From NCBI RefSeq assembly GCF_022919575.1, contig NZ_CP095071.1:1240001-1304000 (forward strand): a stretch of DNA of 64,000 bases, written 5' to 3'. Source of the stretch: Gracilibacillus salinarum. GTDB taxonomy: Bacteria > Bacillota > Bacilli > Bacillales > Amphibacillaceae. This document shows, one piece after another, positions 1 through 64,000 of this stretch (position 1 is its first letter; every line of letters starts with the position of its first letter). The position numbers were made by a program, and so were the translations under genes. The notes beneath the pieces were generated by a model that did not search any database, had not been told where the DNA came from, and saw only the letters and a list, made by a program, of their open reading frames with translations.

Positions 1-281
1 GTGCTGAAGATCCACAACGTCTGCACCTGCGTCTTCTAGTAACGCTTCGAAGTAGGCTTCCTCGGTGCAAGGCTGCAGAGAAGTGATTCAAGTAGTAGCC
101 TAGCTTCAGCCGTGCCCCGCAGGACGCGGAGTGGTTGGACGGAGCGGTATCCTAGCACATTAAATATCTCAATATGGATGCTCGGCTAGCAATGGCTAGT
201 TTACATAATCCACATTATAGAAACTCAGCTTCATGTTCAATATGATTACTGCTGTGACTGCACTTTTATACTGTCTTGACT
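1..281. repeat. Interspersed inverted-repeat element, copy E1 (cut by window edge)
   Basis: This is the right half of the long intergenic repeat family described in the summary. It holds the exchangeable core with the GCTTCGAAGT and CTTCCTCGG motifs, then the conserved stem GACGCGGAGTGGTTGG and the block GGAGCGGTATCC. It continues through the terminal motif ACATAATCCACATTATAG to the end motif ATACTGTCTTGACT. It stops directly at the terminator behind the efflux gene, as most copies do. Family membership rests on direct comparison with the other copies in the window. Function is unknown. Confidence 0.8.
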
Positions 282-320
282 AAAAAAAACGGAGTTGATT
301 GTAATCAACTCCGTTTTTTT
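282..320. terminator. Bidirectional rho-independent terminator
   Basis: A perfect 12-bp stem (ACGGAGTTGATT and its complement) has an A run on one side and a T run on the other. It lies downstream of the Bcr/CflA gene, which reads leftward. Confidence 0.85.
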
Positions 321-376
321 ACACTAATAACCTAATTATCGCACTTACTATAAGAGAATGCGAATACCACGTATTG

Positions 377-1591
377 CTAATCTGCTTTCGTAAACGCAAA
401 GAAAATTATCGCACCAATAAAGGAGTTCGTAAATAATACTGCCCCCATTGGCACTGCCGTTGTTTCATCAAGTCCTACTAAAGGTGATACCAACGCTCCC
501 ATTAACAGAGGCAGCATACCTAATAACGCACTGGCTGTACCTGCTCGTTGTTTTTGTTTCGCCATAGCCAGTGAGAAACTGCTTGTTAAAATAATACCAA
601 CTGAACTCAAATGGAAGAATAGTGGAATAACTATCATATACAATGGCCATAGAAAAATAGTTGCCAGTAACAAGACTGAATTGGCACATAGTGAAATGAT
701 AACCCCTGTCCTTAATAGACTTCTTTCAGAAATATGATCACTTAACCGACCTACTAAGAAGCTTCCAAGAATGATGGCCAAACCATTTACACCAAATAAA
801 AGACTGAATACTTGCGGAGAAACATGATATAAATCCTGATAGATAAATGGTGTTCCAGATACATAGGCAAATGTCCCACCCTGTACGAAGCATACAACAA
901 TTGCATACCCGATAAACGATTTATCTTTCAACAGCATCCCCATTGTTTTCACCGATTGTAAAATAGAACTAGGTGAACGCTTATCTGCAGGTAATGTTTC
1001 CGGTAATTTAAACGCAGTAATAGTTACCATCACGATCCCCAGCGCACATAAGAAAATAAAAATGGTATGCCAAGTCGCATTAGGCAGTAACAAGACACCT
1101 CCGCCTGATATCGGTGCAATCATAGGAGCTGTCGCATTGATGACCATTAATAATGAGAAAAATTGTGTCAGTGCTCTTCCATCAAATATATCGCGCACGA
1201 CAGCTCGTGAAAGAACAACACCCGCAGAACCGGTAAAGCCTTGCAAAAACCTTGCACCGATCAGCACATAAATATTTGGTGCGATAGCACAAACTAATGA
1301 AAATACTGCAAATAACGAAATAAAAAACAAAATTGGTTTTCTTCGTCCCTGTGCATCACTGATTGGCCCGATAACTAACTGGCCCAGTGCCAGACCGACT
1401 AGACAAGCTGTTAAACTTAATTGCACGACCGACGTACGCGCATCTAAATCATCCGCTATTTGCGGCAAGCTCGGTAAATACATATCAATATTAAAAGGGC
1501 CCATCATCGCGAGCATACCCAGAAGCAATGCAAGACCTAGCCGCTGTTTTCCTGTTGGGTTATGTAATGCTTGTTCTTTAATACATATCAC
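377..1591 (-). CDS. Bcr/CflA-type multidrug efflux MFS transporter
   Basis: A 404-residue membrane protein of the major facilitator superfamily with about 12 hydrophobic segments. The N-terminal NIDMYLPSLPQIADDL stretch, the loop GPISDAQGRRKP (MFS motif A) and RAVVRDIF are typical of the Bcr/CflA drug:H+ antiporter subfamily. It probably exports drugs or other small molecules; the substrate cannot be read from sequence. The only upstream start in frame is GTG at 1591, but the AAGGAG ribosome site touches it directly, so the real start may lie slightly downstream. The gene is single, with its terminator to the left and a divergent HPr-like gene on the right. Confidence 0.88.
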   Translation of the reverse strand: MICIKEQALHNPTGKQRLGLALLLGMLAMMGPFNIDMYLPSLPQIADDLDARTSVVQLSLTACLVGLALGQLVIGPISDAQGRRKPILFFISLFAVFSLVCAIAPNIYVLIGARFLQGFTGSAGVVLSRAVVRDIFDGRALTQFFSLLMVINATAPMIAPISGGGVLLLPNATWHTIFIFLCALGIVMVTITAFKLPETLPADKRSPSSILQSVKTMGMLLKDKSFIGYAIVVCFVQGGTFAYVSGTPFIYQDLYHVSPQVFSLLFGVNGLAIILGSFLVGRLSDHISERSLLRTGVIISLCANSVLLLATIFLWPLYMIVIPLFFHLSSVGIILTSSFSLAMAKQKQRAGTASALLGMLPLLMGALVSPLVGLDETTAVPMGAVLFTNSFIGAIIFFAFTKAD

Positions 1592-1733
1592 TCCTTATCA
1601 CTAAGATACTATTATATAGTAACTGTCGACATTTTTATAATAATCGGCTTATGTTCATCCTTATTAATTTGTATGTTTTAACATAAGAAAAAAAGGTTAT
1701 AACTAACTATCAAATTATCTAGGAGGAAACACC

Positions 1734-2018
1734 ATGAAAGAATTTTTATCAGAAAAATTACAACTTCAGGAAAAATTAACGGTGAATGAGGCACTATCGT
1801 TACACTCCTATCAAAAAGACTATGACGGTAACATCTATTTATTAGCCAATCATGAAATGGTAGAACTGAAGAGTTTAACTGAATTAGTATCCTTCTCACT
1901 TTTATTAAATGAAGGAAATGAAATGCAGATTATCGTTGAAGGACCTGATCCGGAAGCTACCATCAATAATGTGAAAAATCAGCTTACATATCCTAGCAGC
2001 TTCAAAATGGTTCATTAA
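1734..2018 (+). CDS. HPr-like domain protein lacking the catalytic histidine
   Basis: A 94-residue protein with a good AGGAGG ribosome site 7 bases before ATG. Residues from about 30 to 85 follow the HPr/Crh pattern: a strand, then VELKSLTELVSF (compare VNLKSIMGVMSL around Ser46 of HPr), then MQIIVEGPDPEATINNV (compare the EITIYADGSDE region). The Ser46-like serine is kept, but the active-site motif GxHARP is not visible in the N-terminal part. It therefore should not carry phosphate from the PTS in the usual way. A regulatory or structural role is inference. It is divergent from the efflux gene and has no PTS neighbours. The HPr-fold assignment is from motif comparison only. Confidence 0.65.
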   Translation: MKEFLSEKLQLQEKLTVNEALSLHSYQKDYDGNIYLLANHEMVELKSLTELVSFSLLLNEGNEMQIIVEGPDPEATINNVKNQLTYPSSFKMVH

Positions 2019-2052
2019 AATAGTTCTCCGTCCCAAACTAACATAATAATAT

Positions 2053-2190
2053 ACCGCAGGACGCCGAGTGGTTGGTAGAAGGTATCCCTTATCAAAATGG
2101 CAATAACGCTAACATAATCCGTATTATAAGAACCCACTTTCATGTTCAGCATGATTACTTCTATGACTGTGCTTATATACTATTTTCGCT
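2053..2190. repeat. Interspersed inverted-repeat element, short copy E2
   Basis: Only the right arm of the family is present: GCAGGACGCCGAGTGGTTGG, the GGTATCCC block, the terminal motif CATAATCCGTATTATA, and the TATACTATTTTCGCTTG end. It lies between the HPr-like gene and a small hairpin repeat. Confidence 0.7.
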
Positions 2191-2312
2191 TGTTAGAAAA
2201 ACTCGGCATTCGCCTTGTCTATTAGCGAGTGCCGAAGTTTTTCTTATACTTGGTACATACTAATTTTCACTACGTCGAACTTCTTCATTGCTAAAATTTT
2301 ATACTTTCCTAC
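2191..2312. repeat. Small hairpin repeat, family F3 copy 1
   Basis: Begins with a terminator-like hairpin (AAAAACTCGGCA paired with TGCCGAAGTTTTT). It is followed by a conserved tail CTTATACTTGGTAC, TTTTCACTACGTCG and ATTGCTAAAAT. The same arrangement recurs near 35176-35290 and 42388-42500, so this is a dispersed repeat and not a gene-specific terminator alone. Confidence 0.6.
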
Positions 2313-2314
2313 CG

Positions 2315-2353
2315 TGCAAAAAAGGCATTGACCAAAAGCAATGCCTTTTTTGC
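2315..2353. terminator. Bidirectional rho-independent terminator
   Basis: Stem AAAAAAGGCATTG with its complement CAATGCCTTTTTT and an 8-base loop. It serves the leftward-reading CdsA-type gene at its 3' end and could also stop transcription from the left. Confidence 0.8.
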
Positions 2354-2365
2354 GTATAGAAAGTA

Positions 2366-3280
2366 TTACATAAAATCAAAAAAATAACGTACGACATGAA
2401 AGAAAACAGGCGCTGTATACGCCAAGCTGTCAATGCGATGAAGATACCTTCCTTCTAACTTCTCCATTCTCTCCCTGTTGCCGATCAGTAAATCCCTCTT
2501 TAAAACAGAAATAGTCAGACTGCCAAAATAGCCGGCTACACTTATTAATAAACCGGTAAGAATAGCGAAAGTAGGATCGAATGGTGTTACATAACGATAA
2601 ATAAAATAAGCAGTCAACATCGTTACTATAATACCGGCCGCAAGACCTTCCCAGGTAATATAAGGATTTGCTGTTGGTGCTACTTTTCTTTTGCCAAAAT
2701 ATAAAGAAACTAAATATTGAACGACATCATTTATTTGAGTCAAAATAATTAAGTACAATACCAGATTGGCACCATATTCGGGAGTTGCTACCGTGAAGAA
2801 AGCAAGGTGACTTAGACCAAACACCATCAGCATGAGCCCCCATTGCGTCACACTAACAGACCGTAAGAAGCCAATTGTTCCTTTTCCAATGATTCTTGGT
2901 AATGGCAGAAATAAAAAAACATAAATCGGAATAAAAACAATAAACATGCCATACCAGCCAATGAATATCCAATAAAATTGTACTGGAATAGTGAGATACG
3001 CCCATAAAAATAGTCGTCGATCTGATTTTCTTGTCTTCATCATGGAAAAGTATTCCTTCAGAGCGAAATAACTAAGCACCATAATCGCACATAAAGAAAT
3101 CGTCGTATTAAATAACGTCGCCACACAAAAAATTCCAAACATGCCCCACCACGTTTTGATACGAAAACGAATTAATGAGAAATCCTTTGCAGCTTGCCAC
3201 TTCGTTATGAAATGAAACACAAAGGTAGCCACCAGCATGATCAAGCCTATTACAATTAATATCCAATACGTTTCACTCAA
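2366..3280 (-). CDS. CdsA-family phosphatidate cytidylyltransferase-like membrane protein
   Basis: About 304 residues with eight or so hydrophobic segments. The C-terminal third carries the family hallmarks: GKRKVAPTANPYITWEG (compare GKHKxSPxxSPxKTWEG), then SVLKRDLLI, then the spaced GRYLHRIDSLAYTAP. These align with the CdsA signature SxxKRxxxxKD and GxxDRxDS. The family makes CDP-diacylglycerol from phosphatidate and CTP at the membrane. This protein is divergent (RD instead of KD, H-R-I-D instead of G-x-x-D-R-x-D) and is probably a YnbB-like paralog and not the housekeeping enzyme. TTG at 3280 is preferred because AGGTG lies 6 bases upstream; GTG at 3289 is the alternative. Confidence 0.75.
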   Translation of the reverse strand: MSETYWILIVIGLIMLVATFVFHFITKWQAAKDFSLIRFRIKTWWGMFGIFCVATLFNTTISLCAIMVLSYFALKEYFSMMKTRKSDRRLFLWAYLTIPVQFYWIFIGWYGMFIVFIPIYVFLFLPLPRIIGKGTIGFLRSVSVTQWGLMLMVFGLSHLAFFTVATPEYGANLVLYLIILTQINDVVQYLVSLYFGKRKVAPTANPYITWEGLAAGIIVTMLTAYFIYRYVTPFDPTFAILTGLLISVAGYFGSLTISVLKRDLLIGNRERMEKLEGRYLHRIDSLAYTAPVFFHVVRYFFDFM

Positions 3281-3372
3281 AATGATCACCTATTTTTTTA
3301 AAAACTGCATTCATTTTACAGTATTTACGTTATAATGAAAAGACTAGAAATTTCAAAAAGCTGGTGATTATA

Positions 3373-3936
3373 ATGACGGAACAACACTATGTGTATATTA
3401 TGTTATCTAATACAGGGACGCTTTTTACAAATGTCATTAAAACTTATACAAAGGCGCCGTATAATCATGCTTCGCTTTCCTTCGATCCTGATTTAAAGGA
3501 AATGTATAGTTTCGGACGGAAAAAACCTGCAAATCCTTTGCATGGCGGATTTGTAAAGGAAGATATATTCACAGGTACTTATAGTCGCTATCCTGATACG
3601 ACTTGTGTGATCTATCGACTAAAAGTAACGAAACGAGAACTTTCTAAAATGAAACGAATACTGGACGTGTTTATTAAAAAAGACCAGAAATTTCTATACA
3701 ATATTTTGGGTGTTCTTGGTGTGTCTTTAAAAGAACCGATTGAATTCAGTAATTCTTATTTTTGTTCCCAATTTGTCGCTGATATCCTTAATCGGTCCGG
3801 CATTCAATTGTGGGACACTTTACCTGCGATGGTTACACCGGACCATTTTCGCAGACATGACCGGCTTGAACTAATTTATGAAGGGAAACTGTTCGAGTAT
3901 CCGGCTTTACCAGAGCTACGGAGTTATGAAGGCTGA
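3373..3936 (+). CDS. Permuted papain-like (NlpC/P60-type) small protein
   Basis: 187 residues, probably cytosolic since no signal peptide is visible. The motif YNHASLSFD near the N-terminus supplies a histidine and SYFCSQFVADIL in the second half supplies a cysteine. This order, His before Cys, is typical of circularly permuted papain-like proteins (YiiX/YycO type), which act as amidases, lipases or peptidases. The substrate is unknown. ATG at 3373 is preferred because GGTGAT precedes it; a GTG at 3364 is in frame. The 3' end overlaps the convergent monooxygenase gene by 13 bases. Confidence 0.65.
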   Translation: MTEQHYVYIMLSNTGTLFTNVIKTYTKAPYNHASLSFDPDLKEMYSFGRKKPANPLHGGFVKEDIFTGTYSRYPDTTCVIYRLKVTKRELSKMKRILDVFIKKDQKFLYNILGVLGVSLKEPIEFSNSYFCSQFVADILNRSGIQLWDTLPAMVTPDHFRRHDRLELIYEGKLFEYPALPELRSYEG

Positions 3937-4922
3937 ACAACTTCCGCTATTAATTGATACGATTTCTTTTTCGCTTCAAAATCGTGGATGTTAGTGATCA
4001 CCATTATTTCATCGGCTTGGTACTTATCCTGTAACTCTTGTAATGCTGATTTTACTTGATCAGGTGTACCGATCACGCATCGTTCCCGGTTTTGACGAAT
4101 AATAGTGATCTGTTCTTCTGTAAAAGCTTTTTTCTTCACTTCATCTAGAGAAGGTACTTTTGTATCTGCTCCTTTACCTACACTCCACAACCATTTATCC
4201 TGAGTCATTGCTAATTCTTCTGCCTCTTCTTCTGTTTCGGCGCATACGACAAACACACAAACTATCACAGTAGGATCGGGCATTGTTTCTGAAGCTTGGA
4301 AATGCTTTTTATAACTTTCGATGGCTGCTTGTCCATTTTGCGGATTAATAAAATGGCCAAAGACAAATCCTGCTCCAATCTCCGCTGCATTAATGGCTCC
4401 TCTTTCTGATAGACCTAACACCCATATCGGCGGAAAATGATCTATTCTTGGTCCGGCTTTCACTAGACGAAATGGATGCTCTTTCGGTAATGCATTATGT
4501 AAGAATCCTTGCAGATCAGCTAATTGCCGGGGAAATTCATTCATGCTTTTATTCTGATTATCTGTCAGAGCTGAACGTGTCAGTTGCGATCCTCCTGGCG
4601 AACGTCCTATTCCTAAATCAATCCTGCCTGGAAAAAACGCTTCTAACGTCTTAAAATTTTCTGCGATTTTATACGGACTGTATTGGGGTAAGAGAACTCC
4701 CCCAGAACCTACACGAATCGTAGTGGTTACAGATGCAATCCTAGTCATTAAAATTTCAGGTGAAGAACTCGCTAATCCGTTGGTATTATGATGTTCTGCA
4801 ACCCAATAACGATGAAATCCGAGACTTTCTGTCCACTTCGCCAGTTCAAGTGTATGTGCAAGAGTACGTTCCGGTGTTTCCCCTCTTGAGATTGGTGCCT
4901 GATCTAATACGCTTAGTTTCAT
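3924..4922 (-). CDS. LLM-class flavin-dependent monooxygenase (luciferase-like)
   Basis: 332 residues with the bacterial-luciferase-like TIM-barrel pattern. It starts MKLSVLDQAPISRGETPE, followed by RYWVAEHHN (FMN-site region), VGSGGVLLPQYSP and GRIDLGIGRSPGG. These mark the MsnO8/YceB-type single-component subgroup. Such enzymes use reduced flavin and oxygen; the substrate cannot be inferred. AAGGAG lies 10 bases before ATG. The gene stands alone and converges on the papain-like gene. Confidence 0.85.
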   Translation of the reverse strand: MKLSVLDQAPISRGETPERTLAHTLELAKWTESLGFHRYWVAEHHNTNGLASSSPEILMTRIASVTTTIRVGSGGVLLPQYSPYKIAENFKTLEAFFPGRIDLGIGRSPGGSQLTRSALTDNQNKSMNEFPRQLADLQGFLHNALPKEHPFRLVKAGPRIDHFPPIWVLGLSERGAINAAEIGAGFVFGHFINPQNGQAAIESYKKHFQASETMPDPTVIVCVFVVCAETEEEAEELAMTQDKWLWSVGKGADTKVPSLDEVKKKAFTEEQITIIRQNRERCVIGTPDQVKSALQELQDKYQADEIMVITNIHDFEAKKKSYQLIAEVVQPS

Positions 4923-5041
4923 TGTGTCAACGCTCCTTTCCTATAGTGTATCGGGAAACGTTCTTACAGAAAACCAATTAGCTTACTAAAATTAGATTAT
5001 TCTTTTGTGAGATATGGGTTTCTTATCCATACACTGAGGCA

Positions 5042-5410
5042 GAGGTGTATTCAAGTGTTTGATGACTTTATGCACTGATTTCCGCTTGAAGTTGGGGATT
5101 CTTCGTACGTTCGATACTTTTCTGAGCGGACTTCCACTCGAAGTGAGGGCATCTTCATGCGTTCGGCACCTTTCTGAGCGGGCTTTCGACCGAAGTTGGG
5201 GATTCTTCATGTGTTCGATACCTTTCTGAGTGGACTTCCACCTGAAGTGAGGGCATCTTCATGCGTTCGGCACCTTTCTGAGCGAACTTCCACCTGAAGT
5301 GAGGGCATCTTCATGCGTTCGGCACCTTTCTGAGCGAACTTCCACCTGAAGTGAGGGCATCTTCATGCGTTTGGCACCTTTCTGAGCGGGCTTCCGACCG
5401 AAGTTAACTG
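5042..5410. repeat. 52-bp tandem repeat array A (about 6.5 units)
   Basis: Six full and one partial units of 52 bp, aligned by the ending CTTTCTGAGCG. The core of each unit is CCTGAAGT, a short variable stretch, and CATCTTCATGCGTTCGGC. TGAAG and CTTCA in each unit can pair as a small hairpin. Two unit types occur: GAGGGCAT and TTGGGGAT variants, in the order B-A-B-A-A-A. Reading frames through it are low-complexity products of the period and have no ribosome sites. A second array with the same period and core lies near 57.6-58.0 kb. Confidence 0.85.
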
Positions 5411-5575
5411 AAGCCTTGTCTGCCGAACGAGGAGTGGTCGGTAGAGGGTCTCCTAACACATGAATCATTTCAAAAAAACACTTCGCAACTAGCTGACATA
5501 ATCCGTATTATAAGAACCGATCCTCATATTCAGTATGATTAATACCTTAGCTGTACTTATACACTTTCTTTACGA
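5408..5575. repeat. Interspersed inverted-repeat element, right-arm copy E3
   Basis: It begins CTGAAGCC inside the last 52-bp unit and shows the degenerate stem GAGGAGTGGTCGG, the terminal motif ACATAATCCGTATTATA and the end CACTTTCTTTACG. It ends at the terminator of the heptad-repeat gene. Confidence 0.65.
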
Positions 5576-5612
5576 AAAAGCACCGATCGTCAATATAACG
5601 ATCGGTGCTTTA
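5576..5612 (-). terminator. Rho-independent terminator of the MMPL operon
   Basis: Stem AAAGCACCGATCGT paired with ACGATCGGTGCTTT, followed by T residues on the minus strand. It is downstream of the last gene of the leftward operon. Confidence 0.8.
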
Positions 5613-5657
5613 TGTTAGGATAATCCTCTTACAGCTTTCTTAGTTCAGTTAGCTCAT

Positions 5658-7442
5658 TTATCTGAACAAATCTAAAAATCGCTGCCATATACCTTTCTTT
5701 TCTTCTGACTCTCCGCTATCTTCCTCTTCATTCTCATCATCAAATGTAATACTTTCGGTTTTGATAACGAATTGAACAGATTTCACATTTTCATTTTTAT
5801 CGGATACGAATGATTCGGCTTCAAAGTCAGACTTGTCGTATTCGTTGATCATATCGTCAATTTCCGACTGTACCTGGTCCGGTAAATCACTTGTAGAATC
5901 AGCTAATTCTGTTGTACCATCGTGTAATTCGTTAGCACCATTTTCTAATTCTTGAGTGCCATCAGCTAAATCCGTAATCCCGCTATGCACTTCTCCGTAT
6001 GCACTTGATAATTCACCAACACCATTCGTATACTCAACCAATCCAGAGTGGAAGTCATTATATTGATTAGAGAGCTGGGTTATTCCCTCTGTCAATTGAT
6101 TAATCGATGATTCGATATTCATATTTTCCGTTGCTTTTGCCATTTCAGAAGCCATCGTTCTTATGGATTCTGCCATTTTTGTTAATGAACCATCCACTTC
6201 ATTAAGTGTCGGACTGACAGCTGCGAAAGCTTTGTTCACTTGATCGTATGTTCCTTTAGCTGTTTGCGCTGCTTCATACGTTTTTACTAATTTATTTAAA
6301 GCCGCGGCGTTTTGTTCATTGTCTTGTACAGCGGCTTGAAGAGCTTTCATTTCATCTTCTGAGATGTTGTTAGACGGAATAGCATTAATCGATTCATCCA
6401 GCGCATTATACGCCTTTTGATAATTTTCTTGTAAGTCTGTCAATCCACCAGCTGCTTCGTCCAATCCCTTTGCAATATCTTCTAAACCACTTTGCAGTTC
6501 ACTAAAGTCAGCTCCACCTAGCTCTACATCTAAGGAGTTTTTCATTGTGCTTAACGCATCCTTAATCGAAGCAGAACCATTCACAAGTTGATCAGAGCCA
6601 TTATCCAGCTCAGCTATTCCGCTTTTGTACTCTGCGGAGCCATCTTCCAGTTGTACAACACCATTGTTCAGTTCACTGATCCCGTTCGAGAGCTCACCGA
6701 CTCCATCATTCACTTCTGCTGTCGCATCTGCTAATGATTTGAAATCTTTGGTCACATCATCCATATTGGGTGATTCTATCGACATAGACGATGGTACAGC
6801 CGAAATATCAATGGCTTCTAATTCAAAATTTTCGACATCTGCTTCAAGAACAAAACTTTTTGCCTGGTCTGGCATCATCGTAAACGATACTTGTTTATTT
6901 TTCCCTGCATTTGCCAAGGTACCCTCAGGTGCTTGTAAGTTTTGATATAATGCAGCATCTACCGTTACTGAAATTTGCAATAAATAATTTTCACTGAATA
7001 CCTGATTAACTTCTTCGTTGACAGATGGGGTTATTTCAATCTTTACATGACCATTCTTGCCTAGTAATTGATCTGGTTTAATCGATTCACCATCTAGCGT
7101 ATAAGAGATATCAAAGTTCCAAGGTAATGCTTTGTCTTCGAGGTCACCTTGATAATAAAATTGATCCTTCTCAGTAGAAAATGCCATTTCGTTTCCGTCT
7201 TTCGTAATCTCTGTCTGGTCTGTTAAATTTTGTACTTTAGTATAGTTACCATAATCTGTTATATCACTAGGCTCAGCTAATTCGAAGCTGTTAACGACAT
7301 ACATATCGTTCTGACTGCCAGTTGGATCCAATGTTGCATAAACAACTTCTTCTTTTTCAACATTGTCCTGTGCATGTACGGGAGAGACAGGAAGAACTAA
7401 TAGCGTCGCCATACCAATTACAGCCAGTCGTTTTGTTTTCAT
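5658..7442 (-). CDS. Secreted LxxG heptad-repeat protein, MMPL partner
   Basis: 594 residues starting with a signal peptide (MKTKRLAVIGMATLLVLPV, cleavage near VHAQ). The N-terminal 200 residues are beta-rich. Residues from about 230 to 560 carry many L-x-x-G heptads (ELSNGISELNNGVVQLEDG, DLADGTQELENGANELHDG), the pattern of YhgE/Pip-type envelope proteins, interrupted by coiled-coil helices. The tail is acidic and then basic (KKGIWQRFLDLFR). It overlaps the MMPL exporter gene by one base, so the two are co-translated. An accessory role outside the membrane for the exporter is inference from operon and architecture. Confidence 0.8.
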   Translation of the reverse strand: MKTKRLAVIGMATLLVLPVSPVHAQDNVEKEEVVYATLDPTGSQNDMYVVNSFELAEPSDITDYGNYTKVQNLTDQTEITKDGNEMAFSTEKDQFYYQGDLEDKALPWNFDISYTLDGESIKPDQLLGKNGHVKIEITPSVNEEVNQVFSENYLLQISVTVDAALYQNLQAPEGTLANAGKNKQVSFTMMPDQAKSFVLEADVENFELEAIDISAVPSSMSIESPNMDDVTKDFKSLADATAEVNDGVGELSNGISELNNGVVQLEDGSAEYKSGIAELDNGSDQLVNGSASIKDALSTMKNSLDVELGGADFSELQSGLEDIAKGLDEAAGGLTDLQENYQKAYNALDESINAIPSNNISEDEMKALQAAVQDNEQNAAALNKLVKTYEAAQTAKGTYDQVNKAFAAVSPTLNEVDGSLTKMAESIRTMASEMAKATENMNIESSINQLTEGITQLSNQYNDFHSGLVEYTNGVGELSSAYGEVHSGITDLADGTQELENGANELHDGTTELADSTSDLPDQVQSEIDDMINEYDKSDFEAESFVSDKNENVKSVQFVIKTESITFDDENEEEDSGESEEKKGIWQRFLDLFR

Positions 7443-9505
7443 TATTTATCTTCCCCCTCATAAAAGTTTGATTTCCATGTTGTTTTTTTAATCACTTTGT
7501 CAAAAATAACTAGCATCGCTGGCAGGAAGAATACGACCATAATAAACGCCAGTAATGCGCCACGTCCAAGCAACAAGCCGATCGACGATACAATTGGATT
7601 AGTGGAAGTTGCCCATAATATAAAGCCAACACTTGATAAAATCGATGCAGAAATTAAGATAGAGAAAATCTTCTCATTAATGGTCTTCTTAATAGCCTGC
7701 AATGCTGGCATCTTCTTTCGATTTCCGTTATAGGCTTCTGTTAAGAGAATACCGTAATCAACCGTTGCCGCAAGCTGGACTGTACTAATAATCAGATAGC
7801 CGACATAAACCAATGATGTATCCATAAAATAAGGAACGGCTAAATTAATCCATACAGCTGCTTCGATCGTCAACAGCAAGACGATCGGAATTGTTAAGGA
7901 ACGGAAGGTGACTAACAAGACAATCGCAATGGAAATGACGGTTAACAAGTTAACCACTACATTATCTTTTTGAACGACGTTTTTCATATCATACAGTGTC
8001 ACGCTCTCGCCGAGTAAATAGCCTTCTCCGTTATAAAAACTTTCCATCTCTGACCTTACTGTTTCAATTAAGGAAAATGCTTCGTCACCTTCTGAATCTG
8101 TTGTGGTATTCAAAATAATTCTGGCATAATTCTCCGAGTAAAACTGATTTGTGACAGACTCTCCTAAATAATCAGGCGGAATGGCTGGATCAACTGTATT
8201 AACATAAGCCATTACACTTGATACCTCATCTAATCCTTTCAATTCTTGTACAAGCTCTTCCTCTTTCGCAACATCACCACGTGGTACCAGTAATACCATT
8301 GGCGTCATTTTACCAAAGACATCTTCAATCATCGCATCATCTCGACCAATCCGTGTGTCTTCCGGTTGCGTTCCTGTTCCGTAAATGAAGCTGGTATTAC
8401 TTTGTGCCAAAAAAGCAGGAACAATCAATAACAGAACGAACAGTAACACAGGTACTCTTAGTTTCAGCACACGACTTCCGACATTTTTGAAACGAGGAAT
8501 GATTGCTTTATGCTGTGTTTTATCAATCCATTTATAAAAGGTTAACGTTAATGCTGGCAAGAAGACCATAACACTAATAAAGCTGAGCACAATACCTTTT
8601 ACTAGATTAACTCCTAAATCTGCCCCAATTTCAAAATTCATAAAGGTTAGTGCAATAAAACCAAAGAAGGTAGTGGAAGCACTGGCAGTAATCGCAGAGA
8701 ATGATTGCTTCATTGCTAAGCGCATAGCCGTCGTTGGTTCTTCGCCTCTATCACGGAAATCAGAAAAACTGTGTAACAGGAAGATCGCATAATCGAGCGA
8801 GACGGCCAGTTGTAATATTGGTGCGACGGATTGGGTCACAAATGATATTTCACCAAGAAAAATATTTGTTCCAAGGTTAATCAGTACCGATACCCCAATT
8901 GCGGTTAGAAAGAATACTGGTTCCATCCAAGAGTTGGTCGATACAATCAGGATAAGAATGATAATAGGCACAAGTAACATCGCTGCATAGGCAGACTCCT
9001 GACCCGCCATTTTTTGTGAAGAAGCAGTATCTACAGCTTCTCCAGCTAAGGCATTGTCATCACCTATTAATTCATAAATCTTATCAGTAATCGCTACTTC
9101 GTCTCCTTCGCGAATATGTAAGGAGATTAATGCGTTGCTATCTTTGTAGTAGGTTTCTACTGTATCAGCATCAGCCATTTCAAGTGGCTTTTTAAGATCA
9201 ATGGCATCATCGAGCCACATCACTTCGTTTACTCCATCAATTGCTTCTAATTGTTTCTTGTAATCCAATGCTTCCTGCACGGTCACATCATTCAGTAAGA
9301 CACGTGCATTTTCGACTCCCGAATCAAATTCTGCATCCATTAAATCAACTGCATTCATTGAAGGTGAGTCTTCTGGAAGATAATCAGCCATATTGTAATT
9401 GATCGAAACACCTAATGTAGCCACGGCACTGATTATCGTAAGGATAAAGAAAATAATTACGATAGGTTTTTTATAACGTATTATCTTTGTTGAAAGGTCA
9501 ATCAT
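7442..9505 (-). CDS. MMPL/RND-family exporter
   Basis: 687 residues, membrane protein with two halves. Each half has one N-terminal hydrophobic segment, a large extracellular loop (about residues 35-165 and 370-510) and a cluster of five segments. Motifs such as QLAVSLDYAIFLLHSF and QLAATVDYGILL place the membrane aspartate-tyrosine pairs expected of MMPL proton-driven transporters. Members export lipids, siderophores or drugs; the cargo here is unknown. It is the first gene of a two-gene operon with the heptad-repeat protein, divergent from a TetR regulator. A candidate promoter and operator lie just upstream. Confidence 0.88.
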   Translation of the reverse strand: MIDLSTKIIRYKKPIVIIFFILTIISAVATLGVSINYNMADYLPEDSPSMNAVDLMDAEFDSGVENARVLLNDVTVQEALDYKKQLEAIDGVNEVMWLDDAIDLKKPLEMADADTVETYYKDSNALISLHIREGDEVAITDKIYELIGDDNALAGEAVDTASSQKMAGQESAYAAMLLVPIIILILIVSTNSWMEPVFFLTAIGVSVLINLGTNIFLGEISFVTQSVAPILQLAVSLDYAIFLLHSFSDFRDRGEEPTTAMRLAMKQSFSAITASASTTFFGFIALTFMNFEIGADLGVNLVKGIVLSFISVMVFLPALTLTFYKWIDKTQHKAIIPRFKNVGSRVLKLRVPVLLFVLLLIVPAFLAQSNTSFIYGTGTQPEDTRIGRDDAMIEDVFGKMTPMVLLVPRGDVAKEEELVQELKGLDEVSSVMAYVNTVDPAIPPDYLGESVTNQFYSENYARIILNTTTDSEGDEAFSLIETVRSEMESFYNGEGYLLGESVTLYDMKNVVQKDNVVVNLLTVISIAIVLLVTFRSLTIPIVLLLTIEAAVWINLAVPYFMDTSLVYVGYLIISTVQLAATVDYGILLTEAYNGNRKKMPALQAIKKTINEKIFSILISASILSSVGFILWATSTNPIVSSIGLLLGRGALLAFIMVVFFLPAMLVIFDKVIKKTTWKSNFYEGEDK

Positions 9506-9545
9506 AGCTCATCCTCTCTTGCAAAATTCAATTGTCCATTTTAAT

Positions 9546-9576
9546 ATTATATAGACACTGTGTTGGATATTCAACA
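9546..9576 (-). promoter_or_regulatory. MMPL promoter with overlapping TetR-type operator
   Basis: On the minus strand a -35 TTGAAT (9569-9574) and -10 TATAAT (9546-9551) are separated by 17 bases. A 16-bp inverted repeat, TGTTGGATATTCAACA on the plus strand (9561-9576), covers the -35 box and has only one mismatched pair. Its position between the exporter operon and a divergent TetR gene makes it the obvious regulator binding site. Binding itself is inference. Confidence 0.65.
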
Positions 9577-9667
9577 AACAACTTTGGAAAAAACGTACAA
9601 TTGACAACACATTTTATAGGATTTGTTGGAATGTTACAAAAAATTCACAATTAGAGGAGGTTCAAAC

Positions 9668-10228
9668 GTGACAGAGAAATTAGATAGAAGAAAAAAATAT
9701 ACACGGATGGTCCTGAAGGATAGTTTGATCAACTTGCTTCAATACAAACCAATTAGCTCAGTAACTGTGAAAGAAATTTGTGAAAAAGCGGATATTAACC
9801 GCTCCACTTTTTATACACACTACCAGGACCAAACTGATTTATTAACGCAGATTGAAGAGGAGTTTATGGAGGATTTACATCGTTATCTTGATGCATTTAG
9901 CGTTGAATCAGAAGACGATGCATTAAAAACACTGGAAAAATTATTAGAATATATAAAAGATCGAAAAAACATGTGCCAAACGTTATTAAATAAGCATTCT
10001 GATACAAAATTTGAGAATCGTATTATCATCATTGCCAGACAATTTGTAATGGATCATAAAATTAATATGCGGTCAGAAGAAGCTGCCTATTTAAGTTCCT
10101 TCTTAATTAGTGGTGCAATGCAGGTTATTAAAGACTGGCTTACCAACAACACGCAACAAACTCCAAAGCAAATTGCTGAGATGATCGATATGTTTATCCA
10201 CAAAGGCGTCAATGCCAAGATACATTAA
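9668..10228 (+). CDS. TetR/AcrR-family transcriptional regulator
   Basis: 186 residues. The N-terminal helix-turn-helix reads ISSVTVKEICEKADINRSTFYTHYQDQTDLL, typical of TetR proteins. The C-terminal ligand domain is helical, with ISGAMQVIKDWLTNN near the end, as in DhaS-like members. GTG at 9668 is chosen because AGAGGAGG sits 7 bases before it; an upstream in-frame ATG at 9623 has no ribosome site. It probably represses the divergent MMPL operon and possibly itself through the palindrome at 9561-9576. Confidence 0.85.
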   Translation: MTEKLDRRKKYTRMVLKDSLINLLQYKPISSVTVKEICEKADINRSTFYTHYQDQTDLLTQIEEEFMEDLHRYLDAFSVESEDDALKTLEKLLEYIKDRKNMCQTLLNKHSDTKFENRIIIIARQFVMDHKINMRSEEAAYLSSFLISGAMQVIKDWLTNNTQQTPKQIAEMIDMFIHKGVNAKIH

Positions 10229-10237
10229 CCCGCTGAT

Positions 10238-10483
10238 TTAAAGCAGCTTTCTCTTTTTAAAAATCAGATAAGCAATCAAATTTGCAGAAAAGAGGAAACC
10301 GCTTTGGGCATTGACATGAAGAAGTTGTTCCCTGAATTCTTTGTTGTCGTAATATTCGATTGTTGATTGATTCAGCCTTTGCTGTTCTTCCAGCACCCCT
10401 TCCAAATAACGATATTGAAACGGCACAGCAATAAGGGTTACCAAAAGGTACAGTGCTACGGTAATGATCATTACATCAATCAT
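10238..10483 (-). CDS. Small two-segment membrane protein, unknown function
   Basis: 81 residues with a hydrophobic N-terminal helix (MIITVALYLLVTLIAV), a polar middle rich in Q, E and N, and a second hydrophobic helix near the C-terminus ending in KKRKLL. The ATG at 10483 has AAGGAG 7 bases upstream, so the longer in-frame start at 10513 is unlikely. No family could be assigned with certainty. It converges on the TetR gene with a 9-base gap. Confidence 0.6.
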   Translation of the reverse strand: MIDVMIITVALYLLVTLIAVPFQYRYLEGVLEEQQRLNQSTIEYYDNKEFREQLLHVNAQSGFLFSANLIAYLIFKKRKLL

Positions 10484-10632
10484 GCAGACGACTCCTTCAT
10501 TAAAATCATTCACTTATTAGCAGGTACGAAATATTTAGATTATTGGTTTCAAAAAAATGCTATTATAAAAATTAGTTAATTGGCCTGTATTATGATATTT
10601 TTAAAGAAGACTTTATTGAGGGGGAAACTCAT

Positions 10633-11040
10633 ATGCCAATTAATCCTTATCTGATGTTAAATGGTAACGCACGTGAAGCTATACATTTATATGAAGAAGC
10701 TTTTCAAACGAAAGCTGATTCGGTGCAAACGTACGGTGATATGCCTGGTGAAACAAGTAATATCCCTGTTGAGGCAAATGCTCTCATTTTACATGCCAGA
10801 ATTGAAGTGGATGGTACGCCAATTATGATCTCTGATGTAATGCCCGATAGTTCCTTTGTGCAAGGTAATAATATAAACTTAACACTCGTTAGCAGTGATG
10901 CAGATTTCATTACACATGCTTATAACATTTTGAAGCAGAATGGCCAGATCGAAATGGAGTTACAGGAAACCTTTTGGACAAAGTATTTCGCAAAATTAGT
11001 AGATCAATTCGGGGTGCAATGGCAATTAAGTGTGGAGTAA
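10633..11040 (+). CDS. VOC/PhnB-like glyoxalase-fold protein
   Basis: 135 residues. The pattern INPYLMLNGNAREAIHLYEEAF, then the IMISDVMP and INLTLVSSDAD segments, and the C-terminal FWTKYFAKLVDQFGVQWQL are those of the PhnB/YjdN (3-demethylubiquinone methyltransferase-like) branch of the vicinal oxygen chelate superfamily. The fold usually binds a metal, but the role of this branch is poorly defined. GAGGGGG is located a few bases before ATG. It is a single gene followed by a long perfect hairpin. Confidence 0.8.
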   Translation: MPINPYLMLNGNAREAIHLYEEAFQTKADSVQTYGDMPGETSNIPVEANALILHARIEVDGTPIMISDVMPDSSFVQGNNINLTLVSSDADFITHAYNILKQNGQIEMELQETFWTKYFAKLVDQFGVQWQLSVE

Positions 11041-11044
11041 AACA

Positions 11045-11090
11045 GACATCAATATGTTTCGCAGTCATAACTGCGAAACATATTGATGTC
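11045..11090. other. Perfect 21-bp inverted repeat with 4-base loop
   Basis: The arms GACATCAATATGTTTCGCAGT (11045-11065) and its exact complement (11070-11090) flank CATA. It lies 4 bases after the stop of the VOC gene and could act as a transcript-end hairpin or 3' stabiliser. It has no T run on either side, so it is not a classic terminator. Confidence 0.75.
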
Positions 11091-11187
11091 AAGGTCGCTT
11101 TATCCTATTTAAAGTAGAATTTTTTACCTGTTACACACTAAATGTTTACCACCTTGAACATCTTCAACACAAAAATTATATAGTAAT

Positions 11188-11218
11188 AAAAAGGGGCTGA
11201 CTAAAATCAGACCCTTCT
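11188..11218 (-). terminator. Rho-independent terminator of the SDR pair
   Basis: Stem GGGTCTGA with TCAGCCCC and a T-rich tail on the minus strand, directly after the SDR stop codon. Confidence 0.7.
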
Positions 11219-11224
11219 TCTTTA

Positions 11225-11968
11225 TTAAATAGCAGTATATCCACCATCTACTGTTACAGTTGTACCTGTTACAACCTCATTCTCTGCTAAGAAAATAATC
11301 GCATGGGCAATTTCCTCTGGATTACCAAGACGTCCAATTGGATGCTTAGCGACTAATCCATCGTAGAAATCACCAAGCGCCTCTTTGTTCACAGCTCCTG
11401 ACTCCACAAAACCTGGTGCTACCGCATTAACACGGATATTCTTATCGGCATATTCCGCTGCCAACGATTTTGTCATCGTGACAACTGCACCTTTTGCCGC
11501 GTTGTATGGAAGTGCTTCAGGTTGAGCCACAAAGCCAAGAACCGATGCAGTATTAATGATAGAGCCTCCACCATTTTTCAGCATTTCTTTAATCGCATGT
11601 TTTGATCCTAAGAACACACCACCTTGGTTGACATTCACAATGTTTAAGTAATCTTCGTACGTTCTCTCGTGTGAAGCACTCATAGAACCAAAACCAGCAT
11701 TATTCACCAGTACATCTACTGTTCCAAATGCATTAACCGTTTCAGCGATCATATTCTCAACAGAAGCTTCCTCTGCCACATCTACTTTAACGAATAATAC
11801 ATCTTGCCCCTGTTCCTTTAATTCCTGCTCTGCTTTCTTTCCGCCTTTTTCATTAAAATCTGCAATAACAACTTTAGACCCCTTGTTAATAAAAGCCTTT
11901 ACAGCCGCTAATCCGATACCAGATGCTCCTCCAGTAACAATCGCAACTTTTCCCTCTAATTGAATCAT
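11225..11968 (-). CDS. Short-chain dehydrogenase/reductase (SDR) 1
   Basis: About 247 residues of the classical SDR family. It has the cofactor motif TGGASGIG near the N-terminus, NNAG around residue 90, the active-site serine in NTASVLG, and YNAAK for the catalytic Tyr and Lys. VNAVAPGFV and the terminal VDGGYTAI are family features. ADFNEKG after strand 2 suggests NAD(H) preference. The substrate is unknown. ATG at 11968 is preferred because GGGAGAG precedes it; the upstream ATG at 11989 lacks a site. It follows the second SDR gene at a short distance and probably shares its transcript. Confidence 0.85.
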   Translation of the reverse strand: MIQLEGKVAIVTGGASGIGLAAVKAFINKGSKVVIADFNEKGGKKAEQELKEQGQDVLFVKVDVAEEASVENMIAETVNAFGTVDVLVNNAGFGSMSASHERTYEDYLNIVNVNQGGVFLGSKHAIKEMLKNGGGSIINTASVLGFVAQPEALPYNAAKGAVVTMTKSLAAEYADKNIRVNAVAPGFVESGAVNKEALGDFYDGLVAKHPIGRLGNPEEIAHAIIFLAENEVVTGTTVTVDGGYTAI

Positions 11969-12000
11969 CCTATACTCTCTCCCTATCATTTAATTTACAT

Positions 12001-12771
12001 TTATACAGATGTAGCGCCTTGGCCACCGTCGATTCGATAATATGCACCAGAAATAAAGGATGCTTTATCAGATGCCAGAAACACCATTAAATCTGCAATT
12101 TCTTCCGCAGTTGCATAACGATTCATCGGTACGCTCGCTTCAAATTGCGTTCTGGCATTTCCTTCGCTTCCTGGCATCGCATTGGTTTCAATCGATCTCA
12201 TCATTTGTGTATCTACTCCTGATGGCGCAACCGCATTCACACGAACACCGAAGGATGCTGCTTCTAATGCTGCTGTTTTGTTTAATCCAATGACCGCATG
12301 TTTGGAAGCTGCATAAATCCCCATTCCTGGTGCACCTAACAAGCCACCATTAGATGCTGTGTTAACAATCGCACCGCTCTCCTGTTGTTTCATCACAGAC
12401 AACACATGTTTTAAGCCCAAAAATGCGCCTAACACATTAACCCCAAATACTGCCTGAAAATTTTCCTCTGTCTGTTCGTCTAAATTGCCGAATTCTCCAT
12501 TAATTCCGGCATTGTTGATAAATACATCAATGCTTCCAAATTTGTTTTTTGTCTCTTCTACATATTGGATAACATCTGCTTCCTTCGTAACGTCTGCTGA
12601 CAGAAATATCAAATTTTCTGTATGAAGATCCGTAAGTTTCGCTTCGATCGTCTCTTTCGATAAATCTACCAATGCTAGTTTAGCACCTTGATTTGCAAAG
12701 GCTTTCGCAGCAGCGATCCCTATTCCACCAGCTGCTCCAGTAATTAATACAACTTTCCCCTTGAAGTCCAT
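12001..12771 (-). CDS. Short-chain dehydrogenase/reductase (SDR) 2
   Basis: 256 residues, classical SDR with TGAAGGIG, NNAGINGEFG, NTASNGG and YAASK motifs and the C-terminal RIDGGQGATSV. Asp after strand 2 (LALVDLSKET) suggests NAD(H). It resembles its downstream neighbour in size and layout, so the pair probably arose by duplication or acts on successive steps. AAGGAGATGAGGAA lies before ATG. First gene of the two-gene leftward unit; the substrate is unknown. Confidence 0.85.
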   Translation of the reverse strand: MDFKGKVVLITGAAGGIGIAAAKAFANQGAKLALVDLSKETIEAKLTDLHTENLIFLSADVTKEADVIQYVEETKNKFGSIDVFINNAGINGEFGNLDEQTEENFQAVFGVNVLGAFLGLKHVLSVMKQQESGAIVNTASNGGLLGAPGMGIYAASKHAVIGLNKTAALEAASFGVRVNAVAPSGVDTQMMRSIETNAMPGSEGNARTQFEASVPMNRYATAEEIADLMVFLASDKASFISGAYYRIDGGQGATSV

Positions 12772-12859
12772 TTCCTCATCTCCTTTATTAAAACAAGTAC
12801 TATTTTATCTTATTTTTTGTAGATTGTCGACAATTTTGTTTGTGTCAGTTATTTACCTG

Positions 12860-13020
12860 ATATAAATAATTTACAACTCCCTGTAATAACTATATGTCTA
12901 TCTGCTTAGTGGTGATTTTGAAATGTTTCATGTGCGGGGATACCTTCTACCAACCACTTCGCGTCATGCGGGGGAACGGCTGAATATTCTGCGACTGCAC
13001 TTTTATACTTTCTTGGCTGA
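12860..13020. repeat. Interspersed inverted-repeat element, degenerate copy E4
   Basis: The left arm is degenerate (CAACTCCCTGTAATAACTATATG, compare CAACTTCCTATAATATGG in other copies; 20 bases or fewer match well). It continues with TGCTTAGTGG, GGGGATACC, CCAACCACTTCGCGTC and the end TATACTTTCTTGGCTGA. The apical hairpin is missing. Confidence 0.55.
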
Positions 13021-13024
13021 GAAC

Positions 13025-13186
13025 AAAGGCGCAAGCGCTCGTTTAGAGATGTAGCGAGTGGAGCGAATCAACTGAGATAAAGGAATCACGGTGAGCTTGC
13101 GAATCGATGATGACTTATCGTAGGGCGATTTCGCGAAGTCGCCTAGTCTCTGGGCGCTGGAGCCGGACGTGGCCGTTTCTGTCAGC
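13025..13186. repeat. 160-bp structured repeat, family F2 copy 1
   Basis: It contains GCGCAAGCGCTCGTTTAGA, ACTGAGATAAAGGAATCACG, GATGATGACTTATCGTAGGG and ends with GGGCGCTGGAGCCGGAC. A near-identical block lies at 57278-57436. Several internal hairpins are possible (GGCGATTTCGCGAAGTCGCC). This copy is wedged inside material of the larger repeat family: a typical element end (TATACTTTCTTGACTCATAAG) follows it. Confidence 0.75.
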
Positions 13187-13460
13187 GAACATCATATAGC
13201 CTGAAATTTATACTTTCTTGACTCATAAGAAAAACTGGGCATAACCCACCCGGTCCTAATTGACTTAATCAATAAACAACTTACTATAATATGGATTATG
13301 TCAACAGTGATCAATATGCTATCTCTTACAAAAGTTGTAGAGTCCACATCCTAGCGTAGGCCAACCACGGAGACTCCCGCGGGATTATGCAGGCGCTGAA
13401 GATCCACTTTGTGAAGCGCCCTTCTTCACAAAGTTAGCTTCAGCCGTGCCCCGCAGGACG

Positions 13461-15150
13461 TGGACCTCCCCCTGTCAAGTAAACAACTAAAATAATAAAA
13501 GACTAAGCTACTGTATTTTCAAAACATTCCATCGGGGTATAACCATTTAATGTTAGTTGTAAACGTTCATAATTGTAAAAGTGAATATACTCCGTAATGG
13601 CTTGTACTAATTGAGAAAAGGTTTGATATTCTTGTTGATGTAGATAATATTTTTCGCATTTTAATGAACTCCAAAAGCCCTCCATCGGTCCATTATCAAT
13701 ACATTTCCCTGGACGCGACATACTATGTTGTAGTCCTGCATTCTCCACGATTCGTTTAAATCCATACGAGGTATATTGTACGCCTCGATCCGTGTGAATG
13801 AGAGGGTGCTCGCCGTCTGATAACTCGTTTAAAGCCTCAATCAACGTATCAAATACCAATTCATTGTTATTCGCTCTTCTTATCTTAAATGCCACAATTC
13901 GGTTTTCGTTTAAATCTAATATGGCGCTTAAATAAGCTTTGTTCCCTTTTCCGTACTTAAATTCTGTCACATCTGTTAACCATTTCTCATTCGGCTTATC
14001 TGCGTGAAACTCGCGATTTAAGATATTCGCTGCTGTGTGCTCAGGTCTTGATGGTATATAGGATCTGGTTTTTCGTCGTATAACTGCTTTTATCCCTTCA
14101 ATATCCATTAATCGATAGATACGCTTGTGATTGATCGGATGCTCAAATTTTCTTTTTAACTCGCTAGTCATTCGCAGATAACCAATTGCTTGATCCCATT
14201 CATCGTACAACTTACGTATCTCTTGTAACAATTCTCGATTAAACTGATCTTCCTCTGTATCTTCTCGGATTAGCCACCTGTGATAGGCACCACGATTAAC
14301 CCCTGCCACCTCACACAATAGACAAATTGAAAAGGCCGTTTCTTTTTGTAGTTGTTGAATCACCTGATAGAGATGCTCATGACGTACTCTAGTTATCGTC
14401 GTGACCACCTCCTCTCCTAGCTCGTCCCACTTTTTTAAGAAAGCCACCTCTGCACGCAATCTTTCATTTTCCTTATCTTTTTCTCGATTTTCACGCTTTA
14501 GTTTCTCCTCTTTCGTTAAATCAGCCCATGGTTTTGGTTTTCCACGTCGATCCTGAAGTCCATCCCAGCCTTTAGCTTCATATTTCCGTATCCATTGATA
14601 TACCTGTTGATAAGAAACACCATACATGTCAGCGGTGTATTGGTAATCCTTATCATGATATAACGCAAATTTCACGATTTCAATGCGTTCTGTCATCGCT
14701 GTTGGTCGTCTTTTAACCGTCATAGAGAATCCCCTTTCTTCAGCACGTGCTTGTCTCTCCCTATACCGATTATACTTTTTCAACCAATTCCTTAAAACCG
14801 ATGCATCTGATATATCATGCATTTCTGTCACTTCTCGAACTGAATAGTTCCCAGATAAATAATCTCGGATGGCTTTACGTTTCCGTTCCTTCGAATAATA
14901 TTGAATCTCACCTTGTTTATTTAAACCTTGTTTCCCTTCTTTTTCTACGATTTTGGCCCATTTCTTAACGGTAGAATGATGCACACCGTATTTTTTCGTC
15001 ATCTTCTCCAACACACGGCCTTCATTTTTATATTCTTGAACCACTTTCCATTTGAATTCTGTTGAATAATATGGACGTCCCACAATTTGTTTCCTCCCTT
15101 TAACAGTTTATTTTTTTATTTAAGCTGTCTACCCTAAAGGGAGGTTATCA
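13461..15150 (-). mobile_element. IS3-family insertion sequence (IS150-like), 1690 bp
   Basis: The ends are TGGACCTCCC at the left and the inverse of TGATAACCTCCC at the right. The 3-bp sequence ACG is duplicated on both sides (13458-13460 and 15151-15153). The uninterrupted site CAGGACGCGGAG in sister repeat copies confirms a 3-bp target duplication. Inside lies one transposase gene. The intact ends and gene suggest a recent insertion. Confidence 0.88.
13503..15083 (-). CDS. IS3-family transposase, OrfA and OrfB in one frame
   Basis: 526 residues. The N-terminal half has repeated helix-turn-helix domains (FKWKVVQEYKNEG, ITEMHD-like region around residue 85, and a third near residue 150) and a leucine-zipper-like stretch ENERLRAEVAFLKK. 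The second half is the rve integrase fold with the DDE residues in WLTDVTEF, HTDRGVQYTS and MEGFWSSLK. Most IS3 elements make this product by a -1 frameshift between orfA and orfB; here the joint is a continuous frame. It catalyses excision and insertion of the flanking IS. Confidence 0.9.
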   Translation of the reverse strand: MGRPYYSTEFKWKVVQEYKNEGRVLEKMTKKYGVHHSTVKKWAKIVEKEGKQGLNKQGEIQYYSKERKRKAIRDYLSGNYSVREVTEMHDISDASVLRNWLKKYNRYRERQARAEERGFSMTVKRRPTAMTERIEIVKFALYHDKDYQYTADMYGVSYQQVYQWIRKYEAKGWDGLQDRRGKPKPWADLTKEEKLKRENREKDKENERLRAEVAFLKKWDELGEEVVTTITRVRHEHLYQVIQQLQKETAFSICLLCEVAGVNRGAYHRWLIREDTEEDQFNRELLQEIRKLYDEWDQAIGYLRMTSELKRKFEHPINHKRIYRLMDIEGIKAVIRRKTRSYIPSRPEHTAANILNREFHADKPNEKWLTDVTEFKYGKGNKAYLSAILDLNENRIVAFKIRRANNNELVFDTLIEALNELSDGEHPLIHTDRGVQYTSYGFKRIVENAGLQHSMSRPGKCIDNGPMEGFWSSLKCEKYYLHQQEYQTFSQLVQAITEYIHFYNYERLQLTLNGYTPMECFENTVA

Positions 15151-15304
15151 ACGCGGAGTGGTTGGACGGAGCGGTATCCAAGCACATGAATCATTTCAAA
15201 ATTACCACTAAGCATAAAGCGGCTAGTTGACATAATCCATATTATAGGAACTAAAATTCATGTTCAAAGTGATTACTGCTGTGACTGTACTTATATACTT
15301 TCTT

Positions 15305-17315
15305 GTAGAGTAGAAAACAGGAATTGGATATTGTCTTCTGTCCTCGGGTTTCAGGGTGTTCCACCTTACTAAGCCAGACTGAAAGGTAGTATCCTCCTCC
15401 TATTTCCCCTCATCAAACCGTACGTGAAGTTTTCCTTCATACGGCTTTCCGACGTTCTTCTTCCTTTGGCTTTACGGGTTATATAGCCAGTTTCACTAGT
15501 TTGTAACTTACTTCTTTGGCTGTTTCTTGCAGATAACCATGCTTATACCGCCTATTCTTCTTGTTGTTACGAAAGATGTTTAGTCGCTGTAATACATACC
15601 AATCAATTCGATTTAACCATCTTTTGGACATTGGAGAGAGTTGATAGTAATTCTTAAATCCTTGTAATTTGCGATTTAAGCCTTCTATTAATTCTTCCAT
15701 GTCTTCATGTAATTTAAAACGTGGTGATGTATATTCTTTTATTTTCTTTCGCATCTTCTTCATCGCTTTCTTACTAGGAATATGATGCATGAAATAGAAA
15801 ACGTGACCGCCTTTCTTCCGTACAGGAAACTTTCGATGATGAAAACCTAAGAAATCAAACCCTTCATTATCATCCCAGATATTGACAAGCTTTGATTTGC
15901 CTTCGTGTAACGTTAAATCCAGTTTCTTCATGATTCCTTGAATCACACGTATACTCCCTAGTGCTTGTTGCTTGGTTTTACACATAATGACAAAATCGTC
16001 CGCATATCGAATCAGCGTTCCCAAATGACCAAACTGCTTTTCCCATATCGTGTCCATGACATTTAGGTAAACATTAGATAGTAATGGTGAAATGACCCCG
16101 CCTTGCGGAGCACCCCATTCCGATTCTTGTAACGAACCGTCTTCCATAATACCTGCTTTTAACCATTTACGGACTAACTTGAGAATTCTCCGGTCACTTA
16201 TACGCTGTTCTACCAATTTCATCAACTTTTCATGATTGATGTTGTCAAAGTAACCTTGGATGTCGACGTCTAACACCCAATAGCTTCGTTTACTCTCTTT
16301 GCGAATTTTCGCAATCGCTTGATGAGCATTTCGCTTTGGACGAAACCCATACGAACTTTCTTTAAAGTCCGCCTCAAAAATGGGTTCGATTACAATCTTC
16401 ATTGCCATTTGTGCAACCCTGTCCTTCACCGTTGGGATGCCTAGTGGTCGTTTCTTTCCATCATCTTTCGGTATATAGGTTCGTAGCACGGGTTGAGGCT
16501 GATAGTCTTTCTCTTTCAATTCCACGTAGAGCTCATTCAAGAACTTCTTTTCTCCATAATCACTGATATCTTCCAGTGTTTGTTGATCGACCCCGCTACC
16601 TCCTCTATTTTCTCTCACTCTTCGCCATGCTTCCCATAGGATATCAGGTCGATGCATCTTATCATATAACGCATGGAACCGCCGTGTCTTACTTCCCTTG
16701 GCACAAAGGTATAATGTTCGTTGAAGTTGTCGAGCTTTTACATTATTGGTGTAGTTAGCTATTTTAGCATTCACTCACTCTTACCTCCTTAAAACATATG
16801 AACGAAGTAGGGTATTGGCTTCTGCCGTCCTTCCCTTCAGCCACGTTGTGTTGTCATGGCTTTCTTCGGTACTATAACCCCCTCCGACTTCCTCTCAGCC
16901 CATCCACCATTTCACATTACGCTTATAGGTTTTTGTTTTACTTCTTCTCTGAAGTGACCGAGGAGGATATCCCCAGTTCCGTTAACTACTTTCTTAACAT
17001 GTCGATCTCCATACCCCGAGGGATTCTTTGGTGTTGTCTATCCAAGTTCTTTACACCTTCCATGGTCTTCACCTATGAGCAAGAGGCTAGACTTCCCTTG
17101 TTCCTCTTAGAGGGTTGTAATTGTCGAGGCTACAAGATTCACTTTATGTTACGACCTGCTAAGTTGCTCGCACTCCCTAAAGAGTTACTTTGTCACGAGG
17201 CTTCAACCTTAGGATTTCTCCACCAGTTGCTCGTCAGCTACCGAGCGTCTTGGCACTTACTCGTATTGGACTTTCACCAACTAGCAATTAACGGCTTGCT
17301 GGGCACGCTACTCAC
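15305..17315 (-). mobile_element. Group II intron (IIC-like) with reverse transcriptase gene
   Basis: About 2.0 kb, reading leftward. The 5' end GTGAG (17311-17315) follows the T run of the GntR terminator, the target type used by group IIC introns. Domain V is visible at 15414-15449 as AAGCCGTATGAAGG-AAAA-CTTCACGTACGGTTT with the AGC triad and a two-base bulge. A plausible domain VI pairs GGGGAAATAGGA with TTCCTGTTTTCTACTC, and the 3' end CTACTCTAC finishes in AC. The 540 bases before the reverse transcriptase form domain I-III (no protein is supported there). The 3' exon is the end of repeat element E5. Confidence 0.8.
15479..16774 (-). CDS. ltrA: Group II intron reverse transcriptase/maturase
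   Basis: 431 residues. The reverse-transcriptase blocks are clear: RPLGIPTVKDRVAQ, SSYGFRPKRNAHQA, WVLDVDIQGYFDNINH (first catalytic Asp), APQGGVISPLLSNVYLN and the active-site box RYADDFVI. The C-terminal part (NRKLQGFKNYYQLS, DWYVLQRLNIFR) is the group II maturase X domain. There is no C-terminal HNH endonuclease, as expected for group IIC introns. It helps splicing of the host intron and copies it into new sites. A ribosome site AAGGAGG lies upstream (RC of 16789-16795). Confidence 0.9.
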   Translation of the reverse strand: MNAKIANYTNNVKARQLQRTLYLCAKGSKTRRFHALYDKMHRPDILWEAWRRVRENRGGSGVDQQTLEDISDYGEKKFLNELYVELKEKDYQPQPVLRTYIPKDDGKKRPLGIPTVKDRVAQMAMKIVIEPIFEADFKESSYGFRPKRNAHQAIAKIRKESKRSYWVLDVDIQGYFDNINHEKLMKLVEQRISDRRILKLVRKWLKAGIMEDGSLQESEWGAPQGGVISPLLSNVYLNVMDTIWEKQFGHLGTLIRYADDFVIMCKTKQQALGSIRVIQGIMKKLDLTLHEGKSKLVNIWDDNEGFDFLGFHHRKFPVRKKGGHVFYFMHHIPSKKAMKKMRKKIKEYTSPRFKLHEDMEELIEGLNRKLQGFKNYYQLSPMSKRWLNRIDWYVLQRLNIFRNNKKNRRYKHGYLQETAKEVSYKLVKLAI

Positions 17316-17341
17316 AAAAAAAGAGAGGCTGTAAACCTCTC
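17316..17341 (-). terminator. Rho-independent terminator of the GntR gene, intron 5' exon
   Basis: Stem GAGAGG-TTTACAG-CCTCTC on the minus strand, immediately after the stop codon, then seven T. The intron begins at the end of the T run. Confidence 0.85.
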
Positions 17342-17992
17342 CTACTCTAATGTATCCATTAACAAATTCGGTACAATCGCTTTGGCTTCTTCAATTTTTT
17401 GGTCCTTTAGTAAAGCGACAATACGGTTGATCTGTGGATGGAAATGTTCCATCGTTTCAACTTTCCATTTTACTTGTGCGAATACATTCAGAATATAAAC
17501 AGACTCATGATAAAATTTATTTAATGCCTTATTATCTGCTACTTCAAAGAAATAGCCGGTTAATACGTTTGCTTTCTGTTGATATTCTATCAGTTTCCGT
17601 TCGGCAAAGACCTCATCTAACGCCTCTAGTTTTTGATCAACGCCAGCGACAACAGTTGATTGTATCCATTGATCTTTAGACATATCAAAAGCCATTTGAA
17701 TTAATCCGGCCATTACCTCTGCATATTCTTTTATTTCTTTTTCAGTGAATGATTTGACGATTGTCCCTCTTCTAGGGATACGCTCTACAATATTATCAAC
17801 CTGCAGCAGATATAATGCCTCTCTGACCGGGGCACGACTGGTCTTGAGCTCCGAAGCAATATATTCTTCTACAATTTTGTCTCCTTGTACAAGATCTCCT
17901 TCCATGATTTTTTTTAGTATGTATTTTGCAATTTGTTCCGGTAAGGAAATACCGATTGCTTCCTCATTTTTGTTCCATCGTTCATTAACCAA
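17342..17992 (-). CDS. GntR/FCD-family transcriptional regulator
   Basis: About 216 residues. The N-terminal winged helix has AKYILKKIMEGDLVQGDKI, then LKTSRAPVREALYLLQ, and the wing RIPRRGTIV. The C-terminal helical region fits the FCD effector-binding type, although the metal-binding histidines are not obvious. The start is probably TTG at 17992, 8 bases after GGAG; the longer frame starting at 18046 has no site. Target genes are unknown; the divergent ATP-grasp gene is the nearest candidate. The group II intron sits right behind its terminator. Confidence 0.82.
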   Translation of the reverse strand: MVNERWNKNEEAIGISLPEQIAKYILKKIMEGDLVQGDKIVEEYIASELKTSRAPVREALYLLQVDNIVERIPRRGTIVKSFTEKEIKEYAEVMAGLIQMAFDMSKDQWIQSTVVAGVDQKLEALDEVFAERKLIEYQQKANVLTGYFFEVADNKALNKFYHESVYILNVFAQVKWKVETMEHFHPQINRIVALLKDQKIEEAKAIVPNLLMDTLE

Positions 17993-18198
17993 GTACTTCA
18001 CTCCAAACAGGTAATATCTACAACAGTTTATTATATATAATTTCAACCATTTTAGAAAGTGATGCTACAGTTATATGCCGTCACCTCATTCTACAAAGCA
18101 CCACACAAAATTTACAAATATATCATAATTACATCTAGCTTTTTTTCAAAAACATGCTACTATTAGATTGATAAAGTGAAAGAGATGGAGAGAACAAA

Positions 18199-19011
18199 AT
18201 GAAATTAGTATCGTTTAACGCTTTTCGTACAATTGGTATACCAGGTGTCACTTATATTAAACCTGATCATATGTTTAAAGAAATAGAAGTAATCAAAGAT
18301 GCTGATATATTATTATTTCCAGAAACCTGGCAAGTGCCGACACTTGTTTACGGTTTAAAGAAAGCTATCTTTCCTAATGTGGAAACCATGTTACTTGGCG
18401 AAAACAAAATAGAAATGACCAGAGTACTACAAGCCATCACTCCACAGCATGTTCCTTATACAGAAATACTGGCAAGTACAGAGCAAAATATAATAGATAT
18501 CCTAGAAACATTCCCATTCCCGTTCGTTGCGAAAGAAGCAAAGAACTCAATGGGTCAAGGCGTATTTTTGATTGAAAGTGAAGCACAATTCCGTTCCTAT
18601 GCAGAGCAAAATAATGCACTTTACGTCCAAGAATACTTACCAAATGACGGTAAAGATCTACGCGTTTGTGTTATTGGTGACCAAATCCACGCTGCTTATT
18701 GGCGCGTAGGAGCAGAGGGAGCATTTTTGCATAACGTTGCAAAAGGCGGAGAAATTTGTAATGATTTTATACCTGATGATGCTCTTGATTTAGTGCTTTC
18801 CGTTGCCAAATCATTATCCATTAATCATGCCGGTTTTGACGTAATCGTCAGCAACGGCAATTACTATATTCTCGAGTTTAATGTATTGTTCGGCAATCAA
18901 GGTTTACGAAATGAAAAAACTACAGTTTCAGAAGCCATTTATCAATATATTCTGTCTCAATTTGTGCCACCATATCCAACGGCACCAGCACCAGGAAAAA
19001 TTATTTCTTAG
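18199..19011 (+). CDS. RimK-like ATP-grasp protein
   Basis: 270 residues. The central and C-terminal parts follow the ATP-grasp pattern: PFPFVAKEAKNSMGQGVFLIE (lysine and glycine-rich loop), ALYVQEYLPNDGKDLRVCVIG, HNVAKGG, and the metal-binding ILEFNVLFGNQGL. Such enzymes join a carboxylate to an amine with ATP, as in RimK and glutathione-type ligases. Substrate and pathway are unknown. GGAGAGA lies before ATG. Divergent from the GntR gene. Confidence 0.8.
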   Translation: MKLVSFNAFRTIGIPGVTYIKPDHMFKEIEVIKDADILLFPETWQVPTLVYGLKKAIFPNVETMLLGENKIEMTRVLQAITPQHVPYTEILASTEQNIIDILETFPFPFVAKEAKNSMGQGVFLIESEAQFRSYAEQNNALYVQEYLPNDGKDLRVCVIGDQIHAAYWRVGAEGAFLHNVAKGGEICNDFIPDDALDLVLSVAKSLSINHAGFDVIVSNGNYYILEFNVLFGNQGLRNEKTTVSEAIYQYILSQFVPPYPTAPAPGKIIS

Positions 19012-19114
19012 TTCACTGAGGGGAGCGAAGCCTCGGAAACATACTCCGTATTTAAAATTAAAGCTGATAATATAACTGCTCACTTTTAAGATAGCAGAAA
19101 ATATACTACCACAA

Positions 19115-19250
19115 ATATTAGTTGCATATAGCGCAGGCCAACCACGTAGACCCCACAGAACGCGTAGTGGTTGGCTTGCGCTATCTTAGTATATAAATTA
19201 TTTCAATATTACCATTAAGCTGCTAGTTGACGTAATCAACAATTCAAGTA
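19115..19250. repeat. Interspersed inverted-repeat element, short copy E6
   Basis: A compact hairpin copy: TAGCGCAGGCCAACCACGTAG pairs with the complementary block ending GTGGTTGGCTTGCGCTA. It is followed by ATTATTTCAATATTACC and the degenerate terminal motif GACGTAATCAAC. The apical core is reduced to about 20 bases. It lies between two convergent genes (ATP-grasp and xpt). Confidence 0.65.
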
Positions 19251-19277
19251 CTATTTTTCAAATCCATGGATAGCTTG

Positions 19278-19895
<618 letters not shown>

Positions 19896-19966
19896 CTAAA
19901 AAACAGTGCTCTCGACATAGGATGAGCAATGTTCTTCAGGTTCTTTACCATGTTATCGACATCGCT

Positions 19967-20037
19967 CACTTATAGTCAGATTATTTACGGTAATCCGGTA
20001 GAAACACGCAGGCCATATCCCTGCTTTTATACAAGTG
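19967..20037 (-). promoter_or_regulatory. Purine riboswitch aptamer (guanine type)
   Basis: On the minus strand the P1 arms are CACTTGTAT and ATAAGTG. P2 and P3 loops are joined by GGGATATGGCCTGC, GTTTCTACCGGATTACCG and TAAATAATCTGACTATA. The base equivalent to position 74 is C (GACTATA), which selects guanine, hypoxanthine or xanthine and not adenine. A T run (19898-19903) lies after a long imperfect hairpin that begins at the 3' arm of P1. This hairpin is the probable termination switch, but its alternative folds were not resolved. Confidence 0.9.
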
Positions 20038-20059
20038 AGAATAATATACTTTATTCTAC

Positions 20060-20437
20060 CATGGTTCCGTATGCTTTTAAATAAAAATGACGACATTCAA
20101 ATAGTTTTCACTACCGTTTACACACCCAAATAGACACTTTACAACTAGTTGCGAGATACAGCACCATTCGTTATTCGGACAAATTTTGACAAAAATAGAT
20201 GATTACACCCCCAATCCGCTAAACGAAAGAGCTAATTATATATAAAGAGAATTATTTTATGTAAAACTGTAACCTTTTTCGTAGTATTTCGTCGAATAAT
20301 TAGTGGAAACTTTATTACAATATTGTAGAATTATTGTGGAATAGCTTGATTTGTTTACGTATTTTGCGTATACTTAAGCACGTTTCTACTAAAAAAAGCA
20401 ATTCATATTATAAGAGATTGTAAGTGAGGTATGTAAT
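20060..20437. other. Intergenic region between riboswitch and LCP gene
   Basis: About 380 A+T-rich bases with no convincing reading frame, repeat copy or hairpin terminator. It should hold the divergent promoters of xpt and the LCP gene, but no -35/-10 pair stands out clearly enough to assign. Confidence 0.5.
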
Positions 20438-21487
20438 TTGGCTGAATTTAGAACTGAAAGACGCAAAAAGAAAAAGTCATGGAAAAAGAGAATCCTGTGG
20501 TTTTTACTATTCATTGTCCTTGTAGTTATCGCTTTTGGAGTTTATATTTTAACGAATGTATTTGGAGCAGCACAAGATTCTCATGAAGAATTGAATCGAC
20601 CTGAAGGTAAGTCTGAGAAAAGGGAAGAAGCTGTAACGATCGGAGATGATCCGATTTCGATTTTGTTAATCGGTGTGGAAGACTATGAAACAGATGGTAA
20701 AAATGGTCGTGCCGATACACAGATTGTTGTGACACTGAACCCGGATACAAATCAGATGACAATGACCACTGTTCCTCGTGACACGCGAGTTGAATTTACT
20801 GAGGAAGAAGCTGGTCAATACGCTGGCTCTCACAAGATTAACGCGGCTTACACATATGGTTCTATCACAGGTTACGGCGCTAATAAATTAACCGTCGAAA
20901 AAGTCGAAGAAGTACTTGATATACCAATTGATGAATATGTAACGGTAAACTTTGATGGATTCAAAGAAATTGTTGATGCTTTAGGTGGCGTTACCGTAGA
21001 TATTAAAGAACCATTCTGGGAGAAAAACTTTTACGATAATGACGCACGTATTTACTTTGAAGAAGGAACTGCAAAATTAGATGGTGAAGAAGCACTAGCC
21101 TTTGTTCGAATGAGAAAACGTGATGTCAATGCAATTTATTCACGTGAGGAAAGACAGCGTCAATTTATTCAGGCATCCATTGATCAGGCGATCTCTGCTG
21201 GTACTCTGTTCAAGGTTGGCGAAATTTCCGATATTCTAGGTAAGAACATCACAACCAGTCTAAGTGCGACGGAGATTTATCAATTACAACAATCCTACTC
21301 TTCTATGAATGCTTCTGGCATTAAAACTTACGAAATAGATGGATCGGATCAAGTAATTGGTGGTTCTTATTACTTTGTTCCAACAGAAGAAGGATTAATG
21401 ACTGCATCACAACAATTGAAGTCAGAACTTGGTTTAGCTGAACCAATCGAAGACTCTGCAAATGAAGATTCAACAACGATAGAATAA
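20438..21487 (+). CDS. LCP-family (LytR-CpsA-Psr) cell-wall polymer ligase
   Basis: 349 residues. A basic N-terminus (RRKKKKSWKKR) precedes one membrane helix (ILWFLLFIVLVVIAFGVYIL) and a large extracellular domain. Hallmarks are ILLIGVEDYE, RADTQIVVTLNP, TVPRDTRVE, KINAAYTYG, and the catalytic arginine region LAFVRMRKRD followed by YSREERQRQFIQ. The family attaches teichoic acid or other glycopolymers to peptidoglycan. The TTG start has GAGGT 9 bases upstream. Single gene with its own terminator. Confidence 0.92.
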   Translation: MAEFRTERRKKKKSWKKRILWFLLFIVLVVIAFGVYILTNVFGAAQDSHEELNRPEGKSEKREEAVTIGDDPISILLIGVEDYETDGKNGRADTQIVVTLNPDTNQMTMTTVPRDTRVEFTEEEAGQYAGSHKINAAYTYGSITGYGANKLTVEKVEEVLDIPIDEYVTVNFDGFKEIVDALGGVTVDIKEPFWEKNFYDNDARIYFEEGTAKLDGEEALAFVRMRKRDVNAIYSREERQRQFIQASIDQAISAGTLFKVGEISDILGKNITTSLSATEIYQLQQSYSSMNASGIKTYEIDGSDQVIGGSYYFVPTEEGLMTASQQLKSELGLAEPIEDSANEDSTTIE

Positions 21488-21497
21488 ACGAATAAAT

Positions 21498-21541
21498 AAA
21501 AAGCGATTTTTCGTCCGAGCGGATCGAAAAATCGCTTTTTT
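21498..21541. terminator. Bidirectional rho-independent terminator
   Basis: Stem AAAAAGCGATTTTTCG with its complement and a 10-base loop, T run at the right. It separates the convergent LCP and aldolase genes. Confidence 0.88.
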
Positions 21542-21545
21542 CTAT

Positions 21546-22832
21546 TTATTTGGGTAACCCGAATGCCTGCTCCAGTTCGCTAATGCTTTGATCGTCTATC
21601 TGAACAATATCTCCTAAATCCTTAGAAGCTATTAATGCACGAGCACTGTAATCTGCTACTTCTAAACGGTCAAAGGCGTTTAATAAATCAGATCCTGTTA
21701 CAATTACACATTCATTCTCTACGATAGCAATGGGTGTTGCGGGAGTAAATACATCCGCTACTTTTTCGGGATCAGTATGTGGTGAAATCGCGGGTAATTT
21801 GGGAATATCACGCATTAAAATATAACTCTCCGGAATCGTCTTTGAATCCAATTCAGCATCTGTCACGGCAAATGCCATTACATGTGGTGGATGTGCCAGA
21901 ATGATTGATTCAATATGCGGATGCTTTTCATAAATATACTGATGCAAACGAGCAGATCGACTAGGCACCTTGCCACGCTCTCTTTTTCCATCCTCAATCC
22001 TTACAATATCACTTGGCTCTAGATAATGACGGTCGATATCATATGGTGTTATTAAAAATGACTCATTGGTTAATCGTTGAGAGAACGTACCTTGTGTACT
22101 TGTAAATAGTTTTTGCTTATAAGCACGATGAATTAATGAACACATCTTCGCACGCAACTCTCGTTCTTTAATGCTGTACGATTCAGGAACAAATTCTTCT
22201 AGTTCACTTTGGTTTTGATGTTTGGCAATTGTCTCGGTATCCAGTCCTTTGGCAGGAGCCATTCGATTAGCCTCGGCTTCAATACGTGCTGAGAAATCCA
22301 GTGTTTCAAAACGTTTGAAAGCATCAAACAGATTGTCATCTCCTACCACCACCCCATGATTCTCTAAAATAACAGATTGGTAGCCCTTCTTGAATTCAGC
22401 AGCAATTTTTTCTCCTAGATCGTTACTGCCTGGTAATCCGTATTTGGCAATTGCCACTTCGCCACACGTTTGATATACATTCGCCATAATTTTTGTGTTC
22501 GGTGCTTTTCGTACTATGCTAAAGGCCACTAGTGCTGGTGGATGTGCATGTACAATCGCTTTCAAATCTGGTCTCGCTTGATATATAAGTTGATGAAAAG
22601 GAAATTCACTGGATGGCTTATGAAGTCCTTTCTTTGTTCCATCTGGTTTGACGCACACCATATCATCTCTAGTTAAGCTTCCTTTATCCACTCCTGCAGG
22701 TGTAATCCATATATCGCCTTCATCATCTTTAATCGAAATATTGCCTCCTGATGTCGTTGTCAGGCCACTTTGATAAATTCTTTCCATAAACATCATTAAT
22801 TGATCAGCTGGATGAAACATGTCCAAATTCAT
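21546..22832 (-). CDS. Tandem class II aldolase/adducin-domain protein
   Basis: 428 residues made of two class II aldolase domains in tandem. Domain 1 (about 1-205) has the glycine loop TTSGGNISI and the zinc ligands in VHAHPPAL and ENHGVVVG. Domain 2 (about 225-420) has FTSTQGTFSQRL and ILAHPPHVM. In place of the HAH and NHG motifs it has LAH and ENECVIV, so at least one zinc-binding histidine is missing. Domain 1 is likely the active unit, acting on a sugar phosphate such as L-fuculose or L-ribulose phosphate; the true substrate is unknown. AGGAGG lies before ATG. Confidence 0.82.
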   Translation of the reverse strand: MNLDMFHPADQLMMFMERIYQSGLTTTSGGNISIKDDEGDIWITPAGVDKGSLTRDDMVCVKPDGTKKGLHKPSSEFPFHQLIYQARPDLKAIVHAHPPALVAFSIVRKAPNTKIMANVYQTCGEVAIAKYGLPGSNDLGEKIAAEFKKGYQSVILENHGVVVGDDNLFDAFKRFETLDFSARIEAEANRMAPAKGLDTETIAKHQNQSELEEFVPESYSIKERELRAKMCSLIHRAYKQKLFTSTQGTFSQRLTNESFLITPYDIDRHYLEPSDIVRIEDGKRERGKVPSRSARLHQYIYEKHPHIESIILAHPPHVMAFAVTDAELDSKTIPESYILMRDIPKLPAISPHTDPEKVADVFTPATPIAIVENECVIVTGSDLLNAFDRLEVADYSARALIASKDLGDIVQIDDQSISELEQAFGLPK

Positions 22833-22981
22833 TACGATACCTCCTATTATTGTTAACTCGCGGAAGATGCTCTGCTATACCTCTATTGTACTAAAACTGC
22901 AAAGAATACCTATAACGAAATTCATCTATTTATTATCCTAATTTGCCAGCTATATTTTTTCAGGCTTCAGATAAGGACCAG

Positions 22982-24462
22982 CTCATAAGTGTGAGAAAAA
23001 CCGGGTAAGTTCACCCGGTCCTAACTAAGAAAATTATATACAACTCAACTAGCTGCTTAGTGGTGAGTTTGAAATGTTTCATGTGCTGGGATGTTGCTCC
23101 GGTCGGGTAGAAAACAGGCGCGCGCATTCATGTAGAATCACGTTTCATGTAGCCCCCCCACGATCCCGGACGGTCGGATTTCCCGAGTCCGGTTCTGACC
23201 TTGGCTCTACCATAAATATGCCTTCCTCATATAATCTAGGTTTAAGTTCTAGCCAACATTCACCCATTACTAAATGAGTTTACTTATCTACGTGAATGTC
23301 TCAGGCTTTTTTTGTGTTGACTCTGCGTTCAACTTTGCCAGACAATCCGCCAAGTATCCAGAGCCCCTTTGCCCTATCTTGGGTGTTACCCTTGACAGGG
23401 ATAGAATCTTGTTCTATCTCTGAAGGCATTACCCTTCATTCTTCGCTACTACGGACTCATCCGCCGATCCTAAATCTTCCATTCCTATTTCGCTGTTAAC
23501 TTATAAGGATTGGTCTTTGCAGGTTGTTGCTAGTCCCTGCTAGAAGTAGGACCTTCCCGTCGTTATCTCTAAGAATCTTTCCCTAGATGCTAAAACCCCT
23601 ACCCCGGTTGCTTCTATAGTGCTCATTACCGTTTCTTCCTATAGAATATCAGCCTTCCCCAAGTTGGCAACAGGTCGGCGCAAAAACATTTATCCCTTCA
23701 ACAGCTTCAGAAAGGCGCGAATTTTCGGGGCTGCAGTATTCGTTAAAGCCTTTTGGCCTCTAGGTTTGCTTGCCACACAGGCTGTTCCGACCTTGTATTC
23801 TCTGCGTAATACAGGCCGCCGTGGCGTTTACTTCCAAGCAGAACGTGGGTCGTTACCTTCCCACGCATTGGATATGCTAGTCGTCTGAATCGGCAAATTG
23901 ACGACAGGAGACTTTCACTCCATTAGATTCTTAGCCTTGACGGCTACTCCGCCAACCACTTCGCGTCCTGCGGGGCACGGCTGAAGCTAACTTTGTGAAG
24001 AAAGGCACTTCACAAAGTGGATCTTCAGCACCTGCCTGTCCCGCGGGAGTCTACGTGGTTGGCCTCCGCTAGGATGTGGACTCTACAACTTTTGTAAGAG
24101 ATAGCATATTGATCAGTGTATATATAACAGGAATGGAATGAATAACATAATGCCTAGAACCACTGCTTTTAGCTGTTTCAAATGTTGTAGAACTTCCCTT
24201 AAGCGTAGGAAATAGGCGGAGACTCCCGTGGAATCAGCGCGAGCTGAAGATCCATTTATGAAAGAAAAGGATTTTCTTTCATAAATTAGCTGAAGCCGTG
24301 CCCACAGGACGCGGAGCCTATTTCCGGAGCTTTCCTCAGCAGATAATATATATCAAAATGACCATCTTGAAATACAGCCTTTGTTAACATAATCCATATT
24401 ATAGGAACTAAAATTCATGTTCAATGTGATTACTGCTGTGACTGTACTTATAAACTTTCTAT
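22982..24462. repeat. Interspersed inverted-repeat element E7, carrying intron copy A
   Basis: The left end is the terminator-like AACCGGGT...ACCCGGT hairpin followed by a degenerate terminal motif. The first hairpin (CCAACCACTTCGCGTCC, core ACTTTGTGAAG...CTTCACAAAGT, ACGTGGTTGG) is followed by a second hairpin (GTAGGAAATAGGCGGAGACT ... GCCTATTTCC) with the core TTATGAAAG...CTTTCATAA. The right end has CATAATCCATATTATAGG. An 850-bp intron-like insert splits the base of the first hairpin. The element fills the whole gap between the aldolase and mqo genes. Confidence 0.85.
23102..23951 (-). mobile_element. ORF-less group II intron-like insertion, copy A
   Basis: 850 bp, reading leftward, nearly identical to the copy at 62346-63194. 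A domain V-like hairpin (23161-23197) reads on the minus strand GAACCGGACTCGG-GAAA-TCCGACC-GTCCGG, with a GAAA-containing loop and a two-base CC bulge. About 59 bases further is the 3' end CTGTTTTCTACCCGAC, which matches the intron with the reverse transcriptase (CTGTTTTCTACTCTAC). Domain I-like motifs include GGAGTGAAAGTCTCC. No reverse-transcriptase frame is present. The 5' end (CGGAGTAGCC) lacks a clear GUGYG start, so boundaries may be off by a few bases. Confidence 0.7.
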
Positions 24463-24475
24463 ACTCACAAAAAAA

Positions 24476-24502
24476 TATAACTTGCTATAATAGCAAGTTA
24501 TA
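24476..24502 (-). terminator. Rho-independent terminator of mqo
   Basis: Stem TATAACTTGCTAT with its complement; it overlaps the mqo stop codon and is followed by T residues on the minus strand. Confidence 0.8.
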
Positions 24503-26012
24503 CTTCTTGTAAAACATCGTTCTCCTTGGGTTTTTCATTTAGTTGTAAAGCTTCTGCTGTAGTTGTTTTTATTTCTTCAATTAATTCTGGATTTTCTAGT
24601 AATGCTTCACCGTAGGATGGGATGATTTCTTTCAGCTTTGATTCCCAATCATCTTTTTTGTGCGGGAAGCACTCTTCAATGATTTGCAACATGACTGATA
24701 CTGCTGTAGAAGCACCTGGTGATGCACCAAGTAAAGCAGCAATGGTTCCGTCAGCAGAATGGACGACTTCTGTTCCAAACTGCAGTGTCCCTTTCCCTGC
24801 ATCCGTATCTTTAATAACCTGAACGCGTTGACCTGCAATCACAATATCCCAGTCTTCACTTTTGGCACCAGGAACAAATTCCCTTAGCTCTTCCATTCGT
24901 TTTTCCTTTGACAACATTACTTGCTCGATAAGATACTTTGTTAAGGACATGTTCTTTGCACCTGCCGCTAACATCGTAAACAAGTTATCAGGCTTCACTG
25001 ATGTTATCAAATCAAACAAAGAACCCGTCTTTAGGAACTTAGGTGAAAATCCGGCAAACGGACCGAATAATAATGATTTTTTGTTTTCGATAAATCGGGT
25101 ATCCAGATGTGGTACCGACATTGGTGGTGCGCCAACTTTTGCCTTTCCATATACTTTGGCATGATGCTGTGACACTACATCAGGATTTTTACAAACCATG
25201 AACAAACCACTGACAGGGAAACCGCCGATATTACGGCCTTCTGGTATTCCTGTTTTCTGTAACAGGTGTAAACTTCCGCCTCCTGCTCCTATAAAGACAA
25301 ACTTAGCTGTATGACGTACAACTTCTCCACTGTCGACATTGCGGACCTTTAATTCCCATCCGCCATCATTTGTTCGTTTGATATCATCTACACTTTGCTT
25401 ATATTGGACTGTTACATTTTGTTCCTCTAGCTGATCAAACATCTTTCTTGTTAAAGCGCCAAAATTAACATCTGTTCCGGTATCAATCTTTGTTGCCGCA
25501 ATTGGTTCCGAACCTTTTCTTTCCTTCATCATTAATGGTGTCCATTCCATTAATTTTTCCGGATCATCCGAATACTCCATACCTTCGAATAAAGGGTTCT
25601 CAGAAAGCGCTTCAAAACGCTTTTTCAAAAACCTGACATTGTTCTCACCTCGAACAAAACTCATGTGAGGTAACGGCTCGATAAATTCACTAGGATTTGT
25701 AAGGCGTTGATTGTTAACTAAGTAAGACCAGAACTGTTTAGAAACTTGAAATTGTTCATTTATCTTCAAAGCCTTCGATATATCAATCGTACCATCTGTA
25801 TTCTCCTTCGTATAATTTAACTCACACAAAGCAGAATGCCCGGTACCTGCGTTATTCCATTCGTTCGAGCTTTCATCCCCTGCTTTGTCGAGTCTTTCAA
25901 ATACGGCAATATCCATATCAGGATCCAGTTCTTTCAATATAGATCCTAACGTCGCACTCATAATTCCAGCACCAATTAAAATCACGTCTGTGTTCATATG
26001 TGAGTCGCTCAT
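24498..26012 (-). CDS. mqo: Malate:quinone oxidoreductase
   Basis: 504 residues. The N-terminal FAD motif is [64 protein letters not shown] and [15 protein letters not shown] are all typical of Mqo. The enzyme is a peripheral membrane flavoprotein that oxidises malate to oxaloacetate and passes electrons to quinone, as part of the TCA cycle. GGAAGG precedes ATG. The gene is single, with the stop overlapped by its terminator. The length matches the family. Confidence 0.95.
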
Positions 26013-26217
26013 TTCTACCTTCCTTACTAGATAAGATTTACTGAAAAGAAAACGAACCCAATTTGTCCGTATCTTTTCTAATGGATAGTTATTCTATTTT
26101 ATAGTGTATCACTAAAAAAGATAATTTAAAACGATTATATGTACATTATATTCCAACTCCGTCTTATTTGGAAGCGGTATAGGCTGTCCTTTTTTGATTC
26201 ATTGAGTGAAATAATAG

Positions 26218-26286
26218 CTAGTTTGTTATTAGCCGAGGGAGCATTCTAACAACAGGCAAAATTAAACCACCATTCTCAATATTCAT
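26218..26286 (-). CDS. Candidate 22-residue peptide
   Basis: A very short frame (MNIENGGLILPVVRMLPR...) with GAGGTGA 6 bases before ATG. It sits between mqo and repeat element E8. No similarity is recognised and coding is unproven; the good ribosome site is the only support. Confidence 0.25.
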   Translation of the reverse strand: MNIENGGLILPVVRMLPRLITN

Positions 26287-26316
26287 AGGCGTCACCTCGT
26301 TTCCTGAATAAACATT

Positions 26317-26886
26317 AAGAAAACCAGGCATAAACCGCCCGGTCCTAATTGACTTAATTAATAAACAATTTCCTATAATATGGATTATGTCAACTAGCCA
26401 TCGCTAGCCAAGCAGCCATTTTGAGATATTTAATGTGCTGGGATACCGCTCCGTCCAACCACTCCGCGTCCTGCGGGGCACGGCTGAAGCTAACTTTGTG
26501 AAGAAGATCGCTTCACAAAGTTAGCTTCAGCGCCTGCATAATCCCGCGGGAGTCTCCGTGGTTGGCCTACGCTAAAATTGGGACTCTACAATTTTTGTAA
26601 GAGCTAGCATATTGATCGTATGCATATATAATAGCTATTGAAAAATGTCTAGAACCACTGCTTCTAGCTGTTCCGAACGTTGTAGTACTTCCCTTTAGCG
26701 TAGGAAATAGGCGGAGACTCCAGTGGGATCAGCATGAGCTGAAGATCCACTTAGTTTGTGCCTGGTCTACTAATATCGCTTTGAAGTAAGCTTCCTCGGC
26801 ACAAGGCAGCAAGGAAGCATTTACAAGTAGCAGCCTAGCTAAAGTCGTGCCCACAGGGAACGGCGGTCTGCTGGACTGATCCACCT
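26317..26886. repeat. Interspersed inverted-repeat element, copy E8
   Basis: The left end has the CAGGC...GCCCGGT hairpin and CCTATAATATGGATTATGTC. The first hairpin has the core ACTTTGTGAAG...CTTCACAAAGT and closes with GTGGTTGGCC. The second hairpin has the third core type (GTGCCTG, GCTTCCTCGG). The element breaks off at GTGCCCACAGGGAACGG, so the right terminal motif is lost next to the fucosidase stop codon. Confidence 0.8.
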
Positions 26887-26898
26887 GCTTTCTTTTCA

Positions 26899-29196
26899 TT
26901 ACATTTTGCTAACGGTATTAAATGAAATATGGGAAGTCTGGTCAGCTTCTACTACCACCTCATACACATTGTCCGCTTGTTGTATGACTAGTTGGTTGTC
27001 GACTTTTACAGGTGCATCGACCCGAATACATACTGTGCCAGTTTGTACAGCAGCAATATTCACATACTGTATTTGATGCTGTTTCCATTCGAACTCTAAT
27101 TCATATCCACCTCTTGCCTTTATCCCTTTCACATACCCATTCTTCCATGCTTTCGGTATAGCAGGAAGAAGGTGAATTTCATCATTTTGGCTCTGAACAA
27201 TCATTTCTATTATTCCAGCTGTCCCACCGAAGTTTCCATCAATTTGAAATGGCGGATGATTGTCAAATAAATTTGGCAACGTAGACGATTTTAACAGCTC
27301 TACTACATTGTCATATGCAGCTTCAGATTGATGTAACCGGGCCCACATATTAATAATCCATGCCCTGCTCCAACCCGTATGCCCACCACCATGCATAAGC
27401 CTTCTCTTAAGGGTAACTTCTGCTGCTTTCGTTAATGCTGGTGTCGTAATCGGAGATATCTGATTACCAGGATGCAAGGCAAATAAATGAGAGATATGAC
27501 GATGACCAGGCTCAGCTTCATCATAATCCTCAAGCCATTCTTTTATTTGACCATGTTTTCCAATTTGAATGGGAGGTAATTTATCTTTTAAGTCTGACAG
27601 TTGTTGCGAGAACGCTTTATCTACTGCTAATATATCACTTGCTTTTATACAGTTGGAAAAAAGTGCATGGATGATTTGACTGTCCATAGAAGGTGCTTCA
27701 CATAACCTGCCCCTTTCCCCATCAGGTAATATATACGTGTTTTCTGGAGAAACAGAAGGAGTAGTAATCAGATAGCCATCTTTATTTTCCATTAGAAAAT
27801 CCACAAAAAACAAAGCTGCTTCTTTCATCGTTTCGTATGCCTGCTCTAGATATGTCACATCTGTTGTATATTGATAGTGCTCCCAGAGATGCAAACAGAG
27901 CCAGGCAGCTCCCATTGGCCAGTAACTTGCCGGGGGATAAATATCCTGTGGAGCTGTATCTCCCCAAATATCCGTATTATGATGAGCAGTAAAACCTCGG
28001 CAATTATACATTTTCTTTGCTGTCACTCTGCCTGATTCTTTCATTTTTTCGATATGCGTTAATAATGGCATGTGACATTCGGATAAATGACACACTTCTG
28101 CAGGCCAATAATTCATCTGTGCATTAATATTGATCGTATACTTGCTATCCCAAGGTGGCAGCATTAAATCATTCCAAATCCCCTGTAACGTTGCCGGTAA
28201 GGAATTAGGACGGCTTGATGCAATCATCAGATAACGACCAAAATGGAAATATGTATCAATAAGTCCCAGATCTTCTTCTCCTTGTTGCAATTGTTTCAGC
28301 CGCTCATCTGTCGGTAATTCTTCTCCCACAGTGGACGGCTCCGAAATCGTTAATTCAACCCGTTGAAATAACGACTGATAATCTTCTATATGTGTTTTTC
28401 TTAAGTCATTGAATCCTTTTCTAGCAGCACAAGAAATCGTATGAAGACATTGTTCTTTTGGTTTTTCGAATCGATAAGATGTTGCGGCAGTTAACAAAAT
28501 AGTCACGGCACTTGCTTGATTTACACATATTTGATTGCCGAGTGTGTTGACATCCCCTTCCTCAGCGATTACTTTTAATACCGCAGTGAACGCAATGCCG
28601 TCTTTTCCACCGGTTTCTCCACTCATCAAAATACTTGAAGAAGACAGCTGTTCAGTTGTATCTAAGTTTCTAGTATTGCCACGGTCTAAACTAGCTTGAA
28701 AGGATATCGGTTGTTGTTCCGCTGCTGTCAACCTCATAACCATCACCTGATCCGGATAACTGGTAAACACTTCTCGTTGATGGGAAATGTTATCGGTGAC
28801 AAATGACGTATTTACTATAGCGGTATCTAAATCTAACACTCTGCTATAATGCTTATATTCATTTAGTTCATTAAAATCCATCTTTATTTCCCCTAATGGT
28901 TCATAATGCCTTTGCGACTTCGGGACACCTGACATACTCCATTTAGCCAGCTCTTCTGCCTCTTTTAAATTTCCATCTGCCAGTAACTCTCGAACTCTAT
29001 TCACATTAGAAAGCGCATCCGGATTAATTCTGTCCCTTGGCCCTCCATACCAGACCGAATCTTCATTCAGTTGAATCTTTTCGTTTGAAACATGACCGAA
29101 AACCATCCCACCTAATCGCCCGTTTCCTATCGGCAAAGCCTCATTCCAGTTATCAGCTGGCTTGTTGTACCATAAACAGTTAGTCTTAGTATCCAA
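26899..29196 (-). CDS. GH95 alpha-L-fucosidase/galactosidase
   Basis: About 765 residues, no signal peptide, so probably cytosolic. The N-terminal domain starts LWYNKPADNWNEALPIGNGRLG, typical of GH95. The (alpha/alpha)6 domain has NINAQMNYWPAEVCHL near residue 360, HHNTDIWGDTAP near 405, and later GHRHISHLFALHPG and WSRAWIINMWARL. The family removes alpha-1,2-linked L-fucose or alpha-L-galactose by inversion. It is the last gene of a four-gene leftward operon with sugar oxidation enzymes, which suggests that imported oligosaccharide is cut inside the cell. TTG at 29196 has GAGGTGG 5 bases upstream; GTG at 29205 is the alternative. Confidence 0.92.
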   Translation of the reverse strand: MDTKTNCLWYNKPADNWNEALPIGNGRLGGMVFGHVSNEKIQLNEDSVWYGGPRDRINPDALSNVNRVRELLADGNLKEAEELAKWSMSGVPKSQRHYEPLGEIKMDFNELNEYKHYSRVLDLDTAIVNTSFVTDNISHQREVFTSYPDQVMVMRLTAAEQQPISFQASLDRGNTRNLDTTEQLSSSSILMSGETGGKDGIAFTAVLKVIAEEGDVNTLGNQICVNQASAVTILLTAATSYRFEKPKEQCLHTISCAARKGFNDLRKTHIEDYQSLFQRVELTISEPSTVGEELPTDERLKQLQQGEEDLGLIDTYFHFGRYLMIASSRPNSLPATLQGIWNDLMLPPWDSKYTININAQMNYWPAEVCHLSECHMPLLTHIEKMKESGRVTAKKMYNCRGFTAHHNTDIWGDTAPQDIYPPASYWPMGAAWLCLHLWEHYQYTTDVTYLEQAYETMKEAALFFVDFLMENKDGYLITTPSVSPENTYILPDGERGRLCEAPSMDSQIIHALFSNCIKASDILAVDKAFSQQLSDLKDKLPPIQIGKHGQIKEWLEDYDEAEPGHRHISHLFALHPGNQISPITTPALTKAAEVTLKRRLMHGGGHTGWSRAWIINMWARLHQSEAAYDNVVELLKSSTLPNLFDNHPPFQIDGNFGGTAGIIEMIVQSQNDEIHLLPAIPKAWKNGYVKGIKARGGYELEFEWKQHQIQYVNIAAVQTGTVCIRVDAPVKVDNQLVIQQADNVYEVVVEADQTSHISFNTVSKM

Positions 29197-29263
29197 TTTA
29201 ACCACCTCAATTTTAGTTTAATGATAAATAGATCGCTTAAACTTTTACGAAAGCGCCATTTAG

Positions 29264-30193
29264 TTAACGCCATTCCTTTCTGCCACTCGTCCAGGTTTTG
29301 TTATGAATAGGCTGTAATATGTCTAACACACTTTCTAATAGGTCCTGATCAACCGGCTCTTCCATCCACCGCATATTATTGGCGATATTATCTTCGCTTG
29401 CCGTACTAACTAAAGTTGTAGCTATTTTTTCATTTTGGACGGCAAACTGAATAGCAAGTTTGGCCAAATCCTCACCTTGTTTAGCACAGAAAGATGCAGC
29501 TTGCTTACATACTGAGATAATTTCCTCGCTTGCTGGATGCCAATCAGCTACCGGACGTGTATTTAACAGACCCATTGAAATCGGTGATGCGTTGATAATA
29601 CCCACTTTTTTCTGTTCACATAATGGGACTAGATGTAATAAGGACGAATCGTTTAACGAATAATGACAATAGGATAATATAACATCTAAATCTGCTCCTT
29701 CTACCATTTTTTCGAATACAGATAACGGGAGTCCCGAAACACCAAAATAACCAATTTTCCCTTCTTCCCTAAGCTGTTGAAGAGCTGGAATTCCTTGTTC
29801 GATGATCTCTGCATAGCTGCCAAATTCAATATCGTGTAAGAACATCATATCAATATAATCTGTCTGCAGCCGGGTTAGACTTTCTTCTGCGCTTTGTATG
29901 ATTCTTTGTTTAGAAAAATCGAATTCATTCTCGCCATACCGACCTGCTTTCGTTGATAAAATAAATTGATCTCTTGGCATACCTTTCATCGCTTTACCTA
30001 ATAACGTTTCAGCTTTGGTCAAACCGTAATATGGAGACACATCAAAATAATTAATTCCACCATCAAACGCTCGATGCACCGTATTTATTCCTTCCTGCTC
30101 ATTCACTTTTCTAAATACAGAGCCTAACGACGAGGCACCAAAACTTAACACGGAAACATCTAAATCTGTAGAACCTAGTTTTCGATACTTCAT
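29264..30193 (-). CDS. Aldo/keto reductase, L-fucose/L-galactose dehydrogenase type
   Basis: 309 residues. The start MKYRKLGSTDLDVSVLSFGAS and the catalytic tetrad (Asp and Tyr in FDVSPYYG, Lys in ILSTKAGRY, His in MMFLHDIEF) define an aldo/keto reductase. The C-terminal TTLVSTASEDNIANN is also typical. The subgroup resembles L-galactose and L-fucose dehydrogenases, which oxidise the free sugar to its lactone with NAD(P). The next gene upstream encodes a lactonase, which supports this. GGGAGTGG precedes ATG. Confidence 0.85.
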   Translation of the reverse strand: MKYRKLGSTDLDVSVLSFGASSLGSVFRKVNEQEGINTVHRAFDGGINYFDVSPYYGLTKAETLLGKAMKGMPRDQFILSTKAGRYGENEFDFSKQRIIQSAEESLTRLQTDYIDMMFLHDIEFGSYAEIIEQGIPALQQLREEGKIGYFGVSGLPLSVFEKMVEGADLDVILSYCHYSLNDSSLLHLVPLCEQKKVGIINASPISMGLLNTRPVADWHPASEEIISVCKQAASFCAKQGEDLAKLAIQFAVQNEKIATTLVSTASEDNIANNMRWMEEPVDQDLLESVLDILQPIHNKTWTSGRKEWR

Positions 30194-30223
30194 GGATATC
30201 CACTCCCGGAAAGTACATGGTCA

Positions 30224-31057
30224 TTACCTATCTAATTTATAAAAGATTTTCGCATTTTCACCAAAAATCCTTGCCTTGTCTGATTCCGTCAGATTTTCAG
30301 GTAACACATTCTCTATAAGCTGGATAACTTCATCATAGTCTGCTGCCAGTAGACAAACTGGCCAGTCACTGCCATACAACAGGCGCTCTGCTCCAAACAT
30401 CTTCACAATGTGTTGTACATATGGAACGAAGTCCTCCGACTTCCATTGAACATGATCAGCTTCTGTCACCATTCCTGATAACTTGCAATATATGGTCGGA
30501 TGCTTCGCTATTTCTGACATATAACTTCTCCATGGTTCTATTGCACCTTCTTTTATTGATGGTTTCGCAATATGGTCAATCACACCTCGGATCGTCACTT
30601 GATTAAGTAGCTTAACCACCGCTGCCAGTTGATTTGCATGTACTAATAAATCAACCGGCAAATCTATTTTTCCAAAATATTCAAATGCATCGAGGTATTT
30701 TCGTTTTAAGATAATGTTTTCGTCAGGCATGTCTTGTACCATAATCCGTATACCGACAAACTGAGGATGATTTAAAAATAATTCAAGTTGCTTTTTGTAA
30801 GATGGGTCCTCAATATCTATCCACCCAACTACTCCCGCAATGATGTCCGATTTTTCACTTTGAGATAAGATAAATTCAGTTTCTTCAATAGTTGGTGCTG
30901 CCTGAACAACAATCGTTCTGTCGATCTGATGTTTCCGCAAATGAGGAATTAAATTCTCTTCCAGAAAATCACGGTAGAGTATAGGAATCTCTGGTGTTAT
31001 CCAGCCATAATCATGTTGATTAATCTTCCAATAATGCTGATGTGCATCTATTCTCAT
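30224..31057 (-). CDS. Amidohydrolase-family sugar lactonase (L-fuconolactonase type)
   Basis: About 277 residues of the COG3618 metal-dependent hydrolase type. MRIDAHQHYWKIN holds the first two metal-binding histidines. GVVGWIDIEDP, VGIRIMVQD, GVIDHIAKP and LLYGSDWPVC (catalytic Asp) follow. Such enzymes open L-fucono- or L-rhamnono-lactones to the acid. ATG at 31057 is preferred because GGAAGG lies 8 bases before it. It sits between the aldo/keto reductase and the zinc dehydrogenase with gaps of about 30-40 bases. Confidence 0.87.
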   Translation of the reverse strand: MRIDAHQHYWKINQHDYGWITPEIPILYRDFLEENLIPHLRKHQIDRTIVVQAAPTIEETEFILSQSEKSDIIAGVVGWIDIEDPSYKKQLELFLNHPQFVGIRIMVQDMPDENIILKRKYLDAFEYFGKIDLPVDLLVHANQLAAVVKLLNQVTIRGVIDHIAKPSIKEGAIEPWRSYMSEIAKHPTIYCKLSGMVTEADHVQWKSEDFVPYVQHIVKMFGAERLLYGSDWPVCLLAADYDEVIQLIENVLPENLTESDKARIFGENAKIFYKLDR

Positions 31058-31094
31058 CTTCAAAACCTTCCTCTCCATCTAATCCGTTAAGCAC

Positions 31095-32108
31095 TTATCC
31101 TTCAATCATTGCTTTTATCACATTTGCTTCAGAATCTAGCCATTCGCTAAACGTTTTTACTGTATCTGCAAATGCTGTACGGTGTGTAATATAGTTATCA
31201 ATATTTATTTGACCCGATTGGATACATCTCTTAACATATTCAAAATCAGATCTCGTTGCATTGCGACTCGCTAGCAGTGAAAGTTCCTTCTCATGAAAAT
31301 CCGGATCAAAAAAAGTAATCTGGTCTTTTACTAAGCCTACATAGATCAATTCACCACCATGAGCAGTAAAATGAAATGCCTTCTTCATGGAATCACGATT
31401 CCCGGTTGCATCGAACACTATCGATGGTAAATCCCCATCCGTTAAATCATCCAAAGTATCCATTGGCGCATCCATAGCATCAATAACATGGTCCACTTGT
31501 GCCCAGTCGCGACAGAATTTCAATCTATTTCTATTAACATCCATTGCAATAACGTTAGCACCTTCTTTTTTTGCGAAGGCCATCACCCCTAGACCAATTG
31601 GTCCTGCGCCTATAACAAGCACCGTGTCACCGGCAATCAGCCTGGAACGCTTGATAGCATGTGCACCAATACTAAGTGGCTCAAGTACTGCTGCCTCATC
31701 GAAAGAAATATCATTTGTTATAAGCAAATGGTCAACGGGAACTGACATTTGTTCACACATCCCACCGTCCACATGAACACCAATAACCTTAAGATTTCTA
31801 CAACAATTAGGCTTATTCTGTCTGCAAGCTGTACATGTTCCACATTCGAGGTAGGGAATAATGCTAACCCGATCCCCTTTTTTTATATTAGAAACATCTG
31901 GATCGATCCATTCCACAGTTCCAGCCAATTCATGACCTAACACTCGCGGATATTGGAAGAATGGCTGATTTCCGTTATATGCATGAAAATCTGTTCCACA
32001 AACACCTATCCGTTCGATAGTAATTATCGCTTGACCTTTTTCTTTCGACGGTGCCGTTCTGCTCGTTTTCACTAATTTATTTGGTTGGTCACATACTATA
32101 CATTCCAT
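31095..32108 (-). CDS. Zinc-dependent medium-chain dehydrogenase
   Basis: About 337 residues. The catalytic zinc site is in IGVCGTDFHAYNG and LGHELAGTVE; the structural zinc cysteines are in CGTCTACRQNKPNCC. The cofactor motif VLVIGAGPIGLG is followed by DVNRNR, suggesting NAD. It resembles sorbitol, L-threonine and L-gulonate/L-galactonate dehydrogenases. In this operon it may oxidise the aldonate or a later intermediate of the fucose route; that step is inference. First gene of the operon. ATG at 32108 and ATG at 32123 are both possible. Confidence 0.85.
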   Translation of the reverse strand: MECIVCDQPNKLVKTSRTAPSKEKGQAIITIERIGVCGTDFHAYNGNQPFFQYPRVLGHELAGTVEWIDPDVSNIKKGDRVSIIPYLECGTCTACRQNKPNCCRNLKVIGVHVDGGMCEQMSVPVDHLLITNDISFDEAAVLEPLSIGAHAIKRSRLIAGDTVLVIGAGPIGLGVMAFAKKEGANVIAMDVNRNRLKFCRDWAQVDHVIDAMDAPMDTLDDLTDGDLPSIVFDATGNRDSMKKAFHFTAHGGELIYVGLVKDQITFFDPDFHEKELSLLASRNATRSDFEYVKRCIQSGQINIDNYITHRTAFADTVKTFSEWLDSEANVIKAMIEG

Positions 32109-32338
32109 CCTAACTGCCCCCATTCTTTACTCGATTTCTTCACTAAATTCTTGAGGTGCAAAGTGCCAATCTATTTTTTGGGTTGATCCTTGCTCCGATT
32201 TGGTTAGCTCGATTAATCGATTACACCTATATTTCCAAGTAATCTATATGTAACCGATAACATTTTTGGTATAATCAAATAAATACTACTTAACCTATTG
32301 TGTTTCAAATCATTATTCATTAATGGGAAGGTGATCAG

Positions 32339-33208
32339 ATGAAGTCTACTTTTGAACTTTCAAGAATTAATGAGTTATTTCCATACTCGTTCACCTATAA
32401 AAACAGTAAAAAACCGCAAAATGAACTGCCGGACCATATGCATTCATTTCATGAAATAATCTTTGTTCATGCAGGACAAGGGTTATTCTTCATCCACAAC
32501 ACCCTCTATAAAATGAACAAAGGCGATGTGTTTATTATCCCGAAGGACACCTTACATCACGCCAAGCCTGACAAGCATGACTTAATCACTTCTTCTGTCA
32601 TTTTTTTTAGTTCAGCTTTGGTTCATACCAATGCCATTGATGAGTCTTTTTCCTATTTGTACCTAATTGAGAAAGTTAAAAAAGAACAAAATTTCAAGAT
32701 ACAGCTCACTGAAGAAGAGCAATTAATATTAGAGGATCACTTACGTAATATCCAACAAGAATTATCTTCCAAACAAATCGGATCCATTCACGCTTCTTTG
32801 TTGTTCACTCAGCACATCCTGCTAGAGCTGACAAGAATTAAAACAAACCAGAGTCATGATAAGCTTGAAGAAGCAAGCATGCCTTATGACTGGATGCAAC
32901 ATATACTCGTATACATTGAAGAAAACTTAAACCAGAACATTTCCCTGTCAAGCTTGGCTAAAGAGTCTTTAGTAAGTCCTGCCCACTTCAGCAGAGTGTT
33001 TAAACAATTGACGGGAATGGGCCCGACAGCATATATTAATAAAAAACGAATCCTCCAGTCCAAAGAATTACTTTTACATACTGATCATACAATTTCCTTC
33101 ATAGCAGAAAAAACCGGATTTGAAAGTACGCCGCATTTCTACCGAACATTTAAGAAATATGCAGGCATGACACCATCAGAATTCAGGAAGAAGCAATCCA
33201 TAAACTAA
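32339..33208 (+). CDS. AraC-family regulator of the fucose operon
   Basis: 289 residues. The N-terminal cupin part reads HMHSFHEIIFVHAGQG and KGDVFIIPKDTLHHAKP, a sugar-sensing domain. The C-terminal two helix-turn-helix units include ISLSSLAKESLVSPAHFSRVFKQLTG and ISFIAEKTGFESTPHFYRTFKKYAGMTPSEFRK. It is divergent from the dehydrogenase-lactonase-reductase-fucosidase operon, so it probably activates that operon. A 12-bp palindrome TCGATTAATCGA at 32210-32221 lies between them. GGAAGGTGA precedes ATG. Confidence 0.88.
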   Translation: MKSTFELSRINELFPYSFTYKNSKKPQNELPDHMHSFHEIIFVHAGQGLFFIHNTLYKMNKGDVFIIPKDTLHHAKPDKHDLITSSVIFFSSALVHTNAIDESFSYLYLIEKVKKEQNFKIQLTEEEQLILEDHLRNIQQELSSKQIGSIHASLLFTQHILLELTRIKTNQSHDKLEEASMPYDWMQHILVYIEENLNQNISLSSLAKESLVSPAHFSRVFKQLTGMGPTAYINKKRILQSKELLLHTDHTISFIAEKTGFESTPHFYRTFKKYAGMTPSEFRKKQSIN

Positions 33209-33244
33209 CAAATATCTTCTGTATTTCAAAACGAGCAAGGGACC

Positions 33245-33288
33245 GGACATAACATTTATGTGGTTAGCTGAAGCTACTTGTTATGTCC
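33245..33288. terminator. Hairpin between convergent genes
   Basis: Arms GGACATAACA and TGTTATGTCC with a 24-base loop that can fold further (AGCTGAAGCT). A T-rich stretch follows on the plus side. Probably ends both the AraC and the binding-protein transcripts. Confidence 0.6.
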
Positions 33289-33317
33289 GAGTGAAATTTT
33301 ATCAAAGCATTGTTTAT

Positions 33318-34814
33318 TTACTTCTGATAGCTCTCATTGAATTCTTGTAATGCTTCCTGGCCTCCTGCTTCTTTCCACTTCTCGATAGCCGCTTCAAATC
33401 CTTCTTCATCCATTTCACCAAGAATATATTGATAGGTTGCATCGGTCATAATTTGATCTAATTCTCCTGCTTTTGCAGCATAAGTTTCTGAATCTAGGGT
33501 AACGGTTGGATTTTCGATTAAATAATTTTCATTATCTTTTTCTAATTCTTTGGCTTTAAGTGCTGGTTCATAATCATTATAACCTTCATATTTTCCACTT
33601 GTTTCTGGTTCTCCAATTTCAAATATTTTATAAGGTCGTACCTCTGCATCATATTTGTCCTGATCTATCACTTTTGCCTGACCATCAATTAATTCATAAT
33701 GCACTCCTTCTTCTCCCCATAATGCTAAGTTAGCAACTTCAGGTGTCATTAAATAATCATAAAATGTCAGAATATCTTTCAGTTCTTCTTCGGATTCAAC
33801 TGAGGACTTTGGAAATAACATTAAACTACCATAGCCAGGAATGGACCAAACCCCGTATTCGCCATCAGGACCTTCCACATAATTTTGTACATCATATTCT
33901 ACATCGGGGTTAATTTTTGATGCATCTTCATACATAGACTTCACATCAGACATCGAACCAACATAGAGCCCTGCTGTTCCATTTTTAAACATCTCTGTCT
34001 GATCTTCTTTACTAGTCACTGGAAAATCTTTGTTCATGTAACCATTATCACGTAATTCCTTCATAAAATCCATCGTATCCACATACTCCTGAAACATAAA
34101 CTGAGGTAATATTTCATCATCTTTGACTCCCCAATAGTTTGGTGTCCCGAACCAGGATGCGATAGTTTTGAAGGAACCGTAAATAAGATCACTTCGATCC
34201 GTCAGCCCAATAGTATCATCTTCTCCATTACCGTCCGGATCCTCTTCGGTAAAAGCCTTCGCCATTTCAAAGAATTCATCAGTTGTAGTAGGTGCTGAAA
34301 GTCCAAGATTATCGGCCCAATCTTTACGATAGATGATACCAGATCTTGACAAAGGTCTTCCCTGGTATATTCCATAAACTTTTCCATCTATTTTTGAGTT
34401 ATCAATTATTTCGTCTTTTAATTTACTTAAATTCTCATAGTCCTCTAAATATGGTCCAATCTCCCAGAACTGACCATCACGAATTGCTTCTTTAAACTGA
34501 TCAATCTGTTGAAACCCAATCCCGACTACATCTGGCAGAGAGTTTGTTGCAAAAGCAGTATTCAGTCTTTCATTATAATTATTGTCAGGTACCCAATCGA
34601 TTTCTAAATTATAGCCAGTAGCATCTTCAACCTTTGTTAGAATCTTTTCATTCGGCACATTCGGTGTTAATAAATTGGTCATAAAATGAATCGTTGGACT
34701 GTCTTCACTATCCGTGTTGTCACCCCCTTCATTATTAGAAGCGCTTTCATTATTGCTGCAACTGACTAATACTAATAACACTAAAAAAAACAGACTGAAA
34801 AATTTTGTTTTCAT
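33318..34814 (-). CDS. Sugar ABC transporter substrate-binding lipoprotein (orphan)
   Basis: 498 residues. A signal peptide ends in the lipobox VLVSC, followed by an acidic linker (SNNEGGDNTDSEDS). The mature part has NERLNTAFATNSLPDVV, SRSGIIYRKDWADNLGL and DPDGNGEDDTIGL, typical of the LipO/YtcQ type that works with LplB/YtcP-like permeases in uptake of plant-derived oligosaccharides. No permease gene is adjacent on either side, unlike the usual cluster. It lies next to the fucose AraC gene in convergent orientation. GGGAGGAGAAGG precedes ATG. Confidence 0.88.
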   Translation of the reverse strand: MKTKFFSLFFLVLLVLVSCSNNESASNNEGGDNTDSEDSPTIHFMTNLLTPNVPNEKILTKVEDATGYNLEIDWVPDNNYNERLNTAFATNSLPDVVGIGFQQIDQFKEAIRDGQFWEIGPYLEDYENLSKLKDEIIDNSKIDGKVYGIYQGRPLSRSGIIYRKDWADNLGLSAPTTTDEFFEMAKAFTEEDPDGNGEDDTIGLTDRSDLIYGSFKTIASWFGTPNYWGVKDDEILPQFMFQEYVDTMDFMKELRDNGYMNKDFPVTSKEDQTEMFKNGTAGLYVGSMSDVKSMYEDASKINPDVEYDVQNYVEGPDGEYGVWSIPGYGSLMLFPKSSVESEEELKDILTFYDYLMTPEVANLALWGEEGVHYELIDGQAKVIDQDKYDAEVRPYKIFEIGEPETSGKYEGYNDYEPALKAKELEKDNENYLIENPTVTLDSETYAAKAGELDQIMTDATYQYILGEMDEEGFEAAIEKWKEAGGQEALQEFNESYQK

Positions 34815-35033
34815 CCTTCTCCTCCCTTTCTTTTAATCACTTTAGCCAATGACACAAAAATCTTTAATTCTTGTATGTTATTGTATTTGACGATGTTAGA
34901 TCTCATAATTGTTTATTTTGATATGTGTATACTGTTTTTTGATATCAGAGTGCGTTCTCTGATTTTCTGTTTTTACTTTAATATAAAATTAGGCGTTTTA
35001 ATTATTAAATGTACAATCGGCACACTTCCTTCA

Positions 35034-35042
35034 ACATAAACT
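35034..35042 (+). promoter_or_regulatory. Possible late-sporulation -10 box
   Basis: CATAAACTA fits the SigK -10 pattern CATAnnnTA and lies 33 bases before the start of the tiny YjcZ-type gene. The -35 element is not well spaced, so this is tentative. Confidence 0.3.
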
Positions 35043-35074
35043 ATACTAATTATAGTTGAAAGGAGGAATCGCAA

Positions 35075-35167
35075 ATGAGTGAAGAAAAAGGATACGGTCA
35101 AGGCTTTACCCTCATCGTTGTGTTATTTATTCTTCTTATCATTGTTGGAACTTCCTATGTAGGATAG
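35075..35167 (+). CDS. YjcZ-type tiny sporulation membrane protein
   Basis: 30 residues: MSEEKGYGQGFTLIVVLF, then ILLIIVG and a short end. A glycine/tyrosine-rich head is followed by one membrane helix with the VVLFILLIIVG pattern typical of the tiny YjcZ family found in many copies in spore formers. Reported members are made during sporulation; the exact role is unknown. AAGGAGG lies 7 bases before ATG, which is ideal. It is followed by a strong hairpin terminator. Confidence 0.85.
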   Translation: MSEEKGYGQGFTLIVVLFILLIIVGTSYVG

Positions 35168-35175
35168 TGACAATA

Positions 35176-35290
35176 ATTAGAAAACTCGGCATTCGTCTCG
35201 TCTTCGAGCGGGTGCCGAGTTTTCCTTATACTTAGTACACTCTAATTTTTTTACTACGACGACCTTTTTCATTGTTGAATTTTTTCTAAT
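35176..35290. repeat. Small hairpin repeat, family F3 copy 2 (with terminator)
   Basis: Hairpin AAAACTCGGCA...TGCCGAGTTTT (35181-35223) directly after the tiny gene, then the shared tail CTTATACTTAGTACAC and TTTTACTACGACGA. It doubles as the terminator of the YjcZ-type gene. Compare 2191-2312 and 42388-42500. Confidence 0.65.
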
Positions 35291-35343
35291 GTAAGATAAT
35301 GAATCAGGTAGTTTATCCATCATGAACTTCTCCCTAGCTATAT

Positions 35344-35505
35344 TTATTGATCCGGCTTATTGTTCTCTTCTTTCTTCCATGGAGGATCCAATGCTTTGTG
35401 GATTTGCTGGTTGATCTTATATACAAGATAAGGAACTGCATATGCTAAGAGTGTACAGACAATTGTGAACAAGGTTGGTATTCTTTCAGAAATTACATTC
35501 CACAT
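35344..35505 (-). CDS. Small fourth protein of the ger operon
   Basis: 53 residues: MWNVISERIPTLFTIVC, TLLAYAVPYLVYKINQQIHK, then a polar tail ALDPPWKKEENNK. One or two membrane segments. ATG starts one base after the stop codon of the GerC gene, so translation is probably coupled. Small membrane proteins encoded at the end of germinant-receptor operons have been described as D subunits that tune receptor function. Whether this one is such a subunit is inference from position, size and topology. Confidence 0.65.
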   Translation of the reverse strand: MWNVISERIPTLFTIVCTLLAYAVPYLVYKINQQIHKALDPPWKKEENNKPDQ

Positions 35506-35506
35506 T

Positions 35507-36691
35507 TTAATCCCTTTCTTTCTTGTTTTTCACTTGATAGGTGTTCCCTGGTTGTTCAATATCGGCATCTACCTTAAACGTTATCGTACTTTTAGAGAAA
35601 TAATTCTCTCCTGTATCCCAATTCTGTTTAACCTCTTGCCAAAAATCGTAGTGATGGATACGAAGGTAATCATCAAAAGTAAAAATATCTACTTGTAAAT
35701 CGTCCTTCACTTTAGTTACCGCTGCTTGAACTAATGTTTCGATTCTATTTTCCAGTGCCTTTTTTAATTTTTTTTGATTTTTTTTACTGTACATTTCTAT
35801 TGATCCAAAGTATTCAGCAATTCTAGCCTCTAATTGGATCTCCACAGTAATATGTAAATTATCTTTATTTATATTGGTTAATGTAAACTTACTAGATCCA
35901 TTGTCTACGTAATACGTAATAGGTTCTTTGAGTAAAGTTGTTGTAATAGTCCCCTGTTGATTTTCACCTACAATGATGTTCCGACCTTTCGCATCTTCTT
36001 CCTCGAGAACGCCAACCATCTGACCTGACTGCCCACGAAATGCTCCTAGCCCTTTATATTCGACTACTTTATCAGAGACTATTTGTAGAACCGGGATAAC
36101 AAAGCTCTGATTATTTAGAAGATGTTCCTGAACATCCCCCATACGAACAGGTCCCGTTGTGACGGGTACCCGTTTATTCTCCAGCAGCTCACTTAGATAA
36201 CGGGCGGGCAGTTTCACATGCTCCGGCTGAATAGTTAAATAGTCTGTCGCTTTATCTTCAGTAATGGCTATTAATAGTCCTCTTCTCATTTTCTGGTGCC
36301 TCGTAAAAACGTCTAGTACTTTTGGAAATAAACCTTCTATTTCCGCAATTTCCTTTGAAATCAAAGATATTTCTAAATGCTCAATATTGCTAATCCGATT
36401 TATCTGCCTGGAAATTTTGGTATCAATATCATATAAACTTTTACCTACTTCTGATATATTTCGAAATGCAGGACCTCCTCCTGGCCGAAGAATGGTCCCT
36501 AAACCAGAGGGAACTACTAATTGTTCTGTCATTTCAAAGGTAGTTTGATCACCTTGTTCTTGTTGCTCCGCTATATCCAAAGCATGTCCAGCTACAAATG
36601 CTCTATCCTCCAGCTCAATAGTATCCCAGCAAGCCGTAAGCAGCGTCAACATGATAACACCAATAAATATGGTAATACATTTATGTTTCAT
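35507..36691 (-). CDS. Ger(x)C-family spore germinant receptor lipoprotein
   Basis: 394 residues. The lipobox LLTACWDTIELEDRAFVAGHALD is the classic N-terminus of GerAC-type proteins, anchored to the inner spore membrane. The middle and C-terminus contain the expected GerC domains (RRGLLIAITEDKATDYL, TFKVDADIEQPGNT). It is the C subunit of a receptor that senses nutrients. The start overlaps the GerB gene by 11 bases. Third gene of the gerABC-plus-small-protein operon. Confidence 0.93.
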   Translation of the reverse strand: MKHKCITIFIGVIMLTLLTACWDTIELEDRAFVAGHALDIAEQQEQGDQTTFEMTEQLVVPSGLGTILRPGGGPAFRNISEVGKSLYDIDTKISRQINRISNIEHLEISLISKEIAEIEGLFPKVLDVFTRHQKMRRGLLIAITEDKATDYLTIQPEHVKLPARYLSELLENKRVPVTTGPVRMGDVQEHLLNNQSFVIPVLQIVSDKVVEYKGLGAFRGQSGQMVGVLEEEDAKGRNIIVGENQQGTITTTLLKEPITYYVDNGSSKFTLTNINKDNLHITVEIQLEARIAEYFGSIEMYSKKNQKKLKKALENRIETLVQAAVTKVKDDLQVDIFTFDDYLRIHHYDFWQEVKQNWDTGENYFSKSTITFKVDADIEQPGNTYQVKNKKERD

Positions 36692-37790
36692 GTTGCTTGC
36701 CCCCTTTTATCCAATAAGCGATCCATAATAATGATAGAGTTAGCAAATTTAGACCCCAGCTATAATAAGAAATCCAACCTGCAAAATTGACAATTTCCAT
36801 GAAGCTATCGGGTATGGTAGCAATGAAAAAAACAATAGGAGATAGTATAAACACTATCTTAACTTTTTTAACTTTTGGAAAAACAGCATTCATTGTCAGA
36901 ACGGCAATATCGTAAGCTATAGCAGTTGTAGTAAATAAAGACATTAACCAAATGACAAAAAAGATCGATTCCACTCGTTCAAAAAAGCCACCAGGTACCT
37001 CAATTGTCTTCGCTACTTCTATAATTGGAAAACGCATCACTTCTGTTGCTCTGTCACCGAATACAGCTATACATGTTATGTAAACTACAATATAAAACGC
37101 AACAACCGAAGACATTCCTAATACAGCCATTTTTGGAGCTTTCTTTGGATTTTTCACAAACGCGATATAAAAAAGCAAAAGACTTACACCTGTAAATGAT
37201 AAACCACTATCAGAAATACCTTTGAGATAACCTTTCATATCTGTTTTAAAAACAGGTAATAGATTTTTGACTTCCATATATCCAATTGAGAGCAAAACTA
37301 AAATAGCTGTCACACAAAATATAAATGGTAAAAACAAAGCATTGAGTCTAAATAACCCTGCCCTTGAACCAGAAACAGCATATACCACTACGAAAAGAAA
37401 TGTAAGTATAATTACTTCCATCGGCGTACGATCAAATAAATATTGATGAGATACGTCCGCTACCGAACGAAGCTCTAAACTGGTTAAGGTAATACCAAAT
37501 ATAAAATAGAGAACAGTTAAAATTTTTGCTACCGGTTTTGACACTAACGAAGATGCATAGTTCATAAAGGACTGATTAGGAAATTGTGAGGCTAGTTTTG
37601 CAAGTCCCCAGACAATTCCAATCACTATAATTCCAGCAATTAGAATAGGGATCCATCCATCTGAAGTGGTCATCTCTTTCGCAAGTGTACGGGGAAAGGG
37701 TAGTATGCCAATCCCTATCACCACAGCAGGTATAGCAATCAATATATCGCTACTTTTAATTTTCTCATCTGCATATTTAAAGGTGTTCAT
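36681..37790 (-). CDS. GerAB-family germinant receptor, amino-acid-transporter-like subunit
   Basis: 369 residues with about ten membrane segments and the APC-type fold of GerB subunits. Typical features are DILIAIPAVVIGIGILPFPR at the N-terminus, NQSFMNYASSLVSKPVAK and DISDSGLSF-like loops. The B subunit is believed to bind the germinant. The ligand cannot be read from sequence. Five bases separate it from the GerA gene and it overlaps the GerC gene. Confidence 0.93.
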   Translation of the reverse strand: MNTFKYADEKIKSSDILIAIPAVVIGIGILPFPRTLAKEMTTSDGWIPILIAGIIVIGIVWGLAKLASQFPNQSFMNYASSLVSKPVAKILTVLYFIFGITLTSLELRSVADVSHQYLFDRTPMEVIILTFLFVVVYAVSGSRAGLFRLNALFLPFIFCVTAILVLLSIGYMEVKNLLPVFKTDMKGYLKGISDSGLSFTGVSLLLFYIAFVKNPKKAPKMAVLGMSSVVAFYIVVYITCIAVFGDRATEVMRFPIIEVAKTIEVPGGFFERVESIFFVIWLMSLFTTTAIAYDIAVLTMNAVFPKVKKVKIVFILSPIVFFIATIPDSFMEIVNFAGWISYYSWGLNLLTLSLLWIAYWIKGGKQHET

Positions 37791-37795
37791 TGACG

Positions 37796-39349
37796 TTAAT
37801 TCCTTTTTTTAAGGTTAGTGTTTTTCGATTGATTATCGAACGGCTTTAAATAACGTGGACGTCGTGTTAAATTTGTAATTGGCGCACGTATCACAACATC
37901 TTTCAAATCTTTAAAAAAGACTGGCGAAAATGGGACAGAATAAGGCATGCCAATGCTCTTTAAATTGACAAAATGAATATTCACCATAATATAAGCTAAA
38001 GCAATTCCATACAACCCTAGAAAAGAGGCAGCTATCATAAAAGCAAAGCGCAGGATTCGGAAAGAAGCTGTCGCACTGTAAATCGGAATACTGAAGGAAG
38101 AAATGGCGGTCAGTGCTGTTACAACTACCATGATCGGACTGACAATCCCTGCACTAACGGCTGATTCACCAATTACTAAACCGCCAACAATACCAATTGT
38201 CTGACCGATAATTTTCGGTAATCGTACCCCTGCCTCATGCAGAATCTCAAATGTAACAGCCATCAATATAGCTTCTACTGCTGTAGGGAATGCTACCCCT
38301 TCTCTGGTAGCCGCAATGGAATAGGTTAACGTTATCGGAATCATGCCAGGATGGTAGGATACAAGCGCAATGTATAATGCTGGCAAGATTAGTGATATAA
38401 TAACGGTCAAAAATCGTAATAGCCGCAGTAAGCTTGAAGTCAACCATCGCTGGTTGTAATCTTCCATAGAATGAACGGTATCAGCAATTGAAATAGGTCC
38501 GATTAACGCAAACGGAGAACCATCAACAACGATAGCTATTCTCCCTTGCATTAATTCAAAAATCACTCGATCGGGACGTTCCGTATCTAAAAGCTGTGGA
38601 AAGGGCGATAAAAAACTGTCCTCAATCCATTGCTCCACAGTAGCGGAGTCTGAGGCATAATCAATATCGATTGTATCTAATCTTCTGTTTACTTCTGTAA
38701 TAATACTTTCATTTGTAATACCTTCTATATAGCAAAGCACTAATTTCTGCTTTGATCGTTCTCCAATTTCAAATTCTTTAAAACGAAGATTCGGATCCTT
38801 AATGTTACGGCGGATTAAGGCTAAATTCGTTTGAATACTTTCCACAAATCCTTCTCTTGGTCCACGAATCAATGTTTCCGAATCCGGCTGTTCAATCGCC
38901 CGTTCTTTCCCGCCAGCCGTACCCATTAATAATACACGTTCTATTCCATCCATAAAAAACGCAGTATTACCATTAAGAATACTGAAGGAGATGTCATCCA
39001 GGTCATCTGACTGATGAGTATCAGTAACGGAGATTACTTCCTTTTCAATATCATCTAACAAGTTATTTTCAAACGATTTGACATTAGATTGAATCATTTG
39101 CAGAATATTATTGTTAATCCTTCTTTCGTCCGTAATCCCGCTGAGATAAATGATAGCTGCTCGTTGATTTAGATTTCCAATCAGCAGTTCTCTCACTATT
39201 AAATCACTGGACTCACCAAGGATTCGCTTCATATTTTGCAGATTTTCGTCTAAGTTAGGACTAAGTGAACTAAAAATCACTTTTTTTTCTGAGCTTTTTG
39301 TGGTTTGTTTTCTGGTCTTCAAACGTTGAAACAATGACGCTCGTGCCAT
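37796..39349 (-). CDS. GerAA-family germinant receptor subunit
   Basis: 517 residues. A soluble N-terminal domain of about 300 residues (LIRGPREGFVESIQTNLALIRRN is the family signature) precedes five or so membrane helices (PALYIALVSYHPGMIP, AFPTAVEAILMAVTFEILHEAG). It forms the A subunit of the receptor in the spore inner membrane. First gene of the operon; GAGGGAT lies before ATG. A repeat element starts about 70 bases upstream, so the promoter must be short. SigG control is expected for the family, but no box was assigned. Confidence 0.94.
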   Translation of the reverse strand: MARASLFQRLKTRKQTTKSSEKKVIFSSLSPNLDENLQNMKRILGESSDLIVRELLIGNLNQRAAIIYLSGITDERRINNNILQMIQSNVKSFENNLLDDIEKEVISVTDTHQSDDLDDISFSILNGNTAFFMDGIERVLLMGTAGGKERAIEQPDSETLIRGPREGFVESIQTNLALIRRNIKDPNLRFKEFEIGERSKQKLVLCYIEGITNESIITEVNRRLDTIDIDYASDSATVEQWIEDSFLSPFPQLLDTERPDRVIFELMQGRIAIVVDGSPFALIGPISIADTVHSMEDYNQRWLTSSLLRLLRFLTVIISLILPALYIALVSYHPGMIPITLTYSIAATREGVAFPTAVEAILMAVTFEILHEAGVRLPKIIGQTIGIVGGLVIGESAVSAGIVSPIMVVVTALTAISSFSIPIYSATASFRILRFAFMIAASFLGLYGIALAYIMVNIHFVNLKSIGMPYSVPFSPVFFKDLKDVVIRAPITNLTRRPRYLKPFDNQSKNTNLKKRN

Positions 39350-39422
39350 AAGTAATCCCTCAATTATCTAAGATAGTAGTTCATCCTTGTTTTCCCTCAA
39401 TGCGTAAATTTTATGCAACACC

Positions 39423-40080
39423 AGAAAAACCGGGCATAACCCGCCGGTCCTAACTGACTTAATCAATAAACAACTTCCTATAATATGGATTATGTAAACT
39501 AGCAGCTTAGTGGTCATTTTGAAAAAATATGTGTGGTATGATACCGCTCCGTCCAACCACTCCGCGTCCTGCGGGGCACGGCTGGAGCTAACTTTGTGAA
39601 GAATAACGCTTCACAAAGTGGATCTCCAGCACCTGCACAATCCCGCGGGAGTCTCCGTGGTTGGTCTCCGCTGATGTATAGCTCCACAATTTATGTGACA
39701 GCTAGGATATGAAGCACTATCTGCAAGATTTACACCATAATTGATGAAATACATTGCCTAGCACCACTGCTTCTAGCTGTTCCAATCGTTGTAGTACTTC
39801 CCATTAGCGTAGGAAATAGGCGGAGACTCCCGTGGAATCAGCGCGAGCTGAAGATCCACTTATGAAAGAAAAGAATTTTCTTTCATAAGTTAGCTGAAGC
39901 CGTGCCCACAGGACGCGGAGCCTATTTCTGGAGCTTTGTAACGCAGATAAAATATTTCAAAATGACCGTTTTGCCATACAGCCTTAGCATTACATAATCC
40001 ACATTATAGGAACTCCACATCATCTTCATTATGATTACTGATGTGACCAGACTTATATATTTTCTTGACTGATAAGAAAA
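39423..40080. repeat. Interspersed inverted-repeat element E9, complete
   Basis: A complete copy of about 650 bp. It has the left hairpin ACCGGGC...GCCGGT, the terminal motif CCTATAATATGGATTATGT, the first hairpin (core ACTTTGTGAAG...CTTCACAAAGT), the second hairpin (core TTATGAAAG...CTTTCATAA inside GGAAATAGGC...GCCTATTTC), the terminal motif ACATAATCCACATTATAGG and the end TATATTTTCTTGACTG. The first 400 bases are almost identical to element E10, about 6.3 kb to the right in the same orientation. A short degenerate fragment of the family follows to about 40195. Confidence 0.88.
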
Positions 40081-40248
40081 AAATGGAAAAGCCCACCTAG
40101 TCCTAACTAACAAATAATCCATCATTTATTCAATGGCTGTTTATATACATGAGGCCAATATACTAGCTCTTACAAAAATTGTTGAGTCACTTCTGTAATT
40201 CCTTTTTACAATTTTCTTAATGAATGCTATACGTTTTTGCTCACAAAA

Positions 40249-40290
40249 TAGGAACGGTTCCTTCGTAAAATATCGAAGGAACCGTTCTTG
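40249..40290 (-). terminator. Rho-independent terminator of the GH127 gene
   Basis: Perfect stem AGGAACGGTTCCTTCG with its complement and an 8-base loop, 9 bases from the stop codon. Confidence 0.85.
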
Positions 40291-40298
40291 ACTCTATA

Positions 40299-42257
40299 TT
40301 ATTGAAACTCTCGTATCCAGACCGTCATTTCATTTTCTCCGCGGTTGCTCCATGCATAGTATGGAATGGCGGTTATGCTTCTATCTGTAACTGGATATCT
40401 TTTTGTCGTATAAAGCTCATTTTCTACTGATTTTCTCACCGTTTGTACAGCACTTCCGATAATGACATGGACACCGTTTAATAAGTCTGGTTCATACTGA
40501 ACAGTAAATGGTTGATCGGTTTTCACTTGTATATCCTGAAGATTTGAACCGTTATCATTTTCTTCTAAACAATAGATAACAGGCCCTCTCTGTAATACTA
40601 CTTTTCCCGCATTATTACGAACATCCGGATGTGCACGCACTACTTCTACTGGCATTTCAAATAATAATTCAACAGTATCTCCATCCTGCCATTCTCGTGT
40701 AATGCAGGCATATCCCTTGCTAACAGAGACTTTCTCCTCTTTCCCATTTACGACGATTTTAGCATTGCTGCACCAGCCTGGAATTCGCGGTGACAAGGAA
40801 AAGGCTGTGGCGCTATCTGTTGAGATAGTGAAAGTAACCTTGCCATCCCATGGATATGCTGATGTTTGTTCCAATCGAATATGCTGTCCATCCATCTCAA
40901 AGGATGTATCACCACCTATATATAAATGGACAAATATTCCGCTATCATTGGTTGAATAAATATATTCTCCAAGCGATGCTAATAATCTCGCTATATTGGG
41001 TGGGCAGCATGCACAGCCAAACCATTGTTGTCTTGTCGTTTTGACTGTTTCCATATCATGACGGCAATTTGCTGTATGCGGCCAGACTTCCAATGGGTTC
41101 ACATAGAAATATCCCTTTCCATCTAATGATATGCCACTCAATGCCCCATTATATAAAGCTCGTTCTAGAATGTCAGTGTATTGATGATCCGCTTCGATTT
41201 GGACCATGCGATGCGCCCACATGATCAAAGCAATGGAAGCACATGTCTCCGTATAGGCACGGTCATTAGGCAAATCATAATCTACTGTAAACCGCTCTTC
41301 ATAAGAAGAAGATCCTATCCCACCGGTTACATACATTCGCCGATTGACGGTATTGTCCCATAAGACCCGGCACACTTCTAATAACGCTTCATCTTCCAGT
41401 TCATTTGCTAAATCGACCATCCCACTATATAGATAGGCTGCTCTTACGGCGTGGCCTTCTGCAGTAGTTTGTTCTCTGACCGGTAAATGAGCCTGATAAT
41501 AATCATAATTTCGATAATCTAATTTTTCATCGACACCTTTTTGCTCCAATTCTTGATCATAGTAATGAACAGGGTTTCGCTTTCCTCTTTCCTCGATGAA
41601 ATATTGACACAAATCAATATATTTTCTATCTTCTGTTATGTTATACAGCTTCATTAGTGCCAGTTCAATCTCTGGATGCCCCGGATATCCGCGCTTTTGA
41701 TCAGGTTGATCCCCCAATACGACAGAGATATGATCCACTAATTTACTGACTATATCAATGATTCGTTTTTTGCCCGTTGCCTGATAATAAGCTACAGCAG
41801 CTTCAATCAAGTGACCAGCACAATACAATTCATGTGCCTCTTTTAAGTCTGTCCACTTCCTATTTGGATCATTGACAGAAAAGTAAGTGTGTAGGTACCC
41901 GTCATCCTCTTGCGCTTCCTGTATCAATTCGATGACCTCATCCATTATTTTTTCCCAATGTGGATCTCGATCGTCTTGCAAGGAGAAAGCGACGGTTTCC
42001 ATCCATTTATACAGATCACTATCCTGAAAGACCATGCCATAATGTGTACCTTGTTTACGACCCGCAGCTATTTCAAAATTTTCAATAGTTCGGCTTGGCT
42101 CTGCTCCGGGAATACGATCATTTAAAGCGTCCCATTGGTAAGGAATGATCGATTGCTTAACAAGCTTTTGCCAAGGGTCCCAAAATGGATCATGAATCGA
42201 TACCTTTTTTAGGGAAATTGGCTTCATTTTAGCTAGTGTATGTTCTTTAGTTCTCAT
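40299..42257 (-). CDS. GH127 beta-L-arabinofuranosidase
   Basis: 652 residues without signal peptide. The N-terminus KKVSIHDPFWDPWQ and the DGYLHTYF, YVTGGIGSSSYEERF, NDRAYTETCASIALI (glutamate near residue 335) and FGCACCPPNIARLLASLG (cysteines near 413-420) motifs mark the DUF1680/GH127 family, which uses a Zn-bound cysteine as nucleophile. It releases L-arabinose from beta-arabinofuranosides such as those of plant glycoproteins. The AraC gene on the other side of a 335-base gap is probably its regulator. GGGAGTGG lies before ATG. Confidence 0.92.
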   Translation of the reverse strand: MRTKEHTLAKMKPISLKKVSIHDPFWDPWQKLVKQSIIPYQWDALNDRIPGAEPSRTIENFEIAAGRKQGTHYGMVFQDSDLYKWMETVAFSLQDDRDPHWEKIMDEVIELIQEAQEDDGYLHTYFSVNDPNRKWTDLKEAHELYCAGHLIEAAVAYYQATGKKRIIDIVSKLVDHISVVLGDQPDQKRGYPGHPEIELALMKLYNITEDRKYIDLCQYFIEERGKRNPVHYYDQELEQKGVDEKLDYRNYDYYQAHLPVREQTTAEGHAVRAAYLYSGMVDLANELEDEALLEVCRVLWDNTVNRRMYVTGGIGSSSYEERFTVDYDLPNDRAYTETCASIALIMWAHRMVQIEADHQYTDILERALYNGALSGISLDGKGYFYVNPLEVWPHTANCRHDMETVKTTRQQWFGCACCPPNIARLLASLGEYIYSTNDSGIFVHLYIGGDTSFEMDGQHIRLEQTSAYPWDGKVTFTISTDSATAFSLSPRIPGWCSNAKIVVNGKEEKVSVSKGYACITREWQDGDTVELLFEMPVEVVRAHPDVRNNAGKVVLQRGPVIYCLEENDNGSNLQDIQVKTDQPFTVQYEPDLLNGVHVIIGSAVQTVRKSVENELYTTKRYPVTDRSITAIPYYAWSNRGENEMTVWIREFQ

Positions 42258-42387
42258 TTAAATCCACTCCCTTTACTGATTTCGATGAAATGAAGTTTCT
42301 TATTTGGTTTCGCTTACAATAGTTTAGCATTATTCAGGAATCACGTAAGTAGTGTATTTCAAACAAAAGGTGGACTTTTCTGACTCG

Positions 42388-42500
42388 ATATTAGAAAAAC
42401 TTAGCATTCACACTTCCTAGCATGCACCGTAATATTTCTTATACTTGATACAACTAACATTTTCACTACTACATTGCTAAAATCTTATGCTTTCTTAACG
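42388..42500. repeat. Small repeat, family F3 copy 3 (degenerate)
   Basis: TTAGAAAAACTTAGCATTC, CTTATACTTGATAC, TTTTCACTACTACATTGC and CTTATGCTTTCTTA match the tails of the copies at 2191 and 35176, but the hairpin is broken here (CACCGTAATAT). The rest of the 42258-42591 gap holds a probable -10 box TATAAT at 42552-42557 for the AraC gene. Confidence 0.5.
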
Positions 42501-42591
42501 TGATATAAAAACATTCATGCTTTTAACTATTCAGACAGACGCTGTAAAAGGTATAATGAAACAAAGAATCAGAGAGTGAGGCCCGTGAAAT

Positions 42592-43482
42592 ATGACGTTT
42601 ATTAAACTAGATATAGAAACACCGGTTAACTACATTTCAGGTGGACTATTTGAAACCGATCAACACTGGTCTCATAAGAGGCGAATAATCGATAACTACG
42701 AAATGATTATTGGCGTGAATGAAACGCTGTTTATTGAACAGGACGGCGTGCAATATGACGTTCAACCAGGAGATGTCCTGTTTTTGTTTCCAGATAAAGT
42801 GCATAATGGCTATAAGATTTGCAATAAACACGTTTCCTTTTACTGGTTCCATTTTGAATGTAATAGTATTTCGACCGCCTGCACGATAAACGATGATATG
42901 GTCTTACACATTCGTACCAATCCAGAAGCAGGCAGAAAAATAAAAAGTATTTATTTCCCTAAATTTTCACCATTAATGTTTGCTGACCGTCTCAATATTT
43001 TAGCCAATCAATTACTTGATGTAGATAATTCCAACTATTACTCACGTATGAGCGTAAATTACTTAATGACTGCCCTGCTGATCGAGTTTTCCGAACAAAC
43101 TTTTGTCCATTCCTCTGTACAAGCATCTACTTTTAATGAAAGAGACATGAACATTAACCATATTTTAGAATGGACACGCATTCATGCATTTAACGGAATT
43201 TCTGTTTCGACGGTAGCAGATCGTTTCAGTTACAACAAGGAATACCTGTCACGTTATTTCAAGAGAAAAACCGGAAAAACATTGCAGTCCTATATCCATG
43301 CGTTACGGATCTCAAAAGCGAAAGATTTACTGGTAGGTACCCGTCAGAATTTAAAAGTGATAGCAAAAAGTATAGGAATAGAAGATGAAAAATACTTCAT
43401 GCGTTTATTTAAAAAGTATGAAAAAATGACACCTACTGAATACCGGAAGGCGTTTGGGAAAACCCGGTTAAATCGGCATTAA
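42592..43482 (+). CDS. AraC-family regulator next to GH127
   Basis: 296 residues with an N-terminal cupin-type sensor (VQPGDVLFLFPDKVHNGYK) and a C-terminal double helix-turn-helix (ISVSTVADRFSYNKEYLSRYFKRKTGK, LKVIAKSIGIEDEKYFMRLFKKYEKMTPTEYRK). It is divergent from the arabinofuranosidase gene, which is probably its target. Arabinose or an arabinoside as signal is inference. GTGAGG lies about 10 bases before ATG. Confidence 0.87.
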   Translation: MTFIKLDIETPVNYISGGLFETDQHWSHKRRIIDNYEMIIGVNETLFIEQDGVQYDVQPGDVLFLFPDKVHNGYKICNKHVSFYWFHFECNSISTACTINDDMVLHIRTNPEAGRKIKSIYFPKFSPLMFADRLNILANQLLDVDNSNYYSRMSVNYLMTALLIEFSEQTFVHSSVQASTFNERDMNINHILEWTRIHAFNGISVSTVADRFSYNKEYLSRYFKRKTGKTLQSYIHALRISKAKDLLVGTRQNLKVIAKSIGIEDEKYFMRLFKKYEKMTPTEYRKAFGKTRLNRH

Positions 43483-43682
43483 AATACTGCATGCGATTCT
43501 GCAGGAGAGACCACCTCTTCCAACGATACAAGAATGTGAAGCAGGATATATGAATCAACTTATTGCTCGATTTCCTTACACTTTCTAGCTATTTTGTATG
43601 AATTTCGGTGATAGATATACCCTCTCTCATGATCTCATGATAGAATAAATGCAATTTTATATGATGAGAGGGGAAATGATTG

Positions 43683-45770
43683 ATGAGAGAAAACGATTCA
43701 TTGAAGTTTTTACTTACTAGTTTCATAGTATTTCTAGCCGCTCTGTTTGTCACACCAAATCTATTCGCAGCATCTAGTGATATTTCTAATTGGGATGCAG
43801 AACGTTACGGGGACAGAATAGATATAGACGCTAAATTAAACAAGCTTTCTAAAAATGAAAATTTCATCAGACAAACCGAACAAAATCTAAAAAAACAGGC
43901 AAAAAAACTTCCTTTATCTGAAAAAAACGCCACAAAACAAACTGCTTCAGACGCTAATTTCTCCTATGACGGTGGTACCAAATATTTCTTAAATCGTAAT
44001 TTATCCTTAAAAACCTATACATTACGCAGTGTCGGTGAAAATGTCGAAATTTGGGTTGCCGACGATCTATCTTTTCCTGAAGGTGATACAAGACCAGACC
44101 ATGTTGTGACACAACCACAAGTAGATAAGCTGCGTGATGAATTCGATTCCAATATTTATCCAAAAGACACCGCATTTTTTGGCATGCCTGATACCTTAGA
44201 TGGCAGTAATGCGCCTTTACCTGAAATGGTCGGACTTCCTGAAGATTACTATGAAGGCAGTGATAAAGTAATCATCCTCGTTGATAATATCCAGGATGAC
44301 AATTATGAGGATCCGGAATATCCTTTTTTCGTTGCAGGCTTCTTCTGGCAAACGATTGAAAATTATATTGATCGAAATATCGTAACGATCGACAGCTCTA
44401 ACTGGGATACCCGCTTAGAATCTACTTTTTTTGCAACAACTATACATGAGCTGCAGCATTTAATCCATGCTGATAATGATGGCGCCGAGGAGTCATGGTT
44501 AAATGAAGGGATGTCCACCTTCTCTGAATACTTAGGTGGCTACGGGCATGACGCAGGTTCGATTAACTTTTACTTAGATCACCCGGAAAACTCCTTAGTA
44601 AACTGGGATGAACACGTGTCTGCAGAGACTGGTCCGGAAACAATTGCAGACTATGGGCAAGTCTATCTGTTCACACTATTTATGAATGAACAATTCGGAC
44701 AGGAATTCATTCGTGATTTGGCCAAGAATACGTCACAGGGTCTATCAAGTGTGAACGAAGTACTTAAAGAATACGGTTCGAAAAAGAACTTCACAGATGT
44801 TTACCAGGACTTTATCACGACACTCGCAATAGACGATGACAAATATAATTTTAAAAGTATTGACCTGCGCAATCTGCCAGTTGATGATGAAGGAACACCA
44901 CGTGGCATAACAGTCGATTATGAAAAAGCTTTAACTTATGAGAAAGATGGTGTGCCTGCATGGGGTGGTGATTTCAAAACGTTAGATTTCGATGAGAAGA
45001 TCGATACGATTCATTTCGACGGGATTGATTTTCGTTCCACACCATGGACCTCTGTTAATGATCCCCTAGGTTCTGGTGAGAAAGTACTTTGGGGTGGCAA
45101 AGCGGATGAAGCGGACAATGAGCTTGTTTTCGAAGCAGATCTTACCTCACTGTCAAACGCTACACTGCAATTTGATCATTTCATTGATATTGAAGAACAA
45201 TGGGACTTTGGCGTCGTGCAAGTTTCTACGGATGGCGGTGAAACGTGGGAAAGTTTAGCAAATGAAAACACAAGAAGTGATGTAGTAGAGGAAGGCTATC
45301 CAAAAATTAAAGAGAATGTTCCTGGATTTACTGGACATTTTGAAAACTGGCAGCAGGAATCCTTTGACTTATCAAACTATTCTGGTCAAGAGATTCTGAT
45401 CTCTTTCCGTTACCTTACAGACTGGGGAACAACTAATGATGGCTGGTACATTGATAATATCGCTATTCAAGAAATAGACTATTATCAGGACGGATCCTCA
45501 ACGGAACCTTTCACGTCATTCCAGGAATTAACGGAGACTTATGTAAACTATACTGTGACATTTATTAACGAACGGGAATTGAAGCATAAGACTAAATACA
45601 AAGTGATCACAGTCGATCCATTTAATGTGACAGATGAAAATGCTCTACAATTACGACAATTATTTAAAAAAGGTACCAATCGGATGATTACGTCGTATGC
45701 AGCTCCTGCTGATGACAAAAACCCTGTACCATTTACGTATGAAGTTGAATTGAAAAAGAAGGGGCGTTAA
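43683..45770 (+). CDS. Secreted zinc metalloprotease with InhA-like C-terminal domain
   Basis: 695 residues. A signal peptide ends near NLFAAS. A pro-like helix-rich region (about 45-95) is followed by the catalytic domain with HELQHLIHADNDGAEESWLNEG from about residue 255. HExxH plus the downstream glutamate in WLNEG is a gluzincin zinc site, as in M30 peptidases. From about residue 420 a beta-rich part has GGKADEADNELVFEADL and TNDGWYIDNIAI, like the MAM-type domain of immune inhibitor A. The protein should be exported and act on extracellular protein. The stop codon is immediately followed by element E10, so it lacks its own terminator. Confidence 0.82.
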   Translation: MRENDSLKFLLTSFIVFLAALFVTPNLFAASSDISNWDAERYGDRIDIDAKLNKLSKNENFIRQTEQNLKKQAKKLPLSEKNATKQTASDANFSYDGGTKYFLNRNLSLKTYTLRSVGENVEIWVADDLSFPEGDTRPDHVVTQPQVDKLRDEFDSNIYPKDTAFFGMPDTLDGSNAPLPEMVGLPEDYYEGSDKVIILVDNIQDDNYEDPEYPFFVAGFFWQTIENYIDRNIVTIDSSNWDTRLESTFFATTIHELQHLIHADNDGAEESWLNEGMSTFSEYLGGYGHDAGSINFYLDHPENSLVNWDEHVSAETGPETIADYGQVYLFTLFMNEQFGQEFIRDLAKNTSQGLSSVNEVLKEYGSKKNFTDVYQDFITTLAIDDDKYNFKSIDLRNLPVDDEGTPRGITVDYEKALTYEKDGVPAWGGDFKTLDFDEKIDTIHFDGIDFRSTPWTSVNDPLGSGEKVLWGGKADEADNELVFEADLTSLSNATLQFDHFIDIEEQWDFGVVQVSTDGGETWESLANENTRSDVVEEGYPKIKENVPGFTGHFENWQQESFDLSNYSGQEILISFRYLTDWGTTNDGWYIDNIAIQEIDYYQDGSSTEPFTSFQELTETYVNYTVTFINERELKHKTKYKVITVDPFNVTDENALQLRQLFKKGTNRMITSYAAPADDKNPVPFTYEVELKKKGR

Positions 45771-46460
45771 GAAAAACCAGGAAGCCCGCCCTGTCCTAAT
45801 TGACTTAATCAATAAACAACTTCCTATAATATGGATTATGTAAACTAGCAGCTTAGTGGTCATTTTGAAAAAATATGTGTGGTATGATACCGCTCCGTCC
45901 AACCACTCCGCGTCCTGCGGGGCACGGCTGGAGCTAACTTTGTGAAAAAGAACGCTTCACAAAGTGGATCTCCAGCACCTGCACAATCCCGCGGGAGTCT
46001 CCGTGGTTGGCCTCCGCTGATGTATAGCTCCACAATTTATTCGACAGCTAGGATATGAAGCACTATCTGCAAGATTCACACCATAATTGATGAAATACAT
46101 TGCTAAGCACCACTGCTTCTAGCTGTTCCAATCGTTGTAGCACTTCCCATAAGAGTAGGAAATAGGCGGAGACTCCCGTTGAATCAGCGCGAGCTGAAGA
46201 TCCATTTAGTCTGTGCCTGTGTCTGCAAGCATCGCTTCGAAGTGAGCTTCCTCGGCACAAGGCAGCAAAGCAGCTTTTCAATTAGTAGCCTAGCTGAAGC
46301 CGTACCCACAGGACGCGGAGCCTATTTCCGGAGCTTTGCTAAGCAGATTAGATATATCAAAATGACCATTTTTCAATACAACCTTATTACAATAATCCAT
46401 ATTATAAGACCCAGATTCCTATTCAGCATGATTACTACTATGACTGTATTTATATACTTT
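45770..46460. repeat. Interspersed inverted-repeat element E10, complete
   Basis: The element begins at the stop codon of the protease gene. The first part repeats E9 almost base for base (terminal motif, AACTAGCAGCTTAGTGGTC, first hairpin). The second hairpin carries the third core type (GTGCCTGTGTC, GCTTCGAAGTGAGC, GGCACAAGGCAGC) where E9 carries the TTATGAAAG core. The right end is CATATTATAAG and TATATACTTTTTAC. Confidence 0.87.
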
Positions 46461-46530
46461 TTACACTTTAAATTTTCACTACATCGAACTGTTTTCATAA
46501 CATATAAAAAATATTCGCTACAATACAACT

Positions 46531-46555
46531 ACACCCCAAAACGAATTTTGGGGTG
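46531..46555 (-). terminator. Rho-independent terminator of the P450 gene
   Basis: Stem ACACCCCAAAA with TTTTGGGGTGT and a short CGAA loop, 23 bases after the stop. Confidence 0.75.
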
Positions 46556-46577
46556 TAATGCTTATTTATAGAACGTT

Positions 46578-47834
46578 TTAGAAAGACACTGGTAAACTAG
46601 ATAATCCTTGTGCAGCCAACTTAAATTGCCACTGCACTTGTTCTCTTGGAATACTTAATTTGATATCTGGCATTCTTTTTAATAATGTAGTAAACGCAAT
46701 ATCCCCTTCTATTCTGGCAAGTGGTGCGCCTAAACACATATGTACCCCTTGTCCAAATGCAAGATGTCGCTTCAGATCTCGTGACACATCTAAATCTTCT
46801 GAATCTGAGAAGACTTGTTCATCACGGTTTGCTGATTTCAATAGCGGAAAAAGTATGTCACCTTTTTTTATTTGCTGTCCGCCTAATTCTGTATCTTTTC
46901 TGGCATAACGAGGACCAGCAGTTGTAGATGGACCGTGATAACGCAATAATTCCTCTACAGCATTTGGAACAAGGTCAGGATCATCTTTAAGCAGCTTTAA
47001 TTGTTCAGGATGATCCAGCAGCATTAAGGTACCGGTTGAGATTAAATTTGAAGTAGTCTCATGCCCTGCAAAGATTAACAGTTGAACCATTGAAAGCAGT
47101 TCCTTTTCCGTTAACTTATCTCCTTCTTCTTCTATTGCTATCAGTTCGCTGATTAAGTCTTCCCCAGGTTGGTATCGTTTTTCGTCAATAAGCTGTTTGA
47201 AGTAATCACCAAATGCTTCCAGACTCTTCACCACATCTTCGTTAACGCTACCTACACCCAATCCACTAGCAATTACTTCTGACCAATGATAAATTTGTTC
47301 ACGATCAGATTCAGGAACTCCGATCATGTTTGAAATAACATTGATTGGCAGTTTATAAGCATAATCTACTACTATATCCATTTCTCCTTTATCTTGGACC
47401 TGATCAAGTAAATCATCTGCTATCTTCTGTACACTTGGTCGTAAACTTTCCATATATTTTGGAGTGAATGCCCTCGATACTAATCGTCGTAAACGTCGAT
47501 GATCCGGCTCATCTAATGCATTTAATGAGTTAGAAAGAAATAGATTTGAGCTCACTTCCTCCGAACTATTAATTAATGATGTTTTTGTATAACTGCTTTT
47601 CTCAATAGTAGAAGGGTCGACACAAAATGTTGCCTGGTCTTTCAATACTTGTTTAGCCTGATCCATATGTGTGACAATCCATGTTTGATTTTCAGGATCC
47701 CCCATCGGCATCGGTATCGGCCGAACAGATCCATTGTTTCGTAAATCCTCAAAAACAGCGAAAGGATCCCTGTTAATTTTACCACCTAGCACTCCTAAAA
47801 CTTCTTGTTCCGGTGTTATTTGTTTCGATTCCAT
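46578..47834 (-). CDS. Cytochrome P450
   Basis: About 418 residues, soluble bacterial type. The oxygen-binding helix has AGHETTSNLI, the K helix EELLRYHG, and the heme loop AFGQGVHMCLGAPLARIE with the ligand cysteine near residue 367. It resembles B. subtilis YjiB/PksS-type P450s. The substrate is unknown, and no ferredoxin or reductase gene is nearby. ATG at 47834 is chosen because GAGAGG lies 9 bases upstream; the longer frame to 47912 adds an unrelated stretch with no ribosome site. Confidence 0.9.
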   Translation of the reverse strand: MESKQITPEQEVLGVLGGKINRDPFAVFEDLRNNGSVRPIPMPMGDPENQTWIVTHMDQAKQVLKDQATFCVDPSTIEKSSYTKTSLINSSEEVSSNLFLSNSLNALDEPDHRRLRRLVSRAFTPKYMESLRPSVQKIADDLLDQVQDKGEMDIVVDYAYKLPINVISNMIGVPESDREQIYHWSEVIASGLGVGSVNEDVVKSLEAFGDYFKQLIDEKRYQPGEDLISELIAIEEEGDKLTEKELLSMVQLLIFAGHETTSNLISTGTLMLLDHPEQLKLLKDDPDLVPNAVEELLRYHGPSTTAGPRYARKDTELGGQQIKKGDILFPLLKSANRDEQVFSDSEDLDVSRDLKRHLAFGQGVHMCLGAPLARIEGDIAFTTLLKRMPDIKLSIPREQVQWQFKLAAQGLSSLPVSF

Positions 47835-47912
47835 CAAATTCATCCTCTCAGCAGTTATCCATTTCCATTCTAACAACTTTGAGTAAAGGACATAAGGTAC
47901 AAAAGACCACAT

Positions 47913-48098
47913 CCATTTGTCATAAAAACCTGCTTTCTGCGGATAAAGTTAGTCAGTGGGGGTTTTTGACTCCTACTGATCATTAGCGAAACTTATCAGG
48001 GTGTTAGCGTCTGTTCCCACTTAGCTTCTTGGTGATACTCGAAGCTTGAAGCGGAAGTCTTACAGACGGTTAGCACTGTGATAAATTACTACTGAGAT
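47913..48098. other. Intergenic region with an inverted repeat
   Basis: No gene. A pairable GTCTGT/ACAGAC (48009-48014 and 48062-48067) is embedded in matching GTTAGC motifs, and TGATCATTAGCGAAACTTATCAGG lies to the left (first 20 bases noted). It may be a remnant of a mobile element; identity not established. Confidence 0.35.
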
Positions 48099-49181
48099 CT
48101 AATCTGTTTCACTAAGTGACATTCGATAAAGCTTATCATCATTCTCATCGGGATTACCTCGACCATCTGTTTTATTACTGATAAAATATAGAGAGTCCTC
48201 TTCAACCAGCACATCGCGAATTCTTCCTAACCCGCTCACTGCTTGACGATACTCCTCCGATTCAAGATCAAACTCTAAAACAGCTTCTCCTCGTAATGCA
48301 GCGACGTACAATTTTTGTTGATAAAAATCCATACCAGATGGAGCCCAGGTAGTATCAGTACCGGAAGTAAATAAAGGAGAAACCATACCCTCCTGCTCCT
48401 GACGACCTTCTATCACCGGCCATCCATAATTGTTACCTTTTTCTATTTTATTTACTTCATCATTGGCACTGTTACCGTGTTCAGTGGCATAGAAAGTACC
48501 TGAAGACGACCAGGTCATGCCTTGTGGGTTACGGTGTCCATAGCTAAATACGTAGGAATTAGAAAATGGGTTATCATTTGGTACTGTGCCGTCAAGATTC
48601 AATCGTAATATCTTACCACCCAACGATTCCTGGTCTTGCGCGATATCCTCCTGACTGGCATCACCTGCAGTTGCATACAGTTTTCCATCCGGTCCAATCT
48701 TTAAGCGACCGCCATGATGATACGAACCACTTGGGATCTTATCAAGAAGTAAGTCTTCTTCTATCCAAGTATTATCCTGCAAGCGAAGTGTGACAATACG
48801 ATTAAATTGGCCAGCACTGTCCTGATAAGTATAATACGCATAAGCAAGATTTGTTTCTGAAAAATCAGGATCTAGCACAAATCCTAACAACCCTGCTTCT
48901 GCCGCTGTCGCAATTTCTTTCTTCAGTTCAACGCTTTGCCGTTCTACTTCTCCATTTTCAATTTTGACAATATTTCCTGGTCTTTCCGTCAGATAAAAAG
49001 TATCCTGAGATTTTTCGATTGACCACGGCACATCAAGGTTTTCTGCTACTACTTCGACTTCCTTATTTTCCTGATTATTCGAGCTGGCGTTCTCTTCTTC
49101 TCCAGTATTTTGTTGCTCATTGTCTGTGCACCCTGTCATCAGAAAAATCATCGTTACAAAAAATAAGGTTACATGTTTCAA
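48099..49181 (-). CDS. PQQ-dependent aldose sugar dehydrogenase-like lipoprotein
   Basis: About 360 residues. The lipobox MIFLMTGC is followed by a Glu/Asn-rich linker (NTGEEENASSNNQENKE). The beta-propeller motifs include ENLDVPWSI, GLLGFVLDPDF, YHHGGRLKIGPDGKLYA, YGHRNPQGMTW and ATEHGNSANDEVNKI, as in GSDH/YliI proteins. The family oxidises aldoses with PQQ; Gram-positive hosts often lack PQQ synthesis, so cofactor use is uncertain. TTG at 49181 has AAGGAG 9 bases upstream. The longer frame from 49238 would put extra residues before the signal peptide. Confidence 0.85.
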   Translation of the reverse strand: MKHVTLFFVTMIFLMTGCTDNEQQNTGEEENASSNNQENKEVEVVAENLDVPWSIEKSQDTFYLTERPGNIVKIENGEVERQSVELKKEIATAAEAGLLGFVLDPDFSETNLAYAYYTYQDSAGQFNRIVTLRLQDNTWIEEDLLLDKIPSGSYHHGGRLKIGPDGKLYATAGDASQEDIAQDQESLGGKILRLNLDGTVPNDNPFSNSYVFSYGHRNPQGMTWSSSGTFYATEHGNSANDEVNKIEKGNNYGWPVIEGRQEQEGMVSPLFTSGTDTTWAPSGMDFYQQKLYVAALRGEAVLEFDLESEEYRQAVSGLGRIRDVLVEEDSLYFISNKTDGRGNPDENDDKLYRMSLSETD

Positions 49182-49368
49182 ATTGATCCGCTCCTTCCGT
49201 TTTAAGATTAATGTAACAAAAAACAGATTGGGAATCACTTCAAACGCAGGTTAACTATGTAAATTTTTCGTTTTGATCCTTAGTTGTGCAGGTTATTGGG
49301 AGTAAATTGAAACCTGAGCGCCTGCTCAATCGTTATCATAATAGAAGGGAAAAACAGGAGGATGTACC

Positions 49369-49485
49369 ATGTTTGTTACATGCTATTGGCGGATACGGAG
49401 GAACAGATTTCAACATAACAGATTGCACATCGAATCAATCGGTTCCCTCAATCAGAAGACGCTCTATTGTTTATTCATCCATTAA
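49369..49485 (+). CDS. Candidate 38-residue peptide
   Basis: ATG 7 bases after a perfect AGGAGG opens a short basic frame (MFVTCYWRIRRNRFQ...). No family is recognised. An overlapping longer frame (49286-49603) has no ribosome site. Either could be a decayed gene; coding is unproven. Confidence 0.25.
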   Translation: MFVTCYWRIRRNRFQHNRLHIESIGSLNQKTLYCLFIH

Positions 49486-49639
49486 AGAAACGTTATTGAA
49501 TGATGACGCGTATTTTCTGAATAAGACAAATTTAGATCACTTCGACACGCTAACTTTGATTGCTATGACTATTGCCGTAGAAATTTGTTATTTTTTCTAC
49601 TAATTAGCATCAGCTCATTTTATTAATGGAGAGATCGTA

Positions 49640-49822
49640 ATGAAAAAATGGTGGAACAAAACAAAAAGAAATCCAAAGAAGAATAAACCACACACTTTTT
49701 GGGAGTTTTTGCTGGATATGCTGATTTGGATTCCTGAGATTCTTTTTCTGCCTTTTCGTATTATCTTCTGGCTGTTTAGAGGTGCAGGAAAAATAATGGG
49801 TAACTTATTTGATAATATTTGA
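49640..49822 (+). CDS. Small basic membrane protein, unknown function
   Basis: 60 residues: a very basic head (KKWWNKTKRNPKKNKPH) and an aromatic hydrophobic tail (FWEFLLDMLIWIPEILFLPFRIIFWLFRG), one or two membrane segments. GGAGAGA lies 5-8 bases before ATG. It converges with the efflux gene at a 3-base gap. The function is not recognised; similar small proteins are common in Bacillaceae. Confidence 0.6.
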   Translation: MKKWWNKTKRNPKKNKPHTFWEFLLDMLIWIPEILFLPFRIIFWLFRGAGKIMGNLFDNI

Positions 49823-49825
49823 TTC

Positions 49826-51211
49826 CTATTTAGAGCGGTTACCCTCTATAAATAAAGACAGGAACATGCCACCTATGCCAATACATGTTACTACAATAAA
49901 CGCAACTGAAACTCCATGCACTGCTCCTGCTACCCCATATACTGTCGTGTCTTGTTCACTGTTTGTCATGATTGTAACAAGTACCGCTGTTCCTAATGCG
50001 CCTGCTACTTGTCGCATCGTATTATTCATAGCTGTTCCATGTGGGATTAATTCTTCAGGAAGTGCATTTAATGCTGCAGTAGTAAGGGGCATTTTCACCA
50101 TCGCATTACCGACCATTGCTACTGCATGAACAATCATTAGATAAATGAATGTTGTTTGCGCACTGATATCCGTTAGCAAAAAAGCACTAAAAGTCACCAA
50201 CGAGAGACCGGTAAATGCCAGCCACTTAGAACCAACCTTATCATAAATTCTTCCTGTAATTGGTGACAGGACACCCAAGACAATACCTCCAGGCATTAAC
50301 ACAAGACCAGACTCAAAAGCTGTGTAGCCCATCATCTTTTGCATATAAATCGGTAATATCGTCATCCCGCCAATAAAGGTTATAAATACGATAATAACAA
50401 GTATTAAGGATAGAGAAAACATCTTATATTTAAAAACCCTAAATTCAAGCATTGCTTGTTCTTGCTTTAATTGACGCTGGATAAACCAGTACAAGCCAAC
50501 CACCGCGATTAGTAATGGGAAGATAACCTGGTAGCTGCCCCAGCCATTACTACCTGCCATACTAAACCCTAACAGTAAACCACCGAATCCAATTGTTGAT
50601 AACATCACCGAAAGCACATCTAATACAGGAGAGGTACGTTCCGTTACATTTTTCAAAAGAAAGTAACCTGCAATCAGAATAAATACCGAGACAGGCAGAA
50701 GGAGCTGAAATAAAACACGCCAGTCAAAATTGTCGATGATCCATCCCGATAATGTTGGACCTATTGCCGGAGCAAAAGCAACCACCAACCCAAACACTCC
50801 CATTGCTCTTCCACGTTTTTCTACAGGGTAAAGTGTGAATAAAACAGTCTGCATTAATGGCATCATAATCCCAGCGCAAGAAGCTTGAACGATTCGCCCA
50901 ACAAGTAATGTAAAGAAGTTGACGGAAAGAGCACAGATAAATGTACCCGCTGTAAAGAGAATCATCGCTGTAAAAAATAAAGTGCGAGTTGTATATTTTT
51001 GAATTAAAAATGCGGTTACCGGAATCATAATCCCATTTACCAACATGAAACCTGTCGTTAACCACTGCGCAGTATTCTCTGTAATGTATAAGTCCTCCAT
51101 TAAATGCGGCAATGCTGTCGTCATTATAGTTTGATTTAAAATGGCAATAAAAGTACCTATCAATAACACGGTAACAATTGCATGCTTACTTACTTGCTTC
51201 GTTTCTTTCAT
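49826..51211 (-). CDS. DHA2-family (EmrB/QacA) drug efflux MFS transporter
   Basis: 461 residues with about 14 hydrophobic segments. Motif C-like VVAFAPAIGPTLSGWIIDNFDWRVLF, the AILNQTIMTTALPHLMEDL start and AQWLTTGFML are typical of the 14-helix DHA2 drug:H+ antiporters such as LmrB. It probably exports drugs or lipophilic compounds. GAGGTG precedes ATG. No regulator is adjacent. Confidence 0.88.
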   Translation of the reverse strand: MKETKQVSKHAIVTVLLIGTFIAILNQTIMTTALPHLMEDLYITENTAQWLTTGFMLVNGIMIPVTAFLIQKYTTRTLFFTAMILFTAGTFICALSVNFFTLLVGRIVQASCAGIMMPLMQTVLFTLYPVEKRGRAMGVFGLVVAFAPAIGPTLSGWIIDNFDWRVLFQLLLPVSVFILIAGYFLLKNVTERTSPVLDVLSVMLSTIGFGGLLLGFSMAGSNGWGSYQVIFPLLIAVVGLYWFIQRQLKQEQAMLEFRVFKYKMFSLSLILVIIVFITFIGGMTILPIYMQKMMGYTAFESGLVLMPGGIVLGVLSPITGRIYDKVGSKWLAFTGLSLVTFSAFLLTDISAQTTFIYLMIVHAVAMVGNAMVKMPLTTAALNALPEELIPHGTAMNNTMRQVAGALGTAVLVTIMTNSEQDTTVYGVAGAVHGVSVAFIVVTCIGIGGMFLSLFIEGNRSK

Positions 51212-51502
51212 ATGTCGTACACCTCTGCAAATATTTACTGTCCCACTGAATTTGTTCTTGCTTTAGTTATTTGCAGAAGAGTTATAATTACTCCTAATTA
51301 ACCAAAAAAATTAGTGAAAGAGAAAAAAGTTTCGGATGTGAAAACAAAGAATATGCTACAACTTTTTTACTGTAGTTAGAGAACATCCAGAAAGAATGCT
51401 AATGCGCAATTAGCGGTAAATGTCGTTGCAGATAGCGCTCTATATACTATCTTTCGCATCAGTTATATACCAAAATTCCATAGCGCAGGCTAATCTTGAC
51501 AA

Positions 51503-51552
51503 CAAAAAACCTAACATAACAGGCAATTTGCTTGTTATGTTAGGTTTTTATT
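51503..51552 (-). terminator. Rho-independent terminator of BCCT gene 1
   Basis: Long stem AAAACCTAACATAACA with its complement and T run, downstream of the leftward BCCT gene. Confidence 0.85.
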
Positions 51553-51590
51553 TTAACAAAGATTTTTAGCTGAACCGCTATAAAAAATAC

Positions 51591-53102
51591 TTATACTTTT
51601 CTTCTTTTAATCCGACCAATACCCAGCTCTTTTGCTTCCTCTTTCAACGCTTTTAATAAACTGATCGCCATTAACGCAATGATGATGGAAAATGGTAATG
51701 CTGCAATGATCATCATATTCTCGAGCGCCTGCAACCCACCTGTGTAAAGCAGAACCAGTGCGATTGCAGAGAGCAATATCCCCCAAGTAAATTTTATCTT
51801 ATTACCAGGATGGTGCGAGCCATTGGTAGTCATCATCCCTAATACATAGGTCCCCGAATCTGCAGATGTAATAAAAAATGACCCGATCAGAATCATTGCT
51901 GTAATGGACATCACCAGCGACATCGGATAATGAGAGAACATGCCAAATAATGATTCTTCTGCTGAAAGACTAGAGATATCAGCAATTCCATTGTGCTCCA
52001 AAGATATAGCAGAACCACCAAAGGTCGAGAACCATAAGAAGACGACCAGGGATGGAATGAGAAGAACAAAAAAGACGAATTCTCTAATACTTCTTCCCTT
52101 CGACACACGGGCGATAAAAATACCGACAAATGGTGCCCAGGCAATCCACCATGCCCAATAGAAAATCGTCCAGCCGTTAATCCAACCGCGAATGTCTTCA
52201 TTTAATGGCGCGATTCGAAAACTCATCTGTGGTAATGTTTGGATATAGGTTCCAATCGTATTAGTAAATAAATTAAGAATAAAAAGCGTCGGTCCAAATA
52301 TAAACATTAGCAAAAATAAAGCGCCCGCTAATATCATATTGGCATTACTCAATATTTTTATCCCTTTCCCTAAACCAGACCAGGCAGAGATTAAAAAGAG
52401 GACGGTAACAATCGCAATAATAATAAATTGGATCCAAATCGTAGCAGGCACATCAAAGAGATACTTCAAGCCACCGTTTATTTGAACTGCACCAAACCCA
52501 AGTGAGGTTGCAACACCAAGTACAGTCGCTAATACAGAAAAGATATCAATTGCTTTTCCAGTGACGCCATTTACCTTATCGCCGAAGATAGGATGCAATG
52601 TCGCACTAATTAACCCGAGCTTACCATGTCTAAAATGGAAATAAGCAATTGCAAGAGCGACAATCGCATAAATAGCCCAAGCATGAATGCCCCAATGGAA
52701 AAAAGTAAACCGTAATGCATCCTTTATCGCCTGATCGGTACCCACTTCACCGGTCGGAGAGCTGATCGCATAATGACTGATAGGTTCTGATGTTCCATAA
52801 AATACAAGACCGATCCCCATACCGGCACTGAATAACATCGCAACCCAAGTCGGTCTGGAAAACTCCGGTTTTTGATCTTGACTTCCAAGTCTGATACGTC
52901 CAAATGGAGAAATCAATAGGTAAAGACAGATTATCAGCACGATAGCAACCAGTATTAAATAATACCATCCAAATGCGTCTGAAAAGAAGGTTTGAATATT
53001 TGCAGTTAATTGATCTAGTTGATCAGGTAGAGCCGCTCCAGCAATTACGAGCAATAAGAGTATCGATAATGATATGTAAAATACGACATAACGTTGTTTC
53101 AT
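51591..53102 (-). CDS. BCCT-family compatible-solute transporter 1
   Basis: 503 residues, 12 membrane segments. GMGIGLVFYGTSEPISHYA and the tryptophan-rich signature TIFYWAWWIAWAPFVGIFIARVSKGRSIREF define the betaine/carnitine/choline transporter family. DALRFTFFHWGIHAWAIYA is also conserved. It imports glycine betaine or related osmolytes with Na+ at the membrane. GGAGG precedes ATG. A second member lies at 60.2 kb, which fits a salt-tolerant lifestyle. The substrate is not resolved by sequence alone. Confidence 0.92.
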   Translation of the reverse strand: MKQRYVVFYISLSILLLLVIAGAALPDQLDQLTANIQTFFSDAFGWYYLILVAIVLIICLYLLISPFGRIRLGSQDQKPEFSRPTWVAMLFSAGMGIGLVFYGTSEPISHYAISSPTGEVGTDQAIKDALRFTFFHWGIHAWAIYAIVALAIAYFHFRHGKLGLISATLHPIFGDKVNGVTGKAIDIFSVLATVLGVATSLGFGAVQINGGLKYLFDVPATIWIQFIIIAIVTVLFLISAWSGLGKGIKILSNANMILAGALFLLMFIFGPTLFILNLFTNTIGTYIQTLPQMSFRIAPLNEDIRGWINGWTIFYWAWWIAWAPFVGIFIARVSKGRSIREFVFFVLLIPSLVVFLWFSTFGGSAISLEHNGIADISSLSAEESLFGMFSHYPMSLVMSITAMILIGSFFITSADSGTYVLGMMTTNGSHHPGNKIKFTWGILLSAIALVLLYTGGLQALENMMIIAALPFSIIIALMAISLLKALKEEAKELGIGRIKRRKV

Positions 53103-53318
53103 ATAATTTCCTCCTACTAATGCTAACGTTATGACGTAGTATTGTCTTTTTTAGAATTATCATGTAACTTGAAAATGATTTTAAGAGAACAGACATCAAT
53201 TTCAATACAAATCATATCGATTTTCAGGCAACAACAAGTAAATGCCTCCATATAAAACTAGTTATCATAAATAATACGGGATTCACTTCGACTCAATGAA
53301 GGTGTTATGTGTGCAAAT

Positions 53319-53362
53319 AAAAAAGCCTGTTCTCCTTAAGATTAGGTACGAACAGGCTTTTA
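53319..53362 (-). terminator. Rho-independent terminator after tRNA-Val
   Basis: AAAAGCCTGTTC paired with GAACAGGCTTTT, T run on the minus strand, 7 bases past the tRNA. Confidence 0.8.
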
Positions 53363-53368
53363 CTTATA

Positions 53369-53441
53369 TGATTCCGATTGGACTCGAACCAACGACTTCT
53401 ACCCTGTCAAGGTAGCGCTCTCCCAGCTGAGCTACGGAATC
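53369..53441 (-). tRNA. tRNA-Val (anticodon GAC)
   Basis: 73 bases forming the cloverleaf: acceptor GATTCCG/CGGAATC, D arm GCTCAGCTGGGAGAGC, anticodon arm CTACC-TTGACAG-GGTAG, T arm TTGGTTCGAGTCCAA. The anticodon GAC reads valine GTC/GTT codons. CCA is not encoded. It stands alone between the BCCT gene and the LysM hydrolase gene. Confidence 0.95.
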
Positions 53442-53857
53442 ATGATATAAAATTAGTGGGTAATTAATAATATAAGAAAGAATGTACAATCTGTCAATAA
53501 TATTTGCCTAAATTCATCTATTTATTTTTAGTCGCTATCTATTAATTTATTCTATTATCCACTTCAGCCGACCAAAATAAAATTTTCGCAACATGATGAT
53601 CAAAGGATAAATAACAAACATTATCAGCAACTGAAATCGCCCTCATCCCTATGCCATCAATGTTACAACTACTTAACATCTGTCATAATACTAGCCACAT
53701 TTACTAATAACGCCAACTTTATCCAGCAAATCAACAATTGGTAAACTTTTCTCTTCCTGTTATAGCAACCACTTTCATCATTGGAAAAAATAACATAGCG
53801 AAACTTTATATTACATCTGCTAATCTATTAACTAGTAATGCAACAGGAGGGAAACGT

Positions 53858-54448
53858 ATGAAAAATAAAATGAAAATACTCATCAGTAGTTTACTAGTTG
53901 TGACAGGTTTAACAGTACTGCCTGGATTTGCAGATGCTTATACCGTCAAACAAGGAGATACATTCTGGAAAATTGCACAGAACTATAATGTATCTACTAA
54001 TGAATTAATGAATGTCAACAATTACTCTTCATCTATGCTATATCCTGGTGCAGAGTTGACGATACCAAGCAGTGTTTCAGACAAAGAAGTTGATTTATTA
54101 GCTCGTCTGGTACGTGCAGAGGCACAAGGTGAACCATACGCTGGTAAAGTGGCAGTGGCGACTGTCGTTTTAAACCGTGTCGATCACGCTGATTTTCCAA
54201 ACACAATTACAGAAGTCGTTAATGAGACTTATTCAAATGGTGCGATCCATGCATTCAGTCCAGTAGCAAACGGTGAAATTAATAAAGAAGCTGACAGCGA
54301 ATCTGTTCGTGCTGCAAAAGAGGCAATTGCATTCCGTGGCCAAGGCCAAGGATCGATCTACTTCTACAATCCGAACACAGCACAAAGCGATTGGATTTTC
54401 TCACGTGAAACTACTGTAACAATTGGTGATCATGTCTTTGCGAAATAG
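53858..54448 (+). CDS. LysM and SleB/CwlJ-type cell-wall hydrolase
   Basis: 196 residues. A signal peptide (MKILISSLLVVTGLTVLPG, cleavage near ADA) is followed by one LysM repeat (YTVKQGDTFWKIAQNYNVS ... GAELTIPS) and a hydrolase_2 domain (LARLVRAEAQGEPYAGKVAVA, TVVLNRV). The domain is that of cortex-lytic transglycosylases such as SleB and CwlJ. It may remodel vegetative wall or spore cortex. ATG at 53858 has AGGAGGG 6 bases upstream; the longer frame from 53738 adds unrelated residues. A strong terminator follows. Confidence 0.9.
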   Translation: MKNKMKILISSLLVVTGLTVLPGFADAYTVKQGDTFWKIAQNYNVSTNELMNVNNYSSSMLYPGAELTIPSSVSDKEVDLLARLVRAEAQGEPYAGKVAVATVVLNRVDHADFPNTITEVVNETYSNGAIHAFSPVANGEINKEADSESVRAAKEAIAFRGQGQGSIYFYNPNTAQSDWIFSRETTVTIGDHVFAK

Positions 54449-54450
54449 AA

Positions 54451-54480
54451 AAAGAACCGGTTCTGCCGGTTCTTTTTTTT
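54451..54480 (+). terminator. Rho-independent terminator
   Basis: AAGAACCGG-TTCTG-CCGGTTCTT followed by eight T, directly after the hydrolase stop. Confidence 0.9.
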
Positions 54481-54529
54481 GTTAGAAATATGAAGCTTCC
54501 AGCACTATAGATAAGCTAATTTCTTCTCA

Positions 54530-55201
54530 TTACTTTAAAACTTTTTCATATACTTTTTTAGGAATTGCTATCTCCTGGTTTCCAGAAACGTATGGCGCTA
54601 TTTCATACTGCTGGAACACAAGTGTAATGCCATCGTCCGTGAAATAAAAAGCTGTTTCATTGGACAGTTTAATATCATCTTTTTCTAAATCCGGGTAAAA
54701 AATATCCGGTCTTTCTATCGCGTATTCCCAAACGTAATCCCGAACTGCTTTGATTTGTTCTTCTTTCGTTAAAATATCCGTCAGAAAGACACGCTTTTCT
54801 TTACTTATATCAAAGTTGAAAGACTCGACCACTGTGTTTCCATGTGCACCTCCGCTGAACATGTAATTACTTGTTAGAATACTGAGCAATGGAGATTGGT
54901 TGTATTTCACTTCATAATCGGTCTGGTATTCTGCCGGGAAATCGTGTTGCGCGGCTTCCTTCTCATTTTCTTTTAATTCATTATAGGAAGCGGTAATATA
55001 ATTTTGAAATATTTTATTGATTTTATCCTCCATCTTCACATCTGCTACATCAGAGACTTTTGGATATTTTAGTGCAGCCATCTCTTCATACAGTTCATCT
55101 GATACGGTTGCGGTTTGCTCTGCGGCTACAACAGATAAGCTTATGAACGGCATCATGAAGCAAATCGTTAAAATCACTAACCTTTTCTTCAATTTACTCA
55201 C
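54530..55201 (-). CDS. Secreted DUF4163/DUF3298-type protein
   Basis: About 223 residues. A signal peptide (LKKRLVILTICFMMPFISL, cleavage near VVA) is followed by a domain with NYMFSGGAHGNT and FNFDISKEKRVFLTDIL, and DGITLVFQQYEIAPY near the C-terminus. These motifs are those of the DUF4163 plus DUF3298 pair, found in PdaC and RsiV-type wall-associated proteins. No catalytic domain follows. GTG at 55201 is preferred as start; the longer frame starts in a region with no ribosome site. Confidence 0.75.
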   Translation of the reverse strand: MSKLKKRLVILTICFMMPFISLSVVAAEQTATVSDELYEEMAALKYPKVSDVADVKMEDKINKIFQNYITASYNELKENEKEAAQHDFPAEYQTDYEVKYNQSPLLSILTSNYMFSGGAHGNTVVESFNFDISKEKRVFLTDILTKEEQIKAVRDYVWEYAIERPDIFYPDLEKDDIKLSNETAFYFTDDGITLVFQQYEIAPYVSGNQEIAIPKKVYEKVLK

Positions 55202-55327
55202 ACCTTTTTTTCTTAGTTTGGATAGAATAGTCGGAATCATACATGCCGGAATTAATATTTTAGGATGTGTCACTACTATCCATTCTCGCTTTTGTGTTAA
55301 AATATCCACATGTAAGGAGGCGATATC

Positions 55328-56041
55328 ATGGGACGTAAAGGGTCCATGGATTCAGCTAGTATAGAAAGTGATTATTTAAACAAAGAAATCGAAGTAAAAT
55401 GGTACCTTCCGGAAGGTTTTACACCATTTCAGGATTATCAATTGTGTGTCATGCAGGATGGCGAAGATTATTTTCGCATTGGCCGTGTAGCAACGCTAAG
55501 TGATCAGCTGCACGAAGAAATGGAAATTGAACCGACTATCTTTGTCGGCATTCATTATCAAGATAAATATGATCGCAAGGAAAAATATCATCCAGACGGT
55601 GAACAGCAAAGTGATTACATTGCTTTTCTCGTCAAAGAAGCGATCCCTTTTGTAGAAGAAACGTTACATATCACACCTGTAAAAAGAATTTTAATGGGGG
55701 ATTCACTTGCAGGTACATTAGCATTTATGGTAGCAAGTCAATTCCCGAGCACGTTCCATACTGCAATTATGCAATCCCCTTATATGAACGAGCGTGTCAT
55801 GCAACAAGCGAACCGCGTACCGGCCGGTTCACAATTAGAGCTTTATCAATCAATTGGACTTGATGAGACAGAAGTTGATACGACAACTGGAGAGATTTCC
55901 GATTTTCTGGCGCCTAATCGTGTCTTTCATGATATTCTAAAAGACAAACTCTCCGTTTATCATTATGAAGAATTTGATGGAAATCATACCTGGACATACT
56001 GGCAAAAGGATTTAAAAAATATATTAATCACTATGCTATAA
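55328..56041 (+). CDS. yjcH: YjcH-like esterase-family protein
   Basis: 237 residues of the alpha/beta-hydrolase esterase D type. The nucleophile elbow is GDSLAG near residue 123; the C-terminal GNHTW supplies the histidine. The N-terminal part has KWYLPEGFTPFQDYQLCVMQDGEDYF. TAAGGAGG lies before ATG. Size, motifs and the following GNAT gene match yjcH-yjcF of B. subtilis, which lie close to the spore-coat cotO-cotZ region as they do here. The substrate is unknown. Confidence 0.85.
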   Translation: MGRKGSMDSASIESDYLNKEIEVKWYLPEGFTPFQDYQLCVMQDGEDYFRIGRVATLSDQLHEEMEIEPTIFVGIHYQDKYDRKEKYHPDGEQQSDYIAFLVKEAIPFVEETLHITPVKRILMGDSLAGTLAFMVASQFPSTFHTAIMQSPYMNERVMQQANRVPAGSQLELYQSIGLDETEVDTTTGEISDFLAPNRVFHDILKDKLSVYHYEEFDGNHTWTYWQKDLKNILITML

Positions 56042-56051
56042 GGAGCACAAA

Positions 56052-56474
56052 ATGGATATTAAACTTGTTGAGACAGAAAAAGAACTAAAAGACGCTTACG
56101 ATGTACGCTATACCGTTTTTGTACGAGAACAAAATGTACCGGAAGAACTGGAAATCGATGATCTAGAAGAGGAAGCAATCCACTTCGTTGGTTATTCCAA
56201 TGGCGAGCCCGTGGCAGCAAGCAGAATACGCTTCGTTGATGGCTATGGCAAAATGGAACGTATCTGTGTGATGAAAGAAGCGCGCGGCTTGGGTTACGGA
56301 AAAGACATTCTTTTGCATATGGAAAGTGTTGCGAATGCAAAAGGATTTAAGAAATCTAAATTAAACGCCCAAACTCGTGCTGTAGGTTTTTACCAAGGAC
56401 TTGGTTATCGAACTATTTCTGGTGAATTTCTCGACGCAGGAATTCCGCATGTTACCATGACAAAAACATTATAA
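56052..56474 (+). CDS. yjcF: YjcF-like GNAT N-acetyltransferase
   Basis: 140 residues of the GNAT fold. YTVFVREQNVPEELEIDDLE, then MERICVMKEARGLGYGKDIL (acetyl-CoA pyrophosphate loop R-G-x-G-Y-G) and LNAQTRAVGFYQGLGY are clear. The substrate is unknown. It follows yjcH with a 10-base gap and AAGGAG site, so they are co-transcribed. In B. subtilis a yjcG gene lies between these two; it is absent here. Confidence 0.88.
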   Translation: MDIKLVETEKELKDAYDVRYTVFVREQNVPEELEIDDLEEEAIHFVGYSNGEPVAASRIRFVDGYGKMERICVMKEARGLGYGKDILLHMESVANAKGFKKSKLNAQTRAVGFYQGLGYRTISGEFLDAGIPHVTMTKTL

Positions 56475-56592
56475 GCTTCGAGCAGTCTGTTGAACAGGCT
56501 GCTTTTTTATATGATAAATTACTTGTCGATAGTATGCAGAGAGCGCATTTTGTCTATCCTAATAAAAAATAATGTAAAGATAGGAGAAAGCT

Positions 56593-57267
56593 ATGCTCTT
56601 TGGTTCAATTTTTGTAGAGACGTTGTTCGGTTTTGTGATGTTGTTTGTCTTAGCGAAAGTACTTGGAAAGACTCAGATTAAACAACTGACGGCCTTTGAT
56701 TTTATCTCTGCACTTATACTTGGGGAACTTGTCGGAAACGCCTTATATGACGATCAGGTCGGGATCATGGATATTGGCTTTGCTGTTTTATTATGGGGAA
56801 CGTTAATATATGTGACCGAATTAATTACGCAACGATATAAAAAGACGAGATCCATACTTGAAGGACGACCTTCCATCATCATTCACAAAGGAAAATTACA
56901 GCGCGAAGAAATGAAAAAAGGAAAACTGGACATGAATCAATTGCTCCACTTATTACGATCGAAGGACACTTTTTCTGTCCAAGAAGTGGACTATGCCATA
57001 TTAGAAACTGACGGCACTGTGTCTGTTCTAAAAAAAACTTCCTATCAGCAACCTACCCGACACGATTTAAACTTACCACTAGAGGATGTCGTTCTGCCAT
57101 TTATGTTAATTAACGATGGCGAAATTATTTGGGACAGCCTTGAAGAGATTGGTAAAGATGAAAAGTGGTTAGAACAAGAGTTAGTAAAACAAGAGGTATC
57201 CTCCGTTAAAGAAGTGTTCTACGCAGAATATTCGCGAGAACGACCGCTTTTTATTCAAGGATACTAA
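56593..57267 (+). CDS. DUF421 (YetF/YdfS-type) membrane protein
   Basis: 224 residues. Three N-terminal membrane helices (VETLFGFVMLFVLAKVLGKTQIKQL, SALILGELVGN) are followed by a cytosolic domain with LEGRPSIIIHKGKL, MNQLLHLLRSKDTFSVQEVDYAILE and DGTVSVLKK. This is the DUF421 architecture of spore and membrane proteins such as YetF, YdfR and YrbG. YetF-type proteins have been linked to spore envelope; the role here is unknown. AGGAGAAAG precedes ATG. Confidence 0.9.
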   Translation: MLFGSIFVETLFGFVMLFVLAKVLGKTQIKQLTAFDFISALILGELVGNALYDDQVGIMDIGFAVLLWGTLIYVTELITQRYKKTRSILEGRPSIIIHKGKLQREEMKKGKLDMNQLLHLLRSKDTFSVQEVDYAILETDGTVSVLKKTSYQQPTRHDLNLPLEDVVLPFMLINDGEIIWDSLEEIGKDEKWLEQELVKQEVSSVKEVFYAEYSRERPLFIQGY

Positions 57268-57277
57268 TAGGATCTTT

Positions 57278-57436
57278 GAAAAGCGCAAGCGCCCGTTTAG
57301 AAACGTAGCGACTGGACGGCAGCAACTGAGATAAAGGAATCACGGTGAGCTTGAGAACCGATGATGACTTATCGTAGGGCGATGCAGGAAGTCGCCTAGT
57401 TTTTGGGCGCTGTAGCTGGACATGGCCGTCCATGTT
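57278..57436. repeat. 160-bp structured repeat, family F2 copy 2
   Basis: Matches the block at 13025-13186 over its length: GCGCAAGCGCCCGTTTAGA, ACTGAGATAAAGGAATCACG, GATGATGACTTATCGTAGGG, GTCGCCTAGT and GGGCGCTGTAGCTGGAC. It lies directly behind the DUF421 gene, before a terminator. Confidence 0.78.
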
Positions 57437-57488
57437 AGAAAGCGATACGACAACTTATTATTTTCTTTCTTACCTCATAAAAAAAGGA

Positions 57489-57519
57489 AGGCCTGAAGCT
57501 TATTAGTTTCAGGCTTTTT
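57489..57519. terminator. Rho-independent terminator
   Basis: GCCTGAA paired with TTCAGGC, followed by TTTTTC. It probably ends the DUF421 transcript past the F2 repeat. Confidence 0.7.
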
Positions 57520-57549
57520 CTATGTACTGCCAGATGATGTCTGGTGATG

Positions 57550-58065
57550 TTTATCAGGTTCGCTTGAAGGTTGCTCTTCTTCATGCTTTGGGCGTTTTCT
57601 TGTTACTCCTTTCGCCTGAAGTTACCCTATCTTCATGCGTTGGGCGTTTTTTTGCTACTCCTTTCGCTTGAAGTTATCACATCTTCATGCGTTGGGCGTT
57701 CTCTTGCTAGTCCTTTCGCCTGAAGTTACCCTATCTTCATGCGTTGGGCGTTCTCTTGTTACTCCTTTCGCCTGAAGTTATCCCATCTTCATGCGTTGGG
57801 CGTTCTCTTGTTACTCCTTTCGCCTGAAGTTATCCCATCTTCATGCGTTGGACGTTCTCTTGTTACTCCTTTCGCCTGAAGTTTCCACATCTTCATGCGT
57901 TGGGCGTTCTCTTGTGAATTCTTTCGCCTGAAGTTTCCCCATCTTCATGCGTTGAGCATTTTCTTGTTACTCCTTTCGTCTGAAGTTTCCCCATCTTCAT
58001 TCATTTGACAATCTTTTGCTTCCACTTGCCCTAAAGTTCGTCATCATCTTCATGCGCCTATCAGC
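57550..58065. repeat. 52-bp tandem repeat array B (about 9 units)
   Basis: Eight near-perfect 52-bp units plus degenerate units at both ends. The unit runs TTTCGCCTGAAGTT, a five-base variable stretch (ACCCT, TCACA, TCCCA, CCACA), CATCTTCATGCGTTGGGCG and TTCTCTTGTTACTCC. The core is the same as in array A at 5.0-5.4 kb, with the same period and phase, but the outer half differs. The 3' units decay. No protein is supported. To 58179 no further feature is seen. Confidence 0.87.
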
Positions 58066-58179
58066 TTTTCCGGAAAACTGTCAAACCAGATGTGTCAGCA
58101 ACTGCTAATAGCCAGGCATACCATCTGATCCAATTTTCCGTAATATAAGAAAAGTGCAGCCGGCGTATTTCACCGCTGG

Positions 58180-58458
58180 CTACACTTTTGCTTGAAAATG
58201 TTTGCCTTTTCCTGTGACTTGTGCATAAATATGTGCTTTGCGTTTTGATTCAGGTTGCTCATTCATGACAAGACGCCGATGATTTCCCTGCGCTGGATAA
58301 GGCAGCACTTCCTCTCTATTTGTTTGGGACTCTTCATATGTTGTATCATGCTGGACTGGATACACTTTCTCTATTGGAAACGGGTCACGCTTTTCTTTCG
58401 TAACACGTTGATGGTATTGCTGATATTGATAATTTTCTACCGGCATAATATAACCCAT
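58180..58458 (-). CDS. Small Gln/Tyr-rich protein in the spore-coat region
   Basis: 92 residues, hydrophilic. It starts MGYIMPVENYQYQQYHQR, has EKRDPFPIEKVYPVQ and NREEVLPYPAQGNHRR, and ends KGKHFQAKV. No signal peptide or membrane segment. AGGAGGG lies 5-6 bases before ATG. A role in spores is suggested only by the neighbouring coat genes. No family is recognised. Confidence 0.65.
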   Translation of the reverse strand: MGYIMPVENYQYQQYHQRVTKEKRDPFPIEKVYPVQHDTTYEESQTNREEVLPYPAQGNHRRLVMNEQPESKRKAHIYAQVTGKGKHFQAKV

Positions 58459-58534
58459 TTCGCATCCCTCCTTCGCATGTTTCTATTGATATACCCCTTT
58501 TACCGGAATGTAATCCTATTTTTATACAAATAAG

Positions 58535-58574
58535 CAAAACAGATAGCTTTCAATTAGTAAAGCTATCTGTTTTA
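58535..58574. terminator. Rho-independent terminator
   Basis: AAAACAGATAGCTTT and its complement with an 8-base loop, just past the stop of the His/Asp-rich gene. Confidence 0.8.
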
Positions 58575-58577
58575 TAC

Positions 58578-58817
58578 TTAAATCCAAGAAAATGGTGGAC
58601 GGTCATTATCATCCTTGTGATCTTTATGATCATCGTGATCGTGATGTTCTTCTCTTTCTTCTGCTACATCTTCAAGCAGCTCATCATGATCATCTTCTAC
58701 CGATCGTGGGCCAAAGAATGGATCATGACGGCGAGTTGGTTCGATACGAACGTTATCCGCTTTGATCACTAAATCTTTTACATAAATTACTTTCTTTTTT
58801 TCTGACACGTTCTTCAC
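58578..58817 (-). CDS. Small protein with His/Asp-rich tail in the coat cluster
   Basis: 79 residues. The N-terminus EKKKVIYVKDLVIKADNVRIE could form two strands. The C-terminal half is acidic and histidine-rich (EEREEHHDHDDHKDHKDDN). Such tails often bind metals. AAGGAG lies upstream of ATG. It sits next to CotO and reads the same way; a coat or metal-binding role is inference. No family is recognised. Confidence 0.65.
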   Translation of the reverse strand: MKNVSEKKKVIYVKDLVIKADNVRIEPTRRHDPFFGPRSVEDDHDELLEDVAEEREEHHDHDDHKDHKDDNDRPPFSWI

Positions 58818-58892
58818 TCCTTAATATTATATGCAATAACTTATTTGCCTAAGAACACTATATCTTATGCATTTGACCTATATAAGTGTTTA

Positions 58893-59333
58893 TTAAAAGC
58901 CAGCTAAATTGATTTCCTGTATTTGTTCTAACGGGATCGAAACGGGTTGAGATTTATTCACAACCTTTAAAACAACCATGTCATTCTGAAAATCTTCAAT
59001 CAAACCTGTGTATTTACGTCTTTCTGTTACAATTTGGCATTTATTTTTTGGAACATGAAATGGCATATCAGCAAAATATATCACTTTTTCTTTAACATCC
59101 ATATCTTTAAATTTTTTTTTCTCCATAGTAGGCGTTGGGGCTTCAGCTTCTTGTTTTTGACGTTTCTTTGCCGGTCTTACTTGTTTCGGCTTCGATTGCG
59201 GTTTAGCTGATTGCTTTGATTTATTGTAATTGGATGAACGATAAGCAGTTTGCATAGACCGTTTTGGTTCCGCGTGATTTGGTTGTGCAATATACATTCT
59301 CGGTATTTCTCTATTAGTGTTGTTCGATTCCAA
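58893..59333 (-). CDS. cotO: Spore coat protein CotO
   Basis: About 146 residues. A basic, Lys/Gln/Pro-rich linker (KSKQSAKPQSKPKQVRPAKK) is followed by the conserved CotO C-terminal domain: KVIYFADMPFHVPKNKCQIVT, then YTGLIEDFQNDMVVLKVV and VSIPLEQIQEINLAGF. In B. subtilis CotO is a coat morphogenetic protein that helps the outer coat and encasement. TTG at 59333 is chosen: AAAGGAGG lies 7 bases before it, while the upstream ATG has no site. The B. subtilis protein is longer, mainly in the linker. A SigK-like promoter lies upstream. Confidence 0.85.
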   Translation of the reverse strand: MESNNTNREIPRMYIAQPNHAEPKRSMQTAYRSSNYNKSKQSAKPQSKPKQVRPAKKRQKQEAEAPTPTMEKKKFKDMDVKEKVIYFADMPFHVPKNKCQIVTERRKYTGLIEDFQNDMVVLKVVNKSQPVSIPLEQIQEINLAGF

Positions 59334-59357
59334 AAGTATTCCTCCTTTACTTGCTGC

Positions 59358-59385
59358 TAATGTATGTATATGTAAAACGCCTAGT
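59358..59385 (-). promoter_or_regulatory. SigK-like promoter of cotO
   Basis: On the minus strand CATACATTA (59358-59366) fits the -10 pattern CATAnnnTA, with AC 17 bases upstream (59384-59385). It lies about 25 bases from the cotO start. The match suits a late mother-cell gene. Confidence 0.5.
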
Positions 59386-59438
59386 CGTTGTGAGCAAAAA
59401 ATTAAAGGCTTTTTTTCAAAACCGAGACACTCGTCTAT

Positions 59439-59465
59439 ACGCAAACGTTCCTATGACATAGATTA
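59439..59465 (+). promoter_or_regulatory. SigK-like promoter of the CotY/CotZ gene
   Basis: AC at 59439-59440, a 16-base spacer, then CATAGATTA at 59457-59465. Spacing and boxes match the SigK pattern AC-N16-CATAnnnTA, 42 bases before ATG. Confidence 0.6.
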
Positions 59466-59506
59466 TTAGTGTTAACGAAATCTTTTTTCTGAAGGAGTGT
59501 CAGATA

Positions 59507-59995
59507 ATGGGTAAAAATTGCCATGATGAAGTAAGTGGAGCTGGAAATAGCTGTGTACTTGATGTAGTACTTGCGATTGATGAAGCACAAGACAATGTAG
59601 TTGACAACCATTGTGATATAAGCTGTGCACAATCAATTCGTGATTTAGTATCCCCAGCAACAGCAAATGGGTTAGATACAGTACCTTTCATTCTATATGA
59701 TAAAAAAGGTAAACCTTTCAAAGGGTACGGTGCTGAAGTAAAATCTCACGGAGGACCTGCTCGTTTCGAATGCTTTAGCAGCTTTATCTTCCGTGTGAAC
59801 GATGTAGATGAAGACACTGGTTGTGCTGTACTAGAACTATTAGTGTTCGATGATGATGAGCATGCTTGTGGTGATCCATGTGAACAACTAGACAACGAAC
59901 AAGTTTCTGATTTAGAACGTACTGGAATTTGTATCACTGTTGACTTAAATTGTTTCTGTGCGATTACTTGCTTACCAGCAGTTTCAGTACTTTAA
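59507..59995 (+). CDS. CotY/CotZ-family cysteine-rich spore coat protein
   Basis: 162 residues with about 14 cysteines, many near the ends (NCHDEVSGAGNSCVLDVV, HCDISCAQSI, GDPCEQL, CFCAITCLPAVSVL). The middle VPFILYDKKGKPFKGYGAE and FECFSSFIFRVN belong to the CotY/CotZ/ExsY family, whose members self-assemble into disulfide-linked sheets in the crust or exosporium. Length matches CotY. It is divergent from CotO. GGAGTG precedes ATG. Which of CotY or CotZ it equals cannot be decided. Confidence 0.92.
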   Translation: MGKNCHDEVSGAGNSCVLDVVLAIDEAQDNVVDNHCDISCAQSIRDLVSPATANGLDTVPFILYDKKGKPFKGYGAEVKSHGGPARFECFSSFIFRVNDVDEDTGCAVLELLVFDDDEHACGDPCEQLDNEQVSDLERTGICITVDLNCFCAITCLPAVSVL

Positions 59996-60002
59996 TACTA
60001 TC

Positions 60003-60040
60003 TCCCTTCCAAACCTTATTAGGCTTGGAAGGGCTTTTTT
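60003..60040 (+). terminator. Rho-independent terminator
   Basis: CCCTTCCAA paired with TTGGAAGGG plus T run, 8 bases after the coat gene. Confidence 0.88.
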
Positions 60041-60183
60041 CTTACATAATTAGGATTAAAGCCTTTACATTGAGAAAAATAATGCGTATTTCGTGATTTT
60101 TGGAATACTACCCCTTAGAATAGGGTAAGGTAAATTGTGCACTCATACACAAAAACTATATATAGAAGGGACAGGATATTTGA

Positions 60184-61722
60184 ATGCATAAGGTATCTAA
60201 AGTATTTTACATTTCACTCGCAATTACAGTTCTCTTTATTGCATGGGGGATTATTCCTAAGGATATGTTACCTGAAGGGAATCTGAACACGGTAACTACC
60301 AACATTCAAGAATTTCTAGTTAGTCGTTTTGGCTGGTTTTATTTACTAGTCACAACTAGCTTTGTGATTTTTGCTATCTTTTTAATTGTTTCGAAGTACG
60401 GAAACATTGTGCTTGGTAAGGATGGAGACAAGCCTGAATATAATTATTTGACATGGTTTGGTATGTTATTCAGTGCAGGAATGGGGATTGGTCTCGTGTT
60501 CTGGGGAGCAGCAGAACCAGTTTCACATTTTCATGACCCACCTTATCCAACCGACACTGAAGCAGCAGCTGCTCGTGTCGCGATGCAACACAGTTTTTTC
60601 CACTGGGGACTCCATCCATGGGCAGTCTATGCCACACTAGCGATGGCCTTAGCCTATTTCCAGTTTAGAAAGGACGAGCCTGGGCTAATAAGCAGTACCT
60701 TAAAGCCTTTATTCGGTAAAAATATGAACGGTGGCTTCGGTACAACGATCAATGTCATTGCTGTATTTGCAACTGTATTTGGTGTTGCAACGTCATTAGG
60801 ACTGGGTGCACAACAAATTGGTAGTGGTATTGAGTTCGTATCAGGAAACATCGAAAATACAGTTGGCTTACAATTAATCATTATTGCCATTGTCACAGTA
60901 TTATATATGCTATCTGCTTTAACAGGTTTGAATAAAGGGATAAAAATCCTGAGTACTACTAATATTGTATTAGCTATTTTACTCATGGTCTTTCTGTTGT
61001 TTACAGGTCCAACTAACTTTATCATGAACTTCTTTACAACAACGTTAGGATCCTATATTTCCAATCTGCCGGAAATGAGCTTCCGTATGGCACCATTTAA
61101 TCAGGACAATGCAGATTGGCTGGAAAACTGGACAATCTTCTATTGGGCTTGGTGGATTGCATGGGCACCGTTTGTAGGTATGTTTATCGCACGTGTATCC
61201 CGCGGACGTACGGTTCGTGAATTTGTCGTTGGTGTCTTATTAGTACCAACCATCTTTGGTGCGCTTTGGTACAGTGTATTTGGCGGTTCCGCTATTCACT
61301 TGGAGATGAACGAAGGCATCAATATATATAACATTATGAATGAGTCTGGTACCGAATCTGCTCTATTTACAGTGTTAGAGAGCTTCCCGCTAACAGCAGT
61401 GATGGCAGTGTTGACGGTACTGTTAATCAGCACATTCTTTATTACATCAGCTGACTCCGCAACGTTCGTTCTTGGTATGCAAACGACAAACGGGGATCTA
61501 AACCCAAATGTTTCTGTAAAAGTAGCATGGGGTATTGTGCAATCTGGTACAGCTGCTGTGTTATTGTGGCAAGGAGGACTTGGTGCATTACAAACCGCCT
61601 CGATTATCGCCGCATTCCCATTTGCGATTATCATGATCATGATTGTGTTTGCGCTGATCAAGGCATTTAAAGAAGAAGGAAGAACATACGCCCTAAAAAG
61701 AAGAAGAAGAGAAGAAGGTTAA
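60184..61722 (+). CDS. BCCT-family compatible-solute transporter 2
   Basis: 512 residues with 12 membrane segments. GMGIGLVFWGAAEPVSHFHDPP, AMQHSFFHWGLHPWAVYA and TIFYWAWWIAWAPFVGMFIARVSRGRTVREF are the BCCT signatures. The closest relatives are OpuD-type glycine betaine carriers. The C-terminal tail is very basic (KRRRREEG), a possible osmosensing region. AAGGGACAGG precedes ATG. It differs clearly from copy 1, so the two may have different substrates or affinities. Confidence 0.92.
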   Translation: MHKVSKVFYISLAITVLFIAWGIIPKDMLPEGNLNTVTTNIQEFLVSRFGWFYLLVTTSFVIFAIFLIVSKYGNIVLGKDGDKPEYNYLTWFGMLFSAGMGIGLVFWGAAEPVSHFHDPPYPTDTEAAAARVAMQHSFFHWGLHPWAVYATLAMALAYFQFRKDEPGLISSTLKPLFGKNMNGGFGTTINVIAVFATVFGVATSLGLGAQQIGSGIEFVSGNIENTVGLQLIIIAIVTVLYMLSALTGLNKGIKILSTTNIVLAILLMVFLLFTGPTNFIMNFFTTTLGSYISNLPEMSFRMAPFNQDNADWLENWTIFYWAWWIAWAPFVGMFIARVSRGRTVREFVVGVLLVPTIFGALWYSVFGGSAIHLEMNEGINIYNIMNESGTESALFTVLESFPLTAVMAVLTVLLISTFFITSADSATFVLGMQTTNGDLNPNVSVKVAWGIVQSGTAAVLLWQGGLGALQTASIIAAFPFAIIMIMIVFALIKAFKEEGRTYALKRRRREEG

Positions 61723-61724
61723 GC

Positions 61725-61760
61725 AAAAAGGCTATCCCGAGGTGGGATAGCCTTTTTTAA
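61725..61760. terminator. Bidirectional rho-independent terminator
   Basis: AAAAAGGCTATCCC with its complement and T run, between the convergent BCCT and DUF393 genes. Confidence 0.88.
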
Positions 61761-62149
61761 TCGATAAACCGTTGTCTGTCTTCTGGTTTGGGTATCATGC
61801 ATGCCTCTTTCTTTCCGAACCATTTATAGCGATTTTTCGCGATGATCTGATAGAGAAAATCCCGTATTGGCTTCGGTATGATTAAAAAGATACGAGCAAA
61901 ACGATAAACACCGGTCAATTGTTTTGCTATATTTAATGCGGCAGTGGATTTAGTGTAGATTTGATCGTTATCGATAAGAATTAAGCTGTCAATATCCTTT
62001 GGAACGTTATACTGTTGTACGAGATCCTGTCCCACCTCACTCTGTAACGACGCAAAATGGAATTTCCGCTCGGGATCTCGTTGAATTATAAATTGCACGC
62101 TGCTGGAGCAAAAGTTACAAACGCCATCAAATAAAATAATTCGTCTCAT
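61757..62149 (-). CDS. DCC-family (DUF393, YuxK-like) thiol-disulfide protein
   Basis: 130 residues. ILFDGVCNFCSSSVQFIIQRDP carries the DxxCxxC motif of this thioredoxin-like family. FASLQSEVGQDL and STAALNIAKQLTGVY also match. The role is probably redox but not known in detail. GAGGTG precedes ATG. Repeat element E11 begins 60 bases upstream. Confidence 0.88.
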   Translation of the reverse strand: MRRIILFDGVCNFCSSSVQFIIQRDPERKFHFASLQSEVGQDLVQQYNVPKDIDSLILIDNDQIYTKSTAALNIAKQLTGVYRFARIFLIIPKPIRDFLYQIIAKNRYKWFGKKEACMIPKPEDRQRFID

Positions 62150-62212
62150 ATCAACACCTCTTTCTTCTATTTTATCATCTATTCGGTTAAATACTCAAAA
62201 AATGGACAGATA

Positions 62213-63755
62213 AGAAAAACCGGACAAAACCCAATCGGTCCTATTTACCTTTTGTATATAGCTACCTATAATATGGATTATGTAAAGTAGCTATCGTTGC
62301 CAAGCATCCATATTGAGCTATTTAATGTGCTGGGATACCGCTTCGGTCGGGTAGAAAACAGGCGCGCGCATTCATGTAGAATCACGTTTCATGTAGCCCC
62401 CCCACGATCCCGGACGGTCGGATTTCCCGAGTCCGGTTCTGACCTTGGCTCTACCATAAATGTGCCTTCCTCATATAATCTAGGTTTAAGTTCTAGCCAA
62501 CATTCACCCATTACTAAATGAGTTTACTTATCTACGTGAATGTCTCAGGCTTTTTTTGTGTTGACTCTGCGTTCAACTTTGCCAGACAATCCGCCAAGTA
62601 TCCAGAGCCCCTTTGCCCTATCTTGGGTGTTACCCTTGACAGGGATAGAATCTTGTTCTATCTCTGAAGGCATTACCCTTCATTCTTCGCTACTACGGAC
62701 TCATCCGCCGATCCTAAATCTTCCATTCCTATTTCGCTGTTAACTTATAAGGATTGGTCTTTGCAGGTTGTTGCTAGTCCCTGCTAGAAGTAGGACCTTC
62801 CCGTCGTTATCTCTAAGAATCTTTCCCTAGATGCTAAAACCCCTACCCCGGTTGCTTCTATAGTGCTCATTACCGTTTCTTCCTATAGAATATCAGCCTT
62901 CCCCAAGTTGGCAACAGGTCGGCGCAAAACATTTATCCCTTCAACAGCTTCAGAAAGGCGCGAATTTTCGGGGCTGCAGTATTCGTTAAAGCCTTTTGGC
63001 CTCTAGGTTTGCTTGCCACACAGGCTGTTCCGACCTTGTATTCTCTGCGTAATACAGGCCGCCGTGGCGTTTACTTCCAAGCAGAACGTGGGTCGTTACC
63101 TTCCCACGCATTGGATATGCTAGTCGTCTGAATCGGCAAATTGACGACAGGAGACATTCACTCCATTAGATTCTTAGCCTTGACGGCTACTCCGCCAACC
63201 ACTTCGCGTCCTGCGGGGCACGGCTGAAGCTAACTTTGTGAAGAAAGGCACTTCACAAAGTGGATCTTCAGCGCCTGCATAATCCCGCGGGAGTCTACGT
63301 GGTTGGCCTACGCTATGGCTTTGCTCTACACCTATTAATACAGCTAATATTTTGAGCGGTATCCCTTAGTGTCTATACCTCATCTTTAATATGAATAATG
63401 CCTAGCACTGCTGCTTTTCACTGTTACATACGTTGTAGCACTTCCCTCAAGCGTAGGAAATAGGCGGAGACTCCTCATGCCTCAGCGCGAGCTGAAGATT
63501 CACTTATATTTATGCCTGTGTCTCCAAGTATCGCTTCGAAGTGAGCTTCCTCGGCACAAGGCAGCACAGATGCTGTTCAAGTATAAAGCCGCGCCCCACA
63601 GGACGCGGAGCCTATTTCCGGAGCTTTGCTAAGCAGATGATATCTATCAAAATTACCACTATGTCAGACAGTGTTACTTTACATAATCTATCTTATAGGA
63701 ACTTCGCTTCTTGTTCCATATGATTACTGCTGTGACTGCACTTTTATACTTCCTT
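62213..63755. repeat. Interspersed inverted-repeat element E11, carrying intron copy B
   Basis: Left hairpin ACCGGAC...TCGGTCC, terminal motif CCTATAATATGGATTATGT and TTGAGCTATTTAATGTGC. The base of the first hairpin (CCAACCACTTCGCG ... ACGTGGTTGG, core ACTTTGTGAAG...CTTCACAAAGT) is split by the 849-bp intron-like insert. The second hairpin has the third core type (GCTTCGAAGTGAGC). The right end has CATAATCTATCTTATAGG and stops at the terminator of the TrkA-C gene. Confidence 0.85.
62346..63194 (-). mobile_element. ORF-less group II intron-like insertion, copy B
   Basis: 849 bp, identical to copy A (23102-23951) apart from a few changes, such as one A fewer in the AAAAAC run, ATATG to ATGTG and CTTTCAC to CATTCAC. 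It has the same domain V-like hairpin and 3' end CTACCCGAC. It sits at the same position of the same repeat hairpin as copy A, in the same orientation. Near-identity points to recent mobility or gene conversion. Confidence 0.7.
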
Positions 63756-63764
63756 TACTGAATA

Positions 63765-63797
63765 AAAAACCTCCGCTTTAAAAGCGGAGGTTTTCTT
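63765..63797 (-). terminator. Rho-independent terminator of the TrkA-C gene
   Basis: AAAACCTCCGCTTT paired with AAGCGGAGGTTTT, T run on the minus strand. Confidence 0.85.
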
Positions 63798-63801
63798 GTA
63801 T

Positions 63802-64000
63802 TTATACATATTCCAACAGCTGCTGTAACTCTTCTACATATTCTGATGAGCCTGTAACGATCAGGCGATCATTCAGCCGAAGCTCGGTATCACCGTGAGG
63901 AACGATTGAATCATTACCCCGGAAGATGCGGACCATAATGACATCACCGGTGAATGGGAATTCCCTTAACACCGTGCCCTCGTAGCCTATATTGTTCATG
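63802..64000 (-). CDS. TrkA-C (RCK_C) domain protein, partial
   Basis: The last 66 or so residues of a gene that continues past the right edge. GDVIMVRIFRGNDSIVPHGDTELRLNDRLIVTGSSEYV is a TrkA-C/RCK_C domain: strands, then PxGDTxLxxGDxLxVxG. Such domains regulate K+ channels, CPA2 antiporters or stand-alone transport regulators by binding nucleotides. The full protein type cannot be decided here. Confidence 0.8.
   Translation of the reverse strand, partial: MNNIGYEGTVLREFPFTGDVIMVRIFRGNDSIVPHGDTELRLNDRLIVTGSSEYVEELQQLLEYV

Follow-up and report, generated by a model that had tools for sequence, protein, structure and literature searches.

Probable RT-less variants of group II introns with an altered domain V in the interspersed repeats of Gracilibacillus salinarum

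Group IIC introns insert after a terminator or a stem-loop and recognise their target with a short EBS1. Other described group II introns lack an ORF, such as the TeI3 introns of Thermosynechococcus elongatus, for which action of the intron-encoded protein (IEP) in trans is shown in the part of the source drawn on here (PMC2882425). In the section of PMC12350094 used here, the triad of domain V is said to be ‘usually’ AGC or CGC, a wording that makes these triplets a consensus and not a strict requirement. Altered 5′ ends, e.g. GGGCG, are likewise recorded within the group II superfamily in the part of PMC8637638 cited here.

We analysed a window of 64,000 nucleotides from Gracilibacillus salinarum (contig NZ_CP095071.1, positions 1,240,001 to 1,304,000), which holds two RT-less group II intron copies on the minus strand, copy 1 at 23102..23950 (849 nt, running from GGAG to CTACCCGAC, with no protein of its own) and copy 2 at 62346..63193 (848 nt). 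A sequence-only reading had described the two as near-identical insertions at the same repeat position and in the same orientation, which is borne out, the identity being 99.65%; its ranges included one surplus base each, the last base of the 5′ exon. The genome of the window (G000, one 4.80 Mb contig) carries two further copies, one full (1556432-1557281) and one with an internal deletion (698590-699206, L004). The three full copies are 99.1–99.7% identical. Mapped genome-wide against the repeat sites, all four copies share one orientation and lie in an interspersed repeat directly 3′ of the same repeat sequence, GTGGTTGG, and the deleted copy has a few added bases (CGGAGCG) on its 3′ side.

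The insertion junction of both window copies reads GTGGTTGGN^CGGAGC on the minus strand, and the full-length copies of the genome read GTGGTTGGN^CGGAGC or CGAAGC. The uninterrupted junction GTGGTTGGNCNGAGC occurs five times exactly in the window and once more with a mismatch, against a chance mean of 0.03; uninterrupted target sites lie at 131..145 (GTGGTTGGACGGAGC) and 15158..15172 on the plus strand and at 26448..26462, 39546..39560 and 45892..45906 on the minus strand. Because such uninterrupted copies of the junction exist, insertion of the full-length copies is seen to be precise, without duplication or loss, and neither target duplications nor terminal inverted repeats were found at the element ends read. 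A looser junction pattern (up to one mismatch) gave at least 506 matches genome-wide, the repeat's mirror arm included, versus 13 for a reversed control. The interspersed repeat is ∼540–600 nt long, has strong inner palindromes and occupies 457 candidate places in the genome, of which the 40 scored gave 118 matches. Repeat copies in the window were seen at 13225-13460, 26316-26829, 39423-40027 and 45820-46409, among others.

Directly upstream of copy 1, the 5′ exon forms a repeat hairpin (23951..24063, minus strand). Folded as DNA, the upstream stem-loops of the two window copies have z-scores of −6.84 (copy 1) and −7.77, with 0 of 200 shuffles equally stable. The proposal that this stem-loop is a IIC-like target holds for both window copies as far as a strong hairpin goes, but it fails in four of the six exons folded, those of Gracilibacillus massiliensis, Lentibacillus populi, Peribacillus cavernae and genome G849, where the stem-loop is unremarkable (z −1.3 to +1.3). 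The RT-less family does not generally target an upstream stem-loop. Membership of group IIC was considered as well, and with a 7-bp EBS1 and a strong hairpin in only two of the six exons folded the elements are not assigned to it.

The elements fold into six consecutive domains, I to VI, in the normal order (RNAalifold, 15 elements). In a 14-element alignment, 94.3% of 3,249 cells are paired, compared with 34–45% when the partners are slid, and 133 of 236 pairs have changed on both sides (shuffled mean 69.8). The covariation score of 0.406, versus 0.184, was reached in 0 of 500 shuffles; fold and test share one alignment, which favours the structure, and the margin is still large. Left out of the alignments were L110 (5′ cut), L116 (deleted), L118 (chimera) and L119 (contig end), as well as L065, L074 and L075, for which the 3′ end was not found in the locus. 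By this architecture, the window insertions are group II introns.

In copy 1, all on the minus strand, domain I extends from enclosing helix to enclosing helix at 23557..23943 and includes a match to RF02003 at 23793-23924 whose 33.9 bits fall short of the gathering score of 49, followed by domain II (23463..23556), domain III (23359..23461), domain IV (23197..23358), a variant domain V of 34 nt placed by alignment and fold (23162..23195, GAACCGGACTCGGGAAATCCGACCGTCCGGGATC) and domain VI (23105..23158), the others being taken from RNAalifold. The candidate branch adenosine is predicted at 23108, the seventh base from the 3′ end. No RT ORF was found within domain IV, and the longest sense stop-to-stop frame in copy 1 has 59 codons. 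The only long frame, of 283 aa, lies in the region of the Mycobacterium riyadhense element and is matched by no Pfam family (E up to 1). Alignment columns 803–884, in domain IV, form a large covarying hairpin ahead of domain V, in M. riyadhense too, and in its helix 34 12 of the 16 pairs have changed on both sides. This hairpin might replace a protein-binding part of domain IV.

These elements lack two consensus features of group II introns. The domain V-like hairpin with a two-base bulge noticed in the sequence-only reading is real, 34 nt long with a 2-nt 3′ bulge, and its triad reads AAC in place of AGC or CGC, with one extra base on the opposite strand. Each of the 31 rows matched, among which one place appears twice, has the middle A of the triad; 24 of these rows were found without the domain V pattern and seven by the pattern. 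From Bacillota to Mycobacterium and Cupriavidus, domain V hardly varies, and two of its changes keep pairs, the basal G-C being A-U in G1161 and in L118 and a C-G pair being G-C in Cupriavidus. The 5′ end is GGAG (GGTAG in G1161) and not the consensus GUGYG, while 25 of 26 elements end in AC, the exception being a Niallia copy with a broken 3′ end. Given the absence of both GUGYG and an AGC/CGC triad, catalysis could be impaired.

The covariance search for a group II domain V, the lack of a hit having been named beforehand as refuting the intron, went against the sequence-only reading: the Rfam model RF00029 has no match in the window at E up to 10, and none on other element-bearing loci at E up to 5, 2 or 1. 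RF02003, which covers domains I–IV, matches 8 of 22 element-bearing loci scanned at 31.9 to 47.8 bits, all below its gathering score of 49. We built family models of the last 107 nt (R1) and the first 126 nt (R2). In the search of 398 genomes of the class, six matched, namely the window's genome, a true member (G523) and four with canonical introns; in these four, R1 matches canonical domain Vs at 33–47 bits, and the loci concerned (L102-L105), tried as family members, were rejected as canonical RT-type introns on reading. Tested directly on 14 RT-intron loci, R1 reaches two (L057, L080), and R2 matches domain I of the RT-bearing introns L154 (G988, 39.4 bits) and L152 (G849, 14.5 bits), with no match in the remaining 12, family A (see below) included. 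The elements appear to be little-noticed group II introns with an altered catalytic core.

Target recognition could be read from the covariation of introns with their exons. In copy 1 (minus strand), EBS1 (GCCAACT, 23662..23668) occupies the loop of a domain I hairpin and pairs with IBS1 (GGTTGGC, 23951..23957), the last 7 bases of the 5′ exon, and EBS3 (G, 23599..23599) pairs with IBS3 (C, 23101..23101), the first base of the 3′ exon. At a single alignment position, EBS1 and IBS1 form 102 of 105 possible pairs (G-U counted) in 15 lineages, three of which come from one genome and one of which is a single G. massiliensis copy standing for that species. In a scan of every column against 12 exon offsets, the best unrelated register, besides shifted readings of the same site, reaches 61; for the first 10 lineages the count is 69 of 70 against a permuted mean of 36.0, with 0 of 200,000 permutations as high. 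As the EBS1 pairing extends to the base before GGAG, it fixes the 5′ end of the element. EBS3 is the sole column that forms Watson–Crick pairs in 14/14 lineages (next best 10/14), being G where the 3′ exon starts with C and T where it starts with A; Niallia, with its broken 3′ end, stands outside this count, and L110 would add a G-U wobble. The corresponding scan for EBS2–IBS2 gave a best value of 61/105, which is the background level.

On reading, the G. massiliensis elements occupy a related repeat, in which they lie on the opposite strand and are displaced by a few bases, with EBS1 altered to match; in the 12 copies there with a readable 3′ end, the +1 base is C in ten, T in one and an unpaired G in one. 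As shown by covariation across the aligned lineages, target choice consists of a 7-bp EBS1 pairing plus EBS3, with lineages differing in target together with EBS1 and EBS3. Taken with the uninterrupted junctions and the six-domain fold, this covariation supports the original reading of the insertions as introns that home to the interspersed repeat.

A 5′-end pattern retrieved 18 stretches, 13 in G. massiliensis, two in Peribacillus cavernae and one each in Neobacillus soli, Lentibacillus populi and Cytobacillus citreus. The nine G. massiliensis stretches compared are 97.8–100% identical, and this likeness of copies within a genome suggests that the RT-less intron moved recently. Plasmids carry a Niallia copy, a full-length relative in M. 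riyadhense and a 3′ part in Cupriavidus. Counting the window's genome in each sample, 11 of 150 relatives hold an element or fragment and, with at most two mismatches allowed, the domain V pattern occurs in 4 of 397 genomes sampled from the order and in 6 of 398 from the phylum, five of these six lying outside the window's class. Relatives occur both within and beyond this class in Bacillota, and none was seen with a reverse transcriptase. The exact domain V pattern was found in no viral contig, and phage records gave no match either. Deletion derivatives are L004 in the window's genome and L116 in G919. The elements L116 and L121 (G988) stand directly after a CACAGAG target, in G919 within a palindromic stretch. 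Another locus, L118 (G1003, 897-1599), is a chimera of a D1D4-6 type domain I, an N-terminal piece resembling what we take to be an intron-encoded protein, and the variant domain V.

Several relatives are inserted in other group II introns. The case for nesting in domain I of a second group II intron is good for L020 and L112, where RF02005 scores above its gathering score on both sides of the element. The same nesting is weakly indicated for L079, L072 and L075, where RF02005 across the junction gives 40.1, 22.5 and 23.8 bits, respectively. The flanks of the C. citreus and M. riyadhense elements read as two arms of another domain V, with a GIIM domain upstream of the latter element, and an uninterrupted domain I site, GTAGACAGTTAGGT^AGTAGG, is present in the RT intron L154.

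Candidate helpers are present in the same genome, where seven RVT_1 genes fall into two families: family A comprises three genes of 431 aa in introns of the D1D4-4 class that follow terminators, and family B four genes of 444–468 aa in introns of the D1D4-6 class. One family A intron lies in the window at 15305..17315 on the minus strand, with its RT ORF at 15479-16774, after a terminator hairpin. The first bases of family A introns (L052, L053, L057; 17315 in the window) vary, as GTGAG, ATGAG or a shortened form, after T-runs. Elsewhere in this region we noted a transposase-like gene (13503-15083, minus strand), which encodes rve and HTH domains and lies downstream of the window RT intron, and a purine riboswitch at 19953-20054 on the minus strand. 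The family-B introns L054, L055, L056 and L058 are, on reading, inserted in the same repeat as the elements at another site, GGCTTCAG^CTAACTT. Family-B reverse transcriptases of G000, G012, G028 and G820 form one clade with 69–79% identity between genomes; G012 yielded 11 RVT_1 genes, each of 468 aa, and the three placed in the tree all fall within this clade. The L. populi and G849 enzymes fall outside, and the tree thereby rules out one RT clade common to all element hosts.

Of the 14 element-bearing genomes tested, 11 have a GIIM maturase domain (10 above the cut-off), versus 74 of 199 in the order sample (73 above), an enrichment confounded by elements that sit inside RT-bearing introns and by fragment-only genomes falling mostly outside the 14. 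Genome G1161 gave neither an RVT_1 nor a GIIM match, although its element looks intact. At 23 of 27 loci the GC skew along the intron's direction is positive, which is what insertion into the lagging-strand template would predict, although this strand bias may reflect the orientation of the repeat. Insertion of this kind is described for RmInt1, whose protein is without an endonuclease, in the part of PMC8914252 used here. A reverse transcriptase borrowed in trans, as the sequence-only reading proposed, is the likeliest route.

The best explanation overall, which we consider probable, is that the elements are RT-less group II introns that choose targets by EBS1 and EBS3 and would splice and move with an RT supplied in trans. 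Three other accounts were weighed against it. That the elements are ORF-deletion derivatives of an RT-bearing intron whose parent is gone, as in T. elongatus, has a precedent in ORF-less introns near RT introns (in the part of PMC2882425 cited) and draws on the 3′ ends, which resemble those of family A and B introns; the likeness to the RT-bearing intron noted in the sequence-only reading is confirmed, CTACCCGAC and CTACTCTAC being alike. Family A also matches RF02003, at 108.7 bits, far above the element's own score. Against such a derivation, no IEP remnant was found in the element (best tblastn E 0.24), blastn at 1e-4 gave no match between the element and the seven RT loci of the genome, and in the local RT introns every domain V that Rfam scored is canonical. 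No RT-bearing intron was seen with the variant domain V, and the chimera L118 has a different domain I. We consider this origin unlikely.

It is quite unlikely, too, that the elements are decayed, splicing-defective relics of group II introns, moved only by recombination between repeats or together with larger elements. Such decay would accord with the non-consensus 5′ end and triad and with the deletion derivatives L004 and L116, but a nearly invariant domain V across Bacillota, Mycobacterium and Cupriavidus, elements with intact ends at unrelated loci, and the 133 both-sided changes, which imply selection on the fold, all speak against it, as does the fit of EBS1 and EBS3 to the target of each lineage, which recombination does not predict. 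A MITE-like, non-intron DNA element targeting palindromes, suggested by protein-less insertion at the base of palindromic repeats, is hardly credible given the six-domain RNA fold, the EBS covariation and element ends that, where read, show neither terminal inverted repeats nor a duplicated target.

For the RT-less introns thus preferred, we propose that the RNA would splice out of transcripts despite its 5′ GGAG end and AAC triad, and that mobility would proceed by reverse splicing into single-stranded DNA at the lagging-strand template. The cDNA would be made by an RT borrowed in trans, most likely from family-B introns (D1D4-6 class), which share several element genomes and, in G000, the host repeat. 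Insertion into palindromic repeats or into other group II introns would do no harm, making both safe landing sites. Going further, we put at somewhat better than even the chance that the elements form a long-lived lineage, spanning at least three phyla, that is RT-less, has a remodelled active site (AAC with an extra opposite base, 5′ GGAG) and spreads in a SINE-like manner on the enzymes of unrelated introns or by RNA alone, landing in palindromic repeats and introns. Surveys that start from the Rfam domain V model, such as that in the part of PMC8919778 cited here, would probably miss this family. With this family one can test whether another triad can stand in for AGC/CGC, whether introns can last across phyla as parasites of other introns' enzymes, and how new intron targets evolve, the last because EBS1 and EBS3 differ together with the site.

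We found no description of the RT-less family among open-licence papers, and each of the closest systems matches it in part. The TeI3 introns, in the part of PMC2882425 used, are likewise ORF-less and multicopy, with good EBS/IBS pairing and twintrons; they are unlike the present elements in that all occur in one genome and derive from a single ORF deletion, of which ORF remnants survive. The present family spans several phyla and showed no such remnant, has a changed domain V and 5′ end and gives no signal for EBS2. Class C introns share the weak domain I fit to D1D4-4 (RF02003, which strongly fits the local terminator-inserted RT introns), an EBS3, the absence of an EBS2 signal and the 5′ stem-loop of the window copies, but differ from the family in its 7-bp EBS1, variant domain V, lack of an IEP and four of six exons without a strong hairpin, and the window sites lack a terminator T-run. 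Intron C.te.I1 of Clostridium tetani, as far as the part of PMC3919590 used describes it, is similarly ORF-less, with EBS2 lost and the 5′ splice site shifted, yet it was found by its D5 motif and is described as having lost retromobility; the present family is multicopy and has no match to the Rfam domain V model. The circularly permuted group II RNAs, in the part of PMC8637638 cited, also lack an ORF and replace GUGYG by GGGCG at the 5′ boundary, whereas the present family keeps the normal domain order. Set beside these systems, the elements are best described as a new variant of group II introns that lacks an RT.
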